Assembly: GCF_900103285.1 (NCBI RefSeq)
Contig: NZ_FNGS01000004.1
Location: 650,097 to 714,096 of the forward strand
Direction of reading: 5' to 3'
Source of the DNA: Siphonobacter aquaeclarae
GTDB lineage: Bacteria; Bacteroidota; Bacteroidia; Cytophagales; Spirosomataceae
Length of the DNA stretch: 64,000 bases
Within the stretch, counting starts at the first letter, position 1; each line of letters starts with the position of its first letter. The translations under genes were made by a program, and so were the position numbers. This document shows positions 1-64,000 of this stretch, piece after piece. A model generated the notes under the pieces. It saw only the letters and a program-made list of their open reading frames with translations. It searched no databases and was not told the origin of the DNA.

Positions 1-1
1 T

Positions 2-184
2 GCTTCCTATACCAATGTAAGCGGCGGCGGCAGCTTCACCAGCTCGCAGGTCGGCTACTATACCTACCGGAACAGCGCGATTGTGAAGAGCGGATCGGCC
101 TACACGCTCGATGCGGGCGGTACCTCCCGCGTACTCGGCAAACGGGTACGGCAGTTGTTGAAGGTAACGAGGAAGGAGCTGTAA
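2..184 (+). CDS. C-terminal end of an unidentified protein (5' truncated by window)
   Basis: An open frame runs from the window edge to a TAA at 182-184 (60 codons, no internal stop). The visible tail is rich in Gly, Ser, Thr and Tyr and ends with a basic stretch (KRVRQLLKVTRKEL). The Gly/Ser/Thr-rich part is compatible with a secreted or surface protein, but I recognise no domain, and the basic end is unlike a T9SS sorting domain. It is followed by a repeat hairpin and a strong terminator, so it closes its own transcription unit and is separate from the cco operon. Confidence 0.5.
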   Translation, partial: ASYTNVSGGGSFTSSQVGYYTYRNSAIVKSGSAYTLDAGGTSRVLGKRVRQLLKVTRKEL

Positions 185-186
185 GG

Positions 187-300
187 GCTTTAAGCAGTAA
201 GCTATAGGCTTTAGGCTTTAGGCTCAGGGCCGCGAGCCATAAGCTTACTGCCTATAGCTTACTGCCTATAGCTTACTGCTTATAGCTTACTGCTTAAAGC
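187..300. repeat. Short tandem/inverted intergenic repeat
   Basis: Four tandem copies of a 14-bp unit (AGCTTACTGCCTAT and variants) occupy 242-300. The left arm 187-209 is the reverse complement of 278-300 with one mismatch, so the block can fold into a long hairpin. A truncated heptamer-like run (TTTAGGC) lies between. It resembles in design, though not in sequence, the GAAAACT-type repeats elsewhere in this window (5242-5341, 22843-22946, 41734-42312). Confidence 0.75.
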
Positions 301-312
301 TCCCGTGACTTA

Positions 313-363
313 AAAAAGCCAAAAGCCCGGCAGGCATAGTGCCTGCCGGGCTTTTGGCTTTTT
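313..363. terminator. Strong bidirectional intrinsic terminator
   Basis: A perfect 24-bp inverted repeat (313-336 with 340-363) with a 3-nt loop; the GC core carries an A-run on the left and a T-run on the right, so it can stop transcription from either side. It separates the truncated upstream gene from the cco operon. Confidence 0.85.
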
Positions 364-407
364 ACGTCACAGGAGAGTGCTTTCCGGTTCAAAATCACCC
401 CCGCGAG

Positions 408-419
408 TGACTTATGTCA
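408..419. promoter_or_regulatory. Candidate Crp/Fnr-family operator upstream of the cco operon
   Basis: The palindrome TGACTTATGTCA (TGAC-N4-GTCA) lies 52 bp before the ccoS start. Crp/Fnr-superfamily regulators bind palindromes of this layout (Fnr TTGAT-N4-ATCAA, Dnr/NnrR-type TTGAC-N4-GTCAA), and cbb3 oxidase operons are commonly under such control. The site is short, so the assignment is an inference. Confidence 0.35.
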
Positions 420-470
420 TTTATTCAGGAGACCTCCGGAGCGACCTTTGAGGCTGAAAATCAATGAATT

Positions 471-614
471 ATGAACATCATCTTTCTGCTCATCGGAATT
501 AGTCTGCTGCTGGCGTGCGGATTTCTGGCTGCGTTTTTCTGGGCGATGAAATCCGGGCAGAACGACGATCTGCACACACCCGGCATGCGGATCCTGTGTG
601 ATGACGAACCCTGA
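471..614 (+). CDS. ccoS: Cytochrome oxidase maturation protein CcoS, cbb3-type
   Basis: A 47-residue single-pass membrane protein beginning MNIIFLLIGISLLLACGFLA, followed by FFWAMKSGQNDD. The N-terminal hydrophobic helix and the W-x-(M/V)-K-S-G-Q-(Y/F/N)-(D/E)-D motif are the CcoS signature. In proteobacteria CcoS is needed for loading heme b and copper into CcoN. It is the first gene of the cco operon, 26 bp before ccoNO. Its usual partner, the copper ATPase CcoI, is not seen directly upstream, where a terminator lies instead. Confidence 0.9.
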   Translation: MNIIFLLIGISLLLACGFLAAFFWAMKSGQNDDLHTPGMRILCDDEP

Positions 615-640
615 ATTTCCCAACTATCCTACAAGCGCGA

Positions 641-2791
641 ATGAATCCCCTTCCGATTACCGAGCACGCTCCAACGTCCCTGGAGCATTTTGAGTACGAC
701 AACCGGGTGGTCAAAGCCTTCTCCATCGCCACCATTGTCTGGGGGCTGATCGGGATGCTGGTAGGCGTCATTGCCGCCACGCAGTTGTTTCAGCCGGCCA
801 TGAACCTTCACAACCAGTACACGACCTTCGGCCGGATCCGCCCGCTGCACACCAATGCGGTGATCTTTGCCTTCGTCGGCAACGCCATTTTCATGGGCGT
901 GTACTATTCGCTCCAGCGCCTGCTCAAGGCCCGGATGTTTTCGGACCGATTGAGCTGGATTCACTTCTGGGGCTGGCAGCTCATCATTGTATCCGCGGTG
1001 GCGACGCTGCCGCTGGGTTTTACTTCCTCGAAAGAATACGCTGAGCTCGAATGGCCGATTGATATCGCCATTACGCTGATCTGGGTTGTGTTCGGGGTGA
1101 ATATGTTCGGTACAATTGCCCGCCGGCGGGAGCGCCACCTCTACGTCGGTATCTGGTTTTACATCGCGACGTTCGTGACGGTCGCCGTACTCCACATCAT
1201 CAACTCCCTCTCCCTCCCCGTTAGTTTTCTGAAAAGCTACTCGGCCTATGCAGGGGTACAGGATGCGCTGGTACAATGGTGGTACGGGCACAATGCGGTC
1301 GCATTCTTCCTGACGACGCCCTTCCTCGGCCTCATGTATTACTACCTGCCGAAGCTGGCCAACCGCCCGGTTTACAGCTACAAACTTTCGATCCTGCACT
1401 TCTGGTCACTGATCTTTATCTATATCTGGGCCGGTCCTCACCACCTGCTCTATACTTCATTGCCCGACTGGGCGCAGTCACTCGGGACGGTCTTCTCCAT
1501 CATGCTGATCGCGCCCTCCTGGGGCGGGATGCTCAACGGCCTGCTTACTCTCCGCGGCGCGTGGGACAAAGTCCGGGAAGATGACCGGCTGAAGTTCATG
1601 GTCGTCGGAATCACCGCCTACGGGATGGCAACGCTCGAAGGCCCGCTGCTTTCACTCCGGAACGTAAACGCCATCGCGCACTTTACCGACTGGATTGTGG
1701 CGCACGTACACGTCGGCGCGCTGGGCTGGAACGGCTTTCTGACCTTTGCGATGCTGTATTACCTCATCCCGAAAATGTGGCGGACCGAGCTGTACTCAAA
1801 ACGCCTCCTTAAAATCCACTTCTGGCTGGGCACGCTCGGTATTCTGTTCTACGCCGTGCCGATGTATATCTCCGGCTTTACACAGGGGATGATGTGGAAA
1901 GAATTTACGCCGGAAGGCACACTGCAATACCCCGCTTTCCTCGAAACTACGCTGCAACTGCTGCCAATGCACATGATGCGGGCCATCGGGGGAACCATCT
2001 ACCTCCTCGGCGCCATCCTGATGAGCTACAACCTCTTCAAGACCATGGCCCAGGGCAGCTTCCAGGCGAATGAAGCCGCCGAAGCCCCCGCGCTGACGAA
2101 GGATTTTGTGCCGACCGGAAGCGATACCTACTGGCACCGGATCTTCGAACGCCGTCCGATGCAGCTGCTCGCCGGCTCCCTGATCATGATCCTGATCGGA
2201 ACGGTGCTGGAGCTGGTGCCGACGTTTACCGTCGAATCAAACGTACAGACCATCGCATCCGTCCAGCCCTATACGCCGCTGGAATTACAGGGCCGCGACC
2301 TCTACATCCGCGAAGGCTGCAACAACTGCCACAGCCAGATGGTACGGCCCTTCCGCTCCGAAACCGAACGCTACGGCGAATACTCGAAAGCTGGGGAGTT
2401 TGTGTACGACCGCCCCTTCCTCTGGGGATCGAAACGTACCGGTCCGGACCTCCACCGCGAAGGCGGCAAGTATCCGGATTCCTGGCACTACCACCACATG
2501 AACGACCCGACCACGATGTCTCCGGGGTCCATCATGCCGGCCTACCCCTGGCTGCTGGAGCAGACGCTGGACAACAGCCAGCTCGAAGCCAAGCTGAAGA
2601 CGATGCAATCCCTTGGTGTACCGTATGAAGACTACGCCATCTCGGAAGCGCAGGAAAACGTCCGGCAGCAGGCCGGAGAAATCACCGCCCGTCTGAAAAA
2701 AGAAGGCATCAAAGTAGCGGCCGACAAAGAAATCATTGCCCTCATTGCCTATCTCCAGCGCCTGGGGACTGACATCAAGAAGGAAGAATAA
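641..2791 (+). CDS. ccoNO: cbb3-type cytochrome c oxidase, fused subunits I and II (CcoN-CcoO)
   Basis: 716 residues. The N-terminal ~475 residues are the multi-pass heme-copper catalytic subunit CcoN: low-spin heme ligand H70 (RPLHTNAVIF), CuB ligands H217 (WWYGHNAVAF) and H267-H268 (GPHHLLYTS), and heme ligands H355 and H357 (AHVHVG). After a linker and one membrane anchor (about 505-530) comes the CcoO mono-heme cytochrome c domain with C560-x-x-C563-H564 (CNNCH) and downstream methionines as candidate axial ligands. Fusion of CcoN and CcoO is common in Bacteroidota. The enzyme reduces O2 to water at low oxygen tension and pumps protons across the inner membrane. Start ATG 641 follows ccoS by 26 bp. 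Confidence 0.97.
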   Translation: MNPLPITEHAPTSLEHFEYDNRVVKAFSIATIVWGLIGMLVGVIAATQLFQPAMNLHNQYTTFGRIRPLHTNAVIFAFVGNAIFMGVYYSLQRLLKARMFSDRLSWIHFWGWQLIIVSAVATLPLGFTSSKEYAELEWPIDIAITLIWVVFGVNMFGTIARRRERHLYVGIWFYIATFVTVAVLHIINSLSLPVSFLKSYSAYAGVQDALVQWWYGHNAVAFFLTTPFLGLMYYYLPKLANRPVYSYKLSILHFWSLIFIYIWAGPHHLLYTSLPDWAQSLGTVFSIMLIAPSWGGMLNGLLTLRGAWDKVREDDRLKFMVVGITAYGMATLEGPLLSLRNVNAIAHFTDWIVAHVHVGALGWNGFLTFAMLYYLIPKMWRTELYSKRLLKIHFWLGTLGILFYAVPMYISGFTQGMMWKEFTPEGTLQYPAFLETTLQLLPMHMMRAIGGTIYLLGAILMSYNLFKTMAQGSFQANEAAEAPALTKDFVPTGSDTYWHRIFERRPMQLLAGSLIMILIGTVLELVPTFTVESNVQTIASVQPYTPLELQGRDLYIREGCNNCHSQMVRPFRSETERYGEYSKAGEFVYDRPFLWGSKRTGPDLHREGGKYPDSWHYHHMNDPTTMSPGSIMPAYPWLLEQTLDNSQLEAKLKTMQSLGVPYEDYAISEAQENVRQQAGEITARLKKEGIKVAADKEIIALIAYLQRLGTDIKKEE

Positions 2792-2839
2792 CCCGCCCGG
2801 GGGCGGCTTATCCCGCCCCCGGACTAAACCCTACGCGCT

Positions 2840-2998
2840 ATGTTCCGCAACCTCATTACTCAGCTCCAGGGCGCTGATCTATACATGATTTCATCCCTGC
2901 TGATTTTCGTTCTGTTTTTCGCGGCAATGGGTCTGTACGTCCTTCTCGCCGACAAAAAACACCTCAACCGGATGAGCGCGATGCCGCTCGACAACTAA
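2840..2998 (+). CDS. ccoQ: CcoQ-like small cbb3 oxidase subunit
   Basis: A 52-residue ORF between ccoNO and ccoP with one hydrophobic helix (residues about 16-38, SSLLIFVLFFAAMGLYVLL) and a charged C-terminus (ADKKHLNRMSAMPLDN). Position, size and topology match CcoQ/FixQ, the small subunit that stabilises the cbb3 complex. It starts 48 bp after ccoNO and stops 29 bp before ccoP. The call rests mainly on context because CcoQ sequences are poorly conserved. Confidence 0.8.
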   Translation: MFRNLITQLQGADLYMISSLLIFVLFFAAMGLYVLLADKKHLNRMSAMPLDN

Positions 2999-3027
2999 TA
3001 CCCAGGGTCCCCTAACTGTTTCTTACC

Positions 3028-3801
3028 ATGAATTTTCAGATCAATACCGGCGAAGAGCTCTTTCTGGTGGTCATCCTGGCCTTCCTCGTTTTCGGGGCGC
3101 TGGGTATCTGCGTCGCGGTGATCCACCTGTACCTGTCGGTCAAGCAACTCGCCCTGCCGGCCGAAAAATCCCCGAAAGAAGATCTCTATGCCGGCGGCAC
3201 CTTCTGGAACCGGCTGTTTCGGGTACCACCTTCCTCGGCCAATGATTCCCTGCTGATGGAGCACGCTCCCGACGGTATCCAGGAGCTCGACAACCCGACA
3301 CCCCCGTGGTTTATGTTTCTTTTCTATGGAACGATCGTTTTCGCCGCGGTTTACCTGGTCATCTACCACGTAGCCGGTGACGGAGACATCATGAACCGGG
3401 AATACACCACCGAGATCGCCGCAGCCGATAAAGCCCGGGAAGCCTATCTCAAGAAATTCGCCAACTCCGTCAACGAAAACAACGTCACGGTACTCAAAGA
3501 CGCCAAGGCCGTCACCGAAGGGAAGAAACTCTTTGACCAGTACTGCGTAGCGTGCCACGGCTCTGCCGGCGAAGGGAAAGTAGGTCCCAACCTGACCGAT
3601 GAATACTGGCTCCACGGCGGCACCGTCAAGGCGGTCTTCCATACCATCACCGAAGGCGTACCCGACAAAGGCATGCTTTCCTGGAAAAAACAGCTGAATC
3701 CCATTCAGATTCAGCAAGTTACCAGCTATATCTTTTCCCTGAAAGGCTCAAACCCTGCCGGGGCGAAAGAGCCGCAGGGAGAAAAACTCGCTGCTGAATA
3801 G
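3028..3801 (+). CDS. ccoP: cbb3-type cytochrome c oxidase subunit III (CcoP/FixP), single heme
   Basis: 257 residues with an N-terminal membrane segment (about 8-33), a FixP_N-like region with a second membrane segment (WFMFLFYGTIVFAAVYLVIY, about 92-111), and one cytochrome c domain with C173-V-A-C176-H177 and candidate ligand Met further on (KGMLSW). Classical proteobacterial CcoP carries two c-type hemes; only one CxxCH is present here, as often seen in Bacteroidota. It passes electrons towards CcoO/CcoN from the periplasmic side. Confidence 0.93.
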   Translation: MNFQINTGEELFLVVILAFLVFGALGICVAVIHLYLSVKQLALPAEKSPKEDLYAGGTFWNRLFRVPPSSANDSLLMEHAPDGIQELDNPTPPWFMFLFYGTIVFAAVYLVIYHVAGDGDIMNREYTTEIAAADKAREAYLKKFANSVNENNVTVLKDAKAVTEGKKLFDQYCVACHGSAGEGKVGPNLTDEYWLHGGTVKAVFHTITEGVPDKGMLSWKKQLNPIQIQQVTSYIFSLKGSNPAGAKEPQGEKLAAE

Positions 3802-3812
3802 TCTCACTTACC

Positions 3813-3834
3813 GGCAGGGACGCACGTCCCTGCC
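3813..3834. repeat. GC-rich hairpin between ccoP and ccoG
   Basis: GGCAGGGACG (3813-3822) pairs with CGTCCCTGCC (3825-3834). There is no T-run after it, so it is more likely an mRNA-stabilising hairpin or small palindromic repeat than a terminator; ccoG follows only 9 bp later. Confidence 0.6.
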
Positions 3835-3843
3835 CCTACAGCC

Positions 3844-5241
3844 ATGATACAAGCACAAGAGGAGTTCCGGGACCACGTCAGTAATCAGGAGACTGACGGC
3901 CGGCGAAAATGGATCTACCCGCGCCTGCCGAAAGGCGGCGTGTATTACCGGTGGAGAATCGTCGTGGCTCTGGGGCTCCTTCTTATCTTATTCGGGTTGC
4001 CCTGGCTGGAATTTCAGGGCCACCCGTTGTTTCTTTTCAACGTGCTCGACCGGAAGTTTATCTTCTTCGGCGTGCCGTTCTGGCCCCAGGATTTTTACCT
4101 CGTCGCGCTGGGTTTACTGGCCTTCATGGTCTTTATTATCGCGTTTACGGTCGCCTTCGGGCGGGTGTGGTGCGGCTGGGCCTGCCCGCAGACCATTTTC
4201 ATGGAAGTCGTTTTCCGGACGATCGAAAACTGGATAGAAGGCGACTACAAAGCCCAGAAAAAACTCGATGCCGGCCCCTGGAATTCGGACAAAATCCGGA
4301 AGAAAACACTCAAACACCTCGTTTTCTTCCTGATTTCCTTTGCCATTGCCAATACGTTCCTGGCCTATCTGATCGGGAAAGACGAACTCCTGGCGATCCA
4401 GACGGATAATCCGATGAACCACCTCGGCGGACTCGCTTCTCTCCTGGTATTCACCGTGGTCTTTTACCTCGTGTTTGCCAAGCTTCGGGAAATTGTCTGC
4501 ATTGTCATCTGCCCTTACGGACGGTTGCAGGGCGTTTTGCTGGATAAGAAGTCGATCGTCGTGGCCTACGACTACGTCCGCGGCGAGCCCCGCGGAAAAC
4601 TCAGCAAGAAAGAAAATGAAACGCCGAAGGGTGATTGCGTGGACTGCTCCCTCTGCGTTCAGGTATGCCCGACGGGCATTGATATCCGCCACGGCACCCA
4701 GCTGGAGTGTATCAACTGCACAGCCTGCATCGACGCCTGTGACCAGGTAATGGACAAAATTCACAAACCGAAAGGCCTGATCCGGTATGCCTCTCTCGAA
4801 GGCATCGAGCAGAAAAAGAAGCTCCGTTTCGACGGGCGTCTCCGCGCCTATTCGGCCGTATTGCTCATCCTGACGGCTGTGATCGGCTACCTGCTCGTGG
4901 TCCGGAAAGATGTGGATACGACCATTCTCCGCGCTTCGGGCCTGACGTTCCAGAAGCAGCCGGACGGCCGGATTTCCAATTTGTACAACCTTGAAATCGT
5001 CAACAAAACCTTCCGTCCTGTTCACGTGACGGTCCGGGTGAAGCAGCCCGATTTCGCCCTGCAATTCGTCGGGCAGCCCCTGACGACTGTCGAGCCGGGT
5101 GAGCTCACCAAAGGCTCCTTCTTCCTGTCGGTACCTGCCCGCCGCATCCGCGAAAACAAGACACCCCTCGTTCTCGAAATCCTCGCCGACGGGAAAATGG
5201 TGGAAGAAGTGGGGACGAATTTTATGGGGCCGGTGGAGTGA
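3844..5241 (+). CDS. ccoG: Cytochrome c oxidase accessory protein CcoG (FixG/RdxA)
   Basis: 465 residues. Several membrane helices (about 39-57, 80-105, 157-178, 196-215, and 339-356) surround a C-G-W-A-C-P motif (C110, C114) and two ferredoxin-type clusters (CVDCSLCVQVCP from C265, and CINCTACIDACD shortly after). The C-terminal ~110 residues form an Ig-like periplasmic domain (FixG_C). This domain order is diagnostic of CcoG, a membrane Fe-S protein with cupric reductase activity that supplies Cu(I) for cbb3 assembly. It lies 42 bp after ccoP. Confidence 0.96.
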   Translation: MIQAQEEFRDHVSNQETDGRRKWIYPRLPKGGVYYRWRIVVALGLLLILFGLPWLEFQGHPLFLFNVLDRKFIFFGVPFWPQDFYLVALGLLAFMVFIIAFTVAFGRVWCGWACPQTIFMEVVFRTIENWIEGDYKAQKKLDAGPWNSDKIRKKTLKHLVFFLISFAIANTFLAYLIGKDELLAIQTDNPMNHLGGLASLLVFTVVFYLVFAKLREIVCIVICPYGRLQGVLLDKKSIVVAYDYVRGEPRGKLSKKENETPKGDCVDCSLCVQVCPTGIDIRHGTQLECINCTACIDACDQVMDKIHKPKGLIRYASLEGIEQKKKLRFDGRLRAYSAVLLILTAVIGYLLVVRKDVDTTILRASGLTFQKQPDGRISNLYNLEIVNKTFRPVHVTVRVKQPDFALQFVGQPLTTVEPGELTKGSFFLSVPARRIRENKTPLVLEILADGKMVEEVGTNFMGPVE

Positions 5242-5341
5242 GCGGTTTTCGGTTTACTGTTTTCCGTTTTCAGTTAAAGCGTCCGAAAACTGAAAACCGC
5301 AAACTGAAAACTGATTTTCCTAACCTGAAAACTGATTTTCC
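5242..5341. repeat. GAAAACT-type intergenic repeat hairpin
   Basis: The whole ccoG-ccoH gap is made of variants of GAAAACTGAAAACC and its complement. GCGGTTTTC (5242-5250) can pair with GAAAACCGC (5292-5300). A 17-bp direct repeat (CTGAAAACTGATTTTCC) occurs just before and directly up to the ccoH start. The block contains no gene and is related to those at 22843-22946 and 41734-42312. Confidence 0.75.
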
Positions 5342-5761
5342 ATGAACTGGGGAAAAGCCATCATCACCGCGTTTATCGCCTTCGGGTCGTTTATCGGGTT
5401 TCTGGTATACCGGATGACGACCGCCAAAGTGGACCTTGTCCGGTCCGACTACTATCAGACTGAAATCGGCTATCAGAAGCAGATCGAGCGCATCCGGCAC
5501 AGCCGCAGGGCCAGCGACCCGCTGAAGGTCCGGTTTGAGCCCGCGCAGCAGCAGGTATCCTTTGCCGTACCGGCTTCGGCGCGGGGCGGAGAAGTGCGTT
5601 TCTTCCGTCCGTCTGATGCCCGGCTGGATTTCACTGTGCCCGTCACGCCCGGGATGGCGCCCGTCCCGACGGCCCGCCTCCGCAAAGGCTACTGGAAGGT
5701 ACAGGTAACCTGGACCGACGGTCAGCAGGAATACTATTCCGAGGAGCATCTCACCCTTTAA
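5342..5761 (+). CDS. ccoH: FixH/CcoH family protein
   Basis: 139 residues: one N-terminal membrane helix (about 4-23, WGKAIITAFIAFGSFIGFLV) followed by a periplasmic domain with the FixH hallmarks K-V-D-L-V-x-x-D-Y-Y early and W-x-V-Q-V-T-W near the end (YWKVQVTWTDGQQEYYSE). FixH/CcoH is an assembly factor that associates with cbb3 oxidase. It lies between ccoG and the exporter gene and ends 4 bp before it, indicating co-transcription. Confidence 0.9.
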   Translation: MNWGKAIITAFIAFGSFIGFLVYRMTTAKVDLVRSDYYQTEIGYQKQIERIRHSRRASDPLKVRFEPAQQQVSFAVPASARGGEVRFFRPSDARLDFTVPVTPGMAPVPTARLRKGYWKVQVTWTDGQQEYYSEEHLTL

Positions 5762-5765
5762 TACG

Positions 5766-6464
5766 ATGTCCATGATTCAGCTTGCTTTCCTGACCGGCCT
5801 GGTTGCCAGCCTGCACTGTGTGGGGATGTGCGGTCCGATCGCACTCGCCCTGCCTGTTGGCGGCCTGCCGGAAGGGAAAGCCTGGATCGCCCGGCTGATT
5901 TACAATGGGTTCAGGACGCTGAGCTACGGAATACTCGGCCTTGGCGTCGGGCTCTTCGGCGAGCGGCTTTCCCTCTTCGGCTGGCAGCAGCAGGTATCGG
6001 TCGCCGCCGGTTTGCTGATGATTTTTTTGGTGACGGGAAAACGCTTCATCCGCTTTCCGATAACCGCCACCCTTTCCTTCCGCAAACTCCTGCAAACCAA
6101 AAAGTTCTGGGCTTTTGCCGGCGCCGGGCTACTCAATGGCCTGCTTCCCTGCGGCCTGGTGTATGTAGCGCTGGCCGGCGCGCTGACAGCGGGCTCACCC
6201 GCCGACGGCTTCCTGTACATGATTGCCTACGGCTTCGGGACTTTACCTGCCATGCTCTCTGTCAGCTGGTTATGGAAGCGGGTAAGTATGCCGGTGCGGC
6301 AGCGGCTGAACCGCTTCATCCCGATGTACACGATCGTGGTGGCGCTGCTGTTTATCTGGCGGGGTTTGGGCTTCGGGCTTCCGTTCAGCCCGCGGACGCC
6401 GGCTCCCGGCGAACCGCCGGTGTGCGTTACGGGGGGTAGTCATCTTACCGGCGCCAATCGCTGA
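5766..6464 (+). CDS. Sulfite exporter TauE/SafE-family membrane protein of the cco operon
   Basis: 232 residues and about six membrane helices. It opens with FLTGLVASLHCVGMCGP (C18, C22), a metal-binding-like motif of the DsbD-gamma-related COG2836 group, and repeats a GLLPCGLVY motif in the second half. Members routinely close cbb3 operons in Bacteroidota and are suspected to act in copper or thiol handling for oxidase maturation; direct evidence is thin. ATG 5766 or 5772 could be the start. It is the last gene of the operon; the sequence downstream turns AT-rich. Confidence 0.85.
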   Translation: MSMIQLAFLTGLVASLHCVGMCGPIALALPVGGLPEGKAWIARLIYNGFRTLSYGILGLGVGLFGERLSLFGWQQQVSVAAGLLMIFLVTGKRFIRFPITATLSFRKLLQTKKFWAFAGAGLLNGLLPCGLVYVALAGALTAGSPADGFLYMIAYGFGTLPAMLSVSWLWKRVSMPVRQRLNRFIPMYTIVVALLFIWRGLGFGLPFSPRTPAPGEPPVCVTGGSHLTGANR

Positions 6465-6758
6465 AACCGGAGGCTTCGTCTTCGTTCGATACAGCTGGCT
6501 ATAGTCGATCCCGTCACCTTCATTTCTCCCTGCGTACCCCGTCCTTTCCTACAGAAGACCATGTCAGCAATACCTGACCATGGAACAAGGCCTCCGTTGC
6601 TGGCATGCAACAGGTCAATAAATAGGCATTTTATGTCAAAAATACTTATATAAATTAATCAAGATATTATATAAAAACAACACCGTCTGCGCGGTATTTT
6701 TCAAAGGACGTAGGTTACATTCTGTCGTCCCGATTGATATATGGCATGAAAATCCGCC
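6465..6758. other. Intergenic transition into the AT-rich island
   Basis: 294 bp without a convincing gene. The first ~150 bp have the local GC content; from about 6620 the sequence becomes AT-rich. A weak hairpin ACCG...CGGT followed by ATTTTT lies near 6685-6705. A small stem (ATGGC 6741-6745 with GCCAT 6756-6760) overlaps the possible start codon of the next gene. Confidence 0.5.
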
Positions 6759-8033
6759 ATGTCAAGACATACTAACCTAACAATCTATCCTCAAATGGAT
6801 CGTTCCGATTTTGTTAAGAGTATGCTTGCCTTAACCGGCACAGCATTTGACTATGGTTGCAAAAGTACCGTTGAAGACCTGACCAACCTCTATTCTTCAC
6901 CCATCTCCAAAGACGCACAAGACTGGTTTTCAAACCAATACGTAAAAGTATATGAAGGAGCCAGAACAAAAGACGTCTCCATAACCCGAACGCTTGATTG
7001 GGCCAGGCAGCAGATTGCGAAATCCAACAAACATGATTTTATTTGGGTACCCATTGAGTATTCAGGAGACGAAAAGGGAACAGCTATTTTGATGTGGAAA
7101 GAAGGGGAAGAATATGTTCAACAACTCGCCCAATACTTAAGTTGGTCAATAGCTGAAGGGTTTCTTATCTACCGAAAGCCAAATGGAGACTATGATGGTT
7201 TTCTTGCTCAGCTTGCCTTCGATCCACAAAAAAGTAAACCCGGATCTGTAGTTGATCCTTCAAGTTTCACAGGACTTGTTGTTAATGCTGACTGGAACGA
7301 GAATATTTTACGGTCATGGCGGTTCTTGGATGGCAAGCTCGTAAACTACTACAATCCGAATGTAAAAAATAAAGGAGGCAGAACTAAAGAGTGCATTACA
7401 TATTACACTCAATATTCAACCATGTCAGGTGTGTCATGCGGCCCTAGCTGTATTGACGTCACTTATACCCTTCATAACGTTGCTCAGACTTACTGCTATG
7501 GCGACTACAACAGCAGCGACCAAGGGGGATATACGGGTAGCGGAGGATATTCGCCGAGTAACACGGGAGGTGGATATACTCCCCCAACAACGCCAACGAT
7601 AAGCCCGATTGTTGATTACGATCTTTACAAACTAACCTCCGACCGCTATAGCTGGGAAAGAGCACAGTTTGAAAAACGTCTTAATGAAAGTATTAATGCA
7701 GTTGGGTTAGGCATTTCAACCTTAGATCTTTCTCTGTCGAAAGCAACAGCAATTGTCAGTACACTGGGTTTCAACGCAAATAAGATCCGAGTCGCAAGTG
7801 TGACAGGACTAACTGCGGGAGCCAAAGCCGTTAGTTTCATTGGAGTCGGAATAGGCGTTTACCAAGTGTACGTTGGGTTTTCTGATCATGATTATAGCAA
7901 AAATGATTGGCTAACATTAGGCGCTACTGCATTGGGGGTGGCAGCTGCGTTTACTCCAATTGGTTGGTTTACAGTGCTGGTCGCAGGCGTATCTGTTGGA
8001 GTTTCAGTTTATACAACGGCAAATCCCGAATAA
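6759..8033 (+). CDS. Modular hypothetical protein with hydrophobic C-terminal domain
   Basis: 424 residues, family not recognised. Visible parts: an N-terminal segment MDRSDFVKSMLALTGTAF from M13 that resembles Cytophagales secretion or lipoprotein leaders but lacks a twin-Arg pair and a clean lipobox; a globular region with five cysteines (C34, C212, C227, C231, C246); a Gly/Ser/Thr/Pro linker (about 249-286); and a C-terminal domain (287-424) with an amphipathic part and long Gly/Ala/Val-rich apolar stretches (about 350-374 and 385-418). An N-domain, flexible linker and apolar C-domain is the layout of many effectors and bacteriocins, but this is inference. The true start could be M13 (6795). 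Base composition is lower in GC than its neighbours outside the island. Confidence 0.75.
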   Translation: MSRHTNLTIYPQMDRSDFVKSMLALTGTAFDYGCKSTVEDLTNLYSSPISKDAQDWFSNQYVKVYEGARTKDVSITRTLDWARQQIAKSNKHDFIWVPIEYSGDEKGTAILMWKEGEEYVQQLAQYLSWSIAEGFLIYRKPNGDYDGFLAQLAFDPQKSKPGSVVDPSSFTGLVVNADWNENILRSWRFLDGKLVNYYNPNVKNKGGRTKECITYYTQYSTMSGVSCGPSCIDVTYTLHNVAQTYCYGDYNSSDQGGYTGSGGYSPSNTGGGYTPPTTPTISPIVDYDLYKLTSDRYSWERAQFEKRLNESINAVGLGISTLDLSLSKATAIVSTLGFNANKIRVASVTGLTAGAKAVSFIGVGIGVYQVYVGFSDHDYSKNDWLTLGATALGVAAAFTPIGWFTVLVAGVSVGVSVYTTANPE

Positions 8034-8042
8034 TTCACACTC

Positions 8043-8075
8043 TTAACAGAGATGGGTAACGCTCGTCTCTGTTAA
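8043..8075. repeat. Hairpin between the island's first two genes
   Basis: TTAACAGAGA (8043-8052) pairs perfectly with TCTCTGTTAA (8066-8075) across a 13-nt loop. It starts 9 bp after the stop of the upstream gene and ends 16 bp before the next ATG. No T-run follows, so it may be a weak terminator, a processing site or a translation control element. Confidence 0.6.
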
Positions 8076-8091
8076 CTTATAAATCTGTGTT

Positions 8092-8484
8092 ATGATAGAT
8101 TTTCTAAATGACGTCAGAGAAGGCAATTATATTTTCTTAAGAAAATATAATTCAATATCTATTTCTAAAATACAAAATAGAGGTGTTTTGTGTATTTTAC
8201 TATTGGTTTACTATTTATCACTGAATTTATTCATTTTAGGGCTTTGGTATAAATTAACAGGAATAGTTTATTATAATAAGCATATAAAAGGAATATTATT
8301 TTTCTCATCGTATGCTCTTATATATTATTTAATAAATAGAAAAATATCAACAAACTATAATATGAATATATATTCACAAGACGAAAGGAATAGAAAAATG
8401 AAGTCATTTATATATTTTTCAACTGGTGCTTTTGTTTTTTTAATTTTTGTTATTTTAATAAATATTTTTGTTTTCGGCTTTTAA
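8092..8484 (+). CDS. Small AT-rich integral membrane protein (possible immunity protein)
   Basis: 130 residues with three clear membrane helices (about 31-54, 67-81 and 106-129) separated by short basic loops; family not recognised. It is by far the most AT-rich gene in the window (Ile, Tyr, Asn, Lys and Phe codons dominate), a strong sign of recent acquisition. It follows the modular protein by 58 bp, and its TAA abuts the ATG of the glycosyltransferase gene. Small multi-pass proteins of this kind serve as immunity proteins for pore-forming bacteriocins; here that is a hypothesis from context only. Confidence 0.7.
   Translation: MIDFLNDVREGNYIFLRKYNSISISKIQNRGVLCILLLVYYLSLNLFILGLWYKLTGIVYYNKHIKGILFFSSYALIYYLINRKISTNYNMNIYSQDERNRKMKSFIYFSTGAFVFLIFVILINIFVFGF
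8125..8152. repeat. Perfect 28-bp palindrome inside the membrane-protein gene
   Basis: 8125-8138 is the exact reverse complement of 8139-8152 (centre TTAA). It lies within codons 12-21 of the AT-rich membrane protein, close behind its start codon, and would form a cruciform or an mRNA hairpin. Confidence 0.85.
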
Positions 8485-9279
8485 ATGGTTAATAAGAATA
8501 GTTCTGTGATATACTTGAAAGATACGACATTCGTTATCCCCATTCGAATTGATTCATTTGAACGATTCGAAAATATCAATATACTGGTTCGTTATTTAAC
8601 AGACTTTTTCGATACTAATATTTTAATTCTTGAAGCTGACTATACCAATACAGGGTTAGTAGAAGATGCTGTAAAGGGTATTTTAGAGTATTCCTTCACA
8701 AAAGATGACAATCCCGTTTTCCATCGGACAAAATACCTTAACCATCTGTCCCGAATTGTCAACACCGAATACATAGCCGTTTGGGATAGTGATGTAATTG
8801 TCCATCCTAATCAAATTGATTTGGCAATCTCCAGGTTAAGGCAAAATACACATGACTTCGTCTTTCCATACGATGGTCACTTTTTTGATACCGGTGCAGT
8901 TAATCGAATCGAGTTTCTAAAATCCGGCAACCTCGATTATCTATTGTCGAATACAGCGACTATGTCGCTGCCTTACACGAGTACCGCTTGCGGAGGAGGT
9001 TTTTTTGCCAGGCTCTCGGATTACCTCGAATGCGGAGGTGAAAACGAGAACTTTTATGGTTGGGGGCAAGAAGACGGGGAAAGAGTGAAACGATGGCAGA
9101 TACTAGGCAAACGACTGATTCGTGTGAAAGGCCCCATGTTTCACCTCTATCATCCCAGAGGAAAAAATAGCGGTTATCTTTCCGATGCCCACCGAAATGC
9201 ACAGATCGCTGAATTTCATCGCATTAGCTCTTTAAACAAGGACGCGCTTCTAAGAGAAATACAAACCTGGAAACGTTGA
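8485..9279 (+). CDS. Glycosyltransferase, GT-A fold, galactosyltransferase-like
   Basis: 264 residues. A GT-A start (TTFVIPIRIDSFERFENI), a D-x-D metal-binding motif in VWDSDVIV (about 94-101), and a C-terminal W-G-Q-E-D-G-E motif (about 193-199), typical of the galactosyltransferase C-terminal domain (Glyco_transf_7C), define the family. No signal peptide or membrane helix is seen, so it is cytoplasmic. Its ATG directly follows the TAA of the membrane-protein gene, so the two are translated from one message. Donor and acceptor are unknown; a role in decorating the island's secreted product or a surface glycan is possible. Its 3' end abuts a T9SS sorting-domain remnant. Confidence 0.8.
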   Translation: MVNKNSSVIYLKDTTFVIPIRIDSFERFENINILVRYLTDFFDTNILILEADYTNTGLVEDAVKGILEYSFTKDDNPVFHRTKYLNHLSRIVNTEYIAVWDSDVIVHPNQIDLAISRLRQNTHDFVFPYDGHFFDTGAVNRIEFLKSGNLDYLLSNTATMSLPYTSTACGGGFFARLSDYLECGGENENFYGWGQEDGERVKRWQILGKRLIRVKGPMFHLYHPRGKNSGYLSDAHRNAQIAEFHRISSLNKDALLREIQTWKR

Positions 9280-9280
9280 T

Positions 9281-9370
9281 AACCGTTACCTGCTGCCTGC
9301 CGGCCTCTACCTCGTCAAAGTGACGCAGAAAGACGGCGGCGTCAGTACGCACGAGGTGCCCGTCAACCGG
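9281..9370 (+). pseudogene. Remnant of a T9SS C-terminal sorting domain
   Basis: Immediately after the glycosyltransferase stop, the + strand reads NRYLLPAGLYLVKVTQKDGG followed by VSTHEVPVNR. This matches the end of type A T9SS sorting domains (L-x-x-G-x-Y-x-V-x-V ... K-x-V-V-x-x). It has no start of its own and no stop at the expected place; the frame runs on antisense into rqcH. It returns abruptly to GC-rich sequence. I read it as the 3' stump of a secreted-protein gene whose body was lost when the AT-rich island came in. Confidence 0.6.
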
Positions 9371-9373
9371 CAT

Positions 9374-10939
9374 TCACGGCGCCGGCTCTACCAGCACAAC
9401 TTCTTCCTTGTCTACAATCACCTGACCTTCCAGCAAATCCCGGGTTTTGCGGACGTATTTTTTCGGGGTGACGATCACCGGACACAGGCTGTCGTTCCGA
9501 CGTTTCGAATAGTAGGCAGCGAGCTTGGCTGCTTTTTCAATGACAGGGTTCGGAAATTTCTTACCCGGCTGGTGGCGGATGATGACGTGGGAGCCCGTCA
9601 CGTCGCGGGCATGCAGCCACAGGTCTTCCTTCCGGGTATACCGCTGGGTAAGGAGGTCGTTGTTTTTCGCATTTTTTCCAACAAAAATTTCAAACCCCTG
9701 ATACTCATAGCGCTTGAAAAGCGTAGCAGCCGAAACATCCGGCTTCTCCATTTTATCGAGACCGCTGGTTTTGAGGTACTTGCGTAATTCCTTCAGGGTT
9801 TCGAGGGCCTCCACCTTTTCGATCTGCTCGTCGTACCCGGTCAGCTCCTTTTCCCGGGCGGTCAGGTTTTCCATCAGGTGTTCGACTTCGATCTTCTCGT
9901 TTTTCGCCTTTCGGTAGTAGCTCTCCGCATTTCTCTGGGGCGACAGATCGGGTTTCAGCTTGATTTTCAGGGGAACATCCCGGTAAAAATCGTATAACTC
10001 CACCGACTCCGCCCGCTCCGGTATCTGGTGCAGGTTCGCCATCAGAATATGCCCGATTTCTTCGTGTTTGACGGCTTTTTCCATTTCGTCCAGCTTCTCA
10101 TACACCGCGTCGACGTACTGCTGGGTTTTCTGCTTCCGCTTCTGCAACAGCCGGACAATCTGGCCCTTCTCCCGGTCAAATACATTGATGCGGGAATAGG
10201 CATAGTAAAACCCGTTGGCCGCTTCGACAGGGTCCGTGAAAGATTTTTCGGCATCATCGGGTATCAGGGTCAGGACCGGCTGATAATCAACCGTCTTGAT
10301 GTAATACACCGGGTTATCCACAAAACCCAGTACCTGCTGCACGAGTGCCCAGCGCTCATCCAGAGACGCGGTACGGTACCCTTTGCGATCGAGCCAGGCG
10401 GAAATATCCTTGCCAAACGTCGGAAAGAGCTTGCGCCAGTCGCCCGACACCGCCTCAAATGCCTCCCGGCTTTGATTCAGCGGGCGGTCGAGGGTCCGGA
10501 TATCCAGCTGTTCATCCGTGACCAGCTTATTGTGGAAAAGGTCCGTCACCTCCGTTCCCTGCACCAATACCAGGTTGGAGCGATTTCCAAACAGCTTGAA
10601 AACCAGGTGCAGATCTTCGTCAAAATCAATGGAAAAGGCCCGTTCATTGAGAAACTGGCGGACGCCGGTGACGGGCTTGTCGACCAGCTCCGAAAACAGA
10701 TCTACGGTATTCTTTCCAGCCCGGCGGAAGTCATCCGGAAAGCTAAGCGCCACAAAATCAGGTCGGATCGTCGCCCGGACATACACATCCCGGCGCTTCC
10801 GCCACTGCTTTCCGTCTTCGCAAAAACCGATGACCAGCTCGTCTTTCTCCTGGGAAAAACACTCCGCCAATACCATGCCGGTCAGGCGTTTTCCGAGTTC
10901 GGCTGACAGCTGCCGGAGGAAGTAATAATTGCTCTGCAT
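9374..10939 (-). CDS. rqcH: RqcH/Rqc2-like NFACT protein (ribosome quality control)
   Basis: 521 residues. An N-terminal NFACT-N domain (MQSNYYFLRQLSAELGKRLT), a central helical/coiled-coil region (about 270-400) and the C-terminal NFACT-R domain with DLWLHARDVTGSHVIIRH (about 432-449) are all present; length and order fit the family formerly called fibronectin-binding protein FbpA. RqcH binds 50S subunits carrying stalled peptidyl-tRNA and recruits tRNA-Ala to add C-terminal Ala tails for degradation. The start ATG at 10939 is preceded 4 nt upstream by a TACTTTTG promoter element, implying a leaderless mRNA. Confidence 0.92.
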   Translation of the reverse strand: MQSNYYFLRQLSAELGKRLTGMVLAECFSQEKDELVIGFCEDGKQWRKRRDVYVRATIRPDFVALSFPDDFRRAGKNTVDLFSELVDKPVTGVRQFLNERAFSIDFDEDLHLVFKLFGNRSNLVLVQGTEVTDLFHNKLVTDEQLDIRTLDRPLNQSREAFEAVSGDWRKLFPTFGKDISAWLDRKGYRTASLDERWALVQQVLGFVDNPVYYIKTVDYQPVLTLIPDDAEKSFTDPVEAANGFYYAYSRINVFDREKGQIVRLLQKRKQKTQQYVDAVYEKLDEMEKAVKHEEIGHILMANLHQIPERAESVELYDFYRDVPLKIKLKPDLSPQRNAESYYRKAKNEKIEVEHLMENLTAREKELTGYDEQIEKVEALETLKELRKYLKTSGLDKMEKPDVSAATLFKRYEYQGFEIFVGKNAKNNDLLTQRYTRKEDLWLHARDVTGSHVIIRHQPGKKFPNPVIEKAAKLAAYYSKRRNDSLCPVIVTPKKYVRKTRDLLEGQVIVDKEEVVLVEPAP

Positions 10940-10943
10940 GGCG

Positions 10944-10951
10944 CAAAAGTA
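10944..10951 (-). promoter_or_regulatory. Bacteroidota -7 promoter element of rqcH
   Basis: On the minus strand TACTTTTG fits the TAnnTTTG consensus of the Bacteroidota primary sigma factor. Only CGCC separates it from the rqcH ATG, so transcription should begin at or next to the start codon. Confidence 0.6.
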
Positions 10952-11016
10952 CGAACGGCGGCCGCTGAATGCTGGTCGGTTTGGCTTCCGGAAGGAAGAA
11001 TCCTTTTTTTGCAGCC

Positions 11017-11652
11017 ATGTTAGAAATCCGAAACTTCCGGAAAGCGTACCACGGCCAGCTTGTACTGGAGATTCCGCAACTCACTTTCGGCGACGGCGTC
11101 CACTGGCTCCGCGGTATCAATGGCTCGGGGAAAAGTACCTTTTTCCGGTCAGTTGCCGGGATGCTGCCCTTCGAAGGCGAAATCCGCCTGGAGGAGCGGT
11201 GGGAAGTCAACCAAAATCCGGTCGACTACCGCCTGCGCGTCAACTACGCCGAAGCAGAGCCGCTGTACCCCGCATACCTGTCTGCCTTTGACCTGATTTC
11301 GTTTGTGGCGAAGGCGAAAAAAGCGCCGAAAGAGCAGGTGGCGGAGCTGGTCGACCGGCTGGAGATCGGAGATTTCTGGAAGCAGCCCGTCGGCACATAT
11401 TCTTCCGGTATGCTGAAAAAAACATCCCTGGTCATGGGTTTTCTCGGTCAGCCGCGCCTGATTATGCTCGACGAGCCGTTGATTACGATCGATGACCGGG
11501 CGGTTTCAAACGTCTGCAAACTCATCGCCGACGAGTACAAAAAGGGAATACACTTTTTGCTCTCTTCGCATCAGGATTTCAGGCTGACAGACCTCGTCCT
11601 CGACGCCGCCTATGTCATTCAGGACAAGACTATCCGCCAAGCCGTAAACTGA
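11017..11652 (+). CDS. ABC transporter ATP-binding protein
   Basis: 211 residues from ATG 11017 (MLEIRNFRKAYHG); an in-frame ATG at 10969 would add 16 unlikely residues. Walker A GINGSGKST (33-41), signature YSSGMLKK (128-135), Walker B LIMLDEP (148-154) and a switch histidine in LLSSHQDF are present, so it is a complete nucleotide-binding domain. It resembles the short ATPases of ABC-2-type exporters. The next gene, a multi-pass membrane protein starting 1 bp after its stop, is the likely permease. The substrate is unknown. Confidence 0.9.
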   Translation: MLEIRNFRKAYHGQLVLEIPQLTFGDGVHWLRGINGSGKSTFFRSVAGMLPFEGEIRLEERWEVNQNPVDYRLRVNYAEAEPLYPAYLSAFDLISFVAKAKKAPKEQVAELVDRLEIGDFWKQPVGTYSSGMLKKTSLVMGFLGQPRLIMLDEPLITIDDRAVSNVCKLIADEYKKGIHFLLSSHQDFRLTDLVLDAAYVIQDKTIRQAVN

Positions 11653-11653
11653 C

Positions 11654-12727
11654 GTGAAAAACGCTGTCTTCCGCACACTCGTCACCGAATTCTACCGGCA
11701 GAACTCCGGCTTTTTCCTGATTCTGCTGCTGCTGGGCTTTGGTATTATCCGCTCCGACGACCACATCGCGCTTTTCCGGTATGCGCTGGCGGCGCCGGCG
11801 GCGTTGCCTTACTATTTCGCATTGTGGGCGCTGTATGCCCTGAAAACCAGTGCATTTGTCCGGCAGCAATTCCGCGAACCTTCCTGCCAGTTTCTGTACC
11901 ACCTGCGCCTGTATCCTTCTATGCAGCGGTATCTCACCTGGTGGACGGTTCAGCTGGGCCTGCTCGCCCCGCTCTGGGCCTATGGGCTGTGGATGTGCAG
12001 CTATGCCGACGGGCAGTGGCTGTCCGTTGCGCTGGTACTTAGCTGCCTGGTCGCGCTGACCGTACTTCCGGCCCGCTGGTATGAGTACCTCGTCCGGAAT
12101 CCGGTACGGGAAGCCCGGAACCGGAAAGTAGCCCGGAACCGCCCGCTGCCGGTGTGGCTTTTCTTTTTTGCGCACCTGTTCCGGCAGCAGCCGTTGCTGC
12201 TGGTTTTGACGAAGCTGTTTTCCGGCGCGGTGCTGATCGGCGTTTGCCTGTTGTATCCGACAGATGATTACGACGAGCGACTACTTGCCATCGGCGCGCT
12301 CATTGGCGGGCTGGCTCACCTCGGGCTGGCGCAGGAGCAGTATGTCTTCGAACATCGGTATCTGTTGTTTCTCCGGAACCTGCCACGGCCGTTCGCGGTG
12401 CGCTTCGGTACGCTGGCACTGGAGGGCTTGCTGTTATTCCTTCCTGAAACCCTGCTGCTGGCGCGCTACCTGCCGGAGGGGGTATCTGCTGTTCTTGTTC
12501 TGAAAGTAGTGGTGTTTTATACCGGTATCCGGCTGGCGGCGCTGCACCGGTTTTATGTGCGGGAACGATACCTCGAACAGGTCGGAGCCTACGGTCTCTG
12601 GGGTTTTATCTTCGGGTTAGTGGCTATCATGTTCCGGCTGGATATCGCCATCGCCGGGCTGGCGCTCTGGGGATATGCGGCGTGGGTGAGCCGGTTCCGG
12701 TATTTCGCGTCGGAATCGGCGGGATAG
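11654..12727 (+). CDS. Probable ABC transporter membrane subunit
   Basis: 357 residues starting at GTG 11654, 1 bp after the ATPase stop. Roughly eight to ten hydrophobic segments are visible (for example 16-30, 42-60, 107-123, 127-140, 180-200, 212-226 and the C-terminal ~60 residues). No known signature is recognised; its role as permease partner rests on topology and tight coupling with the ATPase. N-terminal FYRQNSGFFLILLLLGFG marks the first membrane entry. Confidence 0.7.
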   Translation: MKNAVFRTLVTEFYRQNSGFFLILLLLGFGIIRSDDHIALFRYALAAPAALPYYFALWALYALKTSAFVRQQFREPSCQFLYHLRLYPSMQRYLTWWTVQLGLLAPLWAYGLWMCSYADGQWLSVALVLSCLVALTVLPARWYEYLVRNPVREARNRKVARNRPLPVWLFFFAHLFRQQPLLLVLTKLFSGAVLIGVCLLYPTDDYDERLLAIGALIGGLAHLGLAQEQYVFEHRYLLFLRNLPRPFAVRFGTLALEGLLLFLPETLLLARYLPEGVSAVLVLKVVVFYTGIRLAALHRFYVRERYLEQVGAYGLWGFIFGLVAIMFRLDIAIAGLALWGYAAWVSRFRYFASESAG

Positions 12728-12814
12728 TAAGTCGTCGTTTTTTCGGTTGATTTCGGGGGAAAAGCTTTTCGGAAGCAGGCTATGGTTGTATTTTCAGGGA
12801 CGACGATTTCTTCT

Positions 12815-13921
12815 ATGATGAAAAAAATCCTTCTCCTGCTTTTCCTGCCCGCTATGCTTCACGCCCAGACCCGTTTTCGCGAAGATACCGGCGAAGCCAT
12901 CGGTATTCTGAAAACCGGCGCCTTCAATGCCATTACCGATGTTCCGCGGGTGAAAGTCGGCCAGGTGACGCTATTTTCCAGCAGCGATATACGGACGGGC
13001 GTCACGGCTATCCTGCCGCACGACGGGAATATCTTCCAGCAAAAAGTACCCGCAGCCGTATTTGTCGCAAATGGTTTCGGGAAAATGGCGGGCATCAGTC
13101 AGGTCAACGAACTGGGTAATCTGGAAACGCCTGTTGTCCTGACCAATACCCTCTCCGTCGCGGCAGGTATGGAAGGGCTTATCACATATACCCTCGCGCA
13201 GCCCGGGAATGAAAAGGTCCGGTCGGTCAACGCCGTCGTCGGAGAAACGAACGACGGTTTTCTGAACGACATCACCGGGCGGCACGTCCGGCCCGAGCAC
13301 GTGTTACAGGCGCTGAAAGACGCCAAAACGGGAAAAGTGGACGAAGGTAACGTCGGCGCCGGCACCGGCACCATCTGTTTCGGCTGGAAAGGCGGCATTG
13401 GCACCAGCTCCCGCGTACTTCCCTCGAAATCAGGCAAATATACCGTAGGCGTATTGGTGCAAACCAATTTTGGCGGCGTACTGGAAATCAAAGGTATACC
13501 CGTCGGCAAAAACCTCGGCAAGTACTTTCTGAGCGATCAGCTGAACGATCCGGCGGATGGCTCCTGCCTGATTGTCGTCGCTACCGATGCTCCTTTATCC
13601 CACCGGAACCTGGAGCGCCTCGCCAAACGTGCCTGGTCGGCGCTGGCGCGCGTCGGCGGTATCGCGTCCAACGGTTCCGGCGAATATGTTCTGGCATTTT
13701 CCACGAATGAAAAAGTACGCATTCCGCATAACCAGCCCGGCCCGACGCAAACGCTGGAAGAAGTCCACAACGATGCTATGTCTCCTCTTTTTCTGGGGGC
13801 AATTGAAGCGACGGAAGAGGCGATATTGAATTCCCTCTGGGCGGCGCGGACGGTAAGCGGAAAAAACGGTGTCAGTGAGGAGTTGCCGAGGGAGCAGGTG
13901 AAAAAGATGCTGAAGCGGTAG
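12815..13921 (+). CDS. P1 family peptidase (S58, DmpA-like aminopeptidase), secreted
   Basis: 368 residues from ATG 12815, chosen because it gives a clean signal peptide (MMKKILLLLFLPAMLHAQ); an upstream in-frame ATG at 12782 would bury it. GAFNAITDVPRVKVGQVTL near the N-terminus and the ASNGSGEY motif, with putative nucleophile Ser288 at the autocleavage site, place it in MEROPS family S58, whose members self-cleave into two chains and remove N-terminal residues (including D- or beta-amino acids in some). It is probably periplasmic. It is convergent with miaA, 6 bp apart. Confidence 0.9.
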   Translation: MMKKILLLLFLPAMLHAQTRFREDTGEAIGILKTGAFNAITDVPRVKVGQVTLFSSSDIRTGVTAILPHDGNIFQQKVPAAVFVANGFGKMAGISQVNELGNLETPVVLTNTLSVAAGMEGLITYTLAQPGNEKVRSVNAVVGETNDGFLNDITGRHVRPEHVLQALKDAKTGKVDEGNVGAGTGTICFGWKGGIGTSSRVLPSKSGKYTVGVLVQTNFGGVLEIKGIPVGKNLGKYFLSDQLNDPADGSCLIVVATDAPLSHRNLERLAKRAWSALARVGGIASNGSGEYVLAFSTNEKVRIPHNQPGPTQTLEEVHNDAMSPLFLGAIEATEEAILNSLWAARTVSGKNGVSEELPREQVKKMLKR

Positions 13922-13927
13922 TTCGGC

Positions 13928-14833
13928 CTACGGCTTGAACGACCGGACGTATTCCAATACACCGTTGAAGTCTGCCGCATCAAACCACACATACCCTCCC
14001 TGGTGCCGGAACCACGTCAGCTGCCGCTTGGCATAGCGGCGGGTATTTTGCTGGATGCGGGCGATCATTTCGGCTTCGGTCAGCTCTCCGTCGAAATACG
14101 CAAAGACCTCCTGATACCCGACCGTCCGGAGGGCATAGTGGTCGCGGTAGGCTGCTACCGACCGTACTTCGGCTACCAAACTGGCCGCGATCATCTGCTC
14201 CACCCGCAGGTTGATGCGGTTGTAGAGTACTTCGCGGTCACGTGTGAGGGCGATTTTCACGACATCAAAAGGCCGCTCGGCCTTCTGCCCGCTCCGGAAG
14301 GAAGAATACGGTTTGCCCGACGACAGGCATACCTCCAGCGCACGGATGACCCGCTGGGTATTGTGGCGGTCTACCTGTTCAAAATACGCAGGATCAAGGC
14401 GTTGCAGCTCGGCCGTCAGCGGAAGCATGCCTTCGGCCCGGAAGCGCTCCATGAGGGTTTCGCGGATTTCGAGGTTGACTTCGGGCATGTCGTCCAGCCC
14501 ATCCGTAACCACTTTCAGGAATAAACCGGACCCGCCCGTCAGGATAGCTACCGGTTTCCGGGAGAAAATTTCGGCGAGGGTCGACAGGGCCTCTTTCTCA
14601 AAATCCCCGACGCTGAAGTAGTCGGCAATGGAATGCGAATCGACAAAATGGTGGGGAATACCCTGTTGCTCTTCCGGCGTCGGCTTGGCCGTACCGATGC
14701 TCAGCTCCCGGTAAAACTGCCGCGAGTCGGCGGAAACGATTTCCGTATCCAGTTCACGGGCCAGGCGGACGCACAATTCGGTCTTTCCCACGGCGGTAGG
14801 CCCGGCCAGCACGATCAGCAAGGGTTTACTCAT
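13928..14833 (-). CDS. miaA: tRNA dimethylallyltransferase MiaA
   Basis: 301 residues starting MSKPLLIVLAGPTAVGKTEL; the ATG at 14833 is preferred over the in-frame 14857 because the P-loop normally lies near the N-terminus. P-loop GPTAVGKT, DSRQFYRELSIGTAKPT and HHFVDSHS are hallmark motifs. MiaA transfers a dimethylallyl group to A37 of tRNAs reading UNN codons. Its ATG overlaps the stop of the upstream DNA glycosylase gene by an ATGA, so the two are translationally coupled. Confidence 0.95.
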   Translation of the reverse strand: MSKPLLIVLAGPTAVGKTELCVRLARELDTEIVSADSRQFYRELSIGTAKPTPEEQQGIPHHFVDSHSIADYFSVGDFEKEALSTLAEIFSRKPVAILTGGSGLFLKVVTDGLDDMPEVNLEIRETLMERFRAEGMLPLTAELQRLDPAYFEQVDRHNTQRVIRALEVCLSSGKPYSSFRSGQKAERPFDVVKIALTRDREVLYNRINLRVEQMIAASLVAEVRSVAAYRDHYALRTVGYQEVFAYFDGELTEAEMIARIQQNTRRYAKRQLTWFRHQGGYVWFDAADFNGVLEYVRSFKP

Positions 14834-15438
14834 GCGGTTTTCTGCTGACCTTTCCATCGCCAGATAACCCGGCTGGCGGTACTCCGGTACGGACGCCAGG
14901 CTTCGGCGATTTCGGTCATTTTCTTTTTCAGGTTTTTATCTTTTTCGAGACCGTAGAGCAGCATCATGCCCTGTTGCACGCCCAGGTCGTCGGTCGGAAA
15001 AATATCCGGTCGCTGGAGGGTAAAAATCAGGATCATCTCCACCGTCCACCGCCCTACTCCCTTGATCTGGCTGAGGTACTGAACGAGTTCGTCATCCCCG
15101 AAATCCTCCCATTTTTTGGTTTCGAGTTCTTCCCTGACCCAGAAATCCGCGACGTTCTGCATGTACTGGGATTTGCCTTTCGACAGCCCTACCGAGCGCA
15201 GCGTATCCAGGTCCATCGCCATCAGCTGATTCGGGTGCGGGTATTCTCCGGGAAACAATTTCAGAAAACGCCGGAAAATGACGTCCGCGACTTTGGTGGA
15301 TAACTGCTGGGAAACGATGGATTCCAGCAGGTCATAGTACACATCGCCCGACGATTGCGGCTCGCTGATCGAAACTTCGGAAATAGCCCGGGCCAGTCTG
15401 GCATCACGGTGCACGAGTTCAATTAATATTTTTTCCAT
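14830..15438 (-). CDS. HhH-GPD DNA glycosylase (DNA-3-methyladenine glycosylase II type)
   Basis: 202 residues. The helix-hairpin-helix and catalytic region LSQIKGVGRWTVEMILIFTL is followed by the conserved aspartate in PTDDLGVQQG, typical of the AlkA/MAG branch of the HhH-GPD superfamily, which removes alkylated bases in base excision repair. There is no Fe-S cluster cysteine loop, unlike Nth/MutY. It is shorter than E. coli AlkA, lacking the N-terminal AlkA_N domain, as in the MAG1-like group. It sits 1 bp after the symporter gene and overlaps miaA. Confidence 0.88.
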   Translation of the reverse strand: MEKILIELVHRDARLARAISEVSISEPQSSGDVYYDLLESIVSQQLSTKVADVIFRRFLKLFPGEYPHPNQLMAMDLDTLRSVGLSKGKSQYMQNVADFWVREELETKKWEDFGDDELVQYLSQIKGVGRWTVEMILIFTLQRPDIFPTDDLGVQQGMMLLYGLEKDKNLKKKMTEIAEAWRPYRSTASRVIWRWKGQQKTA

Positions 15439-15439
15439 A

Positions 15440-17119
15440 TCAGGCCTGCTTCTTGTCCATGCCGGTTAAATGCAACAGCCAGCCGATCCCTACCAGCGCC
15501 ACACAGCCGATGAGGTTGAGCCAGAGAAAAGCCGTCAGGTCCAGCCACCAGCAAACTACCACGATCGCTTCGGCCAGTATAGCTGCCCAGAACGTGGCGT
15601 TGGCGCCGATTTTCCGGAAGTAAAAAGCGACGATGAAGACGCCGAGAATCGTTCCGTAAAACAACGACCCGAGAATATTTACTGCCTCGATCAGGCTGCC
15701 TACCCGGCTGGCATACATCGCTACGGAGATACTCAGCAATCCCCAGCCGGCAGTACTGATCCGGGAGACGTTGACGTAATGGCGTTCGGACGCATCCCGT
15801 ACCCACATTCTCCGGTAAATATCCACCACAAAACTCGACGTCAGCGAATTGATAGCCGCTGCGATCGAGCCCATCGACGCCACGAAAATCACCGCGATCA
15901 ACAGGCCTACCACGCCTTTCGGCAGGTATTCCACCACGAAGGAAAGGAAAACATAGTTGGTATCGTTCCCGTCTCCGCCTTTTGCATTGACCAGTTTCTG
16001 CGCCTGGCTGCGGAGGCCGGCGTCTTCCTTGTTCAGGGTATTGACCTGTTCCTGAAGCGGAGCGATGCGCGCTTCGTTTCCTTCTTTGAGGGCGGCGGAA
16101 AGCTCGGTTACCGCTTTCTTCTTTTCGGAGAAATGCCGGGTATGCTGCTGCTGAAGTTCCCGGTATTCGGCGGTATGTTCGACGGTTTCAATCGCCGCCC
16201 GGTTGAAGAGCAGCGGCGGTTGTTCAAATTGGTAAAAGACAAAAACCAGCGCGCCGACGAGCAGGATGAAAAACTGCATCGGAATCTTGATGATCCCGTT
16301 CATGAGTAATCCCAGACGGCTCTGCCCGATGCTTTCTCCGCCGAGGTACCGGCCTACCTGCGACTGGTCCGTCCCGAAATAACTCAATTGCAGAAAGAAC
16401 CCGCCGATCAGCCCTGACCAGACGTTGTAGCGGTCGGCCAGGTTAAACTCCCAGTTGATGGTATTCAGTTTTCCCATTTTCCCGGCAACCCGCAGGGTAT
16501 CAACAAAACCCATATCACCGGGCAACAGCCGGACGACCAGGTACCCGGCCAGCGCCATACCGCCCAGCACGATAAACATCTGCTGGGTATGGGTATAACT
16601 CACGGCCCGCGAGCCGCCTAATACCGTGTAAATCAGCAATAATCCGCCCATCGCCAGGTTGGTACTGACAATATCCCAGCCAAAAATAGTGGAGAGGATG
16701 ATACTCGGCGCATAGATACTGATCCCGGTGGAAAGCCACCGCGGAACGAGGAAAAGCAATGAGGTCAGTGTCCGGGTTTTGAGATCGAAGCGGCCTTCCA
16801 GAAATTCATAGGCAGTGAGGACGTTCAGTTTGTGGAAAATCGGAACAAACGTCACCGAAATCACAATCATCGCCAGCGGCAGGCCAAAGTAAAACTGCAC
16901 GAAGCGCATGCCGTCGGTATACGCCTGCCCCGGCCCGGACAGGAACGTCACCGCCGAAGCCTGCGTGGCCATCACGCTGAGGCATACCTGCCACCAGGCC
17001 ATGGAGTGCCCGCCGGTGAGGTACGATTCCAGGTTCTGGGCTCTCCGGCTCCGGTAAATGCCGTAGCCGATGATCGACGCGAGCGTGAGGCAGAGGACCA
17101 GCCAATCAAGTAAAGACAT
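15440..17119 (-). CDS. Sodium:solute symporter (SSS family)
   Basis: 559 residues with about 13 hydrophobic segments. The N-terminal LESYLTGGHSMAWW and SVMATQASAVTFLSGPGQAY, and GGSRAVSYTHTQQMFIVLGG, are SSS (SLC5-like) motifs. A charged insertion (about 320-385; ELQQQHTRHFSEKKKAVTEL and following) with coiled-coil character sits in a loop between transmembrane segments. It imports an unidentified solute with Na+. It is preceded by a 41-residue membrane peptide gene 12 bp upstream. Confidence 0.9.
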   Translation of the reverse strand: MSLLDWLVLCLTLASIIGYGIYRSRRAQNLESYLTGGHSMAWWQVCLSVMATQASAVTFLSGPGQAYTDGMRFVQFYFGLPLAMIVISVTFVPIFHKLNVLTAYEFLEGRFDLKTRTLTSLLFLVPRWLSTGISIYAPSIILSTIFGWDIVSTNLAMGGLLLIYTVLGGSRAVSYTHTQQMFIVLGGMALAGYLVVRLLPGDMGFVDTLRVAGKMGKLNTINWEFNLADRYNVWSGLIGGFFLQLSYFGTDQSQVGRYLGGESIGQSRLGLLMNGIIKIPMQFFILLVGALVFVFYQFEQPPLLFNRAAIETVEHTAEYRELQQQHTRHFSEKKKAVTELSAALKEGNEARIAPLQEQVNTLNKEDAGLRSQAQKLVNAKGGDGNDTNYVFLSFVVEYLPKGVVGLLIAVIFVASMGSIAAAINSLTSSFVVDIYRRMWVRDASERHYVNVSRISTAGWGLLSISVAMYASRVGSLIEAVNILGSLFYGTILGVFIVAFYFRKIGANATFWAAILAEAIVVVCWWLDLTAFLWLNLIGCVALVGIGWLLHLTGMDKKQA

Positions 17120-17131
17120 GCAGATAAGGCG

Positions 17132-17257
17132 TCAGGAAAAGGCGTTGGTAAACCAGGCAAACAGCAAAATGAGGGCAACGAGGTTAGCAGCCACGAGCCA
17201 GTAAAGTTGCTTCCAGGAACGGACGAAGGGCGGAAGTCCTTCTTGTTCGTCTTCCAT
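17132..17257 (-). CDS. 41-residue membrane peptide paired with the sodium:solute symporter
   Basis: The minus strand from ATG 17257 to TGA 17132 encodes MEDEQEGLPPFVRSWKQLYW followed by a single helix (LVAANLVALILLFAWFTNAFS). An acidic N-terminus, a W-K-Q-L-Y-W interface and one membrane span suggest a small accessory subunit or regulator of the symporter that starts 12 bp downstream. Small proteins of this type before SSS genes are, as far as I know, widespread in Bacteroidota but uncharacterised. Confidence 0.7.
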   Translation of the reverse strand: MEDEQEGLPPFVRSWKQLYWLVAANLVALILLFAWFTNAFS

Positions 17258-17333
17258 TTCGTTTTTCGAGTTTCCCTGCAAACTGGCCAATTTCGGTCAC
17301 TTCGCCAAGCCCGTCCCGGATGGAACGAAAAAA

Positions 17334-17359
17334 AGCCGCCCGGCGTATACCGGGCGGCT
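17334..17359 (-). terminator. Intrinsic terminator of the first SusC/SusD operon
   Basis: On the minus strand AGCCGCCCGG pairs with CCGGGCGGCT (10 bp, 6-nt loop) and is followed by seven T residues. It lies 19 bp after the SusD stop. Confidence 0.85.
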
Positions 17360-17378
17360 CATCAGTCCGAAGGTCGAC

Positions 17379-18689
17379 TCAAATCTGGGGATCGGCGGGG
17401 GTACTGGTGTTGTTCCGGCGCTCGATATTGGGATACGGGTAGAAGTTCCGCGTCCGCTCGGCGCCGGTTGTAGCAGGAGCCGGCCGGCCGAACCGGCGGC
17501 TGTCTTCCAGCTTCATACCTGACATCAGCAGCTCGATCGACCGCTGTTTGAAGATTTCCGTGAGCACGGCCTCTTTCGTGACAGCGCCTGCGTACGCGGG
17601 CAGGTCAGCACCGACGCCGAACGGATCGGCGGCCGGCTTCTTCGTCAGTACCTTGTTCAGCTCGGTTACGGCATCGGCCAGCTGGTCTTTCCGCGCCAGC
17701 GCTTCCGCCCGGATCAACAGCATTTCACCGGGAAGGTATACCGGGATCGCGGTCGTATTGGCAGTGAAGAACCCTTTGCCACGGTAGGCATTGTTATTGG
17801 GCGGAATAGGCGTTGTGTTTTGCAGGTAAAACGCAATCCGCTTGTCGTTAACCAGATCCGGTTGGAGGGAGGCCGGCAGACCGAACGTCACATCTACCTG
17901 GAAAACGTTGATACTCGAAAAGGAGATGAAGTAGATCGGATTCTGGGCATTGTCGTCAAACCGGAATTCCGACTTCGTCGTCAGGCTCGCCGCGGCAGCT
18001 GCCGAAAGGGCCTTGTCATAATCGCCCAGAAACAGGCTGTACCGCGCGATGAGGGCGTTGACCGTCGACGGCAGGTCGATTCCCGGAACAATCTTCCCTG
18101 TAAACGGCGTACCCGGGGTATTGGCCGCGAGTGCCGTTTTGGCCTGCTCGAGCAACGTTACGGCCTGTTTGAGCGCATCTGTGCGGGGGCTGAAAGGCGC
18201 GTTTGCCTGCGTCACCAGCGGAATCTGTTCGAAAAACTGAGACAGCGTTCCGAGGGACAGGGCCTTGAAAATCGCTGCATAGGCCTGTAGCCCTGCCTTT
18301 GTACCGGGGTCCGTCGCCTTATCCAGGTTTTTGAGGATGAGGTCGGCGTTGGAATTGGTGAGCAACGCCTGCGACCACATATTCCGGACGACGGCATTAT
18401 TGGCGTCGACGTTGGCGCCGCCCTGCATCAGCAGTTCCTCGTCGGTATTCCCGGCATTGAGGTTACGGAGTTCTTTGGTCGATAATCCGGAAGCGGCGAT
18501 GGAGTTATACACCACGCCCGTCCGGAGCGTGGTATAGCGTGATTGCAGCCCGTTTGCCAGCGTAATGAGCCCGTTGACATCCGACACTACCTGAGTCTCG
18601 GAAGCGGCGCTGGGGTTGAGGTATTCCGCCTGATCGCAGGCTGTCAGCAACAGGCCGAGGCAAAGAGCGGTGAGATATATGCGTTTCAT
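17379..18689 (-). CDS. RagB/SusD family outer-membrane lipoprotein (locus 1)
   Basis: 436 residues with a lipoprotein signal (MKRIYLTALCLGLLLTAC, acylated Cys18), helical TPR-like repeats typical of SusD, and the C-terminal region ending near SRRFGRPAPATTGAERTRNF. SusD acts as the lid over its SusC partner and captures the substrate. It starts 17 bp after SusC on the same strand and ends before a terminator, so the operon is SusC-SusD only. It is shorter than many SusDs. The substrate cannot be told from sequence. Confidence 0.88.
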   Translation of the reverse strand: MKRIYLTALCLGLLLTACDQAEYLNPSAASETQVVSDVNGLITLANGLQSRYTTLRTGVVYNSIAASGLSTKELRNLNAGNTDEELLMQGGANVDANNAVVRNMWSQALLTNSNADLILKNLDKATDPGTKAGLQAYAAIFKALSLGTLSQFFEQIPLVTQANAPFSPRTDALKQAVTLLEQAKTALAANTPGTPFTGKIVPGIDLPSTVNALIARYSLFLGDYDKALSAAAAASLTTKSEFRFDDNAQNPIYFISFSSINVFQVDVTFGLPASLQPDLVNDKRIAFYLQNTTPIPPNNNAYRGKGFFTANTTAIPVYLPGEMLLIRAEALARKDQLADAVTELNKVLTKKPAADPFGVGADLPAYAGAVTKEAVLTEIFKQRSIELLMSGMKLEDSRRFGRPAPATTGAERTRNFYPYPNIERRNNTSTPADPQI

Positions 18690-18706
18690 GAAGATCTCGT
18701 TTGGGA

Positions 18707-21700
18707 TTAGAAATTGGCCGTCAGACTTACCTGGTAGCTACGCGGAATGGGTACGTTGCCGAAGTCGACACCGCGGAGCAGGTCGCTGTTACCCCCTGCA
18801 TTCGTTTCCGGATCATAGCCCGGATATTTGGTCCAGACGTGCAGGTTCCGCCCGATGAGAGACAACTGCATCCGTTCGAGTCCCTTGAACAGTTTCGGGA
18901 AACTGTAGCTCAGTGCTACTTCCCGGAGCTTGGTGTAGGAGCCGTCGTCGACGCGGTACTCCTCGATGTTCACGAGCGAGAAGACCGTTCCGCGCGGAGC
19001 AGTACCTTTCATTTCCGCCTCGGCAAGGTCGCCGATACCAACGTTGTTGCGCGTGCGCTTATCTGCATTGAAGATCTGGAATCCCTGAACGGCATCGAGC
19101 AATACCCGCAGCCCGAACTGCTTGTAGGTCAGACTGGTAGAGAAAGAGCCTGTCCATTTCGGGTTCGGATTGCCAATGATTTTGTTGAGGAACGTACCCG
19201 TCGGCTGGCCGTCGGCCCCGCGTTGCGGCGTACCGGTGAGCTGGCCCGCCGCAGGTGCGGTGCCGCGCTCCCGCTGGGGCAGGCCCTGGGGCGTCAGCAG
19301 CAGGGAGCCATCCGGGTTACGGGCATAGTAGAAGCCATAGAATATCGGAGCGGCATAGCCCTGCGCCAGGAATACCGGCGCGCCGGCCACGTTGCTGATG
19401 GATACCGTCGGACTACCCAACGCGGTTACTTTGTTCCGGTTGCGGCTGTATACAAAGTTCACGTCCCATTCGAAATCTTTGGTTTTGACCGGTTGAATAC
19501 CCAGCGTCACTTCCACCCCTTTGTTCTCCATTTCTCCGACGTTATCGATGATACTCGTTCCGCCCTGTGACGGTGCGAGATCCCGGTTGACGACCAGGTC
19601 TTTGATTTTCTGCTTGTAGAACGTCAGGCCGAGGCTAATCCGGTCACTCCAGAACGACAGGTCGCCACCAAACTCCAGTTCCCGCATGCGCTCGGGGCGT
19701 ACCCGGGAGTTGGCCAGACGGGCATTCGGTACCAGCGTATTGGCGCCGAGGAAGAGTGTCGGAGCGAACTGCCAGAAGCGGTCGTAGGTCCCGAGGGCGC
19801 TCAATCCGCCGGCATCTCCGTAACTGGCGCGGAGCTTCAGGCTGCTGAATACGTTGTCAAGTGATGCCTGTTTCCAGAATCCCGCATCGGATACGACCCA
19901 GCTCCCGCTCACTTTCGGGTAGAGCTGGTTGGTTTCGCTGGGCGAGAAGATGGTCGAACCGTCCCGGCGGATCGCTCCCGTCAGAAACAACTGGTTTTTA
20001 TAACCGAACGTCGCCTGGGCAAACTGTCCGCTGATCGCAAACCGGTTCAGGTCATACCCTGCCGTGATGGTGGTACTGGCACCGCTGACGGTTTCGATAA
20101 ACGGAGAGAGATTTTGTCCCGTCGACACCGACTGGTCTTTCTGCTGGTACTGGTAGTTAAAACCAACGGTAGCATTGAGCGACAACCAGTCTGTCAAATC
20201 CCGTGAATAGGTCGCGTTGACATCGTTGTTGATCAGGAATACCAGGTTGTTGGCGGTCGCCGCGAAGCCTTTCGGATACCGCTCAGCCGGCAGACCAGCT
20301 TCCGTGGCATACGGATAAGGCGGCATGAAGTTCTTCCCGAGTTGCGAGTATGCATCCACCCCGACGATCCAGTCGACGCTCAGGCCTTTCAGCGGCGTAA
20401 GGTTCAGCTGGAAATTATTGACGGTCCGGTTGACCGCCTGGGTAAACTTGAACGTCTCGATTACCGTCAGCGGGTTGATACGCGTCGGCTCTACCGCTTT
20501 CAGGTTACCGGCGGCATCGCGCTGGGAGATATCATAAATGTTATTGGTGATATTGACCGAGTTGATCGGGCTGTAAAAGACGTTTCCGTTCGGCATTTCA
20601 TGCGAAAAGCTGTTGGTATACGACAACCCGAGGGATACCTTCGCCCAGTCCGTCAGGCGTTGTTCCAGGCGCAGGCGCAGGCCGTACCGCTTGAAATCCG
20701 TTCCGCGGATAATTCCTTCGTTTTTCAGGTATGACAGCGAAGCGAAGTACTGAGTTTTCTCCGTTCCGCCTGAAATAGACAGGTAATTATCGGTTCCGTA
20801 TCCGGTGTGAAAGATATCGTCCTGATAATCATAGCGTTTCACGTCGACCAGGTTTTTGTATAAATTGGTAGCCGTTCCATCGCGGACAATCGAGACAACA
20901 TCCGACGCCGGAGCCGAAGCAGGTGCCGCGCCGATGGTGTGTAAACGGAGGTCAGCCGTCCCGAACTGCTTGCCATACGTCGAGATAAAGACTTTCTTGC
21001 GTAGTTCGTTGACATTGAAGCTGGTCGAGAACGTAACCCGGGGCTTGCCTGACTTGCCGCGTTTGGTGGTAATGAGCACGACCCCGTTGCTGGCACGCGA
21101 CCCGTAAATGGCAGCGGCAGCAGCGCCGTTGATGACGTTGATCGTCTCGATATCATTCGGGTTGATGTCCGCCATCCGGTTCTGGCCCTGCGTGGCGGCG
21201 GTTCCCGCCTGCGTCGCGGAAGCGATCTGGGAAACGTTGTCAGACGAGTTGGAAACGACCACCCCGTCAATGACATACAGCGGATCGGAGTTACCCTGGA
21301 GGGACTTCACACCGCGGAGGCGAATGGAAATACCGCCGGAAGGATCCCCGGAGTTTTGGGTAATCTGGGCGCCGGCCACCTTCCCCTGCAACGCTCCGAA
21401 CAGGTTGTTGGTACCGGTTTTGGTGAGGTTTTCAGACTTGATGGAGGCAATGGAGTTCCCGAGGGTCCGGCGACTGGATGTCAGCGTAGAACCGGTCACC
21501 ACTACTTCGTCGAGCGAAGTGACGGCGTTTTCAAGGGTAACGTTCAGTTCGGTCTGAGAACCCAGTTCTATTTCCTGGGTTTGCGTGCCGATCATACTGA
21601 AAATCAGTGTAACTCCGGGGGACACTGACAAACGGTATTCACCGGAAGCATTGGTGTTGGTACCTCGTGGCGTACCTTTGACCTGAATGGTTACGCCGGG

Positions 21701-21826
21701 CAGCGGTTGTCCCTTGGTGTCAGAGACCCGACCGGTAAGAATACGATCCTGGCTATACGCCATCATCGGCAGTAAGCAAAGGATCAGTAACTTGCATCGG
21801 CAGGAAGTAAGTAGCAGGTGCAGCAT
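18707..21826 (-). CDS. SusC/RagA family TonB-linked outer-membrane transporter (locus 1)
   Basis: 1039 residues: signal peptide (about 1-25, ending AYSQ), carboxypeptidase-D-like beta-sandwich (RILTGRVSDTKGQPLPGVTI), TonB-box-like region near SLDEVVVTGSTL, plug with the SusC signature DPLYVIDGVVV and IYGSRASNGVVLITTKRGKS, then a 22-strand-type barrel ending in F (QVSLTANF). It imports substrate delivered by the SusD encoded downstream, driven by TonB. It is divergent from the DeoR-type regulator across 269 bp. Confidence 0.95.
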   Translation of the reverse strand: MLHLLLTSCRCKLLILCLLPMMAYSQDRILTGRVSDTKGQPLPGVTIQVKGTPRGTNTNASGEYRLSVSPGVTLIFSMIGTQTQEIELGSQTELNVTLENAVTSLDEVVVTGSTLTSSRRTLGNSIASIKSENLTKTGTNNLFGALQGKVAGAQITQNSGDPSGGISIRLRGVKSLQGNSDPLYVIDGVVVSNSSDNVSQIASATQAGTAATQGQNRMADINPNDIETINVINGAAAAAIYGSRASNGVVLITTKRGKSGKPRVTFSTSFNVNELRKKVFISTYGKQFGTADLRLHTIGAAPASAPASDVVSIVRDGTATNLYKNLVDVKRYDYQDDIFHTGYGTDNYLSISGGTEKTQYFASLSYLKNEGIIRGTDFKRYGLRLRLEQRLTDWAKVSLGLSYTNSFSHEMPNGNVFYSPINSVNITNNIYDISQRDAAGNLKAVEPTRINPLTVIETFKFTQAVNRTVNNFQLNLTPLKGLSVDWIVGVDAYSQLGKNFMPPYPYATEAGLPAERYPKGFAATANNLVFLINNDVNATYSRDLTDWLSLNATVGFNYQYQQKDQSVSTGQNLSPFIETVSGASTTITAGYDLNRFAISGQFAQATFGYKNQLFLTGAIRRDGSTIFSPSETNQLYPKVSGSWVVSDAGFWKQASLDNVFSSLKLRASYGDAGGLSALGTYDRFWQFAPTLFLGANTLVPNARLANSRVRPERMRELEFGGDLSFWSDRISLGLTFYKQKIKDLVVNRDLAPSQGGTSIIDNVGEMENKGVEVTLGIQPVKTKDFEWDVNFVYSRNRNKVTALGSPTVSISNVAGAPVFLAQGYAAPIFYGFYYARNPDGSLLLTPQGLPQRERGTAPAAGQLTGTPQRGADGQPTGTFLNKIIGNPNPKWTGSFSTSLTYKQFGLRVLLDAVQGFQIFNADKRTRNNVGIGDLAEAEMKGTAPRGTVFSLVNIEEYRVDDGSYTKLREVALSYSFPKLFKGLERMQLSLIGRNLHVWTKYPGYDPETNAGGNSDLLRGVDFGNVPIPRSYQVSLTANF

Positions 21827-22095
21827 GGAAGTTGATTAGGATAAGTGAACAAACCGACTCAAAACAGCATAAATGCGCAAATCTGCGACACAACTTGCAC
21901 AAACGCGTCTATTTGCATATTTACCGCTTAAAATCGAACGAATCAATATTTCGTCCTTGAAAGTTACGTAAACAATTCGGGAATTAGTTGCAGTTTTTTC
22001 AGGTTTTTGCAAGATTTTTAGTGTGAAACCATTAATTTTCCGCATAAACATGAAATAAACCGCTAATCCTCGCTCTGTTTTTTATATTCCCTGCA
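21827..22095. promoter_or_regulatory. Divergent promoter region between SusC locus 1 and the DeoR-type regulator
   Basis: 269 bp of AT-rich sequence with no ORF of merit. It must hold the promoter of the SusC-SusD operon (minus) and of the regulator (plus). A minus-strand CGCGTTTGTG around 21899-21908 could be a degenerate -7 element. I cannot identify an operator by eye. Confidence 0.5.
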
Positions 22096-22842
22096 ATGCT
22101 TAAACCAGAACGTCAGTCGCTCATCCTGCACCAGCTGAATATCCATAACCGGGTACTCTCCTCCGACCTGAGTCAGCAGCTCAAAGTCTCCGAAGACACC
22201 ATCCGACGGGACCTCAACGAGCTCGCCGACCTGGGCAAGCTGGTCAAGGTCCACGGAGGAGCGTTGTCCAAATCCTACGGACACACCACGGTACGGAGTG
22301 AAATTTATGCTCCGGACGAAAAGGAAATCATCGCCCGGAAAGCGATGGGGCTGCTTCACGACGGCATGTATGTCCTCATGGGCGGCGGCACCACCGTCAG
22401 CGCGCTGGTCCGGCTGTTTCCGGAAAACCTCCGGCTCACGGTCTTCACCATTAGCCCTAACATCGCCATCGAGCTCATCGGGCATCCCAACATTGAGGTA
22501 TTTCTCATCGGCGGGCGCGTCACGGCCGAAACCCAGATATGCCTCGGCGGCGAAGTCATCCACCGCCTGAGCGAGATCCGGGTAGACCTGCTCCTCATGG
22601 GTACCACCGGCATCGACACCGCGGCAGGCATCACCGAAACCGATATCGAAGTCGTCCAGATCAAAAAAGCGATGATGAAGGCAGCCGACAAGGTTGCCGT
22701 TCTCAGTATCTCCGAAAAACTGGGCACCTCCCACCGCATGAAGCTCTGCGAAATCGGCGAACTGGATACCCTCATCACCGAATTACCTTCCGACGACCCG
22801 GCTATTCAGCCGTATGCGCGGCTGGGGGCGACGATCCTTTAA
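22096..22842 (+). CDS. DeoR/GlpR family transcriptional regulator
   Basis: 248 residues. The N-terminal winged helix-turn-helix (LSSDLSQQLKVSEDTIRRDL) carries the DeoR signature, followed by VHGGAL and the DeoRC effector domain (GLLHDGMYVLMGGGTTVSAL, about 84-103) related to ribose-5-phosphate isomerase folds. Such regulators sense sugar phosphates. It is transcribed divergently from SusC/SusD locus 1 and converges on the DUF4397 gene; a role in controlling locus 1 is plausible from position only. Confidence 0.92.
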   Translation: MLKPERQSLILHQLNIHNRVLSSDLSQQLKVSEDTIRRDLNELADLGKLVKVHGGALSKSYGHTTVRSEIYAPDEKEIIARKAMGLLHDGMYVLMGGGTTVSALVRLFPENLRLTVFTISPNIAIELIGHPNIEVFLIGGRVTAETQICLGGEVIHRLSEIRVDLLLMGTTGIDTAAGITETDIEVVQIKKAMMKAADKVAVLSISEKLGTSHRMKLCEIGELDTLITELPSDDPAIQPYARLGATIL

Positions 22843-22946
22843 ACAGTTTTCAGTTTACGGTTTTCAGTTTTCAGTTGGGCGCCCCCCAACCGTAAACTGA
22901 AAACCGCAAACTGAAAACTGAAAACTGAAAACTGAAAACTGAAAAC
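22843..22946. repeat. GAAAACT heptamer repeat and inverted repeat
   Basis: Directly after the regulator's stop, a left arm of CAGTTTTC-type units (22845-22876) faces a right arm of GAAAACTG-type units (from 22888). 22911-22945 holds five exact tandem copies of CTGAAAA. The centre is GGGCGCCCC. It is not a CRISPR: the unit is 7 bp and there are no spacers. Confidence 0.8.
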
Positions 22947-23007
22947 AGGTATAAAAAAAGACCTCAGAAGCAAACAGCTTCTGAGGTCTTTTTTTATACC
23001 TGTTTTC
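22941..23007. terminator. Bidirectional terminator, 31-bp perfect stem
   Basis: 22941-22971 is the exact reverse complement of 22977-23007 with loop AAACA; the GC core (GACCTCAGAAGC) is flanked by A7 and T7 runs. It lies between the convergent regulator and DUF4397 genes and touches the latter's stop codon (TAG, 23009-23007). Confidence 0.9.
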
Positions 23008-23762
23008 TAAAGATTAACCGAAAGGGTCGCTGTCGGAGGGGTCTTTGTATTTCCGAATACACCCCGGACTACAACGGTATAGTAGCGGCCGGCATAGGGC
23101 TGAATGCCGCCGGTGGCCGTCAGGGACGCTGCACCGTTTTTCGCCACAACCGTCTGAGCCGTCGCGCCATAGGCTACCGGATCCACCGCTACAAAGGCAG
23201 ATGCCGATTTGTAGGCGGCGGCCGTCGTGACCGACTTTCCGTTGACGAGGAGTTCATACCCGCCCGCGGGGCTGTCTTTCACCAGGTTGACCACCCGTAC
23301 ATAGGCTTTCGACTTATCAGTACCCGGCAGGTTATCGGCTACGGTCAGGAGTTCGTACCCGCCGGTCGTTCCGATCGTGAAAACGGAATAGTATTTACCG
23401 TCTTCGACCGTGGCATCTCCGGAGAGCAGCGCGCTTTCCGCCGCCGAAGCGGTCGCTGCCAGTTTCACGCTGAACTTCGCCGCGCCGGCGCCGACCACGG
23501 CGTAGTCAAGTACCGGATACGAGGTGAAGTAGGTAACGGGCGTCGGCAGGGGTTGCGGATTTGCCGGGACAGTATTGACGCCGGAAAACAGTTTGTCGTT
23601 GACGTACAGGTTAACGCCGGCCGCATCCGGGGCGGCGTGGTAAAATTTGATCCGCGCACCCGATTGAGGAGCCAGGCTCGTCAGCGGATCATGCTCGCTT
23701 CCGCAGGCGGCCACGACCAGCATTGTCGCAGCGGTCAGGATGCTTTTTACGAATGTGTTCAT
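23007..23762 (-). CDS. DUF4397 domain-containing lipoprotein
   Basis: 251 residues with a lipoprotein signal (MNTFVKSILTAATMLVVAAC, Cys20). Two related beta-rich halves start near IKFYHAAPDAAGVNLYVNDK and AYVRVVNLVKDSPAGGYELL; the pattern matches DUF4397, found in Bacteroidota lipoproteins. It follows the SusD of locus 2 by 6 bp, so it is the third gene of that SusC-SusD operon and is probably a surface-exposed accessory protein. Its biochemical function is unknown. Confidence 0.85.
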   Translation of the reverse strand: MNTFVKSILTAATMLVVAACGSEHDPLTSLAPQSGARIKFYHAAPDAAGVNLYVNDKLFSGVNTVPANPQPLPTPVTYFTSYPVLDYAVVGAGAAKFSVKLAATASAAESALLSGDATVEDGKYYSVFTIGTTGGYELLTVADNLPGTDKSKAYVRVVNLVKDSPAGGYELLVNGKSVTTAAAYKSASAFVAVDPVAYGATAQTVVAKNGAASLTATGGIQPYAGRYYTVVVRGVFGNTKTPPTATLSVNL

Positions 23763-23768
23763 ACGGAA

Positions 23769-25301
23769 TTAAGGATTAATGATCCAGGTCGGATACGTGT
23801 GATAGTCAAGGTTATTCCCGCCGACTTTATCCATCGACGTCCGGTTCCAGACGTATTCGGAGTTGTACCGCGGGCGGACCCGGTAGGCCAGTTTCCCGTT
23901 GTTGTCCGGGAAAAGCTTATCCACAGCAGGCGGTGTAAAGCCCGGATACACGTCCGCGCTGTACTTGTACCGACGCATATCCACCCAGGTTTCAATCACA
24001 CCATGACCGTAAAGAGCCAGGTACTTTTGAATCATAATGTCGCTGATTTTGAGATCGGTCGCAGTCTGGGGAACGGCTTTGCCTGCGAGGTATGTGGTAG
24101 CGGCAGCGGCAGGTACCTTGGCAAAATCCATCGCCGCCTGGATGCCCTTTTTGTATGCGTCGTATGCCATTGCCTTGTCGCCCTTTTTGAACGCAGCTTC
24201 GGCTTTCATGAACTGTACTTCTGAATAGGTAATAAGCGGGAAATCAGCACCATCCTTGAAGATGTACTTTCCTGCGTTGGGATCTCCCGTCACGACGCTG
24301 TCGGATACTACTCCCCAAAGCGTCGGAATACGCTGTTTGTTGCCTTTGACGTTGTTGGGATCTCCCTGTGTCGGCGTAACGCCCCGAAAAATTCCGTCGG
24401 CAGAGGCTGAGGCAAGAATATTGAGCCGCGGATCTTTGGCACCCATAATGGTTCCGTCAAGCAATTTCACCAGCCAGTCCGTCTGCAAGTACAGCCCGTA
24501 ATTACTTCGCGTAGGCCCGAGAAAATTCAGCGTTGTATTGTTTCCGGTTGATGCAGAAGGAACGTTAAAGTTGTCCGCATTGGAGGCAAACGACTTGTCA
24601 CAGTATTCGATCACTTTGTCCGGATTAAAGGACGCTTTGTTACTGAGGTGAAGCTGCGCCCGGGCCATCACTGCATAAACAAACTTCACCCATTTCGACT
24701 TATCCCCCTTGTAAGCCAGATCTGCGCCATTCTTGTTGAGGATATTGGCGCCCTGAATACCATCGGTACGTCCGAATGCCTCCAGTGCTTTGGCACACAG
24801 ATCATTGACATGCGCATAAACGTCTTCCTGGGAATCATAATCAAAGACATACCTTCCCGGCTCAAAAGCTTGCTTCAGGACAATTTCACCGTGATAGTCG
24901 GTGGTGGTGAGCCAACTCCAGGCGAACGTCGCGTGGGCAACACCCAGGTATTCCCACTTCTGCTTAGCCGTGGCGTCGTCAATCATCAGCTGGATATTCG
25001 GACCGAGGTTCCAGTAATTGACACGCCAGATCAGGCCGGCATTATCCGATCCGGGATCATATCCATGCCGGTCCCAGTTATCGTTGGCTGCGACGTGCCC
25101 CCAGTTCTGAATGTATTTTCCGATAAACCGGGAATCATATTGCTCTCCGAGCGCCATCTGCTCAATGATCGGAGGCAGAAGCGTGTATCCTTCCGCGATC
25201 TGAGGCGTAGACGGATCCCGGTTAATGTCAAGGTATTTTTCGCAACTACTGAGCCCGATTCCAGCGAGCGCAATCAGCAATGCATGTTGAATTCGTTTCA
25301 T
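23769..25301 (-). CDS. SusD/RagB family nutrient-binding lipoprotein (locus 2)
   Basis: 510 residues, lipoprotein signal MKRIQHALLIALAGIGLSSC (Cys20) followed by EKYLDINRDPSTPQ, the usual opening of the SusD_like subfamily (N-x-x-P-x-x-P). TPR-like helices follow, with conserved LGVAHATFAWSWLTTTDYHG near residue 117. It is the partner of the SusC encoded 42 bp upstream. Confidence 0.93.
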   Translation of the reverse strand: MKRIQHALLIALAGIGLSSCEKYLDINRDPSTPQIAEGYTLLPPIIEQMALGEQYDSRFIGKYIQNWGHVAANDNWDRHGYDPGSDNAGLIWRVNYWNLGPNIQLMIDDATAKQKWEYLGVAHATFAWSWLTTTDYHGEIVLKQAFEPGRYVFDYDSQEDVYAHVNDLCAKALEAFGRTDGIQGANILNKNGADLAYKGDKSKWVKFVYAVMARAQLHLSNKASFNPDKVIEYCDKSFASNADNFNVPSASTGNNTTLNFLGPTRSNYGLYLQTDWLVKLLDGTIMGAKDPRLNILASASADGIFRGVTPTQGDPNNVKGNKQRIPTLWGVVSDSVVTGDPNAGKYIFKDGADFPLITYSEVQFMKAEAAFKKGDKAMAYDAYKKGIQAAMDFAKVPAAAATTYLAGKAVPQTATDLKISDIMIQKYLALYGHGVIETWVDMRRYKYSADVYPGFTPPAVDKLFPDNNGKLAYRVRPRYNSEYVWNRTSMDKVGGNNLDYHTYPTWIINP

Positions 25302-25343
25302 AATGTTGTGATCTTCCAGAGCGTAAAAGCTAGTTTATCAAGG

Positions 25344-28300
25344 TCAGAATCCGAGTGAAATACCAAAAGCAAAACCTCTCGGCATTGATACCGTTCCAAA
25401 GTCGAAACCGCCGCCACCCACGCCGCCGGAGGCAGCTGTCGTGCCGTTAACATTCGGATCGGCACCTGTGTAATTGGTCAGCAGGAAAAGGTCAGTACCA
25501 TTGACAAAAATGCTTGCTGACTTGACCAGCTTCGAACGCGTAAGCACGGAAGAAGGAACCTGATAACGCAGCGTAACGTCACGCAGGCGAACCCAGTTGA
25601 TATCCTTCTCAACAAATTCGGACTCTGGAATAGCGTTGAAATAGTCCGCCGAACGCAGGGTCGGGTTGACCTGAATGGTATTTCTGGTCGGGCTGTCGGA
25701 ATCTTCCCGTCCATCGCGCAGTACACCCTTGAAAACGACCGGCGTTTCACGATTGAGGGTCTTCTTGCTCAGGCCGGTGCGCCACAGGTACATCTCGGTA
25801 CCGTTGAACACGTCTCCACCCTTGCGGATGTCCAGCAGGAACGACAGCGTCAGGTTCCTGTACGTAAATGAGTTCTGCAAACCAATCGTGAAGTCCGGGT
25901 TGCGGTCGCCGATAGGCAGGAAGTTCGGGTTTTGAATCGGCAGACCCGTGGCCGGGTTGATCAGGATATCCCCGTTTTTGTTTCGTTGATAAGAATACCC
26001 ACCGATAGCCGTGGCCGACCCCATACCCCGCTGGTAATAATTCCAGTTAAACCCACGGTAAGCCGGATTGGAAGCATCAAAGAAGGACGGCAGGTTATTT
26101 ACAAAAGCACTGGCACGAGCCTGCCCGTATAGCCAGGTATCAGAGTTATAATACTCCGGAACCTGTGCCGGCAAGCTGGATACGACCGTCTTCAATTTGG
26201 TGAAATTCAGGGTAACATTCCAGCGAAAATCCTTTGTCTTTACCGGCATACCGGTTAGTTGAATCTCAACACCCTTGTTTTGGAAGGATCCTCCATTGAG
26301 CAAGCCAAAAATAAAACCGGTTGCATAGCTGAGCCGTTGCTGCACAATCTGCTGAGAGAGCGACTTCTGATAATAAGCGGCATCGATTCCCAATCGATCA
26401 TCGAAAAATTTCAACTCGGTGCCTAATTCAAAACTCTCCCCGCGCTCGGCCTGGAGGTCCGTATTTCCTCCATAAAAATCATATCCGTACCCTCCTCCAT
26501 AAGTCGTTTGCTGAACCAAACGGGGATACACGAAATACGGGGGTGGCGGGTTACCGGTCTGACCATATGCCAAGCGAATTTTACCCGCATTCAGAATACC
26601 CGTATTTCCCTTGATACCAGGCATATCCGTGAAAACGTAGGACAGTGCTGCCGACGGGTAGAAGAAACTCCAGTTCTTTTTCGGGAGCGTTGATGACCAG
26701 TCGTTCCGACCTGTCAGCGTCAGGTACAGCCAATCTTCATAGTTGAGAGACAGGCTTCCAAATATGCCCTGGGTGCGCTGTTTCGATACCGAATATTTGT
26801 CACGCTGTGTAGCCGGGTCCGTATTGTTGACCGAGTTGAAGTTGGCGTCATATAGTTTCTGGCCATACATGACATTTGTCCGGTAATCACGATCATCGAT
26901 GGCGGTACCGAGAATCAGCGTCGTATTCAGTTTACCGAATTTTTTGTTCATCGTAGCCAGGAAGTTTCCATTCAGAAGGCGGCTGTTTTCAGCCGCGTCT
27001 TCCACAGAACCTCCGGAGGAAAATCCGCCCGTAACTCCCGCGCCATTACCTGCCTGCCAGGATTCCGGATGCAGGAAAATATTGCTGCGGGTGGAATAAA
27101 TGTCCCCGCCAAAGCGCGCGTTGAATTTGAGCCAGTCCAACGGCGTATATTCCCATTGAATATTCGCACGCGTCTGGTTTGTAATATCTTCCAGGTGATT
27201 TTTGTATATGCTGAAATAAGGATTGTCCGGTTCGCCCTGACGAATAGCACTCAAAAGAATGCGGCGGCTTCCGTCGGCATTGAGGTAGTTACTCGCGTCA
27301 TCATTACCGGGCCAGCTCAATAATGCTATTACAAAGCCGCTGTTGTTTTTCATCACCTTCACGTTATCCACGTTGATGTAGGTAAGTGAAGGCTGAAGTG
27401 ACATCTTATCAGATAGTTTAATCCGCGAGGTCAGCTTAACATTAAAGTTCTTCAGGGAAGTCGTCGGTACTATTCCTTCGCTTCCGACATATTGCGTCGA
27501 GAGGTTGTAGGTTGCGCGTTCGGTTCCGCCGGAAAACGACAGGTTATGTGTCTGCGTGAAGCCCGTGCGGAAGAAGTTACCAATGTTGTCATACATCTTC
27601 GAGCCTTCGGCATATTTCGGGCCGAAAAACGAAAGCGCATTCGGATCAGTATAACCTGCTGTTCCCCGGCCATATACCTGCTGCACTTCCGGGAAACGGT
27701 AGACCTCTGAGAAACGAAAGTTATTACTGTAATCGATCTGTGTCCTGCCTGACTTTCCTGATTTGGTAGTGATTACAATTGCACCAGCTGCCGCATCAAT
27801 CCCATACAACGCCGCCGCCTCCGGTCCTTTCAGAATCGTCATGGACTCAATATCATTGAAGTTGATATTCGATGCTTTGTTCAGGTAATCAATATCCCGG
27901 TTCGCACGATTGGAGTACAGCACGCCACCGGAGGTAGTCCGGTTATCGATCGGAAGACCGTCGACAACAAACAACGGCTGGTTATTCCCGCCGATAGACG
28001 CCGCACCGCGGAGCTGAATGCTGGTTGAGGAGCCCGGCATACCGGAGGTCGTCGTCACGTTCAGACCGGCCACCCGTCCCTGCAACGAAACCAGGTAGTT
28101 GTCGCGCTGGGCATTGACGAGGTCTCCGCCTTTGATTTCGCCGACAGAGTACCCCAGTGCCCGCTTTTCCTGCTTGATACCGAGAGCCGTTACGACTACT
28201 TCATTCAGCTGGGAATCGGTGCTGGCCAATACTACGTCTATCACCGTCTGGGCAGCGACGGCTACTTCTTTCGTCGTCATACCCACCATCGAAAACACCA

Positions 28301-28523
28301 GGGTCTGACCGGAGCCCGCCTGAATCCGGTAACCGCCGTCGGCCCCTGCCGAGACACCCCGGCTGGTACCTTTGACCAAAACTGAAACGCCGGGCAGTGG
28401 GGAGCCGGTTTCGTCCGTCACCTTACCGGTGACTACCCTGTCCTGCGCCCAGGACACGGAACCCGAAACGACCGCTCCCACCAATAACACCAGACGAAAT
28501 GCCCGTAAAAGTGTGTGAAGCAT
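25344..28523 (-). CDS. SusC/RagA family TonB-linked outer-membrane transporter (locus 2)
   Basis: 1059 residues: signal peptide (about 1-26, ending SWAQ), carboxypeptidase-D-like domain (GKVTDETGSPLPGVSVLVKG), plug with QPLFVVDGLPIDNR and LYGIDAAAGAIVITTKSGKS, and a barrel ending GISLGF with terminal Phe. It heads the operon SusC-SusD-DUF4397. In the SusC signature the more usual YGSRAA is YGIDAA here. The substrate is unknown. Confidence 0.95.
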   Translation of the reverse strand: MLHTLLRAFRLVLLVGAVVSGSVSWAQDRVVTGKVTDETGSPLPGVSVLVKGTSRGVSAGADGGYRIQAGSGQTLVFSMVGMTTKEVAVAAQTVIDVVLASTDSQLNEVVVTALGIKQEKRALGYSVGEIKGGDLVNAQRDNYLVSLQGRVAGLNVTTTSGMPGSSTSIQLRGAASIGGNNQPLFVVDGLPIDNRTTSGGVLYSNRANRDIDYLNKASNINFNDIESMTILKGPEAAALYGIDAAAGAIVITTKSGKSGRTQIDYSNNFRFSEVYRFPEVQQVYGRGTAGYTDPNALSFFGPKYAEGSKMYDNIGNFFRTGFTQTHNLSFSGGTERATYNLSTQYVGSEGIVPTTSLKNFNVKLTSRIKLSDKMSLQPSLTYINVDNVKVMKNNSGFVIALLSWPGNDDASNYLNADGSRRILLSAIRQGEPDNPYFSIYKNHLEDITNQTRANIQWEYTPLDWLKFNARFGGDIYSTRSNIFLHPESWQAGNGAGVTGGFSSGGSVEDAAENSRLLNGNFLATMNKKFGKLNTTLILGTAIDDRDYRTNVMYGQKLYDANFNSVNNTDPATQRDKYSVSKQRTQGIFGSLSLNYEDWLYLTLTGRNDWSSTLPKKNWSFFYPSAALSYVFTDMPGIKGNTGILNAGKIRLAYGQTGNPPPPYFVYPRLVQQTTYGGGYGYDFYGGNTDLQAERGESFELGTELKFFDDRLGIDAAYYQKSLSQQIVQQRLSYATGFIFGLLNGGSFQNKGVEIQLTGMPVKTKDFRWNVTLNFTKLKTVVSSLPAQVPEYYNSDTWLYGQARASAFVNNLPSFFDASNPAYRGFNWNYYQRGMGSATAIGGYSYQRNKNGDILINPATGLPIQNPNFLPIGDRNPDFTIGLQNSFTYRNLTLSFLLDIRKGGDVFNGTEMYLWRTGLSKKTLNRETPVVFKGVLRDGREDSDSPTRNTIQVNPTLRSADYFNAIPESEFVEKDINWVRLRDVTLRYQVPSSVLTRSKLVKSASIFVNGTDLFLLTNYTGADPNVNGTTAASGGVGGGGFDFGTVSMPRGFAFGISLGF

Positions 28524-28984
28524 AAGTTTCCCTTTAAATGGATAAGGAGTGAAAAAATTACTAAATGCCGGATTTCGCCCGAAACTGTCCCGATCTTTGT
28601 AAAAGCCTACAAGATGGCAATTACATGCAACTCAGAATATTTACCGGGGCAAAACCAGTAAACAGCTTGCATAATTAGCCATTTGCGGCTTTGAAACAAA
28701 TGATTTTCGCCACTTATGAAGATTAATTTCTACTAAATTCCGGCAGACCGGAAAAGGCATACGATACAAAATACCCGCTACCAGGGCTATTTACCTGCAC
28801 AATCCAGCAAAACAGGATTTCACAAATCCGCAATTATGCGAAATAGTATTTGGGAAACACACCGGAGCTGCTGCTGTTTTCTATTTGATTTGTCCTATTT
28901 TGAGCTATTCTGTCAGCACGAATCATCGTTTGCAGTCATCGGAGAAAGGAGGCTTTTCCCGATGAACCCCTACCTTTGTCCATT
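28524..28984. other. Divergent intergenic region between SusC locus 2 and aroB
   Basis: 461 bp, more AT-rich than the genes around it, without a credible ORF. It contains the aroB promoter at its right end and presumably the SusC promoter on the left. Two small symmetric sites stand out: CATTTG (28680-28685) with CAAATG (28697-28702), and the hairpin TTCCGG-CAGA-CCGGAA (28738-28753). Either could be an operator; neither is assigned. Confidence 0.5.
28971..28978 (+). promoter_or_regulatory. Bacteroidota -7 promoter element of aroB
   Basis: TACCTTTG fits TAnnTTTG and ends 6 nt before the aroB ATG at 28985, which predicts a leaderless or nearly leaderless transcript. Confidence 0.6.
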
Positions 28985-30007
28985 ATGGTACGCATCGCTC
29001 CGATTTCCGAAAGTCTTCCGGCCTTCCTCGCCTCCCGCAACTACTCGCAGATCGCCGTTCTGGTCGACGAACAGACCAAAAAGCACTGCTATCCCCGGGT
29101 GAAAAACCTCCTCCCCAAACACCGGCTCATCCAGATCCGGTCGGGCGAGACGCAAAAGCACCTCGGTACTGCCGGTGAAATCTGGAAAGCGCTCACCGAT
29201 GCCGGGTTCGACCGGCACGGCCTGCTCCTCAACCTGGGCGGGGGCGTCATCGGAGACATGGGCGGATTCTGCGCCGCGACGTACAAAAGAGGTATCGATT
29301 TCGTGCAACTCCCGACGACGCTGCTCTCGCAGGTCGACGCCAGCGTCGGCGGAAAGCTCGGCATCGATTTCGAAGGACTGAAAAACCACATCGGCGTTTT
29401 CCGCATTCCGGATGCGGTCCTGATCGACGCCGGCTTCCTCGCTACCCTTCCCTTCCGCGAACTCCGCTCCGGCTTTGCCGAAGTGATCAAGCATTGCCTC
29501 ATCGCCGACGCCTCCAAATGGGAAGAAATCCGGAATAAAGAATGGGAAGAACAGAACTGGGAAGACCTCATCTCCCATTCTGTCGCGATCAAGGAAAAAA
29601 TCACCGAAAGCGATCCGACCGAAAAAGGCCTCCGGAAGATCCTCAACTTCGGACATACCCTCGGTCATGCCATTGAAACGCACTTCCTCGAAGATCCGAA
29701 AAAGCGCCTCCTGCATGGAGAGGCTATCGCTGCCGGTATGATCACCGAAGCCTGGCTGAGCTTCAAACGCGGCTGGCTCACGGAAGAGGAGCTGCTTCAG
29801 CTCGAAGAATTTCTCTTTACGACCTACGGAAAAGCCGATATCCGCCCCGAAGATTTCGAGGCAATTGTGGCACTTACCGCACAGGATAAGAAAAACCGGG
29901 GAAAGGAGATTCGCTTTTCTCTTCTCAAAGGCATCGGTACCTGTGTATTCGATATACCGGTGACGAAGAAGGAAATGACCGAAGCGCTTCAGTACTATAT
30001 CGGCTGA
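28985..30007 (+). CDS. aroB: 3-dehydroquinate synthase
   Basis: 340 residues from ATG 28985 (MVRIAPISESLP); a TTG at 28976 is in frame but overlaps the promoter. GGGVIGDMGGFCAATYKRGI and PTTLLSQVDASVGGKLGID (about residues 82-125) are the NAD- and metal-site hallmarks, and NFGHTLGHAIE carries a zinc-ligand histidine. It converts DAHP to 3-dehydroquinate in the shikimate pathway in the cytoplasm. The Crp/Fnr-family gene begins 3 bp after its stop. Confidence 0.95.
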   Translation: MVRIAPISESLPAFLASRNYSQIAVLVDEQTKKHCYPRVKNLLPKHRLIQIRSGETQKHLGTAGEIWKALTDAGFDRHGLLLNLGGGVIGDMGGFCAATYKRGIDFVQLPTTLLSQVDASVGGKLGIDFEGLKNHIGVFRIPDAVLIDAGFLATLPFRELRSGFAEVIKHCLIADASKWEEIRNKEWEEQNWEDLISHSVAIKEKITESDPTEKGLRKILNFGHTLGHAIETHFLEDPKKRLLHGEAIAAGMITEAWLSFKRGWLTEEELLQLEEFLFTTYGKADIRPEDFEAIVALTAQDKKNRGKEIRFSLLKGIGTCVFDIPVTKKEMTEALQYYIG

Positions 30008-30010
30008 TTC

Positions 30011-30574
30011 ATGAACCTGACGGACTTCATCCGGCGTCACATCCCGCTGACGCCGGACATGCTCGAAGATCTCCTCCGTGTGATTACCCGGGAAGAAACA
30101 CCGGCGCATCAGGTGCTCGTCAGCCCCGGGCAATACTGTCGTAAGCTTTTTTTCATCGAGGAAGGACTCATCCGCGAGTACTACTTCAGCATGTCCGGGA
30201 AAGAAACTACCTACCGGTTCAATACCGAAGGCGCGTTTGTGACCGTTGCCGATAGCTTTCTCGACAACCAGCCCAGCCGCTACAGCCTTGAAACCCTCGA
30301 AGATTCGGTCCTGTATTCGGTGACGCTTGCCGACTTCGAAGCCCTGCTCCGGAAATACCCGCTTTTTGAAAAGCTGCAGAGCCTCATTCAGCATCAGCTG
30401 TTGCTGGAAATGAAAGACCGCATCACTGCCCTGCAATTTCAGACCGCCAAAGAGCGGTATGAGTCCCTTCTGGAAGACCAGCCGTCTATCTTTCAGCGGG
30501 TCAGCCTTGGCCACATCGCTTCCTACCTGGGTATCTCGCAGGAAACCCTCAGCCGCATCCGCAGCAAAAAATAG
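30011..30574 (+). CDS. Crp/Fnr family transcriptional regulator
   Basis: 187 residues. An N-terminal cyclic-nucleotide-binding-like beta-roll (about 20-115; QYCRKLFFIEEGLIREYYFS) and a C-terminal helix-turn-helix ending SLGHIASYLGISQETLSRIR are typical of the short Bacteroidota Crp/Fnr proteins. There are no Fnr-type cysteines for a 4Fe-4S cluster and no complete cAMP-binding R-S motif, so the ligand is unknown. It is co-transcribed with aroB (3-bp gap). Confidence 0.9.
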   Translation: MNLTDFIRRHIPLTPDMLEDLLRVITREETPAHQVLVSPGQYCRKLFFIEEGLIREYYFSMSGKETTYRFNTEGAFVTVADSFLDNQPSRYSLETLEDSVLYSVTLADFEALLRKYPLFEKLQSLIQHQLLLEMKDRITALQFQTAKERYESLLEDQPSIFQRVSLGHIASYLGISQETLSRIRSKK

Positions 30575-30655
30575 CCGTTTTCGCTTTTTGACCTTTATCA
30601 AATAGGTTGGCCGGAAGACGCCGGAACTTTGTGCCCGTCAACAGGGAAAAAGCTC

Positions 30656-31042
30656 ATGGACACGCCGACAACGCCGACCGACAGCCTGCTGGTACTGGTT
30701 TCAGAAAACGGAAATAACTGGAAAACCGCGCTGGATTTCCTTCTTCGAAAAGAAGTACAATCCGTTTACTTTCTTTATTTTTCTGAACCCACTGCCCCGG
30801 ACGACCTCGCGAAGGCCTCCCGGCCCGGGCGCTTTTCTTCCCTTTTGCTGCCGATCACAACGGAACCGCCGTTTCTGCCGGAACCCGCCTGCTTCGATTA
30901 CCTGGAGTCGGTGGTAAACCGGTCCGACGGACAGCCGGTCCGCTTTATACTATCCGGAAATCCCGATCTCACGGAATCGGTCCGGGAGTACCTCCTCTTT
31001 CTGGGAGTACCCGCCGAAGCGATCCGAAACCTTTCATCCTAA
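30656..31042 (+). CDS. Small hypothetical protein before the RND efflux genes
   Basis: 128 residues from ATG 30656 (MDTPTTPTDSLLVLVSENGN); family not firmly recognised. The C-terminal third (SGNPDLTESVREYLLFLGVP) resembles the last beta-alpha-beta part of ferredoxin-NADP reductase-like NAD(P)H domains, where C-G-P-x-x-M is usual and the Cys is lacking here. No signal peptide or membrane helix. It starts 81 bp after the Crp/Fnr-family gene and 14 bp before the adaptor gene, so it may be the first gene of the efflux operon. Confidence 0.65.
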   Translation: MDTPTTPTDSLLVLVSENGNNWKTALDFLLRKEVQSVYFLYFSEPTAPDDLAKASRPGRFSSLLLPITTEPPFLPEPACFDYLESVVNRSDGQPVRFILSGNPDLTESVREYLLFLGVPAEAIRNLSS

Positions 31043-31056
31043 AAACGAACGTACCC

Positions 31057-32100
31057 ATGAAGTCACGTCTTCTTTTGCTGGCCGGCCTTCTTGCCGGAAC
31101 AGAAGCCTGCCACCCCAGGCAAGCAACTCAGGAAGCTACCGTTTCGCCGATTCCCGTTCTGACGCGCGCCGCGGCACTGACGCCCGTTTCGAGCGATATC
31201 TCCATCAGCGGAAACGTCGAAGGCAGTAAAACTGTCCGCCTCGGATTTCTCGTCGCCGGAAAAGTCAACTACATCGCCGCGGCGGAAGGCCAACCCGTCG
31301 CCGCCGGCAAAGTACTCGCCAGCCTCGACCCGGCCAGCTATCAATTTGGCGTGGACGCCGCCAGCGCGAGCGCCGCGCAGGTCGAAGACGAGTACAATCG
31401 CCTGAAGCTCATGCACGACCGCAACAGCCTGAGCGATGCCGATTTCTCCAAAATCAGCAACGGACTCAAGCAGGCGCAGGCGCAGGCCGGTCTTCAGCGC
31501 AAAAACCTGTCGGACACCAAATTGTACAGCCCCATTTCCGGCGTATTACTGAAGAAGATGACGGAAGTCGGCGAGATCGTTGGCTCGGGTATGCCCCTCT
31601 TTGTGGTGTCCGATATCCGGAAGGTCAAGGTCAACGCCGCGATTCCGGAATCGGAGCTGCGCCGGGTACGTCTCGGCCAGGACGCCAGGGTATATATCGC
31701 AGCGTTAGATGAAACAGTCAGCGGGAAAGTCACGGAAGTAGGTTCCGCTGCCGACGCGACGACACGTTCGTTTTCCGTCAAAATCGACGTTCCCAACCCG
31801 AAACTCCTTATCCGGCCGGGTATGATTGCCGAAGTAACCCTGCCGTCGTCCCAAAAGAAGGAAATCCTGGGCCTCCCGGCCGAAGCCGTGCTGCGTGACG
31901 CAGACAACACTGCCTATGTGTTTGTCGCCGACCCCGCCCGGAAACAGGCGTTCAAGCGGAAAGTGTCGATCGGTCGCCTGACCGACAGCGTTTTGGAAAT
32001 CGTTTCCGGTATCCAACCCGGCGAGCAGGTCGTCACGGGCGGGCAGCAGAAACTGCACGACGGATCACCTGTTACGATTTCTTCTGACACGACCCACTAA
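31057..32100 (+). CDS. RND efflux periplasmic adaptor (membrane fusion protein)
   Basis: 347 residues. An N-terminal secretion signal with a candidate lipid-attachment Cys18 (atypical lipobox TEAC), lipoyl-like half-motifs (GKVNYIAAAEGQPVAAGKVL and SPISGVLLKKMTEVGEIVGS), a short helical hairpin between them (about 105-150), then beta-barrel and membrane-proximal domains. It links the inner-membrane pump to the outer-membrane channel encoded downstream. The short hairpin suits pumps with TolC-type channels. Confidence 0.92.
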   Translation: MKSRLLLLAGLLAGTEACHPRQATQEATVSPIPVLTRAAALTPVSSDISISGNVEGSKTVRLGFLVAGKVNYIAAAEGQPVAAGKVLASLDPASYQFGVDAASASAAQVEDEYNRLKLMHDRNSLSDADFSKISNGLKQAQAQAGLQRKNLSDTKLYSPISGVLLKKMTEVGEIVGSGMPLFVVSDIRKVKVNAAIPESELRRVRLGQDARVYIAALDETVSGKVTEVGSAADATTRSFSVKIDVPNPKLLIRPGMIAEVTLPSSQKKEILGLPAEAVLRDADNTAYVFVADPARKQAFKRKVSIGRLTDSVLEIVSGIQPGEQVVTGGQQKLHDGSPVTISSDTTH

Positions 32101-32111
32101 CCGACTTTCTC

Positions 32112-35100
32112 ATGAATCTTGTCAAATCATCCCTGAAATACGCGCAGGTGACGCTGACGGTGTTGCTGATGGTTTTTGCCGTCGGCGTACACTCCCTGCT
32201 CACCATGCCCCGGCGGGAAGACCCCAAAATCACGATCCGGACGGGGCTGGTGCTGGCCTTTTACCCCGGCGCTACGTCGGCGCAGGTGGAAGACCAGGTC
32301 ACCAAAAAGCTCGAACAGTACCTCTTTCAGTTTGAAGAGGTGAAGAAATCGAAGACCTTTTCGACCACGCGCGATGGCGCAGTAGTCATTAACGTCGAAC
32401 TCGAAGACAAAGTCAAAGACCCGGATATTTTCTGGAGCAAGCTCCGGCACGAACTCCTCATCGCCAAAACCCTGGCGCTGCCCGAAGGAGTACGCGGCCC
32501 GATTGTCAATTCCGATTTCGGAGATACGGAGGCGCTGGTCATCGGCGTCCAGTCCGACAAAGCCTCCTACAATCAGCTGAAAGACTATACCCAGAAGCTG
32601 GAGGACGAACTCCGGACGATTCCGGCGGTCTCGAAAATCAAGCGCATCGGCGAGCAGAAGGAGCAGATCGTTCTCACGAGCAATTCCGAAAAGCTGGCGC
32701 AGTACGGCATCAAGTTCTCGCAGGTGATTCAGGTGCTGAAATCGCAGAACTCGATCAACGCGACCGGGAATGTCAAAACCGGCACCGCCGAAGTGCCCCT
32801 TTATACCAACGGCTACTACAATACAGAAAACCAGATCGCGAATCAGGTTGTCGGCACCTCGAAAACCGGGGAAGTGATCCGCATCGGAGACGTCGCGACG
32901 ATCACCCGGCAGTACCAGGAACCCACCAGCCTGACGACGGTCAACGGCCACAAGGCACTCATGCTTGCCGTTGAAATGCAGGAAGGCAATAACATTGTGC
33001 GTTTCGGGGAAGAGGTAAACGGGAAGGTGGAAGCGGTCAAAAAGCTGCTTCCGGCTGATGTCACCCTGACAACGGTTGTCGACCAGCCCGAATTGGTAGA
33101 CGAAAACGTCAGCCACTTCATCCGGGAGTTTTTCCTCGCGATTGTTTCGGTGGTTGTCGTCGTGATCCTGCTCCTCCCCTTCCGCATTGCAACGGTGGCC
33201 GCGATGGCTATTCCGATGACGGTGGCCGTCACCTTTGCCCTGCTGCATGCCTTTGGCATCGAGCTGCACCAGGTATCGCTGGCGGCGCTGATTGTAGTAC
33301 TCGGGATGGTGGTGGACGACGCGATTGTCATTGCGGACAACTATGTAGAGTTGCTCGATGAAGGTGTGGAGCGGTGGACGGCCGCCTGGCGCAGTGCCAG
33401 CGACCTGGTAGTCCCCGTTCTGGCGGCGACGATTACGATCATTGCCTCGTTCATGCCGATGATTATTCTGACGGGATCTGTCGGGGAATTCATCTTCGCC
33501 CTGCCGATTACGGTGGCGATTGCCCTGGCGGCTTCGTTCATCGTCGCGATGATTCTGACGCCGCTGCTTTGCTATACGTTCATCAAAAAGGGGTTGCATG
33601 ACCATTCAGCTGAACCGCAGAAGAAGAAGCGCGTTTCTCTGCTCGACCGCATGCAGAACGGTTACGACCGGGCCATCGAATGGTGCATGAAACACTCCTG
33701 GCTGACAATCGCGGCGAGTCTGGTCACGGTAGTACTGGCAGGGCTCCTGTTTACGCAAATCCGGCAGAAGTTCTTCCCGGCCGCCGAACGAAACCAGTTT
33801 GTGGTCGAACTCTGGATGCCCACCGGTACCAAGCTCGAACGTACCCAGGTGGCTATCGGCAAGCTGGAGGACGTCGTGAAGAAAGACAAACGCGTGACAA
33901 GCTATGCCACCTTCACCGGTACCAGCGCTCCCCGCTTCTACTACAACTTCTCGCCGGAAGTACCTGTGACAAACTATGCGCAGATACTCATCAATACCAC
34001 GGATATCGCCTCGGCTCAGGCTATGGCCGAAGAGCTGACCCATCAGGTCGACGCCCTGGTACCCGAAGGCCGCCCGCAGGTGAAACTGATGCAGCAGGGT
34101 ACGGTAACGAAAGCCCCGGTAGAGGTTCGTATTGTCGGAGAAGACCTCAATACCCTCAAGGAACTGGGCAATCAGGTCGAAGGAATTCTGCGCCAGGCGC
34201 GCGGCAGCGCCCTTATCCGGCGGGATTTTATGGAAGATTATTACGGGGTGAATATCAACCTGAAGGACGAGGCAAACCGGCTGGGTTTCACGACTTCTTC
34301 CATCGCGCAGACCATCTATGCGGGCTTCAACGGCGCACCGGTGACAACCATGTACGAAGGCAATACGCCGGTAGACATTGCCGTGCGCCTCGACGAGGCC
34401 AACCGACGGAATTTCGGAGACCTGGAGAATACCTACCTGCCCTCGCCCGCTACGGGCTCATCGGTGCCGCTCCGCCAGATTGCCAACCTGACGCCGTCCT
34501 GGCAAACCGGGCGGATCATGCACCGCAACGGCGTCCGGACGCTGACAGTACAGAGCGAAACCAAAGACCAGGTACTGCCTTCTGAACTATTGAAGGAAGT
34601 ACAGCCGGAGATTGCCAAAATTCAGCTGCCGGCAGGGTACCGCATCGAGTACGGCGGCGAATTTGAAGGACAAAAAGAAACCTTCAGCCAGATGGTAGTG
34701 GTGATGGTGATCAGTATCGTGTTGATATTCCTGATCCTGCTGTTCCAGTTCCGGAGTATCAAGGAAGCCCTGCTGGTCATGCTGACGATCCCGCTGAGTC
34801 TTTTTGGCGCCTTCCTCGGTTTGCTGCTGACGCATAATAACTTCGGATTCACCGCTTTTGTGGGACTGATCAGTCTTTCGGGGATTGTTGTCCGGAATGC
34901 CATCATCCTCGTCGACCATACCAACGAGCTGCTGAAACACGGCATGGATATTCCGTCGGCGGCGATGGAATCCGGCAAGCGGCGGCTCCGCCCGATCTTC
35001 CTCACGGCGATGGCCGCGGCCATCGGGGTACTGCCGATGATCCTGTCCGGCTCCCCGATGTGGAGTCCGCTGGCGAGCGTCATCGCGGTGGGCGTCGTCT

Positions 35101-35201
35101 GGTCCATGATCATGGCCCTGCTGACGGTCCCGGTGCTGTACGTCAAATTCATCAAACCGAAGGACAAGGAATACCTCGTCGGAACCGAAACACACGCATG
35201 A
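32112..35201 (+). CDS. RND efflux pump, inner-membrane permease (AcrB/HAE1-like)
   Basis: 1029 residues with the 12-helix, two-large-loop layout of RND pumps. TM4 carries GMVVDDAIVIADN with the proton-relay aspartates, and the second half repeats the GxxVRNAIILVDHTNE motif near residue 930. Both periplasmic porter loops are full length, so it appears intact. It lies 11 bp after the adaptor and overlaps the channel gene by ATGA. Substrates (drugs, detergents or metabolites) cannot be read from sequence. Confidence 0.95.
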   Translation: MNLVKSSLKYAQVTLTVLLMVFAVGVHSLLTMPRREDPKITIRTGLVLAFYPGATSAQVEDQVTKKLEQYLFQFEEVKKSKTFSTTRDGAVVINVELEDKVKDPDIFWSKLRHELLIAKTLALPEGVRGPIVNSDFGDTEALVIGVQSDKASYNQLKDYTQKLEDELRTIPAVSKIKRIGEQKEQIVLTSNSEKLAQYGIKFSQVIQVLKSQNSINATGNVKTGTAEVPLYTNGYYNTENQIANQVVGTSKTGEVIRIGDVATITRQYQEPTSLTTVNGHKALMLAVEMQEGNNIVRFGEEVNGKVEAVKKLLPADVTLTTVVDQPELVDENVSHFIREFFLAIVSVVVVVILLLPFRIATVAAMAIPMTVAVTFALLHAFGIELHQVSLAALIVVLGMVVDDAIVIADNYVELLDEGVERWTAAWRSASDLVVPVLAATITIIASFMPMIILTGSVGEFIFALPITVAIALAASFIVAMILTPLLCYTFIKKGLHDHSAEPQKKKRVSLLDRMQNGYDRAIEWCMKHSWLTIAASLVTVVLAGLLFTQIRQKFFPAAERNQFVVELWMPTGTKLERTQVAIGKLEDVVKKDKRVTSYATFTGTSAPRFYYNFSPEVPVTNYAQILINTTDIASAQAMAEELTHQVDALVPEGRPQVKLMQQGTVTKAPVEVRIVGEDLNTLKELGNQVEGILRQARGSALIRRDFMEDYYGVNINLKDEANRLGFTTSSIAQTIYAGFNGAPVTTMYEGNTPVDIAVRLDEANRRNFGDLENTYLPSPATGSSVPLRQIANLTPSWQTGRIMHRNGVRTLTVQSETKDQVLPSELLKEVQPEIAKIQLPAGYRIEYGGEFEGQKETFSQMVVVMVISIVLIFLILLFQFRSIKEALLVMLTIPLSLFGAFLGLLLTHNNFGFTAFVGLISLSGIVVRNAIILVDHTNELLKHGMDIPSAAMESGKRRLRPIFLTAMAAAIGVLPMILSGSPMWSPLASVIAVGVVWSMIMALLTVPVLYVKFIKPKDKEYLVGTETHA

Positions 35202-36511
35202 AAAAGATAGGCATTCTGCTGATCCTGGCGATAGCCGGGACGCACGCCGGGGCGCAGTCCATCAGCCTGGAAAAAGCGAAGGAGCAGGCCCTGCAACACA
35301 ACCGCCTGCTGTCGATCCAGCAGGAAAAAGTCCGGGAAAACGAATTCAAGGTTGCCGAAGCCCGGACCAAAAACAAACCCATGCTGATGGCATCGGGAAA
35401 CTACATCTTCAACGGCATTACGAAGGATTTGGCGATTCCGGCGGGCTCCTTCGGCAACCTCGGCGGCAATCCCCTGCCACAGAAGGACGTGAAGCTGTTT
35501 GAAGGAAAGCACAACCTGCTGCTTGGTTCGGTGATGGCGTACCAGCCCATCAGCCAGCTCGGCAAGATCAAGGTGGGGGTTAAAGTGGCCGAAGCCGACG
35601 TGGACATCGCGAAGACACAGGTATCCAAAGCGGAACTGGGTATTCTGGAAGGAGTGGAAAAGCTGTATTACGGCCTGCTCATCAACCGGAAGCAACTCGA
35701 CGAAGCCCGTGTCAACGTTCTCCTGACGCAGGCCAAACTATACGATGTCGAAAGCGCACTGGCTGCCGGAAAAACCGATGAAGTATACAAAGTAGGCCTT
35801 CAGGCAGACCTGGCCAATCAGGAGCAGAAAATCCTCCAGATCACGAATCAGATGGAAGACTACCAGGCCGATCTGAAAAACCTGCTGGGCAGCACCGATA
35901 CCACGCAACTGGTACCGGAAGAACTGACCGGGCTGGCGCAGACAGTACAGCCGCTGTCCTGGTACCTCAACCAGGCACAATCGGGTAATCCGGATATCAA
36001 ACTGGCGGGACAGACCATCGCCAAGGCCGACTATGGCATCGAAGCGGCCCGGAAAGACAAGCTGCCCAACATCGGGGTCATCGGTGGGTATACGTATCAG
36101 AATCTGATTGCCGATCTACCCGGCCATAACTACTTTCTGGGCCTGAACCTGAGCTGGAATATTTATGATTTCGGGAAGCGGAAGGCCGGGGAAAACCAGC
36201 GCGCTTCCCAGAAAAAGCAGGCGGAAGAATACCTCGCCTATACCCGTGACGATGTTTCCGCCAAAATCGGCAAAGCCTACCGCAAGGTAACCCAGACGCA
36301 GCGCCTGGTGGCGGTCGCCGAAAAAGCAGCCGGGTTCCGCCGGGAAGAAATACGCCTGAAAACCAACGCCCGCGAGGCCGGCCTCAAGCTCGACAAGGAC
36401 CTGCTGGAGTCCAAAGCCAACCTCGCCAAAGCCGAGCAGGATCTGTATTCCGCGCAGATGGGCCTTCGCCTGGCGCTGAATGAGTTGGAAAACCTGGCAG
36501 GAGTGCGCTGA
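35198..36511 (+). CDS. TolC-family outer-membrane efflux channel
   Basis: 437 residues from ATG 35198, which overlaps the pump's TGA (ATGA); an in-frame upstream extension to 35060 is an overlap artefact. Signal peptide MKKIGILLILAIAGTHAGAQ, then two OEP repeats of long helices and beta segments (about 22-210 and 230-437). It completes the tripartite efflux system with the two genes before it and ends before a strong terminator. Confidence 0.93.
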   Translation: MKKIGILLILAIAGTHAGAQSISLEKAKEQALQHNRLLSIQQEKVRENEFKVAEARTKNKPMLMASGNYIFNGITKDLAIPAGSFGNLGGNPLPQKDVKLFEGKHNLLLGSVMAYQPISQLGKIKVGVKVAEADVDIAKTQVSKAELGILEGVEKLYYGLLINRKQLDEARVNVLLTQAKLYDVESALAAGKTDEVYKVGLQADLANQEQKILQITNQMEDYQADLKNLLGSTDTTQLVPEELTGLAQTVQPLSWYLNQAQSGNPDIKLAGQTIAKADYGIEAARKDKLPNIGVIGGYTYQNLIADLPGHNYFLGLNLSWNIYDFGKRKAGENQRASQKKQAEEYLAYTRDDVSAKIGKAYRKVTQTQRLVAVAEKAAGFRREEIRLKTNAREAGLKLDKDLLESKANLAKAEQDLYSAQMGLRLALNELENLAGVR

Positions 36512-36530
36512 TTATCAATTCATTTCTTTT

Positions 36531-36567
36531 AAAAGCCTTCTTTTCCTTCGGGGGGAAGAAGGCTTTT
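36531..36567 (+). terminator. Intrinsic terminator of the RND efflux operon
   Basis: AAAAGCCTTCTT (36531-36542) pairs with AAGAAGGCTTTT (36556-36567), extended by TTCC/GGGG inside, with a T-run ending at 36569. Confidence 0.85.
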
Positions 36568-36605
36568 TTATTGGGGAAATTTGGAAGAATGGAGGAGGTT
36601 GATTT

Positions 36606-36624
36606 TACTTTGCAATTCAAAGTA
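36606..36624. promoter_or_regulatory. Perfect palindrome TACTTTG-N5-CAAAGTA, probable operator
   Basis: TACTTTG (36606-36612) and CAAAGTA (36618-36624) form a perfect inverted repeat 13 bp before the start of the next gene. The TTTG half overlaps what would be the -7 promoter element. A one-mismatch copy lies at 38164-38182. Palindromes of this kind are bound by winged-helix (PadR/MarR-like) repressors; the regulator is not in this window. Confidence 0.6.
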
Positions 36625-36637
36625 CTTTATCCAGCTC

Positions 36638-37258
36638 ATGAAGTCATTTCCCCGCATTGCGATTCTTTCCAGTATCGGTGCCCAGTACGCATATCTACTG
36701 TACAGGCATGTATTTAGCGAAAGCCTGACATTTATGGCGTACTTCGAAATATTCTTCGTCGGCCTTCTCCTGTTACTGATTATATGGATTGCTTACTATC
36801 GGCTGACAGTTGAAGAAGAAAATCCGGCTGAACGGCTGCGATGGGGATTTTACTGTAGCTGGTCTGTTCTTCTTTTTTTTCCGGTATGGTGGTCGATCGG
36901 CTACCTGATACCCCTCGGTCGACTGATCTGGATCGATGAACCGGGTCTGACGGAAGTTGTCCGTCAGGTGGAGGAAGTTCCAGCGTTACACCACCTGTTT
37001 CCGAACAGGGAGCCGGAATTTTACCGCTCCACGGGCAATGAAGCCGGTACTTCCCCGAAAAACTGGAAAGATGTTCTGGCTCTCCGGACTGCTATGAAGA
37101 GTAACGGCGTCATCTCCGTGAGTTGTGACGCAAACGGCGATATCTCGTTGCATACTGAATCAGGCCGTACTTACCTGCACGCTACCGGGATGCCTTCGCC
37201 GGCGGGATCGTTATACAAACACCTTCGGGGTCCGTGGTATCTCTGGAATCCGTTTTAG
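36638..37258 (+). CDS. Membrane protein of unknown function, copy 1 of a tandem pair
   Basis: 206 residues from ATG 36638 (MKSFPRIAILSS); an upstream in-frame start at 36581 would run through the palindromic operator. Three hydrophobic segments (about 7-28, 34-54 and 74-94) lead to a hydrophilic C-terminal domain ending RGPWYLWNPF. It shares its layout and short motifs (RLRWGFYCSW against RHRWGVFSLW; HLRGPWYLW against LIHGRWYLA) with the next gene, so the two are divergent tandem duplicates. No known family recognised. Confidence 0.7.
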   Translation: MKSFPRIAILSSIGAQYAYLLYRHVFSESLTFMAYFEIFFVGLLLLLIIWIAYYRLTVEEENPAERLRWGFYCSWSVLLFFPVWWSIGYLIPLGRLIWIDEPGLTEVVRQVEEVPALHHLFPNREPEFYRSTGNEAGTSPKNWKDVLALRTAMKSNGVISVSCDANGDISLHTESGRTYLHATGMPSPAGSLYKHLRGPWYLWNPF

Positions 37259-37312
37259 CGGTTGCTTTTTCTAAATAGTGCTAATCGTCTTACCTTCTTC
37301 CACTTATCTTTC

Positions 37313-37984
37313 GTGAAAAAGAGCCTTCTCTTCTCTCTCATTGTCTTTTCCGTTTTTCCATATTTCTATGTTTGCTTTAATTACCTGACGAAACCGATCT
37401 CTGCTCTTTTCGGTCTCTTCCCCCAGACGCTATTTATCTGGTTTATTTGTCTGGTAATTCTGGCTATCCAGTACCATATCTATACCCTTAACGAACCGGA
37501 TCGTCCATCAAGGCATCGCTGGGGAGTCTTCTCCCTTTGGACCTGTTTACTTTTCTGGGGGGTCTGGTGGGCAGCAGACGAATATGTTCCGGCATATCGT
37601 TTCCGGTTGACAAAGGAAACGGCTCTGACAAATCTCGTAGCCAAAGTTAATCGTGTAGCGGGCCTTCAAACCATCTCTCAGCACGGCGGATGTATTACCT
37701 TCCTCAACGGCACGGAGGTTAATTGCCGGGGAAAGAAAGGGAGTAGGTTACCGGAAAACACTTTTCTCAACAGGCATGGCATTGACTCGCTTGCCCTCTC
37801 CGGCCTGGTATCTCAAATGGCTGAACAAGATGTCTTTTTTATTCGCACGGGTAAGGACCGAACAGATATCTCTTTTCGTTCCGGGGCCGGTACGTTTGTC
37901 TGCCTTCCGGAGCGATCCACTGCTTCGCTTGAATATCTGAGACTTATTCACGGTCGCTGGTACCTGGCGCTGAATCAGGACTGA
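37313..37984 (+). CDS. Membrane protein of unknown function, copy 2 of a tandem pair
   Basis: 223 residues if started at GTG 37313 (VKKSLLFSLIVFSVFPYFYV), the natural beginning of the first membrane helix; a TTG at 37262 would add 17 residues. Three hydrophobic segments (about 4-22, 32-50 and 68-85) precede a soluble domain ending RLIHGRWYLALNQD. It is related to the preceding gene, 54 bp away. Function unknown. Confidence 0.65.
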   Translation: MKKSLLFSLIVFSVFPYFYVCFNYLTKPISALFGLFPQTLFIWFICLVILAIQYHIYTLNEPDRPSRHRWGVFSLWTCLLFWGVWWAADEYVPAYRFRLTKETALTNLVAKVNRVAGLQTISQHGGCITFLNGTEVNCRGKKGSRLPENTFLNRHGIDSLALSGLVSQMAEQDVFFIRTGKDRTDISFRSGAGTFVCLPERSTASLEYLRLIHGRWYLALNQD

Positions 37985-38163
37985 CGTACCTTCCGCCGCT
38001 CACCCCTCCCAAATCTCCGCTCATCCCTGAAATGCGCAAAAAAGCACTCCTGCTGCAACGTCGGGCCGGTTTCCCTCATCCTTAGTTCGAATTTCAGTTC
38101 AGCAGAAAAGAACGGAAAGTGAGTAGCCGGCAACCGTTCATCACACTGCAAAGCCATACATAC

Positions 38164-38182
38164 TACTTTGCATTGCATAGTA
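38164..38182. promoter_or_regulatory. Near-perfect palindrome TACTTTG-N5-CATAGTA
   Basis: Same design and spacing as the site at 36606-36624, with one mismatch (CATAGTA instead of CAAAGTA). It lies 112 bp before the small secreted protein gene and probably marks a shared regulator. Confidence 0.5.
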
Positions 38183-38275
38183 CTGAAATTTCAGCCAATT
38201 TTGAATCGTCAATCAGCCGCAAGGACTTGACACAAAGCCATGAAAATCAAACCATTCGTTAAAACGTATAAAGCC

Positions 38276-38656
38276 ATGAAAACCAACATTCTTTTCGCCA
38301 TCGCTCTTTTCGCCCTCTCTTTCACCAGCGTTAAAGCTGCTTCCCTCGAAGATCCGAAAGAAACCGCTAAGACGTCGTACGCAATCAACGTCTTCAAAGG
38401 CCAGGAAGGTAAAGTAAACTTCCTCCTCGAAAAAGTAAAAGGCAAGAGACTGGCCGTTACCCTGCGCAACGCCAAAGGTGAAATCCTCTTCACCGAAACC
38501 ATCGCCAAGAACGCCACCGGCTATGCCCGCCGCTTCGACCTCAACAGCCTGACCGACGGCAAATACAGCTTTGAAGTGACGGACGGCGAAACGACGCTGA
38601 AGAAAGAGGTAGATCTTTCTACCGACCAGCCGACGCGCATGGTATTCGTCAAGTAA
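38276..38656 (+). CDS. Small secreted protein of unknown function
   Basis: 126 residues from ATG 38276 (MKTNILFAIALFALSFTSVKAA), giving a clean signal peptide; ATG 38240 in frame would add 12 residues. The mature part (about 100 residues) is beta-rich with Lys-rich strands and ends RMVFVK; it resembles a single Ig-like or FlgD-like domain (RFDLNSLTDGKYSFEVTDGE) of the sort seen in many Cytophagales periplasmic proteins. Function unknown. It ends before a terminator, so it is monocistronic. Confidence 0.75.
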   Translation: MKTNILFAIALFALSFTSVKAASLEDPKETAKTSYAINVFKGQEGKVNFLLEKVKGKRLAVTLRNAKGEILFTETIAKNATGYARRFDLNSLTDGKYSFEVTDGETTLKKEVDLSTDQPTRMVFVK

Positions 38657-38701
38657 TCATCCGGCAGGACCCACCTGCTTTTCCTTTCCCCCATTCAAAT
38701 G

Positions 38702-38730
38702 AAGGTACGGACCCGTTCCGTACCTTTTTT
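38702..38730 (+). terminator. Intrinsic terminator after the small secreted protein
   Basis: AAGGTACGGA (38702-38711) pairs with TCCGTACCTT (38717-38726) across a 5-nt loop, followed by T residues to 38730. Confidence 0.85.
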
Positions 38731-38754
38731 CGTTTCTGGTCTATGGATTTAGGC

Positions 38755-38762
38755 TACATTTG
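38755..38762 (+). promoter_or_regulatory. Bacteroidota -7 promoter element of the FAD/Fe-S dehydrogenase gene
   Basis: TACATTTG fits TAnnTTTG and lies 23 nt upstream of the start codon at 38786, leaving an ordinary short leader. Confidence 0.55.
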
Positions 38763-38785
38763 CAGTCCCGAATGCAATAAAACGA

Positions 38786-41737
38786 ATGATGACAACGGCT
38801 GGAGTGAATTCCCCTTTACCGACCGAAGCCCTACGCGACCTTGCCCAACGCCTCGAAGGTGAATTTTATTACGACGATACCATGCGGACGCTGTATGCCA
38901 CCGATGCTTCGGCTTACCGCGAATTTCCTACCGCTGTCGCCCTTCCCAAAACCCAATCGGACCTCAAAACCCTGATTGCCTTTGCGCGGGAGCACCGGAC
39001 TTCGCTGATTCCGCGAACCGCAGGTACTTCCCTTGCCGGGCAGGTCGTCGGCGCAGGTATCGTGGTCGACGTATCGAAGTATTTCAACCGGATTCTGGAA
39101 GTTAACCCGGAAGAAGGCTGGGTACGGGTACAACCGGGCGTTGTGCGCGACGAGCTGAATATGTTCCTCAAGCCATACGGTTTTCTCTTCGGACCCGAAA
39201 CCTCCACGGCCAACCGCGCCATGATCGGCGGGATGGTCGGGAATAACTCCTGCGGCTCTAACTCAGTCGTATACGGCTCCACCCGGGAACACGTGCTGGA
39301 AGTAAAAGCCCTCCTCGCAGATGGCTCGGAAGCTATTTTCAGCGACCGGCCGGCGGTCAACGGCCGCATTGCCGTTTCTCCGGAAAACCCCTTTGAAAAA
39401 CACATTTACGACCGGACGATTGAGCTGCTTTCGGACCCTGTTACCCAGGAAGAAATCCGGGCCAACTTTCCGAAACCCAGCATCGAACGCCGGAATACCG
39501 GTTACGCCATCGACATGCTGCTCCACGCGGAGCCGTTTACACCGGGCGGACCGGATTTCAACCTTTGCCAGCTCATTGCCGGCTCGGAAGGTACCCTCTG
39601 CTTTCTGACCGAAATCAAGCTGCACGTCAACCCGCTTCCGCCGAAGGAAACCGGGCTGATTTGTGTACATTTTAATTCGGTGGACGAAGCGCTGCGGGCC
39701 AATATCATCGCCATGCAGTTCAAGCCATCAGCCTCCGAGCTCATCGACCACTACATCCTTGAGTGCACGAAGAGCAGTATTGAACAACGTAAAAACCGGT
39801 TTTTCGTAGACGGAGACCCCGGCGCGATCCTGGTGGTCGAGTTCAAGCGCGATACCCGGGAAGAAATCGAAATCCTCGCCGCGCAGGTGGAAGCCGACAT
39901 GCGTCAGGCGGGTCTTGGCTATCATTTCCCCCTGTTGTTCGGCGCGGATACCGGCAAAATCTGGGCGCTCCGGAAAGCCGGTCTCGGCCTGCTTTCCAAC
40001 CTGCCGGGAGATGAAAAGGCGGTAGCGGTTATTGAAGATACAGCGGTGGATATCTATGACCTCCCCGATTTTATCCGGGACTTCAACGATATCCTCCACC
40101 AAAACGGCATGAGTGCGGTGCATTATGCCCACGCCGGCTCGGGGGAAATCCACCTTCGCCCGATTATCAACCTGAAGACGGAAGAAGGCAACCGGCAGTT
40201 CCGGCTTATCGCTGAAGAAATCGCCCGCCTCGTTAAGAAATACAACGGTTCCCTCTCCGGTGAGCACGGAGACGGGCGCCTCCGCGGGGAGTTTATTCCC
40301 TGGATGGTCGGCGAGAAGAACTATGCACTCATGAAGGAAGTAAAGGCGCTCTGGGACCCGGAGAATATCTTCAACCCGGGCAAGATCGTCGATACTCCGC
40401 CGATGAATACCTTCCTGCGGTATACCCCGGGCCAGCAAACGCCGGCATTTAATACCTATTTCCGGTATACCGACCAGGACGTACTCCAGCATGCCGAGCA
40501 ATGCAACGGATCGGGCGACTGCCGCAAATCGCACCTGAGCGGAGGCACTATGTGTCCGAGCTTCATGGCCACGCGCAACGAAAAGGAAACTACCCGGGCC
40601 CGGGCCAATATCCTCCGGGAGTTTCTGACCAACTCGACGCAGCCCAACCGATTCGCACACGACGAAATCAAGGAGGTCATGGATCTCTGCCTGCTCTGTA
40701 AGGGCTGTAAGGCGGAATGCCCCTCAAACGTCGACATGGCGAAGCTCAAGATGGAGTTCCTCCAGCATTACTACGAGCAGAAGGGAGTCCCGATGCGGTC
40801 GCGCCTCATCGCAGGCTTCAGTTCGCTCAACAAAATGGCAAGTATGGCTCCCTGGGCCTACAACGCCATTTTTGATACGCCGGCGTTGCGGCGCATTGCC
40901 AACCGGGTAGTGGGTTTCCATCCCGACCGGACCATGCCGCTCCTCGCACCCCAGACGTTTAACAGCTGGTGGAAAAAGCGGTCCGCTACTCCCGCAAACG
41001 GTAAAATTGTTTACCTCTTTGCAGATGAGTTTACGAACTACAATGATGTGGAAATCGGGAAGAAGGTCGTCGGGCTGCTCGAAAAGCTCGGGTATGATGT
41101 ACGTCTTCCGGGTGAAAACCTTCAGTCGGCCCGCCCTCAGCTTTCCAAAGGATTACTGAAAGAAGCAAAAGAAGTAGCCAACCGGAATGTCCGTCAATTG
41201 AAAGACATCATCTCGGAAGAAACGCCGCTGGTGGGTGTAGAGCCGTCTGCTATCCTCACCTTCCGGGATGAGTACCCGGATCTGGTCGATGCGGATCTCG
41301 CAGAAGCAGCTGCCCGCCTCGGGAAAAATGCCCTTACATTTGAAGAGTTTCTGGCCCGTGAGGTCGACGCAAAGCGTATCCGCCCGGAACAATTCACGGC
41401 GGAAAAACGCCTCATCAAACTCCACGGACATTGCCAGCAGAAGGCGGTCAGTTCACTGGTACCCAGCAAGAAGATCCTTTCGCTTCCCGCGAATTACGAA
41501 GTACAGCTCATTCCGTCCGGATGCTGCGGGATGGCCGGCAGCTTTGGTTATGAAGCCGAGCATTACGATGTCTCGATGAAAATCGGCGAGATGGTACTCT
41601 TTCCGACGGTGCGCAAGCAACCCCAGGAAGTCATCATCGCCGCGGCCGGCACCAGCTGCCGCCACCAGATCCACGACGGCACGGGCCGCACGGCGCTGCA
41701 CCCGGCAGAGATTTTGTGGGATGCGCTGGCAAAGTAG
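38786..41737 (+). CDS. FAD-binding and Fe-S-binding D-2-hydroxyacid dehydrogenase-type protein
   Basis: 983 residues, a GlcD-GlcF-like fusion. N-terminal PCMH-type FAD domain (LIPRTAGTSLAGQVVGAGIV, about 71-90, and GGMVGNNSCGSNSVVYGSTR), FAD-oxidase C domain with GSLSGEHGDGRLRGE (about 490-504), then a ferredoxin-type region with cysteine groups from C573 and CLLCKGCKAECPSNVD (about 635-650), and a C-terminal CCG domain (GCCGMAGSFGYEAEHYD). The architecture matches YdiJ-like and other membrane-associated D-lactate or D-2-hydroxyglutarate dehydrogenases that pass electrons to the respiratory chain. The exact substrate is not assignable. Confidence 0.9.
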   Translation: MMTTAGVNSPLPTEALRDLAQRLEGEFYYDDTMRTLYATDASAYREFPTAVALPKTQSDLKTLIAFAREHRTSLIPRTAGTSLAGQVVGAGIVVDVSKYFNRILEVNPEEGWVRVQPGVVRDELNMFLKPYGFLFGPETSTANRAMIGGMVGNNSCGSNSVVYGSTREHVLEVKALLADGSEAIFSDRPAVNGRIAVSPENPFEKHIYDRTIELLSDPVTQEEIRANFPKPSIERRNTGYAIDMLLHAEPFTPGGPDFNLCQLIAGSEGTLCFLTEIKLHVNPLPPKETGLICVHFNSVDEALRANIIAMQFKPSASELIDHYILECTKSSIEQRKNRFFVDGDPGAILVVEFKRDTREEIEILAAQVEADMRQAGLGYHFPLLFGADTGKIWALRKAGLGLLSNLPGDEKAVAVIEDTAVDIYDLPDFIRDFNDILHQNGMSAVHYAHAGSGEIHLRPIINLKTEEGNRQFRLIAEEIARLVKKYNGSLSGEHGDGRLRGEFIPWMVGEKNYALMKEVKALWDPENIFNPGKIVDTPPMNTFLRYTPGQQTPAFNTYFRYTDQDVLQHAEQCNGSGDCRKSHLSGGTMCPSFMATRNEKETTRARANILREFLTNSTQPNRFAHDEIKEVMDLCLLCKGCKAECPSNVDMAKLKMEFLQHYYEQKGVPMRSRLIAGFSSLNKMASMAPWAYNAIFDTPALRRIANRVVGFHPDRTMPLLAPQTFNSWWKKRSATPANGKIVYLFADEFTNYNDVEIGKKVVGLLEKLGYDVRLPGENLQSARPQLSKGLLKEAKEVANRNVRQLKDIISEETPLVGVEPSAILTFRDEYPDLVDADLAEAAARLGKNALTFEEFLAREVDAKRIRPEQFTAEKRLIKLHGHCQQKAVSSLVPSKKILSLPANYEVQLIPSGCCGMAGSFGYEAEHYDVSMKIGEMVLFPTVRKQPQEVIIAAAGTSCRHQIHDGTGRTALHPAEILWDALAK

Positions 41738-42312
41738 AGAAGCGGTTTTCAGTTTACGGTTTACTGTTTACAGTTTGGGGTTTAGAGTTGGGGCTGGCAG
41801 GTATGCCGGCCCTTTGCTTTGGCGCGCCCGGGTGCCTGCCGTGCGTGTGTAATCTGGATTGGCATGGGGGCAGTTCTTTTTTTGTGAGCAAGTATGGTCG
41901 CCTGCCGTGCGTAGCGGATGCTACGCACGGCAGGCGACTGGATACGTCGAAAGCAAGGGAGACTGGCAAGCATGCCGGTCCCTTTTTTATAAGAAATAAG
42001 GTTGACAGTACTTCTTTGCCGCAGGCAAGTATGGTCGCCCGCCGTGCGTAGCATCCGCTACGCACTTTTTAATTAGTAGGCTGCGCCTACTGTTTTGTTT
42101 TCTGACAACCAGTAGATAGCCTTTTCAATTCTTTAACTTGAATGACGGTAGGCGCAGCCTACCAACTAAAAAGTGCGTAGCAAATGCTACGCACGGCAGG
42201 CGACTGGATACGTCGAAAGCAACGGAGGCTGGCACACCTGCCAGCCCCCAACTCTAAACCCTAAACCCCAAACTGTAAACCGTAAACCGTAAACTGAAAA
42301 CCGCTTCTCTAC
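41734..42312. repeat. 579-bp nested palindromic element between convergent genes
   Basis: The outer arms (41734-41802 and 42236-42312) are near-complete inverted repeats of GGTTTTCAGTTTACGG-type sequence and contain the stop codons of both flanking genes. Inside: a 19-bp stem (41897-41915 with 41920-41938, loop GGAT); a second inverted pair of ~54-bp arms (about 42038-42091 and 42147-42200) each built of smaller hairpins (GTGCGTAGC/GCTACGCAC and GTAGGC/GCCTAC); and terminator-like GGCTGGCA...TGCC hairpins near 41791-41812, 41968-41988 and 42227-42246. A ~37-bp segment ending CTGGATACGTCGAAAGCAA occurs twice (41920-41956 and 42186-42222). ORFs read through it are by-products of the repeats. 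It could be a non-autonomous mobile or REP-like element. Confidence 0.85.
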
Positions 42313-44204
42313 CACCCCGGATTCTGCCCCAGCGTCGGCGTTCGCTCCAGTTCGGTTTGCATAATCGGGAAGAGGTAATGCCGGGGCGCGAGGAAGACGC
42401 GGCTTTCGACGAAGAAGCGCTTCATCTTGTACTTCTTCCCGTTGACGACGATTTTTCCGTCGGAATCCTCTACCGGACGCATGCCGTTGATCATGCGCTG
42501 CGCCTTCGGATAAGGCCAGTACTTCTGGGAGCGCTCGTCGTTGGTGCTTCCGGCGCTCTGCCAGGCAGCCTCTTTCGCTGTTTCGGTAGTGGCGCTTGGC
42601 TCGAGGTACAGGCGGCTGCTCCAGATCCGGTTGTTTTCGTAGAACAGTTCGACCCGGCGTTCGCGCTTGATGTATTCGTCCATCAGCTTTTTGTCGGACG
42701 CAGCGGCCGGCGGAATCGGCGCCATAAACGAGCGTTTCCGCACCTGATTGAGCAATCCGGCAATCTCGGCATTGGGGCCCGTAGTCTCGTTCACCGCTTC
42801 GCAATAAATAAAGATGAACTCAGGCAGACGCCATACCGGAGGACCGTTGATAGAGAAGCTCTTATCCCGGTTCCAGGATTCGCGGAGTAGTTTGCGGAGG
42901 AAATAGCCGGTAGTCGACGAGTTGGTTGCCCCTACTTTATCCGCGCCTTCCGCCGTGTTGATAACTTTTCCTTTGAAAGTAGCACCGTGGTAAATGACGT
43001 CGCGGTAGAAACGCGGGTCGCGGCGTACGGATTCATAGGGATTTTCGTCGTCATACCCATCGGCTTTTGCCCGGGAGCCATACACAGGATACCCGTAGCC
43101 GTCGGCGGCAATGTATTCATATTCATCGACCTGCTCCTGCACCGGCATTTGCCGGGAACTGCCTCCCCAGCTCGGCGGGTAGATATCCCCCTGCCAGTTG
43201 TTATCCTTATCCCGGGTGACAAAAAAGACGGCTTCTTTCTGGTAAGCGTCCATGCTGTAGTACAGGTCCCACAACCGGCCATATACTTTGGAATTGTTGT
43301 TGTTCACACCGGCATCGTCCTTAAAATCGGTTTCATCATGGCCGGTGTAGAGACTGTAGCGGAGGCCGCCGTCACCCCGAAAATCCAGCACCGCCTTTGC
43401 GGCGTCACGGGCTTTGACCCAGCGGGTCTGGTCAAACGCATACTCCGACTTAAACTGCCGGGTATCGTTGGGCAGGGCACCTCCGTTCCACAGCGGGGTA
43501 GCGGCCATCCAGCGCACCATGGCTTTCAGGCCGAGGCAGGCGCCTCTGTCGATCCGTCCGAAATCCGCGCCGCCCCAGTTGGCCGGTACCCGGGCATAGG
43601 CTGAGTCACAATCCGTCACAATTTTCTCGACCATCGAATGAAAGGATTCCTTCTTGAAATCCATCGGGTCGGTTGCCTTGACGGAATGCGTCAGGTATAC
43701 GCTTTCTCCATACATCCGGATCAGCAGGTAATGCAGGTAGGCCCGCATGAACATCGTTTCACCGATGCGCCGGCTCAGGTCGCCTTCCTGGAGGGGGTTG
43801 TCCGGGGTTTTGTACTTCCGGATGCCTTCCAGAATCACGTTCGACTCCCGGATTTTGCTGTACAAACTCCACCAATACTGCCCGCAGTCGCTCCGGTCGG
43901 GCATACCTGCCGGACTCCAGTCGCCGGCGTTGAATTTATTGGTCAGACTGCCTTCGGCATTCGACCCTTCCGCTTCGTCGGTTACCGGCGCCGACGAAAA
44001 GTGGTTGAAGAACACCAGCGGACGGTTGGCCCACTTGACATTGGCATAGAGGTCGGTAACCAGCTGGTTGGTTTTGTTATACCGGGTAAAAACCTGAGAC
44101 TCATCGAGTTGGTCATCGGGTTTCCGGTCAAGAAATTTATCGTTGCAGGCGCTGAGCAGGCAGGCCGTCAGCAGTATAAGCCCGTGGTATATGTTGAATT
44201 TCAT
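42309..44204 (-). CDS. RagB/SusD family outer-membrane lipoprotein (locus 3)
   Basis: 631 residues, lipoprotein signal MKFNIYHGLILLTACLLSAC (Cys20) then NDKFLDRKPDDQLDESQVF, the canonical SusD opening. TPR-like helices and a C-terminal RagB region with YWPYPKAQRMINGM and ending RTPTLGQNPGW complete it. It is the partner of the STN-type SusC 12 bp upstream. Its stop codon lies in the outer arm of the 579-bp palindromic element. Confidence 0.93.
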   Translation of the reverse strand: MKFNIYHGLILLTACLLSACNDKFLDRKPDDQLDESQVFTRYNKTNQLVTDLYANVKWANRPLVFFNHFSSAPVTDEAEGSNAEGSLTNKFNAGDWSPAGMPDRSDCGQYWWSLYSKIRESNVILEGIRKYKTPDNPLQEGDLSRRIGETMFMRAYLHYLLIRMYGESVYLTHSVKATDPMDFKKESFHSMVEKIVTDCDSAYARVPANWGGADFGRIDRGACLGLKAMVRWMAATPLWNGGALPNDTRQFKSEYAFDQTRWVKARDAAKAVLDFRGDGGLRYSLYTGHDETDFKDDAGVNNNNSKVYGRLWDLYYSMDAYQKEAVFFVTRDKDNNWQGDIYPPSWGGSSRQMPVQEQVDEYEYIAADGYGYPVYGSRAKADGYDDENPYESVRRDPRFYRDVIYHGATFKGKVINTAEGADKVGATNSSTTGYFLRKLLRESWNRDKSFSINGPPVWRLPEFIFIYCEAVNETTGPNAEIAGLLNQVRKRSFMAPIPPAAASDKKLMDEYIKRERRVELFYENNRIWSSRLYLEPSATTETAKEAAWQSAGSTNDERSQKYWPYPKAQRMINGMRPVEDSDGKIVVNGKKYKMKRFFVESRVFLAPRHYLFPIMQTELERTPTLGQNPGW

Positions 44205-44216
44205 CGGATACAGTCT

Positions 44217-47200
44217 TTAGAATGTGATGTCTATGCCGAAGTTGTATACCTTCTGAATCGGGTACCAATCGCCCGAGCCTTCCTTGGTTTCCGGATCGAT
44301 ATCGACGCTTTTGAGTTTGTCCCACGTGAGCAGGTTCATCCCCTGGGCATAGAGGCGGACCGACTGGAGTCCCGAAAACCGGAGCATCCGTTTCGGAATG
44401 TTGTACCCGAGCTCGATGGTTTTCAGGCGCAGGTAGCTGGCATCATAGAGAAAGAGGCTGCTGTTGACGTTTTTGTTGTTGGTATGCTCGCCATAATGAA
44501 GGGCGGGATACTTGGCCGTCGCCGCGGTTGCAGGCGTCCAGCGATCGAGGTGCATGGGCTTGACCTTGCCATACTTATCCTGCGAAAACAGCGGAAAATC
44601 CCACACGGCAGCTCCTGTCAGCTGCACGCTCGTCATCGTCGCTCCCTGAAGTAACATACTGAAATCGAACCCTTTGAAGCGCATACCTACCGGAATACCG
44701 AACATCAGCTGCGGATTGCGGGGATTACCGAGGTTTTTCCGGTCTCCGAGATCCGTGATTACGCCGTCTCCGTTCAGGTCCTTGTACACCACATCACCGG
44801 GCCCCAGACGTCCCCAGGGCTGAAAACCGGCGCCATTGTTCCGGGCATTCAGTTCGCTGGCTTCCTGCTGATCGCGGACGAAGTGGTCGACAACATAATC
44901 AAAGTGCTCATTGATCCGCTTGCCGGTTTGTCCGCGCCACGCCGCCTTGTACGGAATTTCATTCATGAAGATGATTTTGTTCCGGGCGAAGGTCAGGTTC
45001 GGGCGGATGTAGTAGGAAAAGCTGTTTCCGACGTTTCCGGACCAGCCTACTTCAAAGTCGATTCCCCGGTTATCCACAATACCCGAGTTGAGGTAAGGGG
45101 CATTTTTTCCGACGATGGTCGGGAAGCCGAGCTTGTCGCCGCCTCCCATATCTGTAATAATATCAAACCGGTGTTCGTGGAAAACATCTACAGAGATCGT
45201 CAGGTGTTTCAACAGCGTCGCGTCGATCCCGATGTTGGCTTTCCGGGCTTTTTCCCAGGTCAGGTTGATGTTGGCGAGGTCGCCTTCTTTCAGGCCTCCG
45301 CCGGCGCCAGATCCGAAATTGTCCGTCCCGAAGCTGTAGTCATCCCCGCCACCGAAGTACTGGAGGTAGATAAAGCGTTTGTCGTTGGGAATTTTGTCGC
45401 TTCCAACCAATCCGTATGACCCCCTGATTTTCAGGTTATCCAGCCACGACGCAGTACCCGACAGAAAGTTTTCCCGCGATAGTACCCATCCCGCCGACAC
45501 CGCCGGAAAGAAGCCGTAGCGCTTGCCCTTGGCGAAGTTCTCCGACCCGTTATAGGCAGCATTGATTTCGAAGAGGTAGCGGTCGTCGTACGCATACGTC
45601 ATCCGGCTCGTTACGCCCTGATAGGAAAAAGGTACCTGGTTGTTAATAATACGTTTCGACCGGTTGGCGAGGATCATCCCCGTAACGTCGTGGCGGCCGA
45701 ATTTGCGCATGTAATCAAGCTTCACCTGGAAGTACGACCGCCCGTCGGCATTGTTCCGGGACGAGCTATTTCCGATCGGCTGATCCGTATCGTACTTGTT
45801 TCCGCGCTTGTACTTGCCCTGGTAATGGCCGGGAGTGCGGTACACGTCGCTGCCGTCTTCGGGCACGACGGTCGCATAGCCGGGGTATTCCCGGTAGCCT
45901 TCCGAATAGGTCCCTACGTTCCGGTTGACCCAGATACCGTCGGAAGCGTCATACGAAAACAGCCCTTCGATCTTCAACCCGCGGGTGACGAAATCGAGGT
46001 GGTGCCCCAGCGCAAACGATCCGTTGAGATAGGTATTCTTTTCGTTGAGGAAACCCGTCCGGCTCAGCTCACCGAGGATATTGAAGCGGTAAATCTGATC
46101 CCCGTACAACATACCCAGGGGGTTATTGGCTTCGAATACCTGGTTGGCGGGGTTGTTGTTCGATTCAACAATGATCGGCAGGTACGAAGGCTGGGTATTC
46201 GCCATCTCGACGATGCGGTTGGCCGTCGTTCCCGGCGCGTTCCGGTCCGTAATCCGGGCGCCGATATCCAGGCGCGCGTAGAAATCCTTCGTAATATCAA
46301 TGTCGATATTCGAACGGAAGTTGTAACGTTTGAATACTGCCTGGGTATTGTACGCCGCCAGGTTGGTATGCCGGTAGTTTCCGTCCTGCTGGAAGAAATT
46401 GGCCAGTACAAAGTAGCGGGCGCGGGTCGAACCACCGTTGATGGAAAGGCTGTAATCCTTCTGCACGCCGGGTTTGAAGGCATAATCGAAGTAGTTCCAG
46501 TTGTAGCCCAGGCCGTCGGAGTTATCGCCTTTCGCTTTCCGGAAGGATTCGATGGCCTGTTCCGAAAACAGGTTCAGGTTAGCCGGATCGACGCCCGGGC
46601 TGTCGTTTTTCCGGGCTTCGTTGTACAGCATCGCATAGTCTCCCGAGCCAAGGTAGGTCGGAAACTTGACCGGCTGATTCACCCCGATCGACGCTTTAAA
46701 GTTCACCGTCGCCTTGTCCTGGATTTTGCCCCGGCGCGTGGTAATGAGAATAACGCCGTTGGCCCCGCGAACGCCGTACGGAGCAGTGGCAGAGGCATCT
46801 TTCAGGATGGAAAACGTCTCGATTTCGGACGGAGCCAGGTAGTCCATGCTCCGTTCCAGCCCGTCGATGATGACGATGGGCGACGTATTTCCGTACGTAC
46901 CCATTCCCCGGATGAGAATGTCGCTCCGGTCTACCCCGGGCTCGCCGCCGCTGAACTGGTTGGCCATCAACCCCGGAAGGCGGCCGGCCAGCGCGTTGGT
47001 CAGGTTGGCGGTCGGGCTTTGTTTGAGGTCTTCGGTGGTAATGGTGGCGAGAGATCCGGTGACTGTGGCTTTCCGCTGGGTACCGAACCCGACAACAACG
47101 ACTTCATTCAACCCGGCCATTTCCTCGTCCAGGTCGATGATGTAGGATGATCGGGCGTCCACCGCAACTTCTTTCGGAATGTAGCCGATGTGCGAAAAAA

Positions 47201-47795
47201 TCAGCGTTTCGCCGGTATTTGCATTGATCGAAAAGCGTCCCTGGGCATTCGTGACGACGCCCCGGTCGGTACCTTTCACCTTCACCGTCGCGCCGGGTAA
47301 TACGCCGCTTCCTTTGGCATCCTGCACCAGACCGGTAATCTCGCGGGCCGTTGGGGTAATCCGCACGCCGGGCCAGAAATAAAGCACCGCCGGCGGTATC
47401 ATGGTGGTAAGCGTCTTCTTTTCTTCGTTCCGGTAAATCGCAATTTGCCGGCCGATGATCTGGTAAGAATACTCCGTCCCGCGGAAGGCGCGGTGAAGAA
47501 TCGTCGGAATAGTTTCGTTTTTCAGGGTAAGGGTGAGATGCTTTTTTTCTCCGGAGAACAGGTTGTCTTTGTAGAAGACGTGGTAGTCAGACCGTTCCTC
47601 TATCTGCCTGAGCAGGGTACTGAAGGTTTCGTCCTTGATCTGTACATCCATCCGGTTCTTTTGAGAATATCCTTCTGCATGGACGATCATCAACCCCAGC
47701 CAGCTCAGGAATACCGTCAGCTTCATAATTCTCAATAGTTTCTTCGGGTAAGCCCCCCGGAAAGGGACATACCGGGTCATGTCAAATTTTTTCAT
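44217..47795 (-). CDS. SusC/RagA TonB-linked transporter with STN domain (locus 3)
   Basis: 1192 residues, longer than the other three SusCs because of an extra N-terminal secretin/TonB short domain (STN, about 48-122; VQIKDETFSTLLRQIEERSD). Next come a carboxypeptidase-D-like domain (GLVQDAKGSGVLPGATVKVK), a plug with SPIVIIDGLERS and PYGVRGANGVILITTRRGK, and a barrel ending NFGIDITF. An STN domain marks transducers that signal substrate occupancy to a FecR-type anti-sigma factor; the FecR gene lies directly upstream on the same strand. Confidence 0.95.
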   Translation of the reverse strand: MKKFDMTRYVPFRGAYPKKLLRIMKLTVFLSWLGLMIVHAEGYSQKNRMDVQIKDETFSTLLRQIEERSDYHVFYKDNLFSGEKKHLTLTLKNETIPTILHRAFRGTEYSYQIIGRQIAIYRNEEKKTLTTMIPPAVLYFWPGVRITPTAREITGLVQDAKGSGVLPGATVKVKGTDRGVVTNAQGRFSINANTGETLIFSHIGYIPKEVAVDARSSYIIDLDEEMAGLNEVVVVGFGTQRKATVTGSLATITTEDLKQSPTANLTNALAGRLPGLMANQFSGGEPGVDRSDILIRGMGTYGNTSPIVIIDGLERSMDYLAPSEIETFSILKDASATAPYGVRGANGVILITTRRGKIQDKATVNFKASIGVNQPVKFPTYLGSGDYAMLYNEARKNDSPGVDPANLNLFSEQAIESFRKAKGDNSDGLGYNWNYFDYAFKPGVQKDYSLSINGGSTRARYFVLANFFQQDGNYRHTNLAAYNTQAVFKRYNFRSNIDIDITKDFYARLDIGARITDRNAPGTTANRIVEMANTQPSYLPIIVESNNNPANQVFEANNPLGMLYGDQIYRFNILGELSRTGFLNEKNTYLNGSFALGHHLDFVTRGLKIEGLFSYDASDGIWVNRNVGTYSEGYREYPGYATVVPEDGSDVYRTPGHYQGKYKRGNKYDTDQPIGNSSSRNNADGRSYFQVKLDYMRKFGRHDVTGMILANRSKRIINNQVPFSYQGVTSRMTYAYDDRYLFEINAAYNGSENFAKGKRYGFFPAVSAGWVLSRENFLSGTASWLDNLKIRGSYGLVGSDKIPNDKRFIYLQYFGGGDDYSFGTDNFGSGAGGGLKEGDLANINLTWEKARKANIGIDATLLKHLTISVDVFHEHRFDIITDMGGGDKLGFPTIVGKNAPYLNSGIVDNRGIDFEVGWSGNVGNSFSYYIRPNLTFARNKIIFMNEIPYKAAWRGQTGKRINEHFDYVVDHFVRDQQEASELNARNNGAGFQPWGRLGPGDVVYKDLNGDGVITDLGDRKNLGNPRNPQLMFGIPVGMRFKGFDFSMLLQGATMTSVQLTGAAVWDFPLFSQDKYGKVKPMHLDRWTPATAATAKYPALHYGEHTNNKNVNSSLFLYDASYLRLKTIELGYNIPKRMLRFSGLQSVRLYAQGMNLLTWDKLKSVDIDPETKEGSGDWYPIQKVYNFGIDITF

Positions 47796-47831
47796 AAATT
47801 TGATTTCCTTGTGTTGAATGATTTGTGGATA

Positions 47832-47890
47832 GCACCTGCCGACCCGCAGGTGCGGTTAGTAAACGGAAGACGTTGGCGCGTCTTCCGTTT
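47832..47890. terminator. Two hairpins between fecR-like gene and SusC locus 3
   Basis: AAACGGAAGACG (47861-47872) pairs perfectly with CGTCTTCCGTTT (47879-47890), and GCACCTGC (47832-47839) with GCAGGTGC (47846-47853). On the minus strand the first follows the FecR stop by 5 bp but is trailed by only a short T-run, so it may be a partial terminator or attenuator before SusC. Confidence 0.65.
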
Positions 47891-47895
47891 TTTGT

Positions 47896-49068
47896 TTAGC
47901 GGTCAAGTTTTTCGAATACGACCCTCCTTCCTTTAAGGTGATAGACAAGTCCGGTAGTAGAACATAGGGCAGAAAAAACGTGGGTTGGATCGTCCTGTAA
48001 GTCGAGTTTCCCGGTGAAACGCTCCTGCGCGATCTCTTCGTCCGGCAGGATCAGTTCCATTTTGTAATAGCGGGACAATTTCTTGACAATCTCCCGGAGA
48101 GGGGCCTTTCGCACAGCGAGGAAGCCCTCTCTCCAGGAAACGTACTCGACTACATCTATTTTCGAGAGTTGGATAGACGATTGATGGTATTGGGCCTTCA
48201 TCCCGGGTACGAGCTGCACCTTGCGGGAGCTCCCTTCCGGAGCCAGTTCGATGCTTCCCTTCGTCAATACAGCATAGCTTTCCTGATCGTCGCTGTAGGA
48301 GGAAATATCAAATTCTGTCCCCAATACCCTGGTTTTCAGGTCTCGGGTATGGACCCAAAAGGGGTGGTCGGCATCGTGGGATACCGAGAAATAGGCTTCA
48401 CCTTCGAGGAATACCTCCCGGGAGTCGCCCGTGAAACGCGCCGGGTATACCAGCCGCGAGCCGGAGTTCAGCCAGATACGCGTGCTGTCAGACAGCGTGA
48501 GCGTCGCCCGCTTGCCATACGGTACCACAAGCGTATTGAAAGCTTCCGTTTCCTCCCGGATCACCGAAAGCGAATCAATCCGGATGCCTTCCCTGCCATA
48601 GTATACGTCACTGTTCTTCTTTTCCAGGAGGACCGTCTTCCGGCTGTTCAGGATCAGCTGCGTAGCATCCCCCGCGGGTTGCGCCAACCGGGCGATCTCT
48701 TCCATTTTTTTCCGGGTGCCGTCGCCCCTGAAATAGAAATACGCCGCCCCCACCGGCAGCGCCAGCAGGGCCATTACCGCAGCTATCCTGCGCCAGCCAA
48801 GGCGGCGAACGGGTTTCTCTTCCGTTTCCGCCAGAATCCGCTGCCCGAGCAGTTCTTTTTCTTCCGGGGATAGCGAAGCTTCCGTCAGCGAGCGAAACAG
48901 GCGCTGCAGGTTTTCGGCTGTTTTATGTTCTTCCGGTTCGTCCGGGGATAGCTCTTCGGTAGTCACAGTATGGCTTTTTTTCCAAAGAGAGACGACCTTG
49001 CCGCATATAGACTTTTCCTGAGAAATATTTTCAAAAAAAGAAGACCTACCCCATCCGATGGTATGCAT
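47896..49068 (-). CDS. FecR family anti-sigma factor
   Basis: 390 residues from ATG 49068; the first ~34 residues are unusual and a GTG at 48966 is an alternative start. A cytoplasmic N-terminal region, one membrane helix (about 94-111; IAAVMALLALPVGAAYFYF), a periplasmic FecR domain (VVPYGKRATLTLSDSTRIWL, about 178-197) and a C-terminal DUF4974 domain (REIVKKLSRYYKMELILPDE) are in the standard order. It would hold the ECF sigma factor until SusC3's STN domain signals. The sigma gene is divergent across 233 bp rather than immediately upstream on the same strand. Confidence 0.93.
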   Translation of the reverse strand: MHTIGWGRSSFFENISQEKSICGKVVSLWKKSHTVTTEELSPDEPEEHKTAENLQRLFRSLTEASLSPEEKELLGQRILAETEEKPVRRLGWRRIAAVMALLALPVGAAYFYFRGDGTRKKMEEIARLAQPAGDATQLILNSRKTVLLEKKNSDVYYGREGIRIDSLSVIREETEAFNTLVVPYGKRATLTLSDSTRIWLNSGSRLVYPARFTGDSREVFLEGEAYFSVSHDADHPFWVHTRDLKTRVLGTEFDISSYSDDQESYAVLTKGSIELAPEGSSRKVQLVPGMKAQYHQSSIQLSKIDVVEYVSWREGFLAVRKAPLREIVKKLSRYYKMELILPDEEIAQERFTGKLDLQDDPTHVFSALCSTTGLVYHLKGRRVVFEKLDR

Positions 49069-49301
49069 GTACTAATTACTATTCCTTCCAAAATACACCT
49101 AACCAACTATCAATCAGACAATTAAGAAGACACCCATAGCCTTCCTCCGGCCGGCGCACCCGCACGCTGAAGGATAATTACCGGGAGACAACTATATTCG
49201 TCGCCTGACTAACCCCTTCGGGCCTGTTCATCCGGGATGCTCAGCCTTTCCGGAAATAACCGGAGCCCGGCAACGTAACCGGAAAACCTAAACTGCTTCT
49301 T
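49069..49301. promoter_or_regulatory. Divergent promoter region between FecR and ECF sigma genes
   Basis: 233 bp separating the anti-sigma and sigma genes. It should contain promoters for both directions, possibly one used by the ECF sigma itself. No TAnnTTTG element is convincing by eye. Confidence 0.45.
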
Positions 49302-49892
49302 ATGGACGTACAGGCAGAAACTGAGCTGTGGACGGAATTTCTTTCCGGAAACCGGACGGCATTCAGTCAGCTGTATGACCGGTATGCCGACGTCCTCTTT
49401 TCCTTTGGTCTCCGGTACTCGTCCGACCGGGATTTGGTCAAAGACTGTATTCACGACCTGTTTATCGACCTCCACCATTACCGGGCCGGTCTGGCGCGGG
49501 AGGTTAACATCCGTTTTTACCTGCTCAAATCCCTGCGCCGGAAACTCGAACAGGCCCACCGGAAGTCGGCGCTGTTCCGCCATGAAACCTGGGAAAATGA
49601 ATCAGTACTGGCGATTTCCCCGTTTTCGTTCAGCATAGAGGACGAAATCATCACCGACGAAAGCCAGAAGGAACTGCTGCAATTGCTGGCCGAGGAAGTC
49701 AACCGCCTGCCCGAGCGCCAGCGGGAAATCCTGTACCTCCGTTTCCGGCACGACTTCGATTACGAACAGATCGCGTCCCTCATGCAGATATCTGTTCCGA
49801 CCTGCCGGACCTTTATCTACCGGGCACTCAAGCAACTCCGCGGAAAGCTGGAGCTGCTGACCCTTCTTTTCCTGCTCTTTCTTGTTGAGTAA
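49302..49892 (+). CDS. ECF-type RNA polymerase sigma factor (FecI-like)
   Basis: 196 residues. Region 2 (FSQLYDRYADVLFSFGLRYS, DLVKDCIHDLFIDLHHYR) and region 4 (RLPERQREILYLRFRHDFDY, EQIASLMQISVPTCRTFIYR) are clear. After region 4 the protein ends in an apolar tail (LELLTLLFLLFLVE), common in Bacteroidota SusCD-linked sigma factors. It probably directs transcription of the divergent FecR-SusC-SusD genes. Confidence 0.93.
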   Translation: MDVQAETELWTEFLSGNRTAFSQLYDRYADVLFSFGLRYSSDRDLVKDCIHDLFIDLHHYRAGLAREVNIRFYLLKSLRRKLEQAHRKSALFRHETWENESVLAISPFSFSIEDEIITDESQKELLQLLAEEVNRLPERQREILYLRFRHDFDYEQIASLMQISVPTCRTFIYRALKQLRGKLELLTLLFLLFLVE

Positions 49893-49951
49893 CCAAGCCG
49901 CAGAGGCCATTTTTTCGTTGATATACGGTGAGTAACGCTATGCTGTTCGCC

Positions 49952-50434
49952 ATGTTGAAACGATTGTTCATTCTTCTGCTGATGGGGGCGCTCCCTCATC
50001 TTGTTCATGCCCAGGCCGACTACAAAACGGCCATCGGTGTCCGCCTCGGAGCTTCCAACGGCTTGTCTGTCAAAGGATTTTTATCCAATAAAAACGCGCT
50101 GGAAGGGATTCTGACCACGCGCTGGCGGGGCATCGGCCTTACCGGCCTGTATGAGGTCCACGGAAATGCCTTTCAAACCCGGTCCTTTAACTGGTATGTT
50201 GGGGGCGGTGCACACATCTATACCTGGCGGGAAGGGAAAGTACCCCCGCCGTGGTGGGACGGCCGCGATCGGCGGACCATCGCCGGGCTCGACGGAATCC
50301 TCGGTCTGGAATACACCATTCCTTCCGCTCCGCTTAATTTTTCAATCGATTGGAAACCGGCCATTAACATCGTCAACTACGAAGGTTTCTGGGGAGATGA
50401 GTTCGCTTTTTCGATTCGTTTCGCGATTAAATGA
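49952..50434 (+). CDS. Small outer-membrane beta-barrel-like protein
   Basis: 160 residues from ATG 49952 (MLKRLFILLLMGALPHLVHA), giving a clean signal peptide; GTG 49928 and ATG 49940 are in-frame alternatives. Alternating polar and aromatic strands (TAIGVRLGASNGLSVKGFL, FNWYVGGGAHIYTW) and a C-terminus of FAFSIRFAIK suggest an eight-stranded barrel. Function unknown. It follows the ECF sigma gene by 59 bp on the same strand. Confidence 0.75.
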   Translation: MLKRLFILLLMGALPHLVHAQADYKTAIGVRLGASNGLSVKGFLSNKNALEGILTTRWRGIGLTGLYEVHGNAFQTRSFNWYVGGGAHIYTWREGKVPPPWWDGRDRRTIAGLDGILGLEYTIPSAPLNFSIDWKPAINIVNYEGFWGDEFAFSIRFAIK

Positions 50435-50474
50435 GAGTATTTTGATCGAAAAGTGATATTCCCCGTCGTTTTTG

Positions 50475-50507
50475 TTTGATTTCTTCGGGAATATCTTTCT
50501 ACTTTTG
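50475..50507 (+). promoter_or_regulatory. Promoter of the MATE leader transcript
   Basis: A TTTG at 50475-50478 (-33-like) and TACTTTTG at 50500-50507 (-7, TAnnTTTG) are separated by 21 nt, close to the Bacteroidota primary-sigma layout. The leader ATG lies 20 nt downstream. Confidence 0.6.
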
Positions 50508-50527
50508 TCACAACATCGGATCATTCC

Positions 50528-50620
50528 ATGAAAATGCCCGTCTTCAATATCGACTTTACCGCTGTTCCGGTTCTCGCCGGGAACACGAGTCGGGCATGGA
50601 TGCATCATCCTCTCTTGTAA
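50528..50620 (+). CDS. 30-residue leader peptide of a predicted attenuator before the MATE gene
   Basis: ATG 50528 to TAA 50618-50620 encodes a 30-residue peptide beginning MKMPVFNIDF and ending MHHPLL. It lies between a clear promoter and an intrinsic terminator, with the transporter gene after the terminator. Its coding RNA contains segment 1 (ATGCCCG, 50534-50540) and segment 2 (AGTCGGGCAT, 50588-50597), which pair with each other; segment 2 can instead pair with the terminator's 5' arm. This is the organisation of a translation-controlled transcription attenuator. Function is inferred. Confidence 0.65.
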   Translation: MKMPVFNIDFTAVPVLAGNTSRAWMHHPLL

Positions 50621-50641
50621 GAACTTACCTGTTCATACCTG

Positions 50642-50670
50642 AGCCCGGCTTCTCCAAGCCGGGCTTTTTT
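50642..50670 (+). terminator. Attenuator terminator upstream of the MATE gene
   Basis: AGCCCGGCTT (50642-50651) pairs perfectly with AAGCCGGGCT (50656-50665), loop CTCC, then a T-run to 50670. It lies 28 bp before the MATE start and 21 bp after the leader peptide stop, so it can act only on the leader/MATE transcript. Its 5' arm (50643-50650) is complementary over 8 bp, one G-U pair included, to 50588-50595 in the leader ORF. Confidence 0.85.
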
Positions 50671-50697
50671 ATTTTCTGTCCATACATACTTATACCC

Positions 50698-52083
50698 ATG
50701 AAAAAGTACTTCGACCTGCTGATTCAAGCCTTGAAAGGGGAAGAGAACAATTTTACAACGGGAAGTCTCAACCGTGCGATTTTCCTGCTGGCGGTACCGA
50801 TGGTACTGGAAATGCTGATGGAATCGCTGTTTGCCGTTGCCGACGTGTTTTTCGTCGCCAAGGTCGGTATCGAGGCTGTCGCCACCGTTGGGATGACTGA
50901 ATCCGTTCTGACCCTTATTTATTCAATAGCCATCGGCCTGGGCACGGCCGCTACCGCCATGGTTTCGCGGCGGATTGGCGAAGATGACCCTGCGGCCGCC
51001 AGCCGTACCGCCGCACAGGTAGTCCTGATGTCGCTGGGTATTGCCGTGACCGTCGCACTTCCCGGCGTACTGTTTCCTGATTCCATCCTCCGGCTGATGG
51101 GCGGGAGCCCGGAGCTGGTTGAGCACGGCTCGACCTTTACCCGGCTGATGTTTGCCAGTTCACCGGTCATTATTCTCCTGTATACGCTCAGCGGTATTCT
51201 GCGCGGGGGCGGCAACGCGTCTGTCGCCATGCGCTCGCTGTGGATCGCCAATGGCGTCAATATCCTGCTGGACCCCCTGTTTATCTTCGGATTATCCTTT
51301 ATTCCGGCGTTTGGGGTGACGGGCGCAGCCATTGCCACCTCGACAGGCCGCCTGATGGGCGTGCTGTATCAGTTTCGGTCGCTGACCAACGGAAGCGCCG
51401 CTGTCCGCCTGGAGCGGGCCTATTTCGTGCCGGACTGGGCCGCTATCCGGAAACTGATCGAGATTGCCTCCGGCGGGACGTTCCAGTTCCTGATCGCTTC
51501 GGCGTCCTGGATTTTCCTGACACGGATTTTGTCGACCTTCGGACCGGACGTTGTAGCCGGCTATACCATCGCCATCCGGGTAATTGTCTTTACGATATTA
51601 CCGTCGTGGGGAATGGCAAATGCCGCCGCGACGCTCGTCGGGCAAAACCTCGGCGCCGAGCTACCGGAAAGGGCCGAAACGTCCGTCTGGCGGGCGTCCC
51701 TGCTCAATATGATTTTCCTAGGCTCGGTCGGCCTCCTGTTTTTTTTCTTCTCCGGGACGATCATAGGCTGGTTCAACGATACACCGGCAGTGGTGCAAAC
51801 GGGCGTTACCTGCCTGCGCATCATTTGCATCGGATACGTTTTCTTCGCTTATGGTATGGTCATCAGTCAGGCCCTGAACGGTGCCGGCGACACGCGCACG
51901 CCGACCATCATCAACCTGATCTGCTTCTGGGCAGTCGAGATTCCGCTGGCCTATCTGTTGGCCCACTCCCTCCGTTTAGGGCCTACCGGCGTCTTTATCT
52001 CCGTCGCCTTCAGCGAATCACTCCTGGCCATTATCGCCATCCTGGTGTTTCGCCGCGGTAAGTGGAAGCTTGTAAAAGTCTGA
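50698..52083 (+). CDS. MATE family efflux transporter
   Basis: 461 residues from ATG 50698 (MKKYFDLLIQALKGEENNFT); longer in-frame readings from 50476 run through the terminator and are spurious. Twelve hydrophobic helices in two related halves; the first half contains RAIFLLAVPMVLEMLMESLF and VFFVAKVGIEAVATVGMTES, typical of the MATE/MatE fold (NorM/DinF-like). It exports cationic drugs or metabolites in exchange for Na+ or H+. Expression is probably gated by the leader/terminator just upstream. Confidence 0.93.
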   Translation: MKKYFDLLIQALKGEENNFTTGSLNRAIFLLAVPMVLEMLMESLFAVADVFFVAKVGIEAVATVGMTESVLTLIYSIAIGLGTAATAMVSRRIGEDDPAAASRTAAQVVLMSLGIAVTVALPGVLFPDSILRLMGGSPELVEHGSTFTRLMFASSPVIILLYTLSGILRGGGNASVAMRSLWIANGVNILLDPLFIFGLSFIPAFGVTGAAIATSTGRLMGVLYQFRSLTNGSAAVRLERAYFVPDWAAIRKLIEIASGGTFQFLIASASWIFLTRILSTFGPDVVAGYTIAIRVIVFTILPSWGMANAAATLVGQNLGAELPERAETSVWRASLLNMIFLGSVGLLFFFFSGTIIGWFNDTPAVVQTGVTCLRIICIGYVFFAYGMVISQALNGAGDTRTPTIINLICFWAVEIPLAYLLAHSLRLGPTGVFISVAFSESLLAIIAILVFRRGKWKLVKV

Positions 52084-52089
52084 GTCCAT

Positions 52090-52115
52090 CCGGGAACCAT
52101 CCGACGGGTTCCCGG
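52090..52115. repeat. Hairpin between MATE and pirin genes
   Basis: CCGGGAACC (52090-52098) pairs with GGTTCCCGG (52107-52115). No T-run follows, so it may not terminate; the pirin gene starts 21 bp later and is probably co-transcribed with the MATE gene. Confidence 0.55.
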
Positions 52116-52136
52116 CTTCCCTCAAAAAGAATCATT

Positions 52137-52982
52137 ATGGCGCTATTACCCATTCGCCGGATCATCCGGCCACAGGGCAGGCCGCTGGGCCCCCTGACGA
52201 TGTACCAGCCGCTGCCGGAAAACGGGCTCGATCAGATCGATCCGTTCCTGCTGCTGCACCATCACGGACCGCAGACCTTTCCGGCTCATAATACCGGCCT
52301 GCCGTTCGGCCCTCACCCTCATCGCGGGTTTGAAACAGTGACATTTATTTACGAGGGCGATGTGCAGCACCGAGACAGCAACGGATACGAAAGTACCATC
52401 CGAGGCGGCGGCGTTCAGTGGATGACCGCCGGCAGCGGCCTCGTCCACTCCGAAACCTCCTCAGCCGATTTCCGGCGGGACGGCGGCCCGGTTGAGCTCA
52501 TCCAGCTCTGGATCAACCTGCCCGCCCGGCTGAAAATGACACCGCCGGACTACCGGGGTCTTCAGGAGGACGATATTCCGGTCGCAGCGGAAGGCGGCGC
52601 CTCGCTCGCTGTCGTCTCCGGTACCTGGAGCGGCGTGGCAGGGCCGGTTGCCTCCTCCACCGAACTCGCGACGCTCACACTGGCTCCCGCAGGTGGATAC
52701 ACGCGGGAAATTCCCGCCGGAAAATCAATCCTGTTTTATGTCCTGAACGGCTCCGCTACGGTCAACGGGCAAGCCGTTCAGGGCCGCGCACTGGTGGTTT
52801 TCGGGGAAGAAAGCGGTACTATCGAGGTCCGATCCGACTCCGGTTGCCGCATCCTCTGGGGAATTGCCGATCCGATCCGCGAGCCGGTAGTGGCCCACGG
52901 GCCCTTCGTCATGAATACCGGCGACGAAATCAGGCAGGCCATTGCCGACTACCAGAGCGGTAAAATGGGTTTTCTGGAATAA
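52137..52982 (+). CDS. Pirin family protein
   Basis: 281 residues from ATG 52137 (MALLPIRRIIRPQGRPLGPL). The N-terminal cupin carries the pirin motif GPHPHRGFETVTFIYEGDVQ with candidate metal ligands (the two His of HPHR, His of QHRDS and the following acidic residue) and GGGVQWMTAGSGLVHSE; a second cupin (Pirin_C) follows. Some pirins have quercetin 2,3-dioxygenase activity or act as redox-linked regulators; the substrate here is unknown. It ends directly before a bidirectional terminator. Confidence 0.92.
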   Translation: MALLPIRRIIRPQGRPLGPLTMYQPLPENGLDQIDPFLLLHHHGPQTFPAHNTGLPFGPHPHRGFETVTFIYEGDVQHRDSNGYESTIRGGGVQWMTAGSGLVHSETSSADFRRDGGPVELIQLWINLPARLKMTPPDYRGLQEDDIPVAAEGGASLAVVSGTWSGVAGPVASSTELATLTLAPAGGYTREIPAGKSILFYVLNGSATVNGQAVQGRALVVFGEESGTIEVRSDSGCRILWGIADPIREPVVAHGPFVMNTGDEIRQAIADYQSGKMGFLE

Positions 52983-53012
52983 AAAAATCCCGCCGGTACC
53001 GGCGGGATTTTT
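52983..53012. terminator. Bidirectional terminator between pirin and SusD locus 4
   Basis: A perfect 30-bp palindrome (AAAAATCCCGCCGG and its complement, centre GGTACC) with A- and T-runs at its ends. It serves both convergent genes. Confidence 0.88.
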
Positions 53013-53030
53013 CTTTCCTGGCAGGCGATA

Positions 53031-54554
53031 TTACTTCAGAATCCACATGGTCTGGTTGTAGTCGTCGTTGCCCGAAAACTGCGATTTGATCGCGTTGTTG
53101 ACGTTTTCGGTATTGTAATCCAGCTCTTTCTGGGGATAAATCCAGCGAACGGGGAATTTGTCGGCCGGTACGTTCAGGTTCGACTTCGGGTTCAGCGGGA
53201 AGGCCGGGTACCCCGTCCGACGATTCTCGAAAAACGCATCGTACGGCGCATGCAGCATGAACGTACTCAGGTACCGCTGGGAGATAATCTGCTCCAGCTG
53301 CGTTTCCAGGCCACCGGCCGTTTTGAGCTTTACCTTATCGGAAGCGATATACGACTCGATGTAGTCGTTTGTCAGCTTGCGGTTGTGGTGAAACAATACA
53401 TTGTCAGGAGTATAGCCGGCTGTAAACTTCATGCTGGCCCGGATCCCTTCGGAGTAGTGGTCGGCCGCTGAGCCGGAGATCCATCCCCGCACTACTCCTT
53501 CTGCCAGCATAAACTTCGCCATGGCATAGCTGAGCACGTATACCGGCTCCGCGTTGGCAAGCTCCAGGTAGCGGCTGTTGACGTTGGAGTAGTCTTTTCC
53601 TCCGAAAATCACCGACAGGTCGGCATATACCATCGACGGATCATAGCCCGCATAGGCGTCCCACGCGCTTACTTCCTTGCCCGCTGCCACACGGATCGCG
53701 GACGGGTTGGCATAGTAAAACAGCCGGTAGTCGTTGAGGTCTTTCAGGCGGTCAACCACCACGGTCGTCATCATCGTATACAGCTGAGTAGTATTCCCGA
53801 GCTTGTAGAACGGGTAGCGCTGGCCGGCCAGATCGGAGTAAACGAGCTGGAAATTATCGTCATTACTCTGGAAAATCGGCTTTTCGGCAACGATAGCCGC
53901 GAAGCGTTCCTTCACCCGAAGGTCCGCTTCCCCGGTCTTCTTATACAAATGCAGGAGTACCTGTAATTCGAAGGTATTGACGAATTTCCGCCACTTCGTA
54001 ATATCTCCGCCATAGATCGGGTCTCCGTCAAATTTGGCACCGGCAGCGAAGAGCTTGTCGGCTTCTTCCAGTTCTTTCAGAATATCCGTCATTACTTCCT
54101 TCTGGGACGTGTACGCAGGATTCAGCGTACCTTTTTCGCCCAGGAGCGCCTGCGTGTACGGAACGTCTCCTACCTGCATCGACAGCCAGAAAAACTTGTA
54201 CGCCCGGATGAACTTCCCGAGAGCCGTGTACGAGTTCTTATAGGTGCCTTCGGGTGAAAGCGCGACCATTTTTTCGACGTTGTTCAAAACCGTCAGCCCG
54301 TCAAAACTCGCCCGCCCGAGGTAGTTGTACTGGGCATTTTCCGGGAATTCCATCCGGATGATGGACTTTCCGTTCATCATCGAAGAGATACTTCCCAGCG
54401 AGTTTTTCGAGATATCGAGGATCAGCGTGGTCGCCAGCATCGGCGCCGACGCCTTGGTAGCGGCGTTGGGGTTCGTGTTGATGTCGTCGAACTTGGAGCA
54501 ACTCCCCAAAGACAGACCCGTCAGCCCCAGTACGATATATTTTTTCCAGTTCAT
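53031..54554 (-). CDS. SusD/RagB family nutrient-binding lipoprotein (locus 4)
   Basis: 507 residues, lipoprotein signal MNWKKYIVLGLTGLSLGSC (Cys19) then SKFDDINTNPNAATKASAPM, the SusD_like (N-x-x-P-N) opening. Helical repeats follow and the protein ends DDYNQTMWILK. It resembles the locus 2 SusD more than those of loci 1 and 3. It is encoded 27 bp after its SusC partner. Confidence 0.93.
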   Translation of the reverse strand: MNWKKYIVLGLTGLSLGSCSKFDDINTNPNAATKASAPMLATTLILDISKNSLGSISSMMNGKSIIRMEFPENAQYNYLGRASFDGLTVLNNVEKMVALSPEGTYKNSYTALGKFIRAYKFFWLSMQVGDVPYTQALLGEKGTLNPAYTSQKEVMTDILKELEEADKLFAAGAKFDGDPIYGGDITKWRKFVNTFELQVLLHLYKKTGEADLRVKERFAAIVAEKPIFQSNDDNFQLVYSDLAGQRYPFYKLGNTTQLYTMMTTVVVDRLKDLNDYRLFYYANPSAIRVAAGKEVSAWDAYAGYDPSMVYADLSVIFGGKDYSNVNSRYLELANAEPVYVLSYAMAKFMLAEGVVRGWISGSAADHYSEGIRASMKFTAGYTPDNVLFHHNRKLTNDYIESYIASDKVKLKTAGGLETQLEQIISQRYLSTFMLHAPYDAFFENRRTGYPAFPLNPKSNLNVPADKFPVRWIYPQKELDYNTENVNNAIKSQFSGNDDYNQTMWILK

Positions 54555-54581
54555 CGGAATGCGTTGTTAACAGAGAAGAAG

Positions 54582-57500
54582 TCAGAAAGTCAGCATGATG
54601 TTACCCCCTACATACCGGACCGAGGGCGACGTCAGCTGGGTGTCGTCGGCTTTGTCCGGATCAGCAAAGCGGAAGGCTTTGGTCCACATCCAGACGTTCT
54701 GTCCGGTGAAGGAAACCGAGGCCGACCGGGCGCCTACGTACTTCGCGATGCGGGCCGGTAGGTTGTACCCCAGTGAAACCTCGCGCAGTTTGAGGAAGGT
54801 CGCGTCGGTAGCGCCGCGGGTACCGTCGCCGTAGGAGCGGGAGTAGTCCTGATACGACACCTTCGCTTCGTTTTTCGCGTAGGCGCGGGTATCGCTCGTG
54901 ACGCGTCCGTAGCTGTCAAACGTGACCGAGCCGGAGGTAACAATGACGCCGTTTCCGACGTACGACTTGTTTTTGTTGACCACTTCGTCGTACCGCCACT
55001 GGTTATCCGAGTCGGGGTGCGAGCCGGTATCCCACATTTTGTACGAGGAGTAGTTGTTGAGCAGTCCGCCGACGCGCCCGTCGAAGTTGACCATCAGCGA
55101 AAATTGCTTGTACCGAAGCGTATTGGCCAGCCCCCAAAGGAATTTCGGGTCGGAATACCCGTAAACATAGCTGTAGTCGCTCGCAAGCGGGAGGCCGTTC
55201 GCGCGGTGAATCACGTTTCCGTTCGGGTCTTTCATCCACACTCGGTCGGTATATACATCGACCCGCCCGCCCGACGTTGTCCAGGTATTCTTCGCGGAAG
55301 TCGGCGCGATATCCCTGTAGTACCGGTGGTTGAAGGAGTAGTTTGCGATAGCGTCCCACTGGAAGTTGCCTTTCTTGAGCACCGTCGCGTCGAGTGTTAC
55401 TTCAAATCCGCGCCGTACCAGTGTTTCGTTCCAGTTGATGAGGGTATTGACAAAGCCCGAAGCCGAGGAGACGTTGGCGTTGGTCTGGCGGTTGTAGTTG
55501 TACTTGTTGAAGTACGCGACGTCCAGTCTCAGGCGCTTTTTGAGGAAGTAGGCGGTTGTCCCGACTTCCCAGGTCCGGTTGGTTTCGGGAAGGATGTTTT
55601 CCGCGTTCCGGATGGTCGTCGGGTAGCTCGCCGAATTATAGGAACTCCATGCGCCGATGGTTGTGCTGTAGGTCTGGTTGGTCGCGTAGATACCCAGGTC
55701 AGATTTCGACAACGTCCACGACCCGCGTACTTTCAGGAAGTCGAGCCAGGAAGGTCTGCTATTCAGTACTTCACTGACAACAAAGCTACCGCCGAGCGAC
55801 GGGTAGAAGTACGAACGCGAGTTCCGCGGCATGGTGGAGCTCCAGTCGTTCCGGCCGGTTACGTCCAGAAAGGCGAGGTTTTTGTACGAAAGCGTCAGTT
55901 TTCCGTACAAACTGTTTACCTGTTTTTCGGTCGCCCCTACCGAAACGTTCGGTCGTTCGACGGAGTTATTCAGCGAATAGTACCCCGGAATGACAATTCC
56001 GCTGCGGGTTGAGCTATACAGGTTATTGTTTTTCAGGGAATAAATAGAGCCCCCGGCGAGTGCGTCGATGCCGAAGTGGCCGATGTTCCTGTTGTACGTC
56101 AGGATAGCGTCTCCGTTGAAACTCCATCCCGTTGACTTGTTGATCGAGTACAGACCCGGCGTATCCCAGCCGCGGTTGGAGAGGATATTCGGCGGATTGC
56201 GCTTGGTTTCGTCGTTGCTGTACATATCAAAACCAGGGCGCACAATCAGGCTGGCGCCTTCGAACAATTTGTACGTAGCAGTCAGGTTCGCGTTGACTTT
56301 GTTTTCGTAAACGCCCCATACTTTTTCATAAGCCATGAAGTACGGGTTGTCGTACCAGGCTTTGTAGTGCCAGTTTTGTTGTACATCAGGAATCAGCCAG
56401 TAATTATCCTTGTAGTCGGCAAGACGATACTCCGGTCCCATCCACATCAGGATATTGTAGATATATCCCTGATCGCTGTAGCCTGCTCCCATGACCTGGG
56501 GCGCGCTCCGTCGGTTGAACCCCATCTGGCTGGTCAGCTTGAAGCGGTCGCCGAAGTTCATTTCCCCGCTCAGCGTGAAGTTCAGGGTATTGGCTTTGAG
56601 GTTGGGATACTGCCCTTTGTTGTAAATATGGGTCAGAGAGGCCCGAAAAGAGCCGTTTTCACCCGTTTGGGAGATACTGATGCTGTTGTTCGAGACACCG
56701 CCGGGTACCAGGAAATCGCGGAAGTTGTTGCGGCCCTTCGACGTCAGCTCCTGCATTTCCATCTGCTTCGTGAACGGATTCCATTGGTTGGCCTTGATAC
56801 CGATGTCGAGTTTCTGGCCCCAGACATAGTCCGTCGGGTCATATACGCCGCCAATCCCGGCGCTGTAGGAATGCTGCACTTCCGGCAGCATCAGGAAGCC
56901 GGCATTGACCATGTTGTTGGTATTGACCGTAACTGACAGGCCTTTGCTGGCGCCGCCTTTTTTGGTCGTCACGACGATCGCGCCGCTGCCCCCGCGTGAT
57001 CCGTAAAGTGCAGAGGCCGTCGGGCCTTTCAGTACGTCGATGCTCTCGATATCGTCCTGCGCGATGTTATTGAGCGATATGTTGTTGTACGGCACCCCGT
57101 CAATAACCAGCAGCGGCGTTTCACCCCGGAGCGTCAGCGTCGGCAACTGGTTAAACTCGGTAGAGTTTTTGACCCAGAGGCCGGAGACTTTTCCGGTAAG
57201 TGACGTGGCCGCGCTGACGCCCTTGACCGTTTGGAGCGACAGGCCGGATACCTTCTGCGTGGCATAACCGAGGGAGCGCTCATCGCGCTTGATACCCAGC
57301 GCCGTTATGACAGCCTCAGCGAGTTCTCTTGTCTCGACGCTGAGCTGCACCGTGAGGGAGGTCTGGTTCCCGACTTCGATTTCGCGGGAAATGTGCCCGA
57401 CCGTCGAAATCAGCAAAACGGCCTTTTCATCCTGTACCCGGAGGATAAACTTGCCGTTGACGTCGGTTACGGTACCGTTGCGCGTCCCTTTTTCCAGGAC

Positions 57501-57683
57501 GTTCACACCGGGAATCGGTGCGCCATTCTCGTCGGTGACAATACCCGTCACTTCCTTTACGAAAGCTGCCGGAGCTGCCATTGTCTGGCACCCGATAAGG
57601 ACCAGCAGCGACAGCATCAGTCCTCTCCAGACGGAAAGGAAAAGCCGTACCCGTCCCTGTTTGACAAGTAAGTGTTTTTGCAT
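54582..57683 (-). CDS. SusC/RagA family TonB-linked outer-membrane transporter (locus 4)
   Basis: 1033 residues from ATG 57683 (MQKHLLVKQGRVRLFLSVWR), chosen because the signal peptide then begins normally; an open extension to 57830 is not needed. Carboxypeptidase-D-like domain (GIVTDENGAPIPGVNVLEKG), plug with TPLLVIDGVPYNNISLNNIA and ALYGSRGGSGAIVVTTKKGG, barrel ending GGNIMLTF. It forms the transport pore of locus 4 with the SusD downstream. No enzymes or regulators adjoin this pair. Confidence 0.95.
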   Translation of the reverse strand: MQKHLLVKQGRVRLFLSVWRGLMLSLLVLIGCQTMAAPAAFVKEVTGIVTDENGAPIPGVNVLEKGTRNGTVTDVNGKFILRVQDEKAVLLISTVGHISREIEVGNQTSLTVQLSVETRELAEAVITALGIKRDERSLGYATQKVSGLSLQTVKGVSAATSLTGKVSGLWVKNSTEFNQLPTLTLRGETPLLVIDGVPYNNISLNNIAQDDIESIDVLKGPTASALYGSRGGSGAIVVTTKKGGASKGLSVTVNTNNMVNAGFLMLPEVQHSYSAGIGGVYDPTDYVWGQKLDIGIKANQWNPFTKQMEMQELTSKGRNNFRDFLVPGGVSNNSISISQTGENGSFRASLTHIYNKGQYPNLKANTLNFTLSGEMNFGDRFKLTSQMGFNRRSAPQVMGAGYSDQGYIYNILMWMGPEYRLADYKDNYWLIPDVQQNWHYKAWYDNPYFMAYEKVWGVYENKVNANLTATYKLFEGASLIVRPGFDMYSNDETKRNPPNILSNRGWDTPGLYSINKSTGWSFNGDAILTYNRNIGHFGIDALAGGSIYSLKNNNLYSSTRSGIVIPGYYSLNNSVERPNVSVGATEKQVNSLYGKLTLSYKNLAFLDVTGRNDWSSTMPRNSRSYFYPSLGGSFVVSEVLNSRPSWLDFLKVRGSWTLSKSDLGIYATNQTYSTTIGAWSSYNSASYPTTIRNAENILPETNRTWEVGTTAYFLKKRLRLDVAYFNKYNYNRQTNANVSSASGFVNTLINWNETLVRRGFEVTLDATVLKKGNFQWDAIANYSFNHRYYRDIAPTSAKNTWTTSGGRVDVYTDRVWMKDPNGNVIHRANGLPLASDYSYVYGYSDPKFLWGLANTLRYKQFSLMVNFDGRVGGLLNNYSSYKMWDTGSHPDSDNQWRYDEVVNKNKSYVGNGVIVTSGSVTFDSYGRVTSDTRAYAKNEAKVSYQDYSRSYGDGTRGATDATFLKLREVSLGYNLPARIAKYVGARSASVSFTGQNVWMWTKAFRFADPDKADDTQLTSPSVRYVGGNIMLTF

Positions 57684-58322
57684 GAGGTGTAGTTTGATAG
57701 TGGAAATTAGGTAAAACAAAAGGCATGAAAATCCCGGCAAGGATGGCCGGGGAAGCCATCGATGCACGTACTCGTTATTCAGAATTGAAGTTGGATTTAA
57801 TTGCGGCACGCAAAAGTAAAACTCCTGCATCCAAGTTCAATCAATCGCTGTTTGCACGTACGAAGCCCGGTCCGTTTATGCGCCCGTTGGCATATACCGG
57901 TAACAATTTCGCAACACAAACATTTTTCTGGGATAATGCCGGTACTCTCATTTACGGATTCGTTTTCAGGCGCGGCATTATAAAAAAGGTAAGCTACTGT
58001 ATCTCCGGGTTGAAAAACCGGCAATTTCTGTCCACGAACCAACTGGTTTGCTATACGTTAGCAGAAGACAATCGGGCTATTCGCAGGCAGGACAGTACAG
58101 GAAGGCTCCGTTTTTTACCCTGTATGCAGGGATTTAACTGTTATTTTTTTGTTACGCCGGAGCAGACAGGCAATAGCCGGAAAATGGCCGTCCTGTTTCT
58201 CATCAAAGAAAGCAGAGAAGACAGAAAAGGAAAAGAAGCAAAAAGGGACTTTTCGGGGAAAGGTGTGTATTTATTAACCAAAAAAGAAGAGCGGCTCTTT
58301 CCGGCCGCTCTTACCTCTTTTA
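57684..58322. other. Long intergenic region upstream of SusC locus 4
   Basis: 639 bp with lower GC than neighbouring genes. A 215-codon plus-strand frame spans it but runs through the terminator at 58287-58312 and into the antisense of the DUF4440-like gene, with no protein-like pattern, so I do not call it. The left part should hold the SusC promoter on the minus strand. Confidence 0.55.
58287..58312 (-). terminator. Intrinsic terminator of the DUF4440-like gene
   Basis: On the minus strand AAGAGCGGC pairs with GCCGCTCTT across 8 nt and is followed by CTTTTTT. It lies 10 bp after the stop codon. Confidence 0.8.
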
Positions 58323-58751
58323 TTACGGGACTTTCACTGCCTGCCGGGCGATCAGCAGCCATTGCCTGTTGATCTTTTTCCAGACCAGTAATATGGCGAG
58401 TTTGACCGTTCCCGCCTGTCCTTTATTCGCCGTTTCGGCAACTAATTGGTGGCGGACAATGGCAACGTCCGTACCGACGAGCTTCACACTTTGGTCCGAC
58501 AAATCGATCCGTTTGAAAACCGAGTTGCCATTGGTCAGGTTTTCGACAAACGTAGCTTTGTCTTCCACGAGGCCGCCGGAATGGCCATAGCTTAATTCGG
58601 GTGCGGCGATGGCTTCGAGCGGCGCCTTTTCGCCTTTGATCATCGCTGTTCGCAACGACTCAACCGCCTGTACAACGGCCTGCTCGTCTTTTTGCTGCGC
58701 TGCGGCGGGGACGGCCAGCAGGGCGGCGAGCAACAGGAAAGCATGTTTCAT
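58323..58751 (-). CDS. Secreted DUF4440 / nuclear transport factor 2-like protein
   Basis: 142 residues, signal peptide MKHAFLLLAALLAVPAAAQQ, then a single NTF2-like alpha+beta domain (VESLRTAMIKGEKAPLEAIA ... LSYGHSGGLVEDKATFVENL ... LLVWKKINRQWLLIARQ). Such domains bind small ligands or act as scaffolds or enzymes; no catalytic residues can be assigned. Probably periplasmic. Monocistronic, ending at a terminator. Confidence 0.85.
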   Translation of the reverse strand: MKHAFLLLAALLAVPAAAQQKDEQAVVQAVESLRTAMIKGEKAPLEAIAAPELSYGHSGGLVEDKATFVENLTNGNSVFKRIDLSDQSVKLVGTDVAIVRHQLVAETANKGQAGTVKLAILLVWKKINRQWLLIARQAVKVP

Positions 58752-58818
58752 CGGAATTCAGGTTTAGCGTTAAGAAACTACGTCGGAAGACGACAAAAGC
58801 CCGCTCTTCCCCTCAAAA

Positions 58819-59157
58819 TCAGATCAGACGGGCGCCGTTGGGCACGTCCCGGTCGGGCCGGGCCAGAACAATATTCCCCTCTGCATCGGCAAATCCGGTG
58901 ACGAGTACCTCCGAGAAAAAGTTGGCAATCTGCCTCGGTGGAAAGTTGGTAACCGCCACCACCTGCCGTCCGATCAGTTCTTCCGGCGTATAATGTACGG
59001 TGATCTGGGCAGAAGATTTCTTATGGCCTATTTCCGGCCCGAAATCAATCAACAGCTGGTAAGCGGGTTTGCGGGCTTTGGGGAAAGGCTCCGCCTGCAG
59101 AATGGTCCCGATGCGAAGCTGTACGGCTTCGAAATCGTCCCAGGTAATGGTATCCAT
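58819..59157 (-). CDS. csaA: tRNA-binding protein CsaA
   Basis: 112 residues forming one EMAP/Trbp111-type OB-fold domain: TWDDFEAVQLRIGTILQAEP at the N-terminus, then QLLIDFGPEIGHKKSSAQIT, and the family signature GRQVVAVTNFPPRQIANFFS followed by SEVLVTGF. CsaA homodimers bind tRNA and have been described as export-related chaperones. Full length for the family. Confidence 0.93.
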   Translation of the reverse strand: MDTITWDDFEAVQLRIGTILQAEPFPKARKPAYQLLIDFGPEIGHKKSSAQITVHYTPEELIGRQVVAVTNFPPRQIANFFSEVLVTGFADAEGNIVLARPDRDVPNGARLI

Positions 59158-59791
59158 GGCAAGTATGTCAAACCGGTCAACGGCGACCGGATACCCCTAA
59201 AATAAAGTCTCCGATCCGGGAAACCCAAATCGGAGAGCGGCGTCTATCCAACCCACGTTATACCCGATCTGCAGACGCAGCGAGATCGAGTGAGATCTAT
59301 ATGAACCCTTGCGGGCAACATGTCAAGGTGAAAATTATCCTCCCCGGCTATCCCTGCCGCCCGCTCCATTCCTGCCGTCTAACCGGAGATTCCTATTGCA
59401 AGATTACAAGAATTTTTGCAGATTGATACTACTCGAACCTAAAAAATTTCACGACTCCGGCGGGAGATTCCTACGCCCGCGGGAGTAGGCATCAGTACTC
59501 AGAAAAAAAGCAAACAAACCCCTGATAATCAATATCCTTTTTTCGTAAACCGGGCTTTAAATATAGCCCGGCATGTCCTGTCCGGCTGACCGGAAAAGAT
59601 TAAAATGGGATTAATATTTTTTGCAGTCCTTTCTGTTCGCATTCCGGCAAAAACGGCAAAAATGGCATCCTCTCGAGCAGACAAACAGAGACAACAGCAT
59701 AATTCATTGAATATCAATACAATAACTTAGAACTATTTGTTATTTTCCGTCGATTTTCGGAGACGGCTCTCCGGCCGGCTACCTTTGCACC
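59158..59791. other. Long intergenic region between csaA and tsaB
   Basis: 634 bp without a convincing gene. The sequence GGAGATTCCTA occurs near 59382 and again near 59462, and a short hairpin (CCTAC...GTAGG) lies near 59470-59489. The last 250 bp are AT-rich and lead to the tsaB promoter. A short minus-strand frame at 59529-59717 shows no protein-like features. Confidence 0.5.
59780..59787 (+). promoter_or_regulatory. Bacteroidota -7 promoter element of tsaB
   Basis: TACCTTTG, matching TAnnTTTG, is followed by only CACC before the tsaB ATG at 59792, predicting a leaderless mRNA. Confidence 0.6.
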
Positions 59792-60469
59792 ATGCTGGTA
59801 CTTTCTCTGGATACCTCCACGCGGGTCTGTTCGGTAGCGCTTCATCAAAACGGAGCGCTGCTTGGCTGTTATGAGTTGCTGACCGAAAAAACGCATTCTT
59901 CCCTGCTCACGACGCTCATACAGGACCTGGTTACCCATGCAGGTTTTTCGCTGGGCGACCTGGACCAGATTGCCGTTGCCAAAGGGCCCGGTTCCTACAC
60001 CGGCCTGCGCATCGGCGTGTCGACGGCCAAAGGGCTGTGTTTTTCCCTCGATAAGCCCCTTGTTTCGGTGCATACCCTCGAGGCTATGGCCGCGCAGCTG
60101 ACGCCTTTTTACCCTTCCGACTACCTGCTGTGCCCCATGATCGACGCCCGGAGAATGGAAGTATACTGCGCTTTTTACCAGTCCGGAGAGCTCCGTCGGG
60201 AAACGGCGGCCGTCATCATAGACGAAAACAGCTTTTCTGATCTGCTCGATACGAACCGGATTGTCTTTTTCGGAGACGGCGCGGCGAAGTGCCGGGAGAC
60301 CCTCGGCAAACATCCCAACGCTATCTTTCCTTCGACCGAAGTGCATCCCTCCGCCCGGACAGTCGGGCAATTGGTTGCCGCCGGAAAAGGCGCCACGGAA
60401 GACCTCGCCTCATTCGAACCGTTTTACCTGAAGGAATTTATCGGCACAACACCCAAAAACCGGCTCTGA
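59792..60469 (+). CDS. tsaB: tRNA threonylcarbamoyladenosine biosynthesis protein TsaB
   Basis: 225 residues. MLVLSLDTSTRVCSVALHQN and IAVAKGPGSYTGLRIGVSTA are the ASKHA-fold hallmarks of TsaB, the inactive TsaD paralogue that dimerises with TsaD in the complex forming t6A37 in ANN-decoding tRNAs. Length and order fit the family. It is monocistronic: its own promoter lies directly before it and a terminator follows. Confidence 0.95.
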   Translation: MLVLSLDTSTRVCSVALHQNGALLGCYELLTEKTHSSLLTTLIQDLVTHAGFSLGDLDQIAVAKGPGSYTGLRIGVSTAKGLCFSLDKPLVSVHTLEAMAAQLTPFYPSDYLLCPMIDARRMEVYCAFYQSGELRRETAAVIIDENSFSDLLDTNRIVFFGDGAAKCRETLGKHPNAIFPSTEVHPSARTVGQLVAAGKGATEDLASFEPFYLKEFIGTTPKNRL

Positions 60470-60557
60470 GTACTTTCGCCCAATCTCTACTCCCCTTATT
60501 TTCAGGAAATTAGGCCTTATTCTCATTGCAGAATAGTCCAGTTACTACCCCAAACAG

Positions 60558-60584
60558 ACCGGATAGAAACTAATCCGGTTTTTT
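60558..60584 (+). terminator. Intrinsic terminator after tsaB
   Basis: ACCGGAT (60558-60564) pairs with ATCCGGT (60573-60579) and is followed by T residues to 60584. The remaining sequence to 60767 shows only a 7-bp hairpin (TCCCGGT 60722-60728 with ACCGGGA 60736-60742) shortly before the next start codon. Confidence 0.75.
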
Positions 60585-60767
60585 CTTGCCTGTTCCGTCC
60601 GGCGGGTTAATTTCGAGTTGGCTTAGGCTCCGGTTGTCCCACCCCTTTGCCTGCCTCTGTTTCAGCCACTTGGGTATTCTTACCCGGCCATTTCCTGCCA
60701 GCGTCCGCCTATGAAAGTACATCCCGGTCACGGTTACCGGGACACATGACCCATCCTTTATCTGGAC

Positions 60768-63700
60768 ATGAAACGATACTTACTTTCGGTTGCGCTTCTA
60801 TGGGGCGCCTGTGGCGGTATTGCCGCCCAGAATCTGGTCATTAACGAACTCATGGCTTCCAACGACAATGCCGTGGCCGATCCCACGGGCAGTCACGAAG
60901 ACTGGTTCGAGCTGTACAATCCTACCGGCTCACCGGTCAATATCGGCGGTTATTACGTAACGGACGACCTCGCAAACAAAACCAAATACCGGATACCGAC
61001 CGGATCTTCCCAGACCGTAGTACCGGCCAATGGCTTTCTCGTCCTGTGGGCGAGCGAAGCGTTGTCGCGCGGGCCGCTGCATGTCAACTTCAAACTTTCC
61101 GCGGGCGGCGAACAGCTGGGCCTCATCGCGCCCGACGGGGTAACGGTCGTCAGCAGCCTGACCTTCGGCCCTCAGCGAACCGACGTTTCCTATGGCCGGA
61201 AACCTGACGGAAGCGCCACCTGGGTCTATTTCCCGACCAGCACGCCGGGGATCAGCAATAACGCGGCGACAGGATTCGGCTCCTTCCTTTCAGCGCCGGT
61301 ATTCTCGGTTTCCGGCGGTTTTTACAGTTCTCCTGTGTCGTTGACGCTCTCAGCTCCTGATCCCGGCGCAACGATTTACTATACAACAGACGGTTCCGAT
61401 CCGGACCCCGGGAACCTCTCAGGCTCGCCATTTCCCTACAAAAACCAATATCCGGAAAGCCCCGGACAGCCGTTTGGTCCCGTATTGTATCAGAAAAATG
61501 TAACGAGAACCTATTCGGGTCCTCTTCCCATTGCCGACAGTACCGGCAAGGCCAACCGGGTTTCGGCGAAGTCGTCCACCTTTTCGTTTACGCCCTCGTA
61601 CCTGCCGTCTTTCCCGGTCGCGAAAGGTACCGTCGTGAGGGCTATTGCGGTCAAAGCGGGAAGTCTTTCCAGTACCGTCGTCACCCAGACCTATTTTATC
61701 CGGGATGTGAATGCGCGGTACTCGCTTCCGGTAGTTTCCATTTCGGGTGACGAAAGGAATCTGTTTGACTACTTCTCAGGCATCTACACGGCCGGCGCGA
61801 AGTTCGACTCCATCCGGATGGTCGACCAGACCAACCCGGCCGTTACGTGTACCCAGGGTAATTATTCCAATTCCGGAGATGCCTGGGAGCGCCGGGCAAA
61901 CGTCGAGTATTTCGTCAGCAGCGGATCTGTTCTCAACCAGCCGGCCGGGCTGCGGATTAACGGCGCATGCTCCAGGTCCTTCGCCCGCAAATCGCTTCGT
62001 CTTTACGGAGAAGACGATTTTGCCTATCCTTTTTTCTCCAATCGCCCGCCGGATGTTTTCAGCCGTCGCCTGATTCTCCGCGCAGGCGGAAACGACTGGA
62101 CCTATACCCTGATGATTGATCCGTTGTCCCAGACGCTGGTCAATCACCTGCCGTTCGGGACGCAGGCCAACCGGCCGGCTATTGTCTTTCTCAACGGCGA
62201 ATACTGGGGCCTGCATACCCTCATGGAGCGGTATGACCGCTTTTACCTCAACCGTACCTACGGCGTCAGCACCGACAGCGTAGACCTCGTCACCGTTAGC
62301 TATTCGCCGGAGCTCGACGAAGGTGATCTGACCAATTACACTACCTTCGTCAACTACTTTGTCCAGAATAATCCTGTCAATTATGAGGTGGTGAAGACGA
62401 TGATGGACATCGAAAACTTCACGGATTACCAGATCTCGGAGATCTTCTTCGCCAATACCGATTGGCCGTACAATAACCAGGCATTATGGCGAAAAAAGAC
62501 GACATCCTATCAACCGGGCGCGGGCCGGCAGGACGGACGCTGGCGGTGGCTGATGAAAGACATGGATTTCGGATTGGGGTACTGGAATCCGGTTACCCAC
62601 AATACCCTCAACTATGCCTCCGTCACCCAGTCGAATATCCCGCTGGTTGACCTCGTCAACCAATATAACCGTCCCCTGCGGCGGATGCTGGACCTCACCA
62701 ATTACCGGAACTATTTCATCAACCGCTTCGCTGATCTGCTGAATACTACCTTCCTTTCCACCCGGACCGAAAGTATTTTCAATGCCTTTAAACAGGAGTA
62801 CGATCCGGAAATGCAGCAGCACTTCTCCCGGTGGCCTATTGAGAATACCTATTCCGGATGGCTGAGTAACCTGGAAACGATCCGGAACTTTCTCCTCCAG
62901 CGTCCGCAGAATGTCAGAAACCATATCCGGAGCCGGTTCGGGCTGTCTTCCAACCGAAACCTGACCGTCAATGTCTCCGACGCGGCTCAGGGATATGTCA
63001 AAGTCAATACCATCGATGTACTGCCTGCTACTCCCGGTGTACCCGCCAATCCATACCCGTGGACCGGTATCTACTTTCAGGGCGTGCCGGTAACGGTGGT
63101 CGCCAAACCCAATCGCGGCTACAAATTTCAACACTGGAAAGACGGAGCAACGATATTGACGACAGATACGACGCTGACGCTGGCATCGCTTACTGCCGAC
63201 CGCACCCTGCTGGCCGTTTTCGTCGTCGACTCGGCCTTCAACAGCAAGCCGCCGGCCTATAACCTGGTCCTGTGCGACTACCGTTTCCAGAGCTGGGATG
63301 CTGCCGCGCCGGCCGGTACCTATCCGCCCAATATGCAGTTTGTCTCGATGAATCAGGACGATCCGGGCCTTACTGCGGTTCCTGCCGATACGGTTAAAGG
63401 CGCCTACAACTACTCCTCCCGCACCCGCATCAACGGCCTGGGTAGTAACGGAATCGCCTTTATCAATACCGGCAACGACAATACCAATCCGGGGTATGTA
63501 CCGAGCCGCCTGGGAGGTGCGCTGCTGGCCCTGCGGACGCTCGGGCTCAACCAGGCCTTTGTGCAGTGGACCGGCGGGACAGTCACGCCCAACAGCCGGC
63601 AGTACCGCATCCGCCTGCGCTACCGGATCGGAGATACCGGCCCGTTTCAGGACCTGACCGACGGCGGCGGTAATCCCGTCGAATACGTCCGGAATACTAC

Positions 63701-64000
63701 TGCCGGCCATAGCCAGACCTTCGGCCCGGTGGCGCTGCCGGCGGCGTTGCTCAACCAGCCTTACGTACAATTACTGTGGCAGTATTATTACACGGGCATA
63801 GGCACGTCGGGGTCGAGGGATCAGCTTCGGATCGACGATATTGTTGTTTCCAGGGATAAATGCGAGAGCGTGGCATCGGGAAGCTGGCAGGTCAAAACGA
63901 CCTGGAGCTGCGGGCGGGTACCGTCGGTTTGCGACGACGTCGTGATCAAAAACGGACACGTTATCACCATTGCGAATGCCGAAGCCCGAAACCTGCAACT
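60768..64000 (+). CDS. Large secreted CotH-kinase family protein, 3' truncated by the window
   Basis: 1077 residues are visible from ATG 60768 with no stop before the window end. Signal peptide MKRYLLSVALLWGACGGIAA; lamin-tail domain (about 22-145; NLVINELMASNDNAVADPTG); chitobiase/hexosaminidase C-terminal-like domain (GATIYYTTDGSDPDPGN, about 203-219); CotH kinase-like domain (about 320-690) with GACSRSFARKSLRLYGED and WLMKDMDFGLGYW, matching the family's Ser/Lys and D-x-D positions; an InlB B-repeat-like segment (GYKFQHWKDG, about 783); and at the edge GSWQVKTTWSCGRVPS, the opening of a repeat common in Cytophagales T9SS proteins. A T9SS sorting domain is expected beyond the window. CotH proteins phosphorylate proteins in spore coats; the target here is unknown. 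Confidence 0.88.
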   Translation, partial: MKRYLLSVALLWGACGGIAAQNLVINELMASNDNAVADPTGSHEDWFELYNPTGSPVNIGGYYVTDDLANKTKYRIPTGSSQTVVPANGFLVLWASEALSRGPLHVNFKLSAGGEQLGLIAPDGVTVVSSLTFGPQRTDVSYGRKPDGSATWVYFPTSTPGISNNAATGFGSFLSAPVFSVSGGFYSSPVSLTLSAPDPGATIYYTTDGSDPDPGNLSGSPFPYKNQYPESPGQPFGPVLYQKNVTRTYSGPLPIADSTGKANRVSAKSSTFSFTPSYLPSFPVAKGTVVRAIAVKAGSLSSTVVTQTYFIRDVNARYSLPVVSISGDERNLFDYFSGIYTAGAKFDSIRMVDQTNPAVTCTQGNYSNSGDAWERRANVEYFVSSGSVLNQPAGLRINGACSRSFARKSLRLYGEDDFAYPFFSNRPPDVFSRRLILRAGGNDWTYTLMIDPLSQTLVNHLPFGTQANRPAIVFLNGEYWGLHTLMERYDRFYLNRTYGVSTDSVDLVTVSYSPELDEGDLTNYTTFVNYFVQNNPVNYEVVKTMMDIENFTDYQISEIFFANTDWPYNNQALWRKKTTSYQPGAGRQDGRWRWLMKDMDFGLGYWNPVTHNTLNYASVTQSNIPLVDLVNQYNRPLRRMLDLTNYRNYFINRFADLLNTTFLSTRTESIFNAFKQEYDPEMQQHFSRWPIENTYSGWLSNLETIRNFLLQRPQNVRNHIRSRFGLSSNRNLTVNVSDAAQGYVKVNTIDVLPATPGVPANPYPWTGIYFQGVPVTVVAKPNRGYKFQHWKDGATILTTDTTLTLASLTADRTLLAVFVVDSAFNSKPPAYNLVLCDYRFQSWDAAAPAGTYPPNMQFVSMNQDDPGLTAVPADTVKGAYNYSSRTRINGLGSNGIAFINTGNDNTNPGYVPSRLGGALLALRTLGLNQAFVQWTGGTVTPNSRQYRIRLRYRIGDTGPFQDLTDGGGNPVEYVRNTTAGHSQTFGPVALPAALLNQPYVQLLWQYYYTGIGTSGSRDQLRIDDIVVSRDKCESVASGSWQVKTTWSCGRVPSVCDDVVIKNGHVITIANAEARNLQ

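Follow-up and report, generated by a model that had tools for sequence, protein, structure and literature searches.

A putative ribosome-sensing attenuator before a MATE efflux gene of Siphonobacter aquaeclarae, and short upstream open reading frames in related leaders

This study examined a window of 64,000 nt of Siphonobacter aquaeclarae (GCF_900103285.1, NZ_FNGS01000004.1, positions 650,097 to 714,096, forward strand), that is, the whole stretch of DNA that was analysed. We lean towards the view that the leader of a MATE efflux gene in this window is a ribosome-sensing attenuator, in which a held ribosome would allow RNA polymerase to read on into the pump gene. Comparison of upstream DNA showed that a short putative upstream open reading frame (uORF) in the same slot is a recurrent feature of the MATE leaders of the family, and such frames also occur in other families of the order Cytophagales. 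We regard the window as most probably a diverged representative, its ORF longer and its terminator canonical, of an order-wide and putatively uORF-controlled MATE leader.

If true, these findings would describe a uORF-controlled MATE pump in Bacteroidota that recurs in several families, and an unusually small sensor, with three-codon uORFs (MKA, MKS, MKV and MKL, each followed by a stop codon) in some leaders. They would open the question of how little coding sequence suffices for sensing ribosome trouble, and of which compounds turn on the intrinsic drug efflux of environmental Bacteroidota. Ribosomes of the Bacteroidia fail to recognise Shine-Dalgarno sequences, according to the accessible text of PMC9976891.

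The leader in the window and its predicted folds

Read along the window, a promoter-like site, a leader ORF, a terminator-like hairpin and the MATE gene follow one another in this order (Table 1). The promoter, 30-codon ORF, terminator with T-run and MATE start that the earlier note had placed here were all found at their coordinates by direct reading, the stem measuring 11 bp. The TTTG-N21-TAnnTTTG site is a putative promoter of the Bacteroidota type. The leader ATG lies 20 nt behind TAnnTTTG, the leader is 190 nt long, and the MATE ATG at 50698 sits 28 bp past 50670, at a promoter-to-gene distance of 198 nt. No further TAnnTTTG site was found in the window sequence between the hairpin and the MATE gene, so transcripts from the promoter-like site have to cross the hairpin. 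The MATE frame is open upstream over 50476-50698, and an in-frame ATG at 50596 would add a 34-residue N-terminal extension running through the terminator, which is probably a chance feature; we did not adopt 50596 as the MATE start, since an ATG is present at the position aligned to 50698 in 29 of 29 family loci.

Table 1. Features of the MATE leader and the adjoining genes (positions in the window)
Feature	Position	Strand	Details
Promoter-like site, TAnnTTTG type	50475-50507	+	TTTG 50475-50478, 21 nt, TACTTTTG 50500-50507
Leader ORF, 30 codons + TAA	50528-50620	+	ATG 50528, stop 50618-50620, peptide MKMPVFNIDFTAVPVLAGNTSRAWMHHPLL
Segment 1, ATGCCCG	50534-50540	+	Partner CGGGCAT 50591-50597 in predicted fold
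Inner hairpin within 1:2 helix, TGTTCC..GGAACA	50563-50585	+	Predicted fold
Segment 2	50587-50597	+	Partner segment 1, or terminator 5' arm over 8-9 bp
Weak 4-bp hairpin GTAA-GAAC-TTAC, leader stop codon in 5' arm	50617-50628	+	
Intrinsic-terminator-like hairpin + T tract	50641-50675	+	GAGCCCGGCTT-CTCC-AAGCCGGGCTT 50641-50666, then TTTTATTTT
MATE efflux transporter gene, 461 aa	50698-52083	+	TIGR00797 E 7.8e-73; PF01554 E 6.7e-60
Pirin gene	52137-52982		PF02678/PF05726

The leader (50508-50675) folded 5.4 sd better than dinucleotide shuffles (z -5.4). The terminator-like hairpin, with a stem of -19.6 kcal/mol, was longer than any other terminator-like site in 48000-54000; the two strands together had 13 such sites, where shuffles led us to expect 7.7. 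The 37-nt stretch around the weak stop-codon hairpin folded no better than shuffles (z -0.7).

The pairing of segment 1 with 50591-50597 that had been claimed for this leader was present in the predicted fold, and 50588-50595 can form the claimed 8-bp helix with the 5' arm of the terminator, with one G-T pair, or 9 bp with a flanking G-T. Among 1000 shuffled leaders, 72 formed a helix of 8 bp or more with this arm, and 24 combined such a helix with an upstream competitor of 7 bp or more that overlapped it. The pairings in the window are real and mildly unusual, and by themselves they are not compelling.

We modelled stalling by folding the leader with a ribosome footprint at nine codon positions. 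The results revealed that, before the terminator 3' arm exists, segment 2 paired with the 5' arm in six of the nine stall states (codons 1, 4, 7, 10, 13, and 30). Once the 3' arm was present, the terminator pairing was full in eight states and partial in the remaining state (codon 21), and the antiterminator survived 3' arm synthesis in none of the nine modelled states; because it yields to the finished terminator in all of them, it could work only kinetically. Of the attenuator with 1:2, 2:3, and 3:4 pairings that the earlier note had proposed, the leader ORF, the terminator-like hairpin and the pairings are thus present, whereas the predicted antiterminator loses to the finished terminator, and the exact scheme is weakly supported for this leader. 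Trp-type attenuators combine a leader ORF, competing 1:2, 2:3, and 3:4 stems and a terminator. The window shares a leader ORF, competing stems and a terminator with them, but its leader peptide contains no run of codons for one amino acid, unlike amino-acid biosynthesis attenuators, its leader is not conserved, and its antiterminator is weaker than its terminator.

Short uORFs upstream of related MATE genes

Within the window's family, 152 of 222 genomes had an orthologue of the MATE protein (E ≤1e-100; the window's own genome included), and an order-wide sample of 391 genomes contained it in 205 (E ≤1e-120; the window's family included). The five other genomes of the genus (G001-G005) contained no orthologue and just paralogues at 23-27%, and a close comparison of leaders was therefore impossible. 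The closest named relatives were those of Spirosoma, with 65-67% identity, and the window MATE fell inside the family clade of a 42-row tree on a long branch that leaves its position unsure. Among 72,556 plasmid records, 521 matched the MATE protein, none at ≥60% identity.

The conservation of the leader peptide, proposed earlier as a check, was not borne out: the 30-codon peptide had no match among 145 MATE upstream regions, and the leader DNA gave one 12-base match there. When the leader DNA was searched against the 222 genomes, with three first-look candidates scored per genome, 28 genomes, the window's own included, had a match at E ≤0.01. Approximately 30 of the 35 places outside the window overlapped the terminator hairpin or the T tract, and the core of the window terminator resembles short sequences elsewhere in the genomes of the family.

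Upstream DNA was then compared by slot. The family sample comprised 109 MATE loci from 108 of the 151 other MATE-bearing genomes, and the 85 loci with a TAnnTTTG-like site 140-300 nt before MATE were kept. The 24 loci left out belonged to g30 (12), g23 (3), g3, g21, and g24 (2 each), and g4, g16, and g34 (1 each), and among them is L155, whose anchor had landed on an adjacent MATE copy. Of the 85 promoter-bearing leaders, 76 had a first ATG that came within 75 nt and opened an ORF of at most 12 codons, compared with 14.4 leaders expected from dinucleotide shuffles. Such an ORF followed a promoter of this kind in 9 of 29 non-MATE genes of the window and the fetched loci (Fisher p 4e-9, kinship ignored). 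A TAnnTTTG-like site stood 17-23 or 31-42 nt before the first ATG in 68 of the 76 short-uORF leaders, and at least six of the 76 (L118, L119, L121, L135, L179, and L185) have a first ATG other than the aligned one. The promoter-to-ATG and promoter-to-gene distances of the window were within the range of its relatives.

Exactly five codons made up 31 of the 76 uORFs, for example MKFLA, MKFLG, MIFLA, MIFFL, MKLTC, MILSC, and MIVLA, and 56 of the 76 peptides were distinct. The stop was TAA in 62 uORFs, TAG in 8 and TGA in 6 (49, 28, and 23% in shuffles). The peptides vary, while the start, the stop and, in many genera, a hairpin persist. The leader ORF of the earlier note therefore has counterparts in position, since the same slot is occupied in most relatives having the promoter, though not in length, since the ORFs there are mostly of 3-12 codons.

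In g30, 12 of 13 leaders (L089-L095, L098, L099, L101, L102, and L107) were without the promoter and the aligned uORF, both of which have apparently been lost. The g30 leader L185 retains a form of the uORF, MKALATPC, with its stop in a hairpin followed by TTTTCTCC. Peptides ending in R/K-X-R/K were found in 4 of the 76 family leaders, that of L118 not being the aligned ORF, and in two f11 leaders; the residues before the stop were ARVR in L152, VRIR in L166 and L170, ARIK in L252, and ARIR in L255. These endings resemble the macrolide-arrest motif (+X+) quoted in the accessible text of PMC10314930. A reading as macrolide arrest was considered and left aside, the codons sitting, by eye, in hairpin arms.

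For the other families of the order, 40 upstream regions were fetched, of which 3 were left out because the start was not found. An MK-starting ORF of 3-8 codons at -220 to -50 occurred in 14 of the 37 remaining leaders (1.4 expected), and besides the four three-codon peptides named above, the examples include MKLR, MKLMA, and MKLAF; MKLVF was present in three Cyclobacteriaceae loci. ORFs of 3-8 codons with any second codon were found in 25 of the 37, a small excess over the 17.6 expected. Most of these leaders were without a strict TAnnTTTG site. Two of the leaders, L226 and L227, also have, by eye, a hairpin and T tract.

The hairpin at the uORF stop in Spirosoma-like genera

The Spirosoma-like set comprised 38 leaders (30 of g33, 2 of g11, 4 of g10, and 2 of g29). 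In these leaders, the uORF stop codon stands at a hairpin foot, with a C/T-rich tract following, and the invariant or near-invariant columns outside the promoter include CC-ATGA and the AA of the stop. The arms of this hairpin co-vary (AAGACC/GGTCTT, AAAACC/GGTTTT). For six pairs, named by hand and then counted in the same sequences that gave the structure, 84.6% of cells were paired, compared with 36-65% when the partner was slid by one to three columns, and two-sided changes occurred in 26 cells compared with 11.2 in shuffles; the pairs with a two-sided change (3 vs 2.8 shuffled) and the further pair types (9 vs 6.7) were at most slightly more frequent than in shuffles. Of the five measures of covariation applied to this hairpin, two were thus near the shuffled level. 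RNAalifold returned no hairpin at the uORF stop on alignments A1 and A4. Around the stop, 64 of the 76 short-uORF leaders folded better than the shuffle mean and 26 were in the best 5%, and in several g9 and g22 leaders the stop lay in or at a hairpin loop.

We then searched genomes with R1, a sequence model of the uORF and hairpin built from the 38 leaders, 30 of them in the genus searched. With 150 first-look candidates scored per genome, R1 gave one strong match (E ≤2.5e-8) per genome in 34 of 36 Spirosoma-like genomes, 30 of which had supplied training sequences (the untrained ones being G184, G190, G204, and G208). The strong matches lay 99-179 nt outside the MATE match, or 389 nt in G184, where the MATE match is N-terminally incomplete. 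The two missed genomes were 84% and 80% complete, and three more matches were weak (E 0.005-0.1). These findings suggest that, within the candidates scored, the uORF-hairpin element is single-copy and MATE-specific in the Spirosoma-like genus. A structured model, R2, had no convincing match in the window (best E 0.89).

Some leaders of this set depart from the pattern. In L113 (and L004), ATA replaces the uORF start, and the close relative L112 keeps ATG; the pair L113/L112 is a natural test case for the uORF start. The Spirosoma-like leader L111 has lost the stop of its short uORF. At columns 215-231 of alignment A1, shortly before the MATE start, a further hairpin has five pairs, each with some two-sided changes.

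These comparisons bear on a rival account, in which the window hairpin is a constitutive partial terminator that lowers basal expression of the pump, the ORF is incidental and nothing is sensed. The poor conservation of the window ORF and leader DNA agrees with such an account, as do the set of pairings recurring in 24 of 1000 shuffles and the prevailing of the terminator in the modelled stall states. However, relatives have the same-slot uORF much more often than chance would give, and the stop hairpin of the Spirosoma-like genera is preserved through two-sided changes; we consider a purely constitutive role unlikely.

Proposed mechanism, comparable systems and alternatives

In the attenuator proposed here, RNA polymerase would as a rule terminate at the hairpin (50641-50675). 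The leader uORF would be translated, and ribosome-targeting drugs or other translation stress would be the signal. A ribosome held on the leader ORF of the window would cause RNA polymerase to read through into the MATE gene, presumably because 50588-50595 would pair transiently with the 5' arm of the terminator. Given a leader ORF, a terminator-like hairpin and the short uORF that relatives have in this slot, a ribosome slowed on the leader, as by an antibiotic, would probably turn the pump on. Because the window stop lies 21 nt before the hairpin, a ribosome there should not cover the hairpin directly, and either a pairing switch or Rho would have to come into play. Among the relatives with short uORFs, a held ribosome would more likely cover the stop-codon hairpin directly, or shield the C/T-rich tract from Rho. 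Because a ribosome at almost any codon of such a uORF would reach the stop hairpin, no particular nascent peptide would be needed.

A broader history may be sketched, although we hold it tentatively and incline slightly against it: throughout Cytophagales, ancient start-stop uORFs of 3-12 codons would serve as general ribosome-stress sensors for one MATE pump, and the window lineage would have turned this arrangement into a canonical terminator attenuator. In many genera, the stop of this order-wide class would stand at the foot of a hairpin or in its loop. The uORFs being this short, what is sensed would be the residence of the ribosome and not the nascent peptide, in bacteria whose ribosomes do without Shine-Dalgarno pairing.

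Ribosome sensing by the MATE leader is inferred by analogy with MsrDL and toiL. According to the accessible text of PMC10314930, MsrDL, the leader of the mefA/msrD operon, encodes MYLIFM followed by UAA, and erythromycin holds ribosomes at this UAA, where they obstruct a terminator. MsrDL, as described in this text, is like the relatives analysed here in having a tiny uORF with a terminator structure behind it, before a drug-resistance gene, and it ends in UAA; MKFLA, MIFLA, and MLVFILG of the relatives may be set beside its MYLIFM. It differs from the window in that it precedes an ABC-F gene in another phylum and that its terminator and erythromycin stall have been demonstrated (PMC10314930), and the window in turn has a 30-codon ORF with the hairpin beginning 21 nt past the stop. 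A stop near enough for a stalled ribosome to cover the terminator arm, as in MsrDL, was not found in the window.

The toiL uORF of topAI-yjhQ in Escherichia coli senses several classes of ribosome-targeting antibiotics through the RNA fold, as given in the accessible text of PMC12121999. The leader proposed here would likewise rely on a uORF that senses ribosome-targeting antibiotics through RNA folding, but toiL, in the same account, acts on topAI translation and then on Rho termination, and topAI belongs to another gene class. A further comparison is a tetracycline-resistance leader whose uORF has four codons (Wang 2005, cited in the accessible text of PMC12121999). As far as that mention goes, it is similar in having an ultra-short uORF before a resistance gene in Bacteroidota, and it differs in that the gene is one of tetracycline protection, the likeness being one of description and not of fold. 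This leader is reportedly that of tetQ of Bacteroides. The open-access literature, surveyed mainly at the level of abstracts, gave no account of a MATE leader of this kind in Bacteroidota.

Composition brings in a second account, in which Rho-dependent termination or control of MATE translation acts in a toiL-like manner, the uORF sets the fold and the intrinsic terminator came late to the window lineage. After the window ORF, the sequence is C/T-rich and G-poor as in the relatives, with 66% pyrimidine and a C/G skew of 0.37. The genus means after the uORF in relatives were 60-71% pyrimidine and a skew of 0.14-0.42, compared with 52 ± 5% and 0.02 ± 0.16 in 34 control upstream regions, a set that includes the MATE frame itself. 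These C-rich, G-poor tracts favour the second account, and none of the 85 leaders of relatives contained a terminator as strong as that of the window (best -13.7 vs -19.5 kcal/mol; five with nothing scored). Nevertheless, transcripts in the window must get past a strong canonical terminator, and composition cannot prove Rho sites, and we rate this account no higher than the constitutive one.

The earlier note had also named a known riboswitch as an alternative, and Rfam 15 returned no family at the gathering cut-off in the window. At E ≤1, the MATE loci of six relatives and of the window gave only tRNAs above the cut-off, the rest being sub-threshold; three sub-threshold small-RNA matches lay over window positions 50583-50679 (E 0.28-0.66). 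The guanidine-IV (mepA) riboswitch precedes MATE genes. It resembles the leader proposed here in the RNA control of a MATE gene, but the window has no Rfam match above the cut-off. An aptamer or protein-binding RNA in which the ORF is no sensor is the most improbable of the three alternatives: the strong overall structure of the window leader and the further hairpins of the Spirosoma-like leaders, including the one with two-sided changes near the MATE start, would suit it, but Rfam gave nothing except tRNAs above the cut-off, and folds and primary sequence differ widely among genera while the uORF start and stop persist.

Two observations concern the surroundings of the leader and its gene. 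Between the MATE stop and the pirin gene, a 9-bp hairpin at 52090-52115 (-17.5 kcal/mol, z -2.5) has little T tract. Upstream, window positions 44217-49892 encode a large protein that by eye is like a SusC-type transporter, a FecR-domain protein and an ECF sigma factor, and this region looks like an ordinary sigma/anti-sigma uptake locus.
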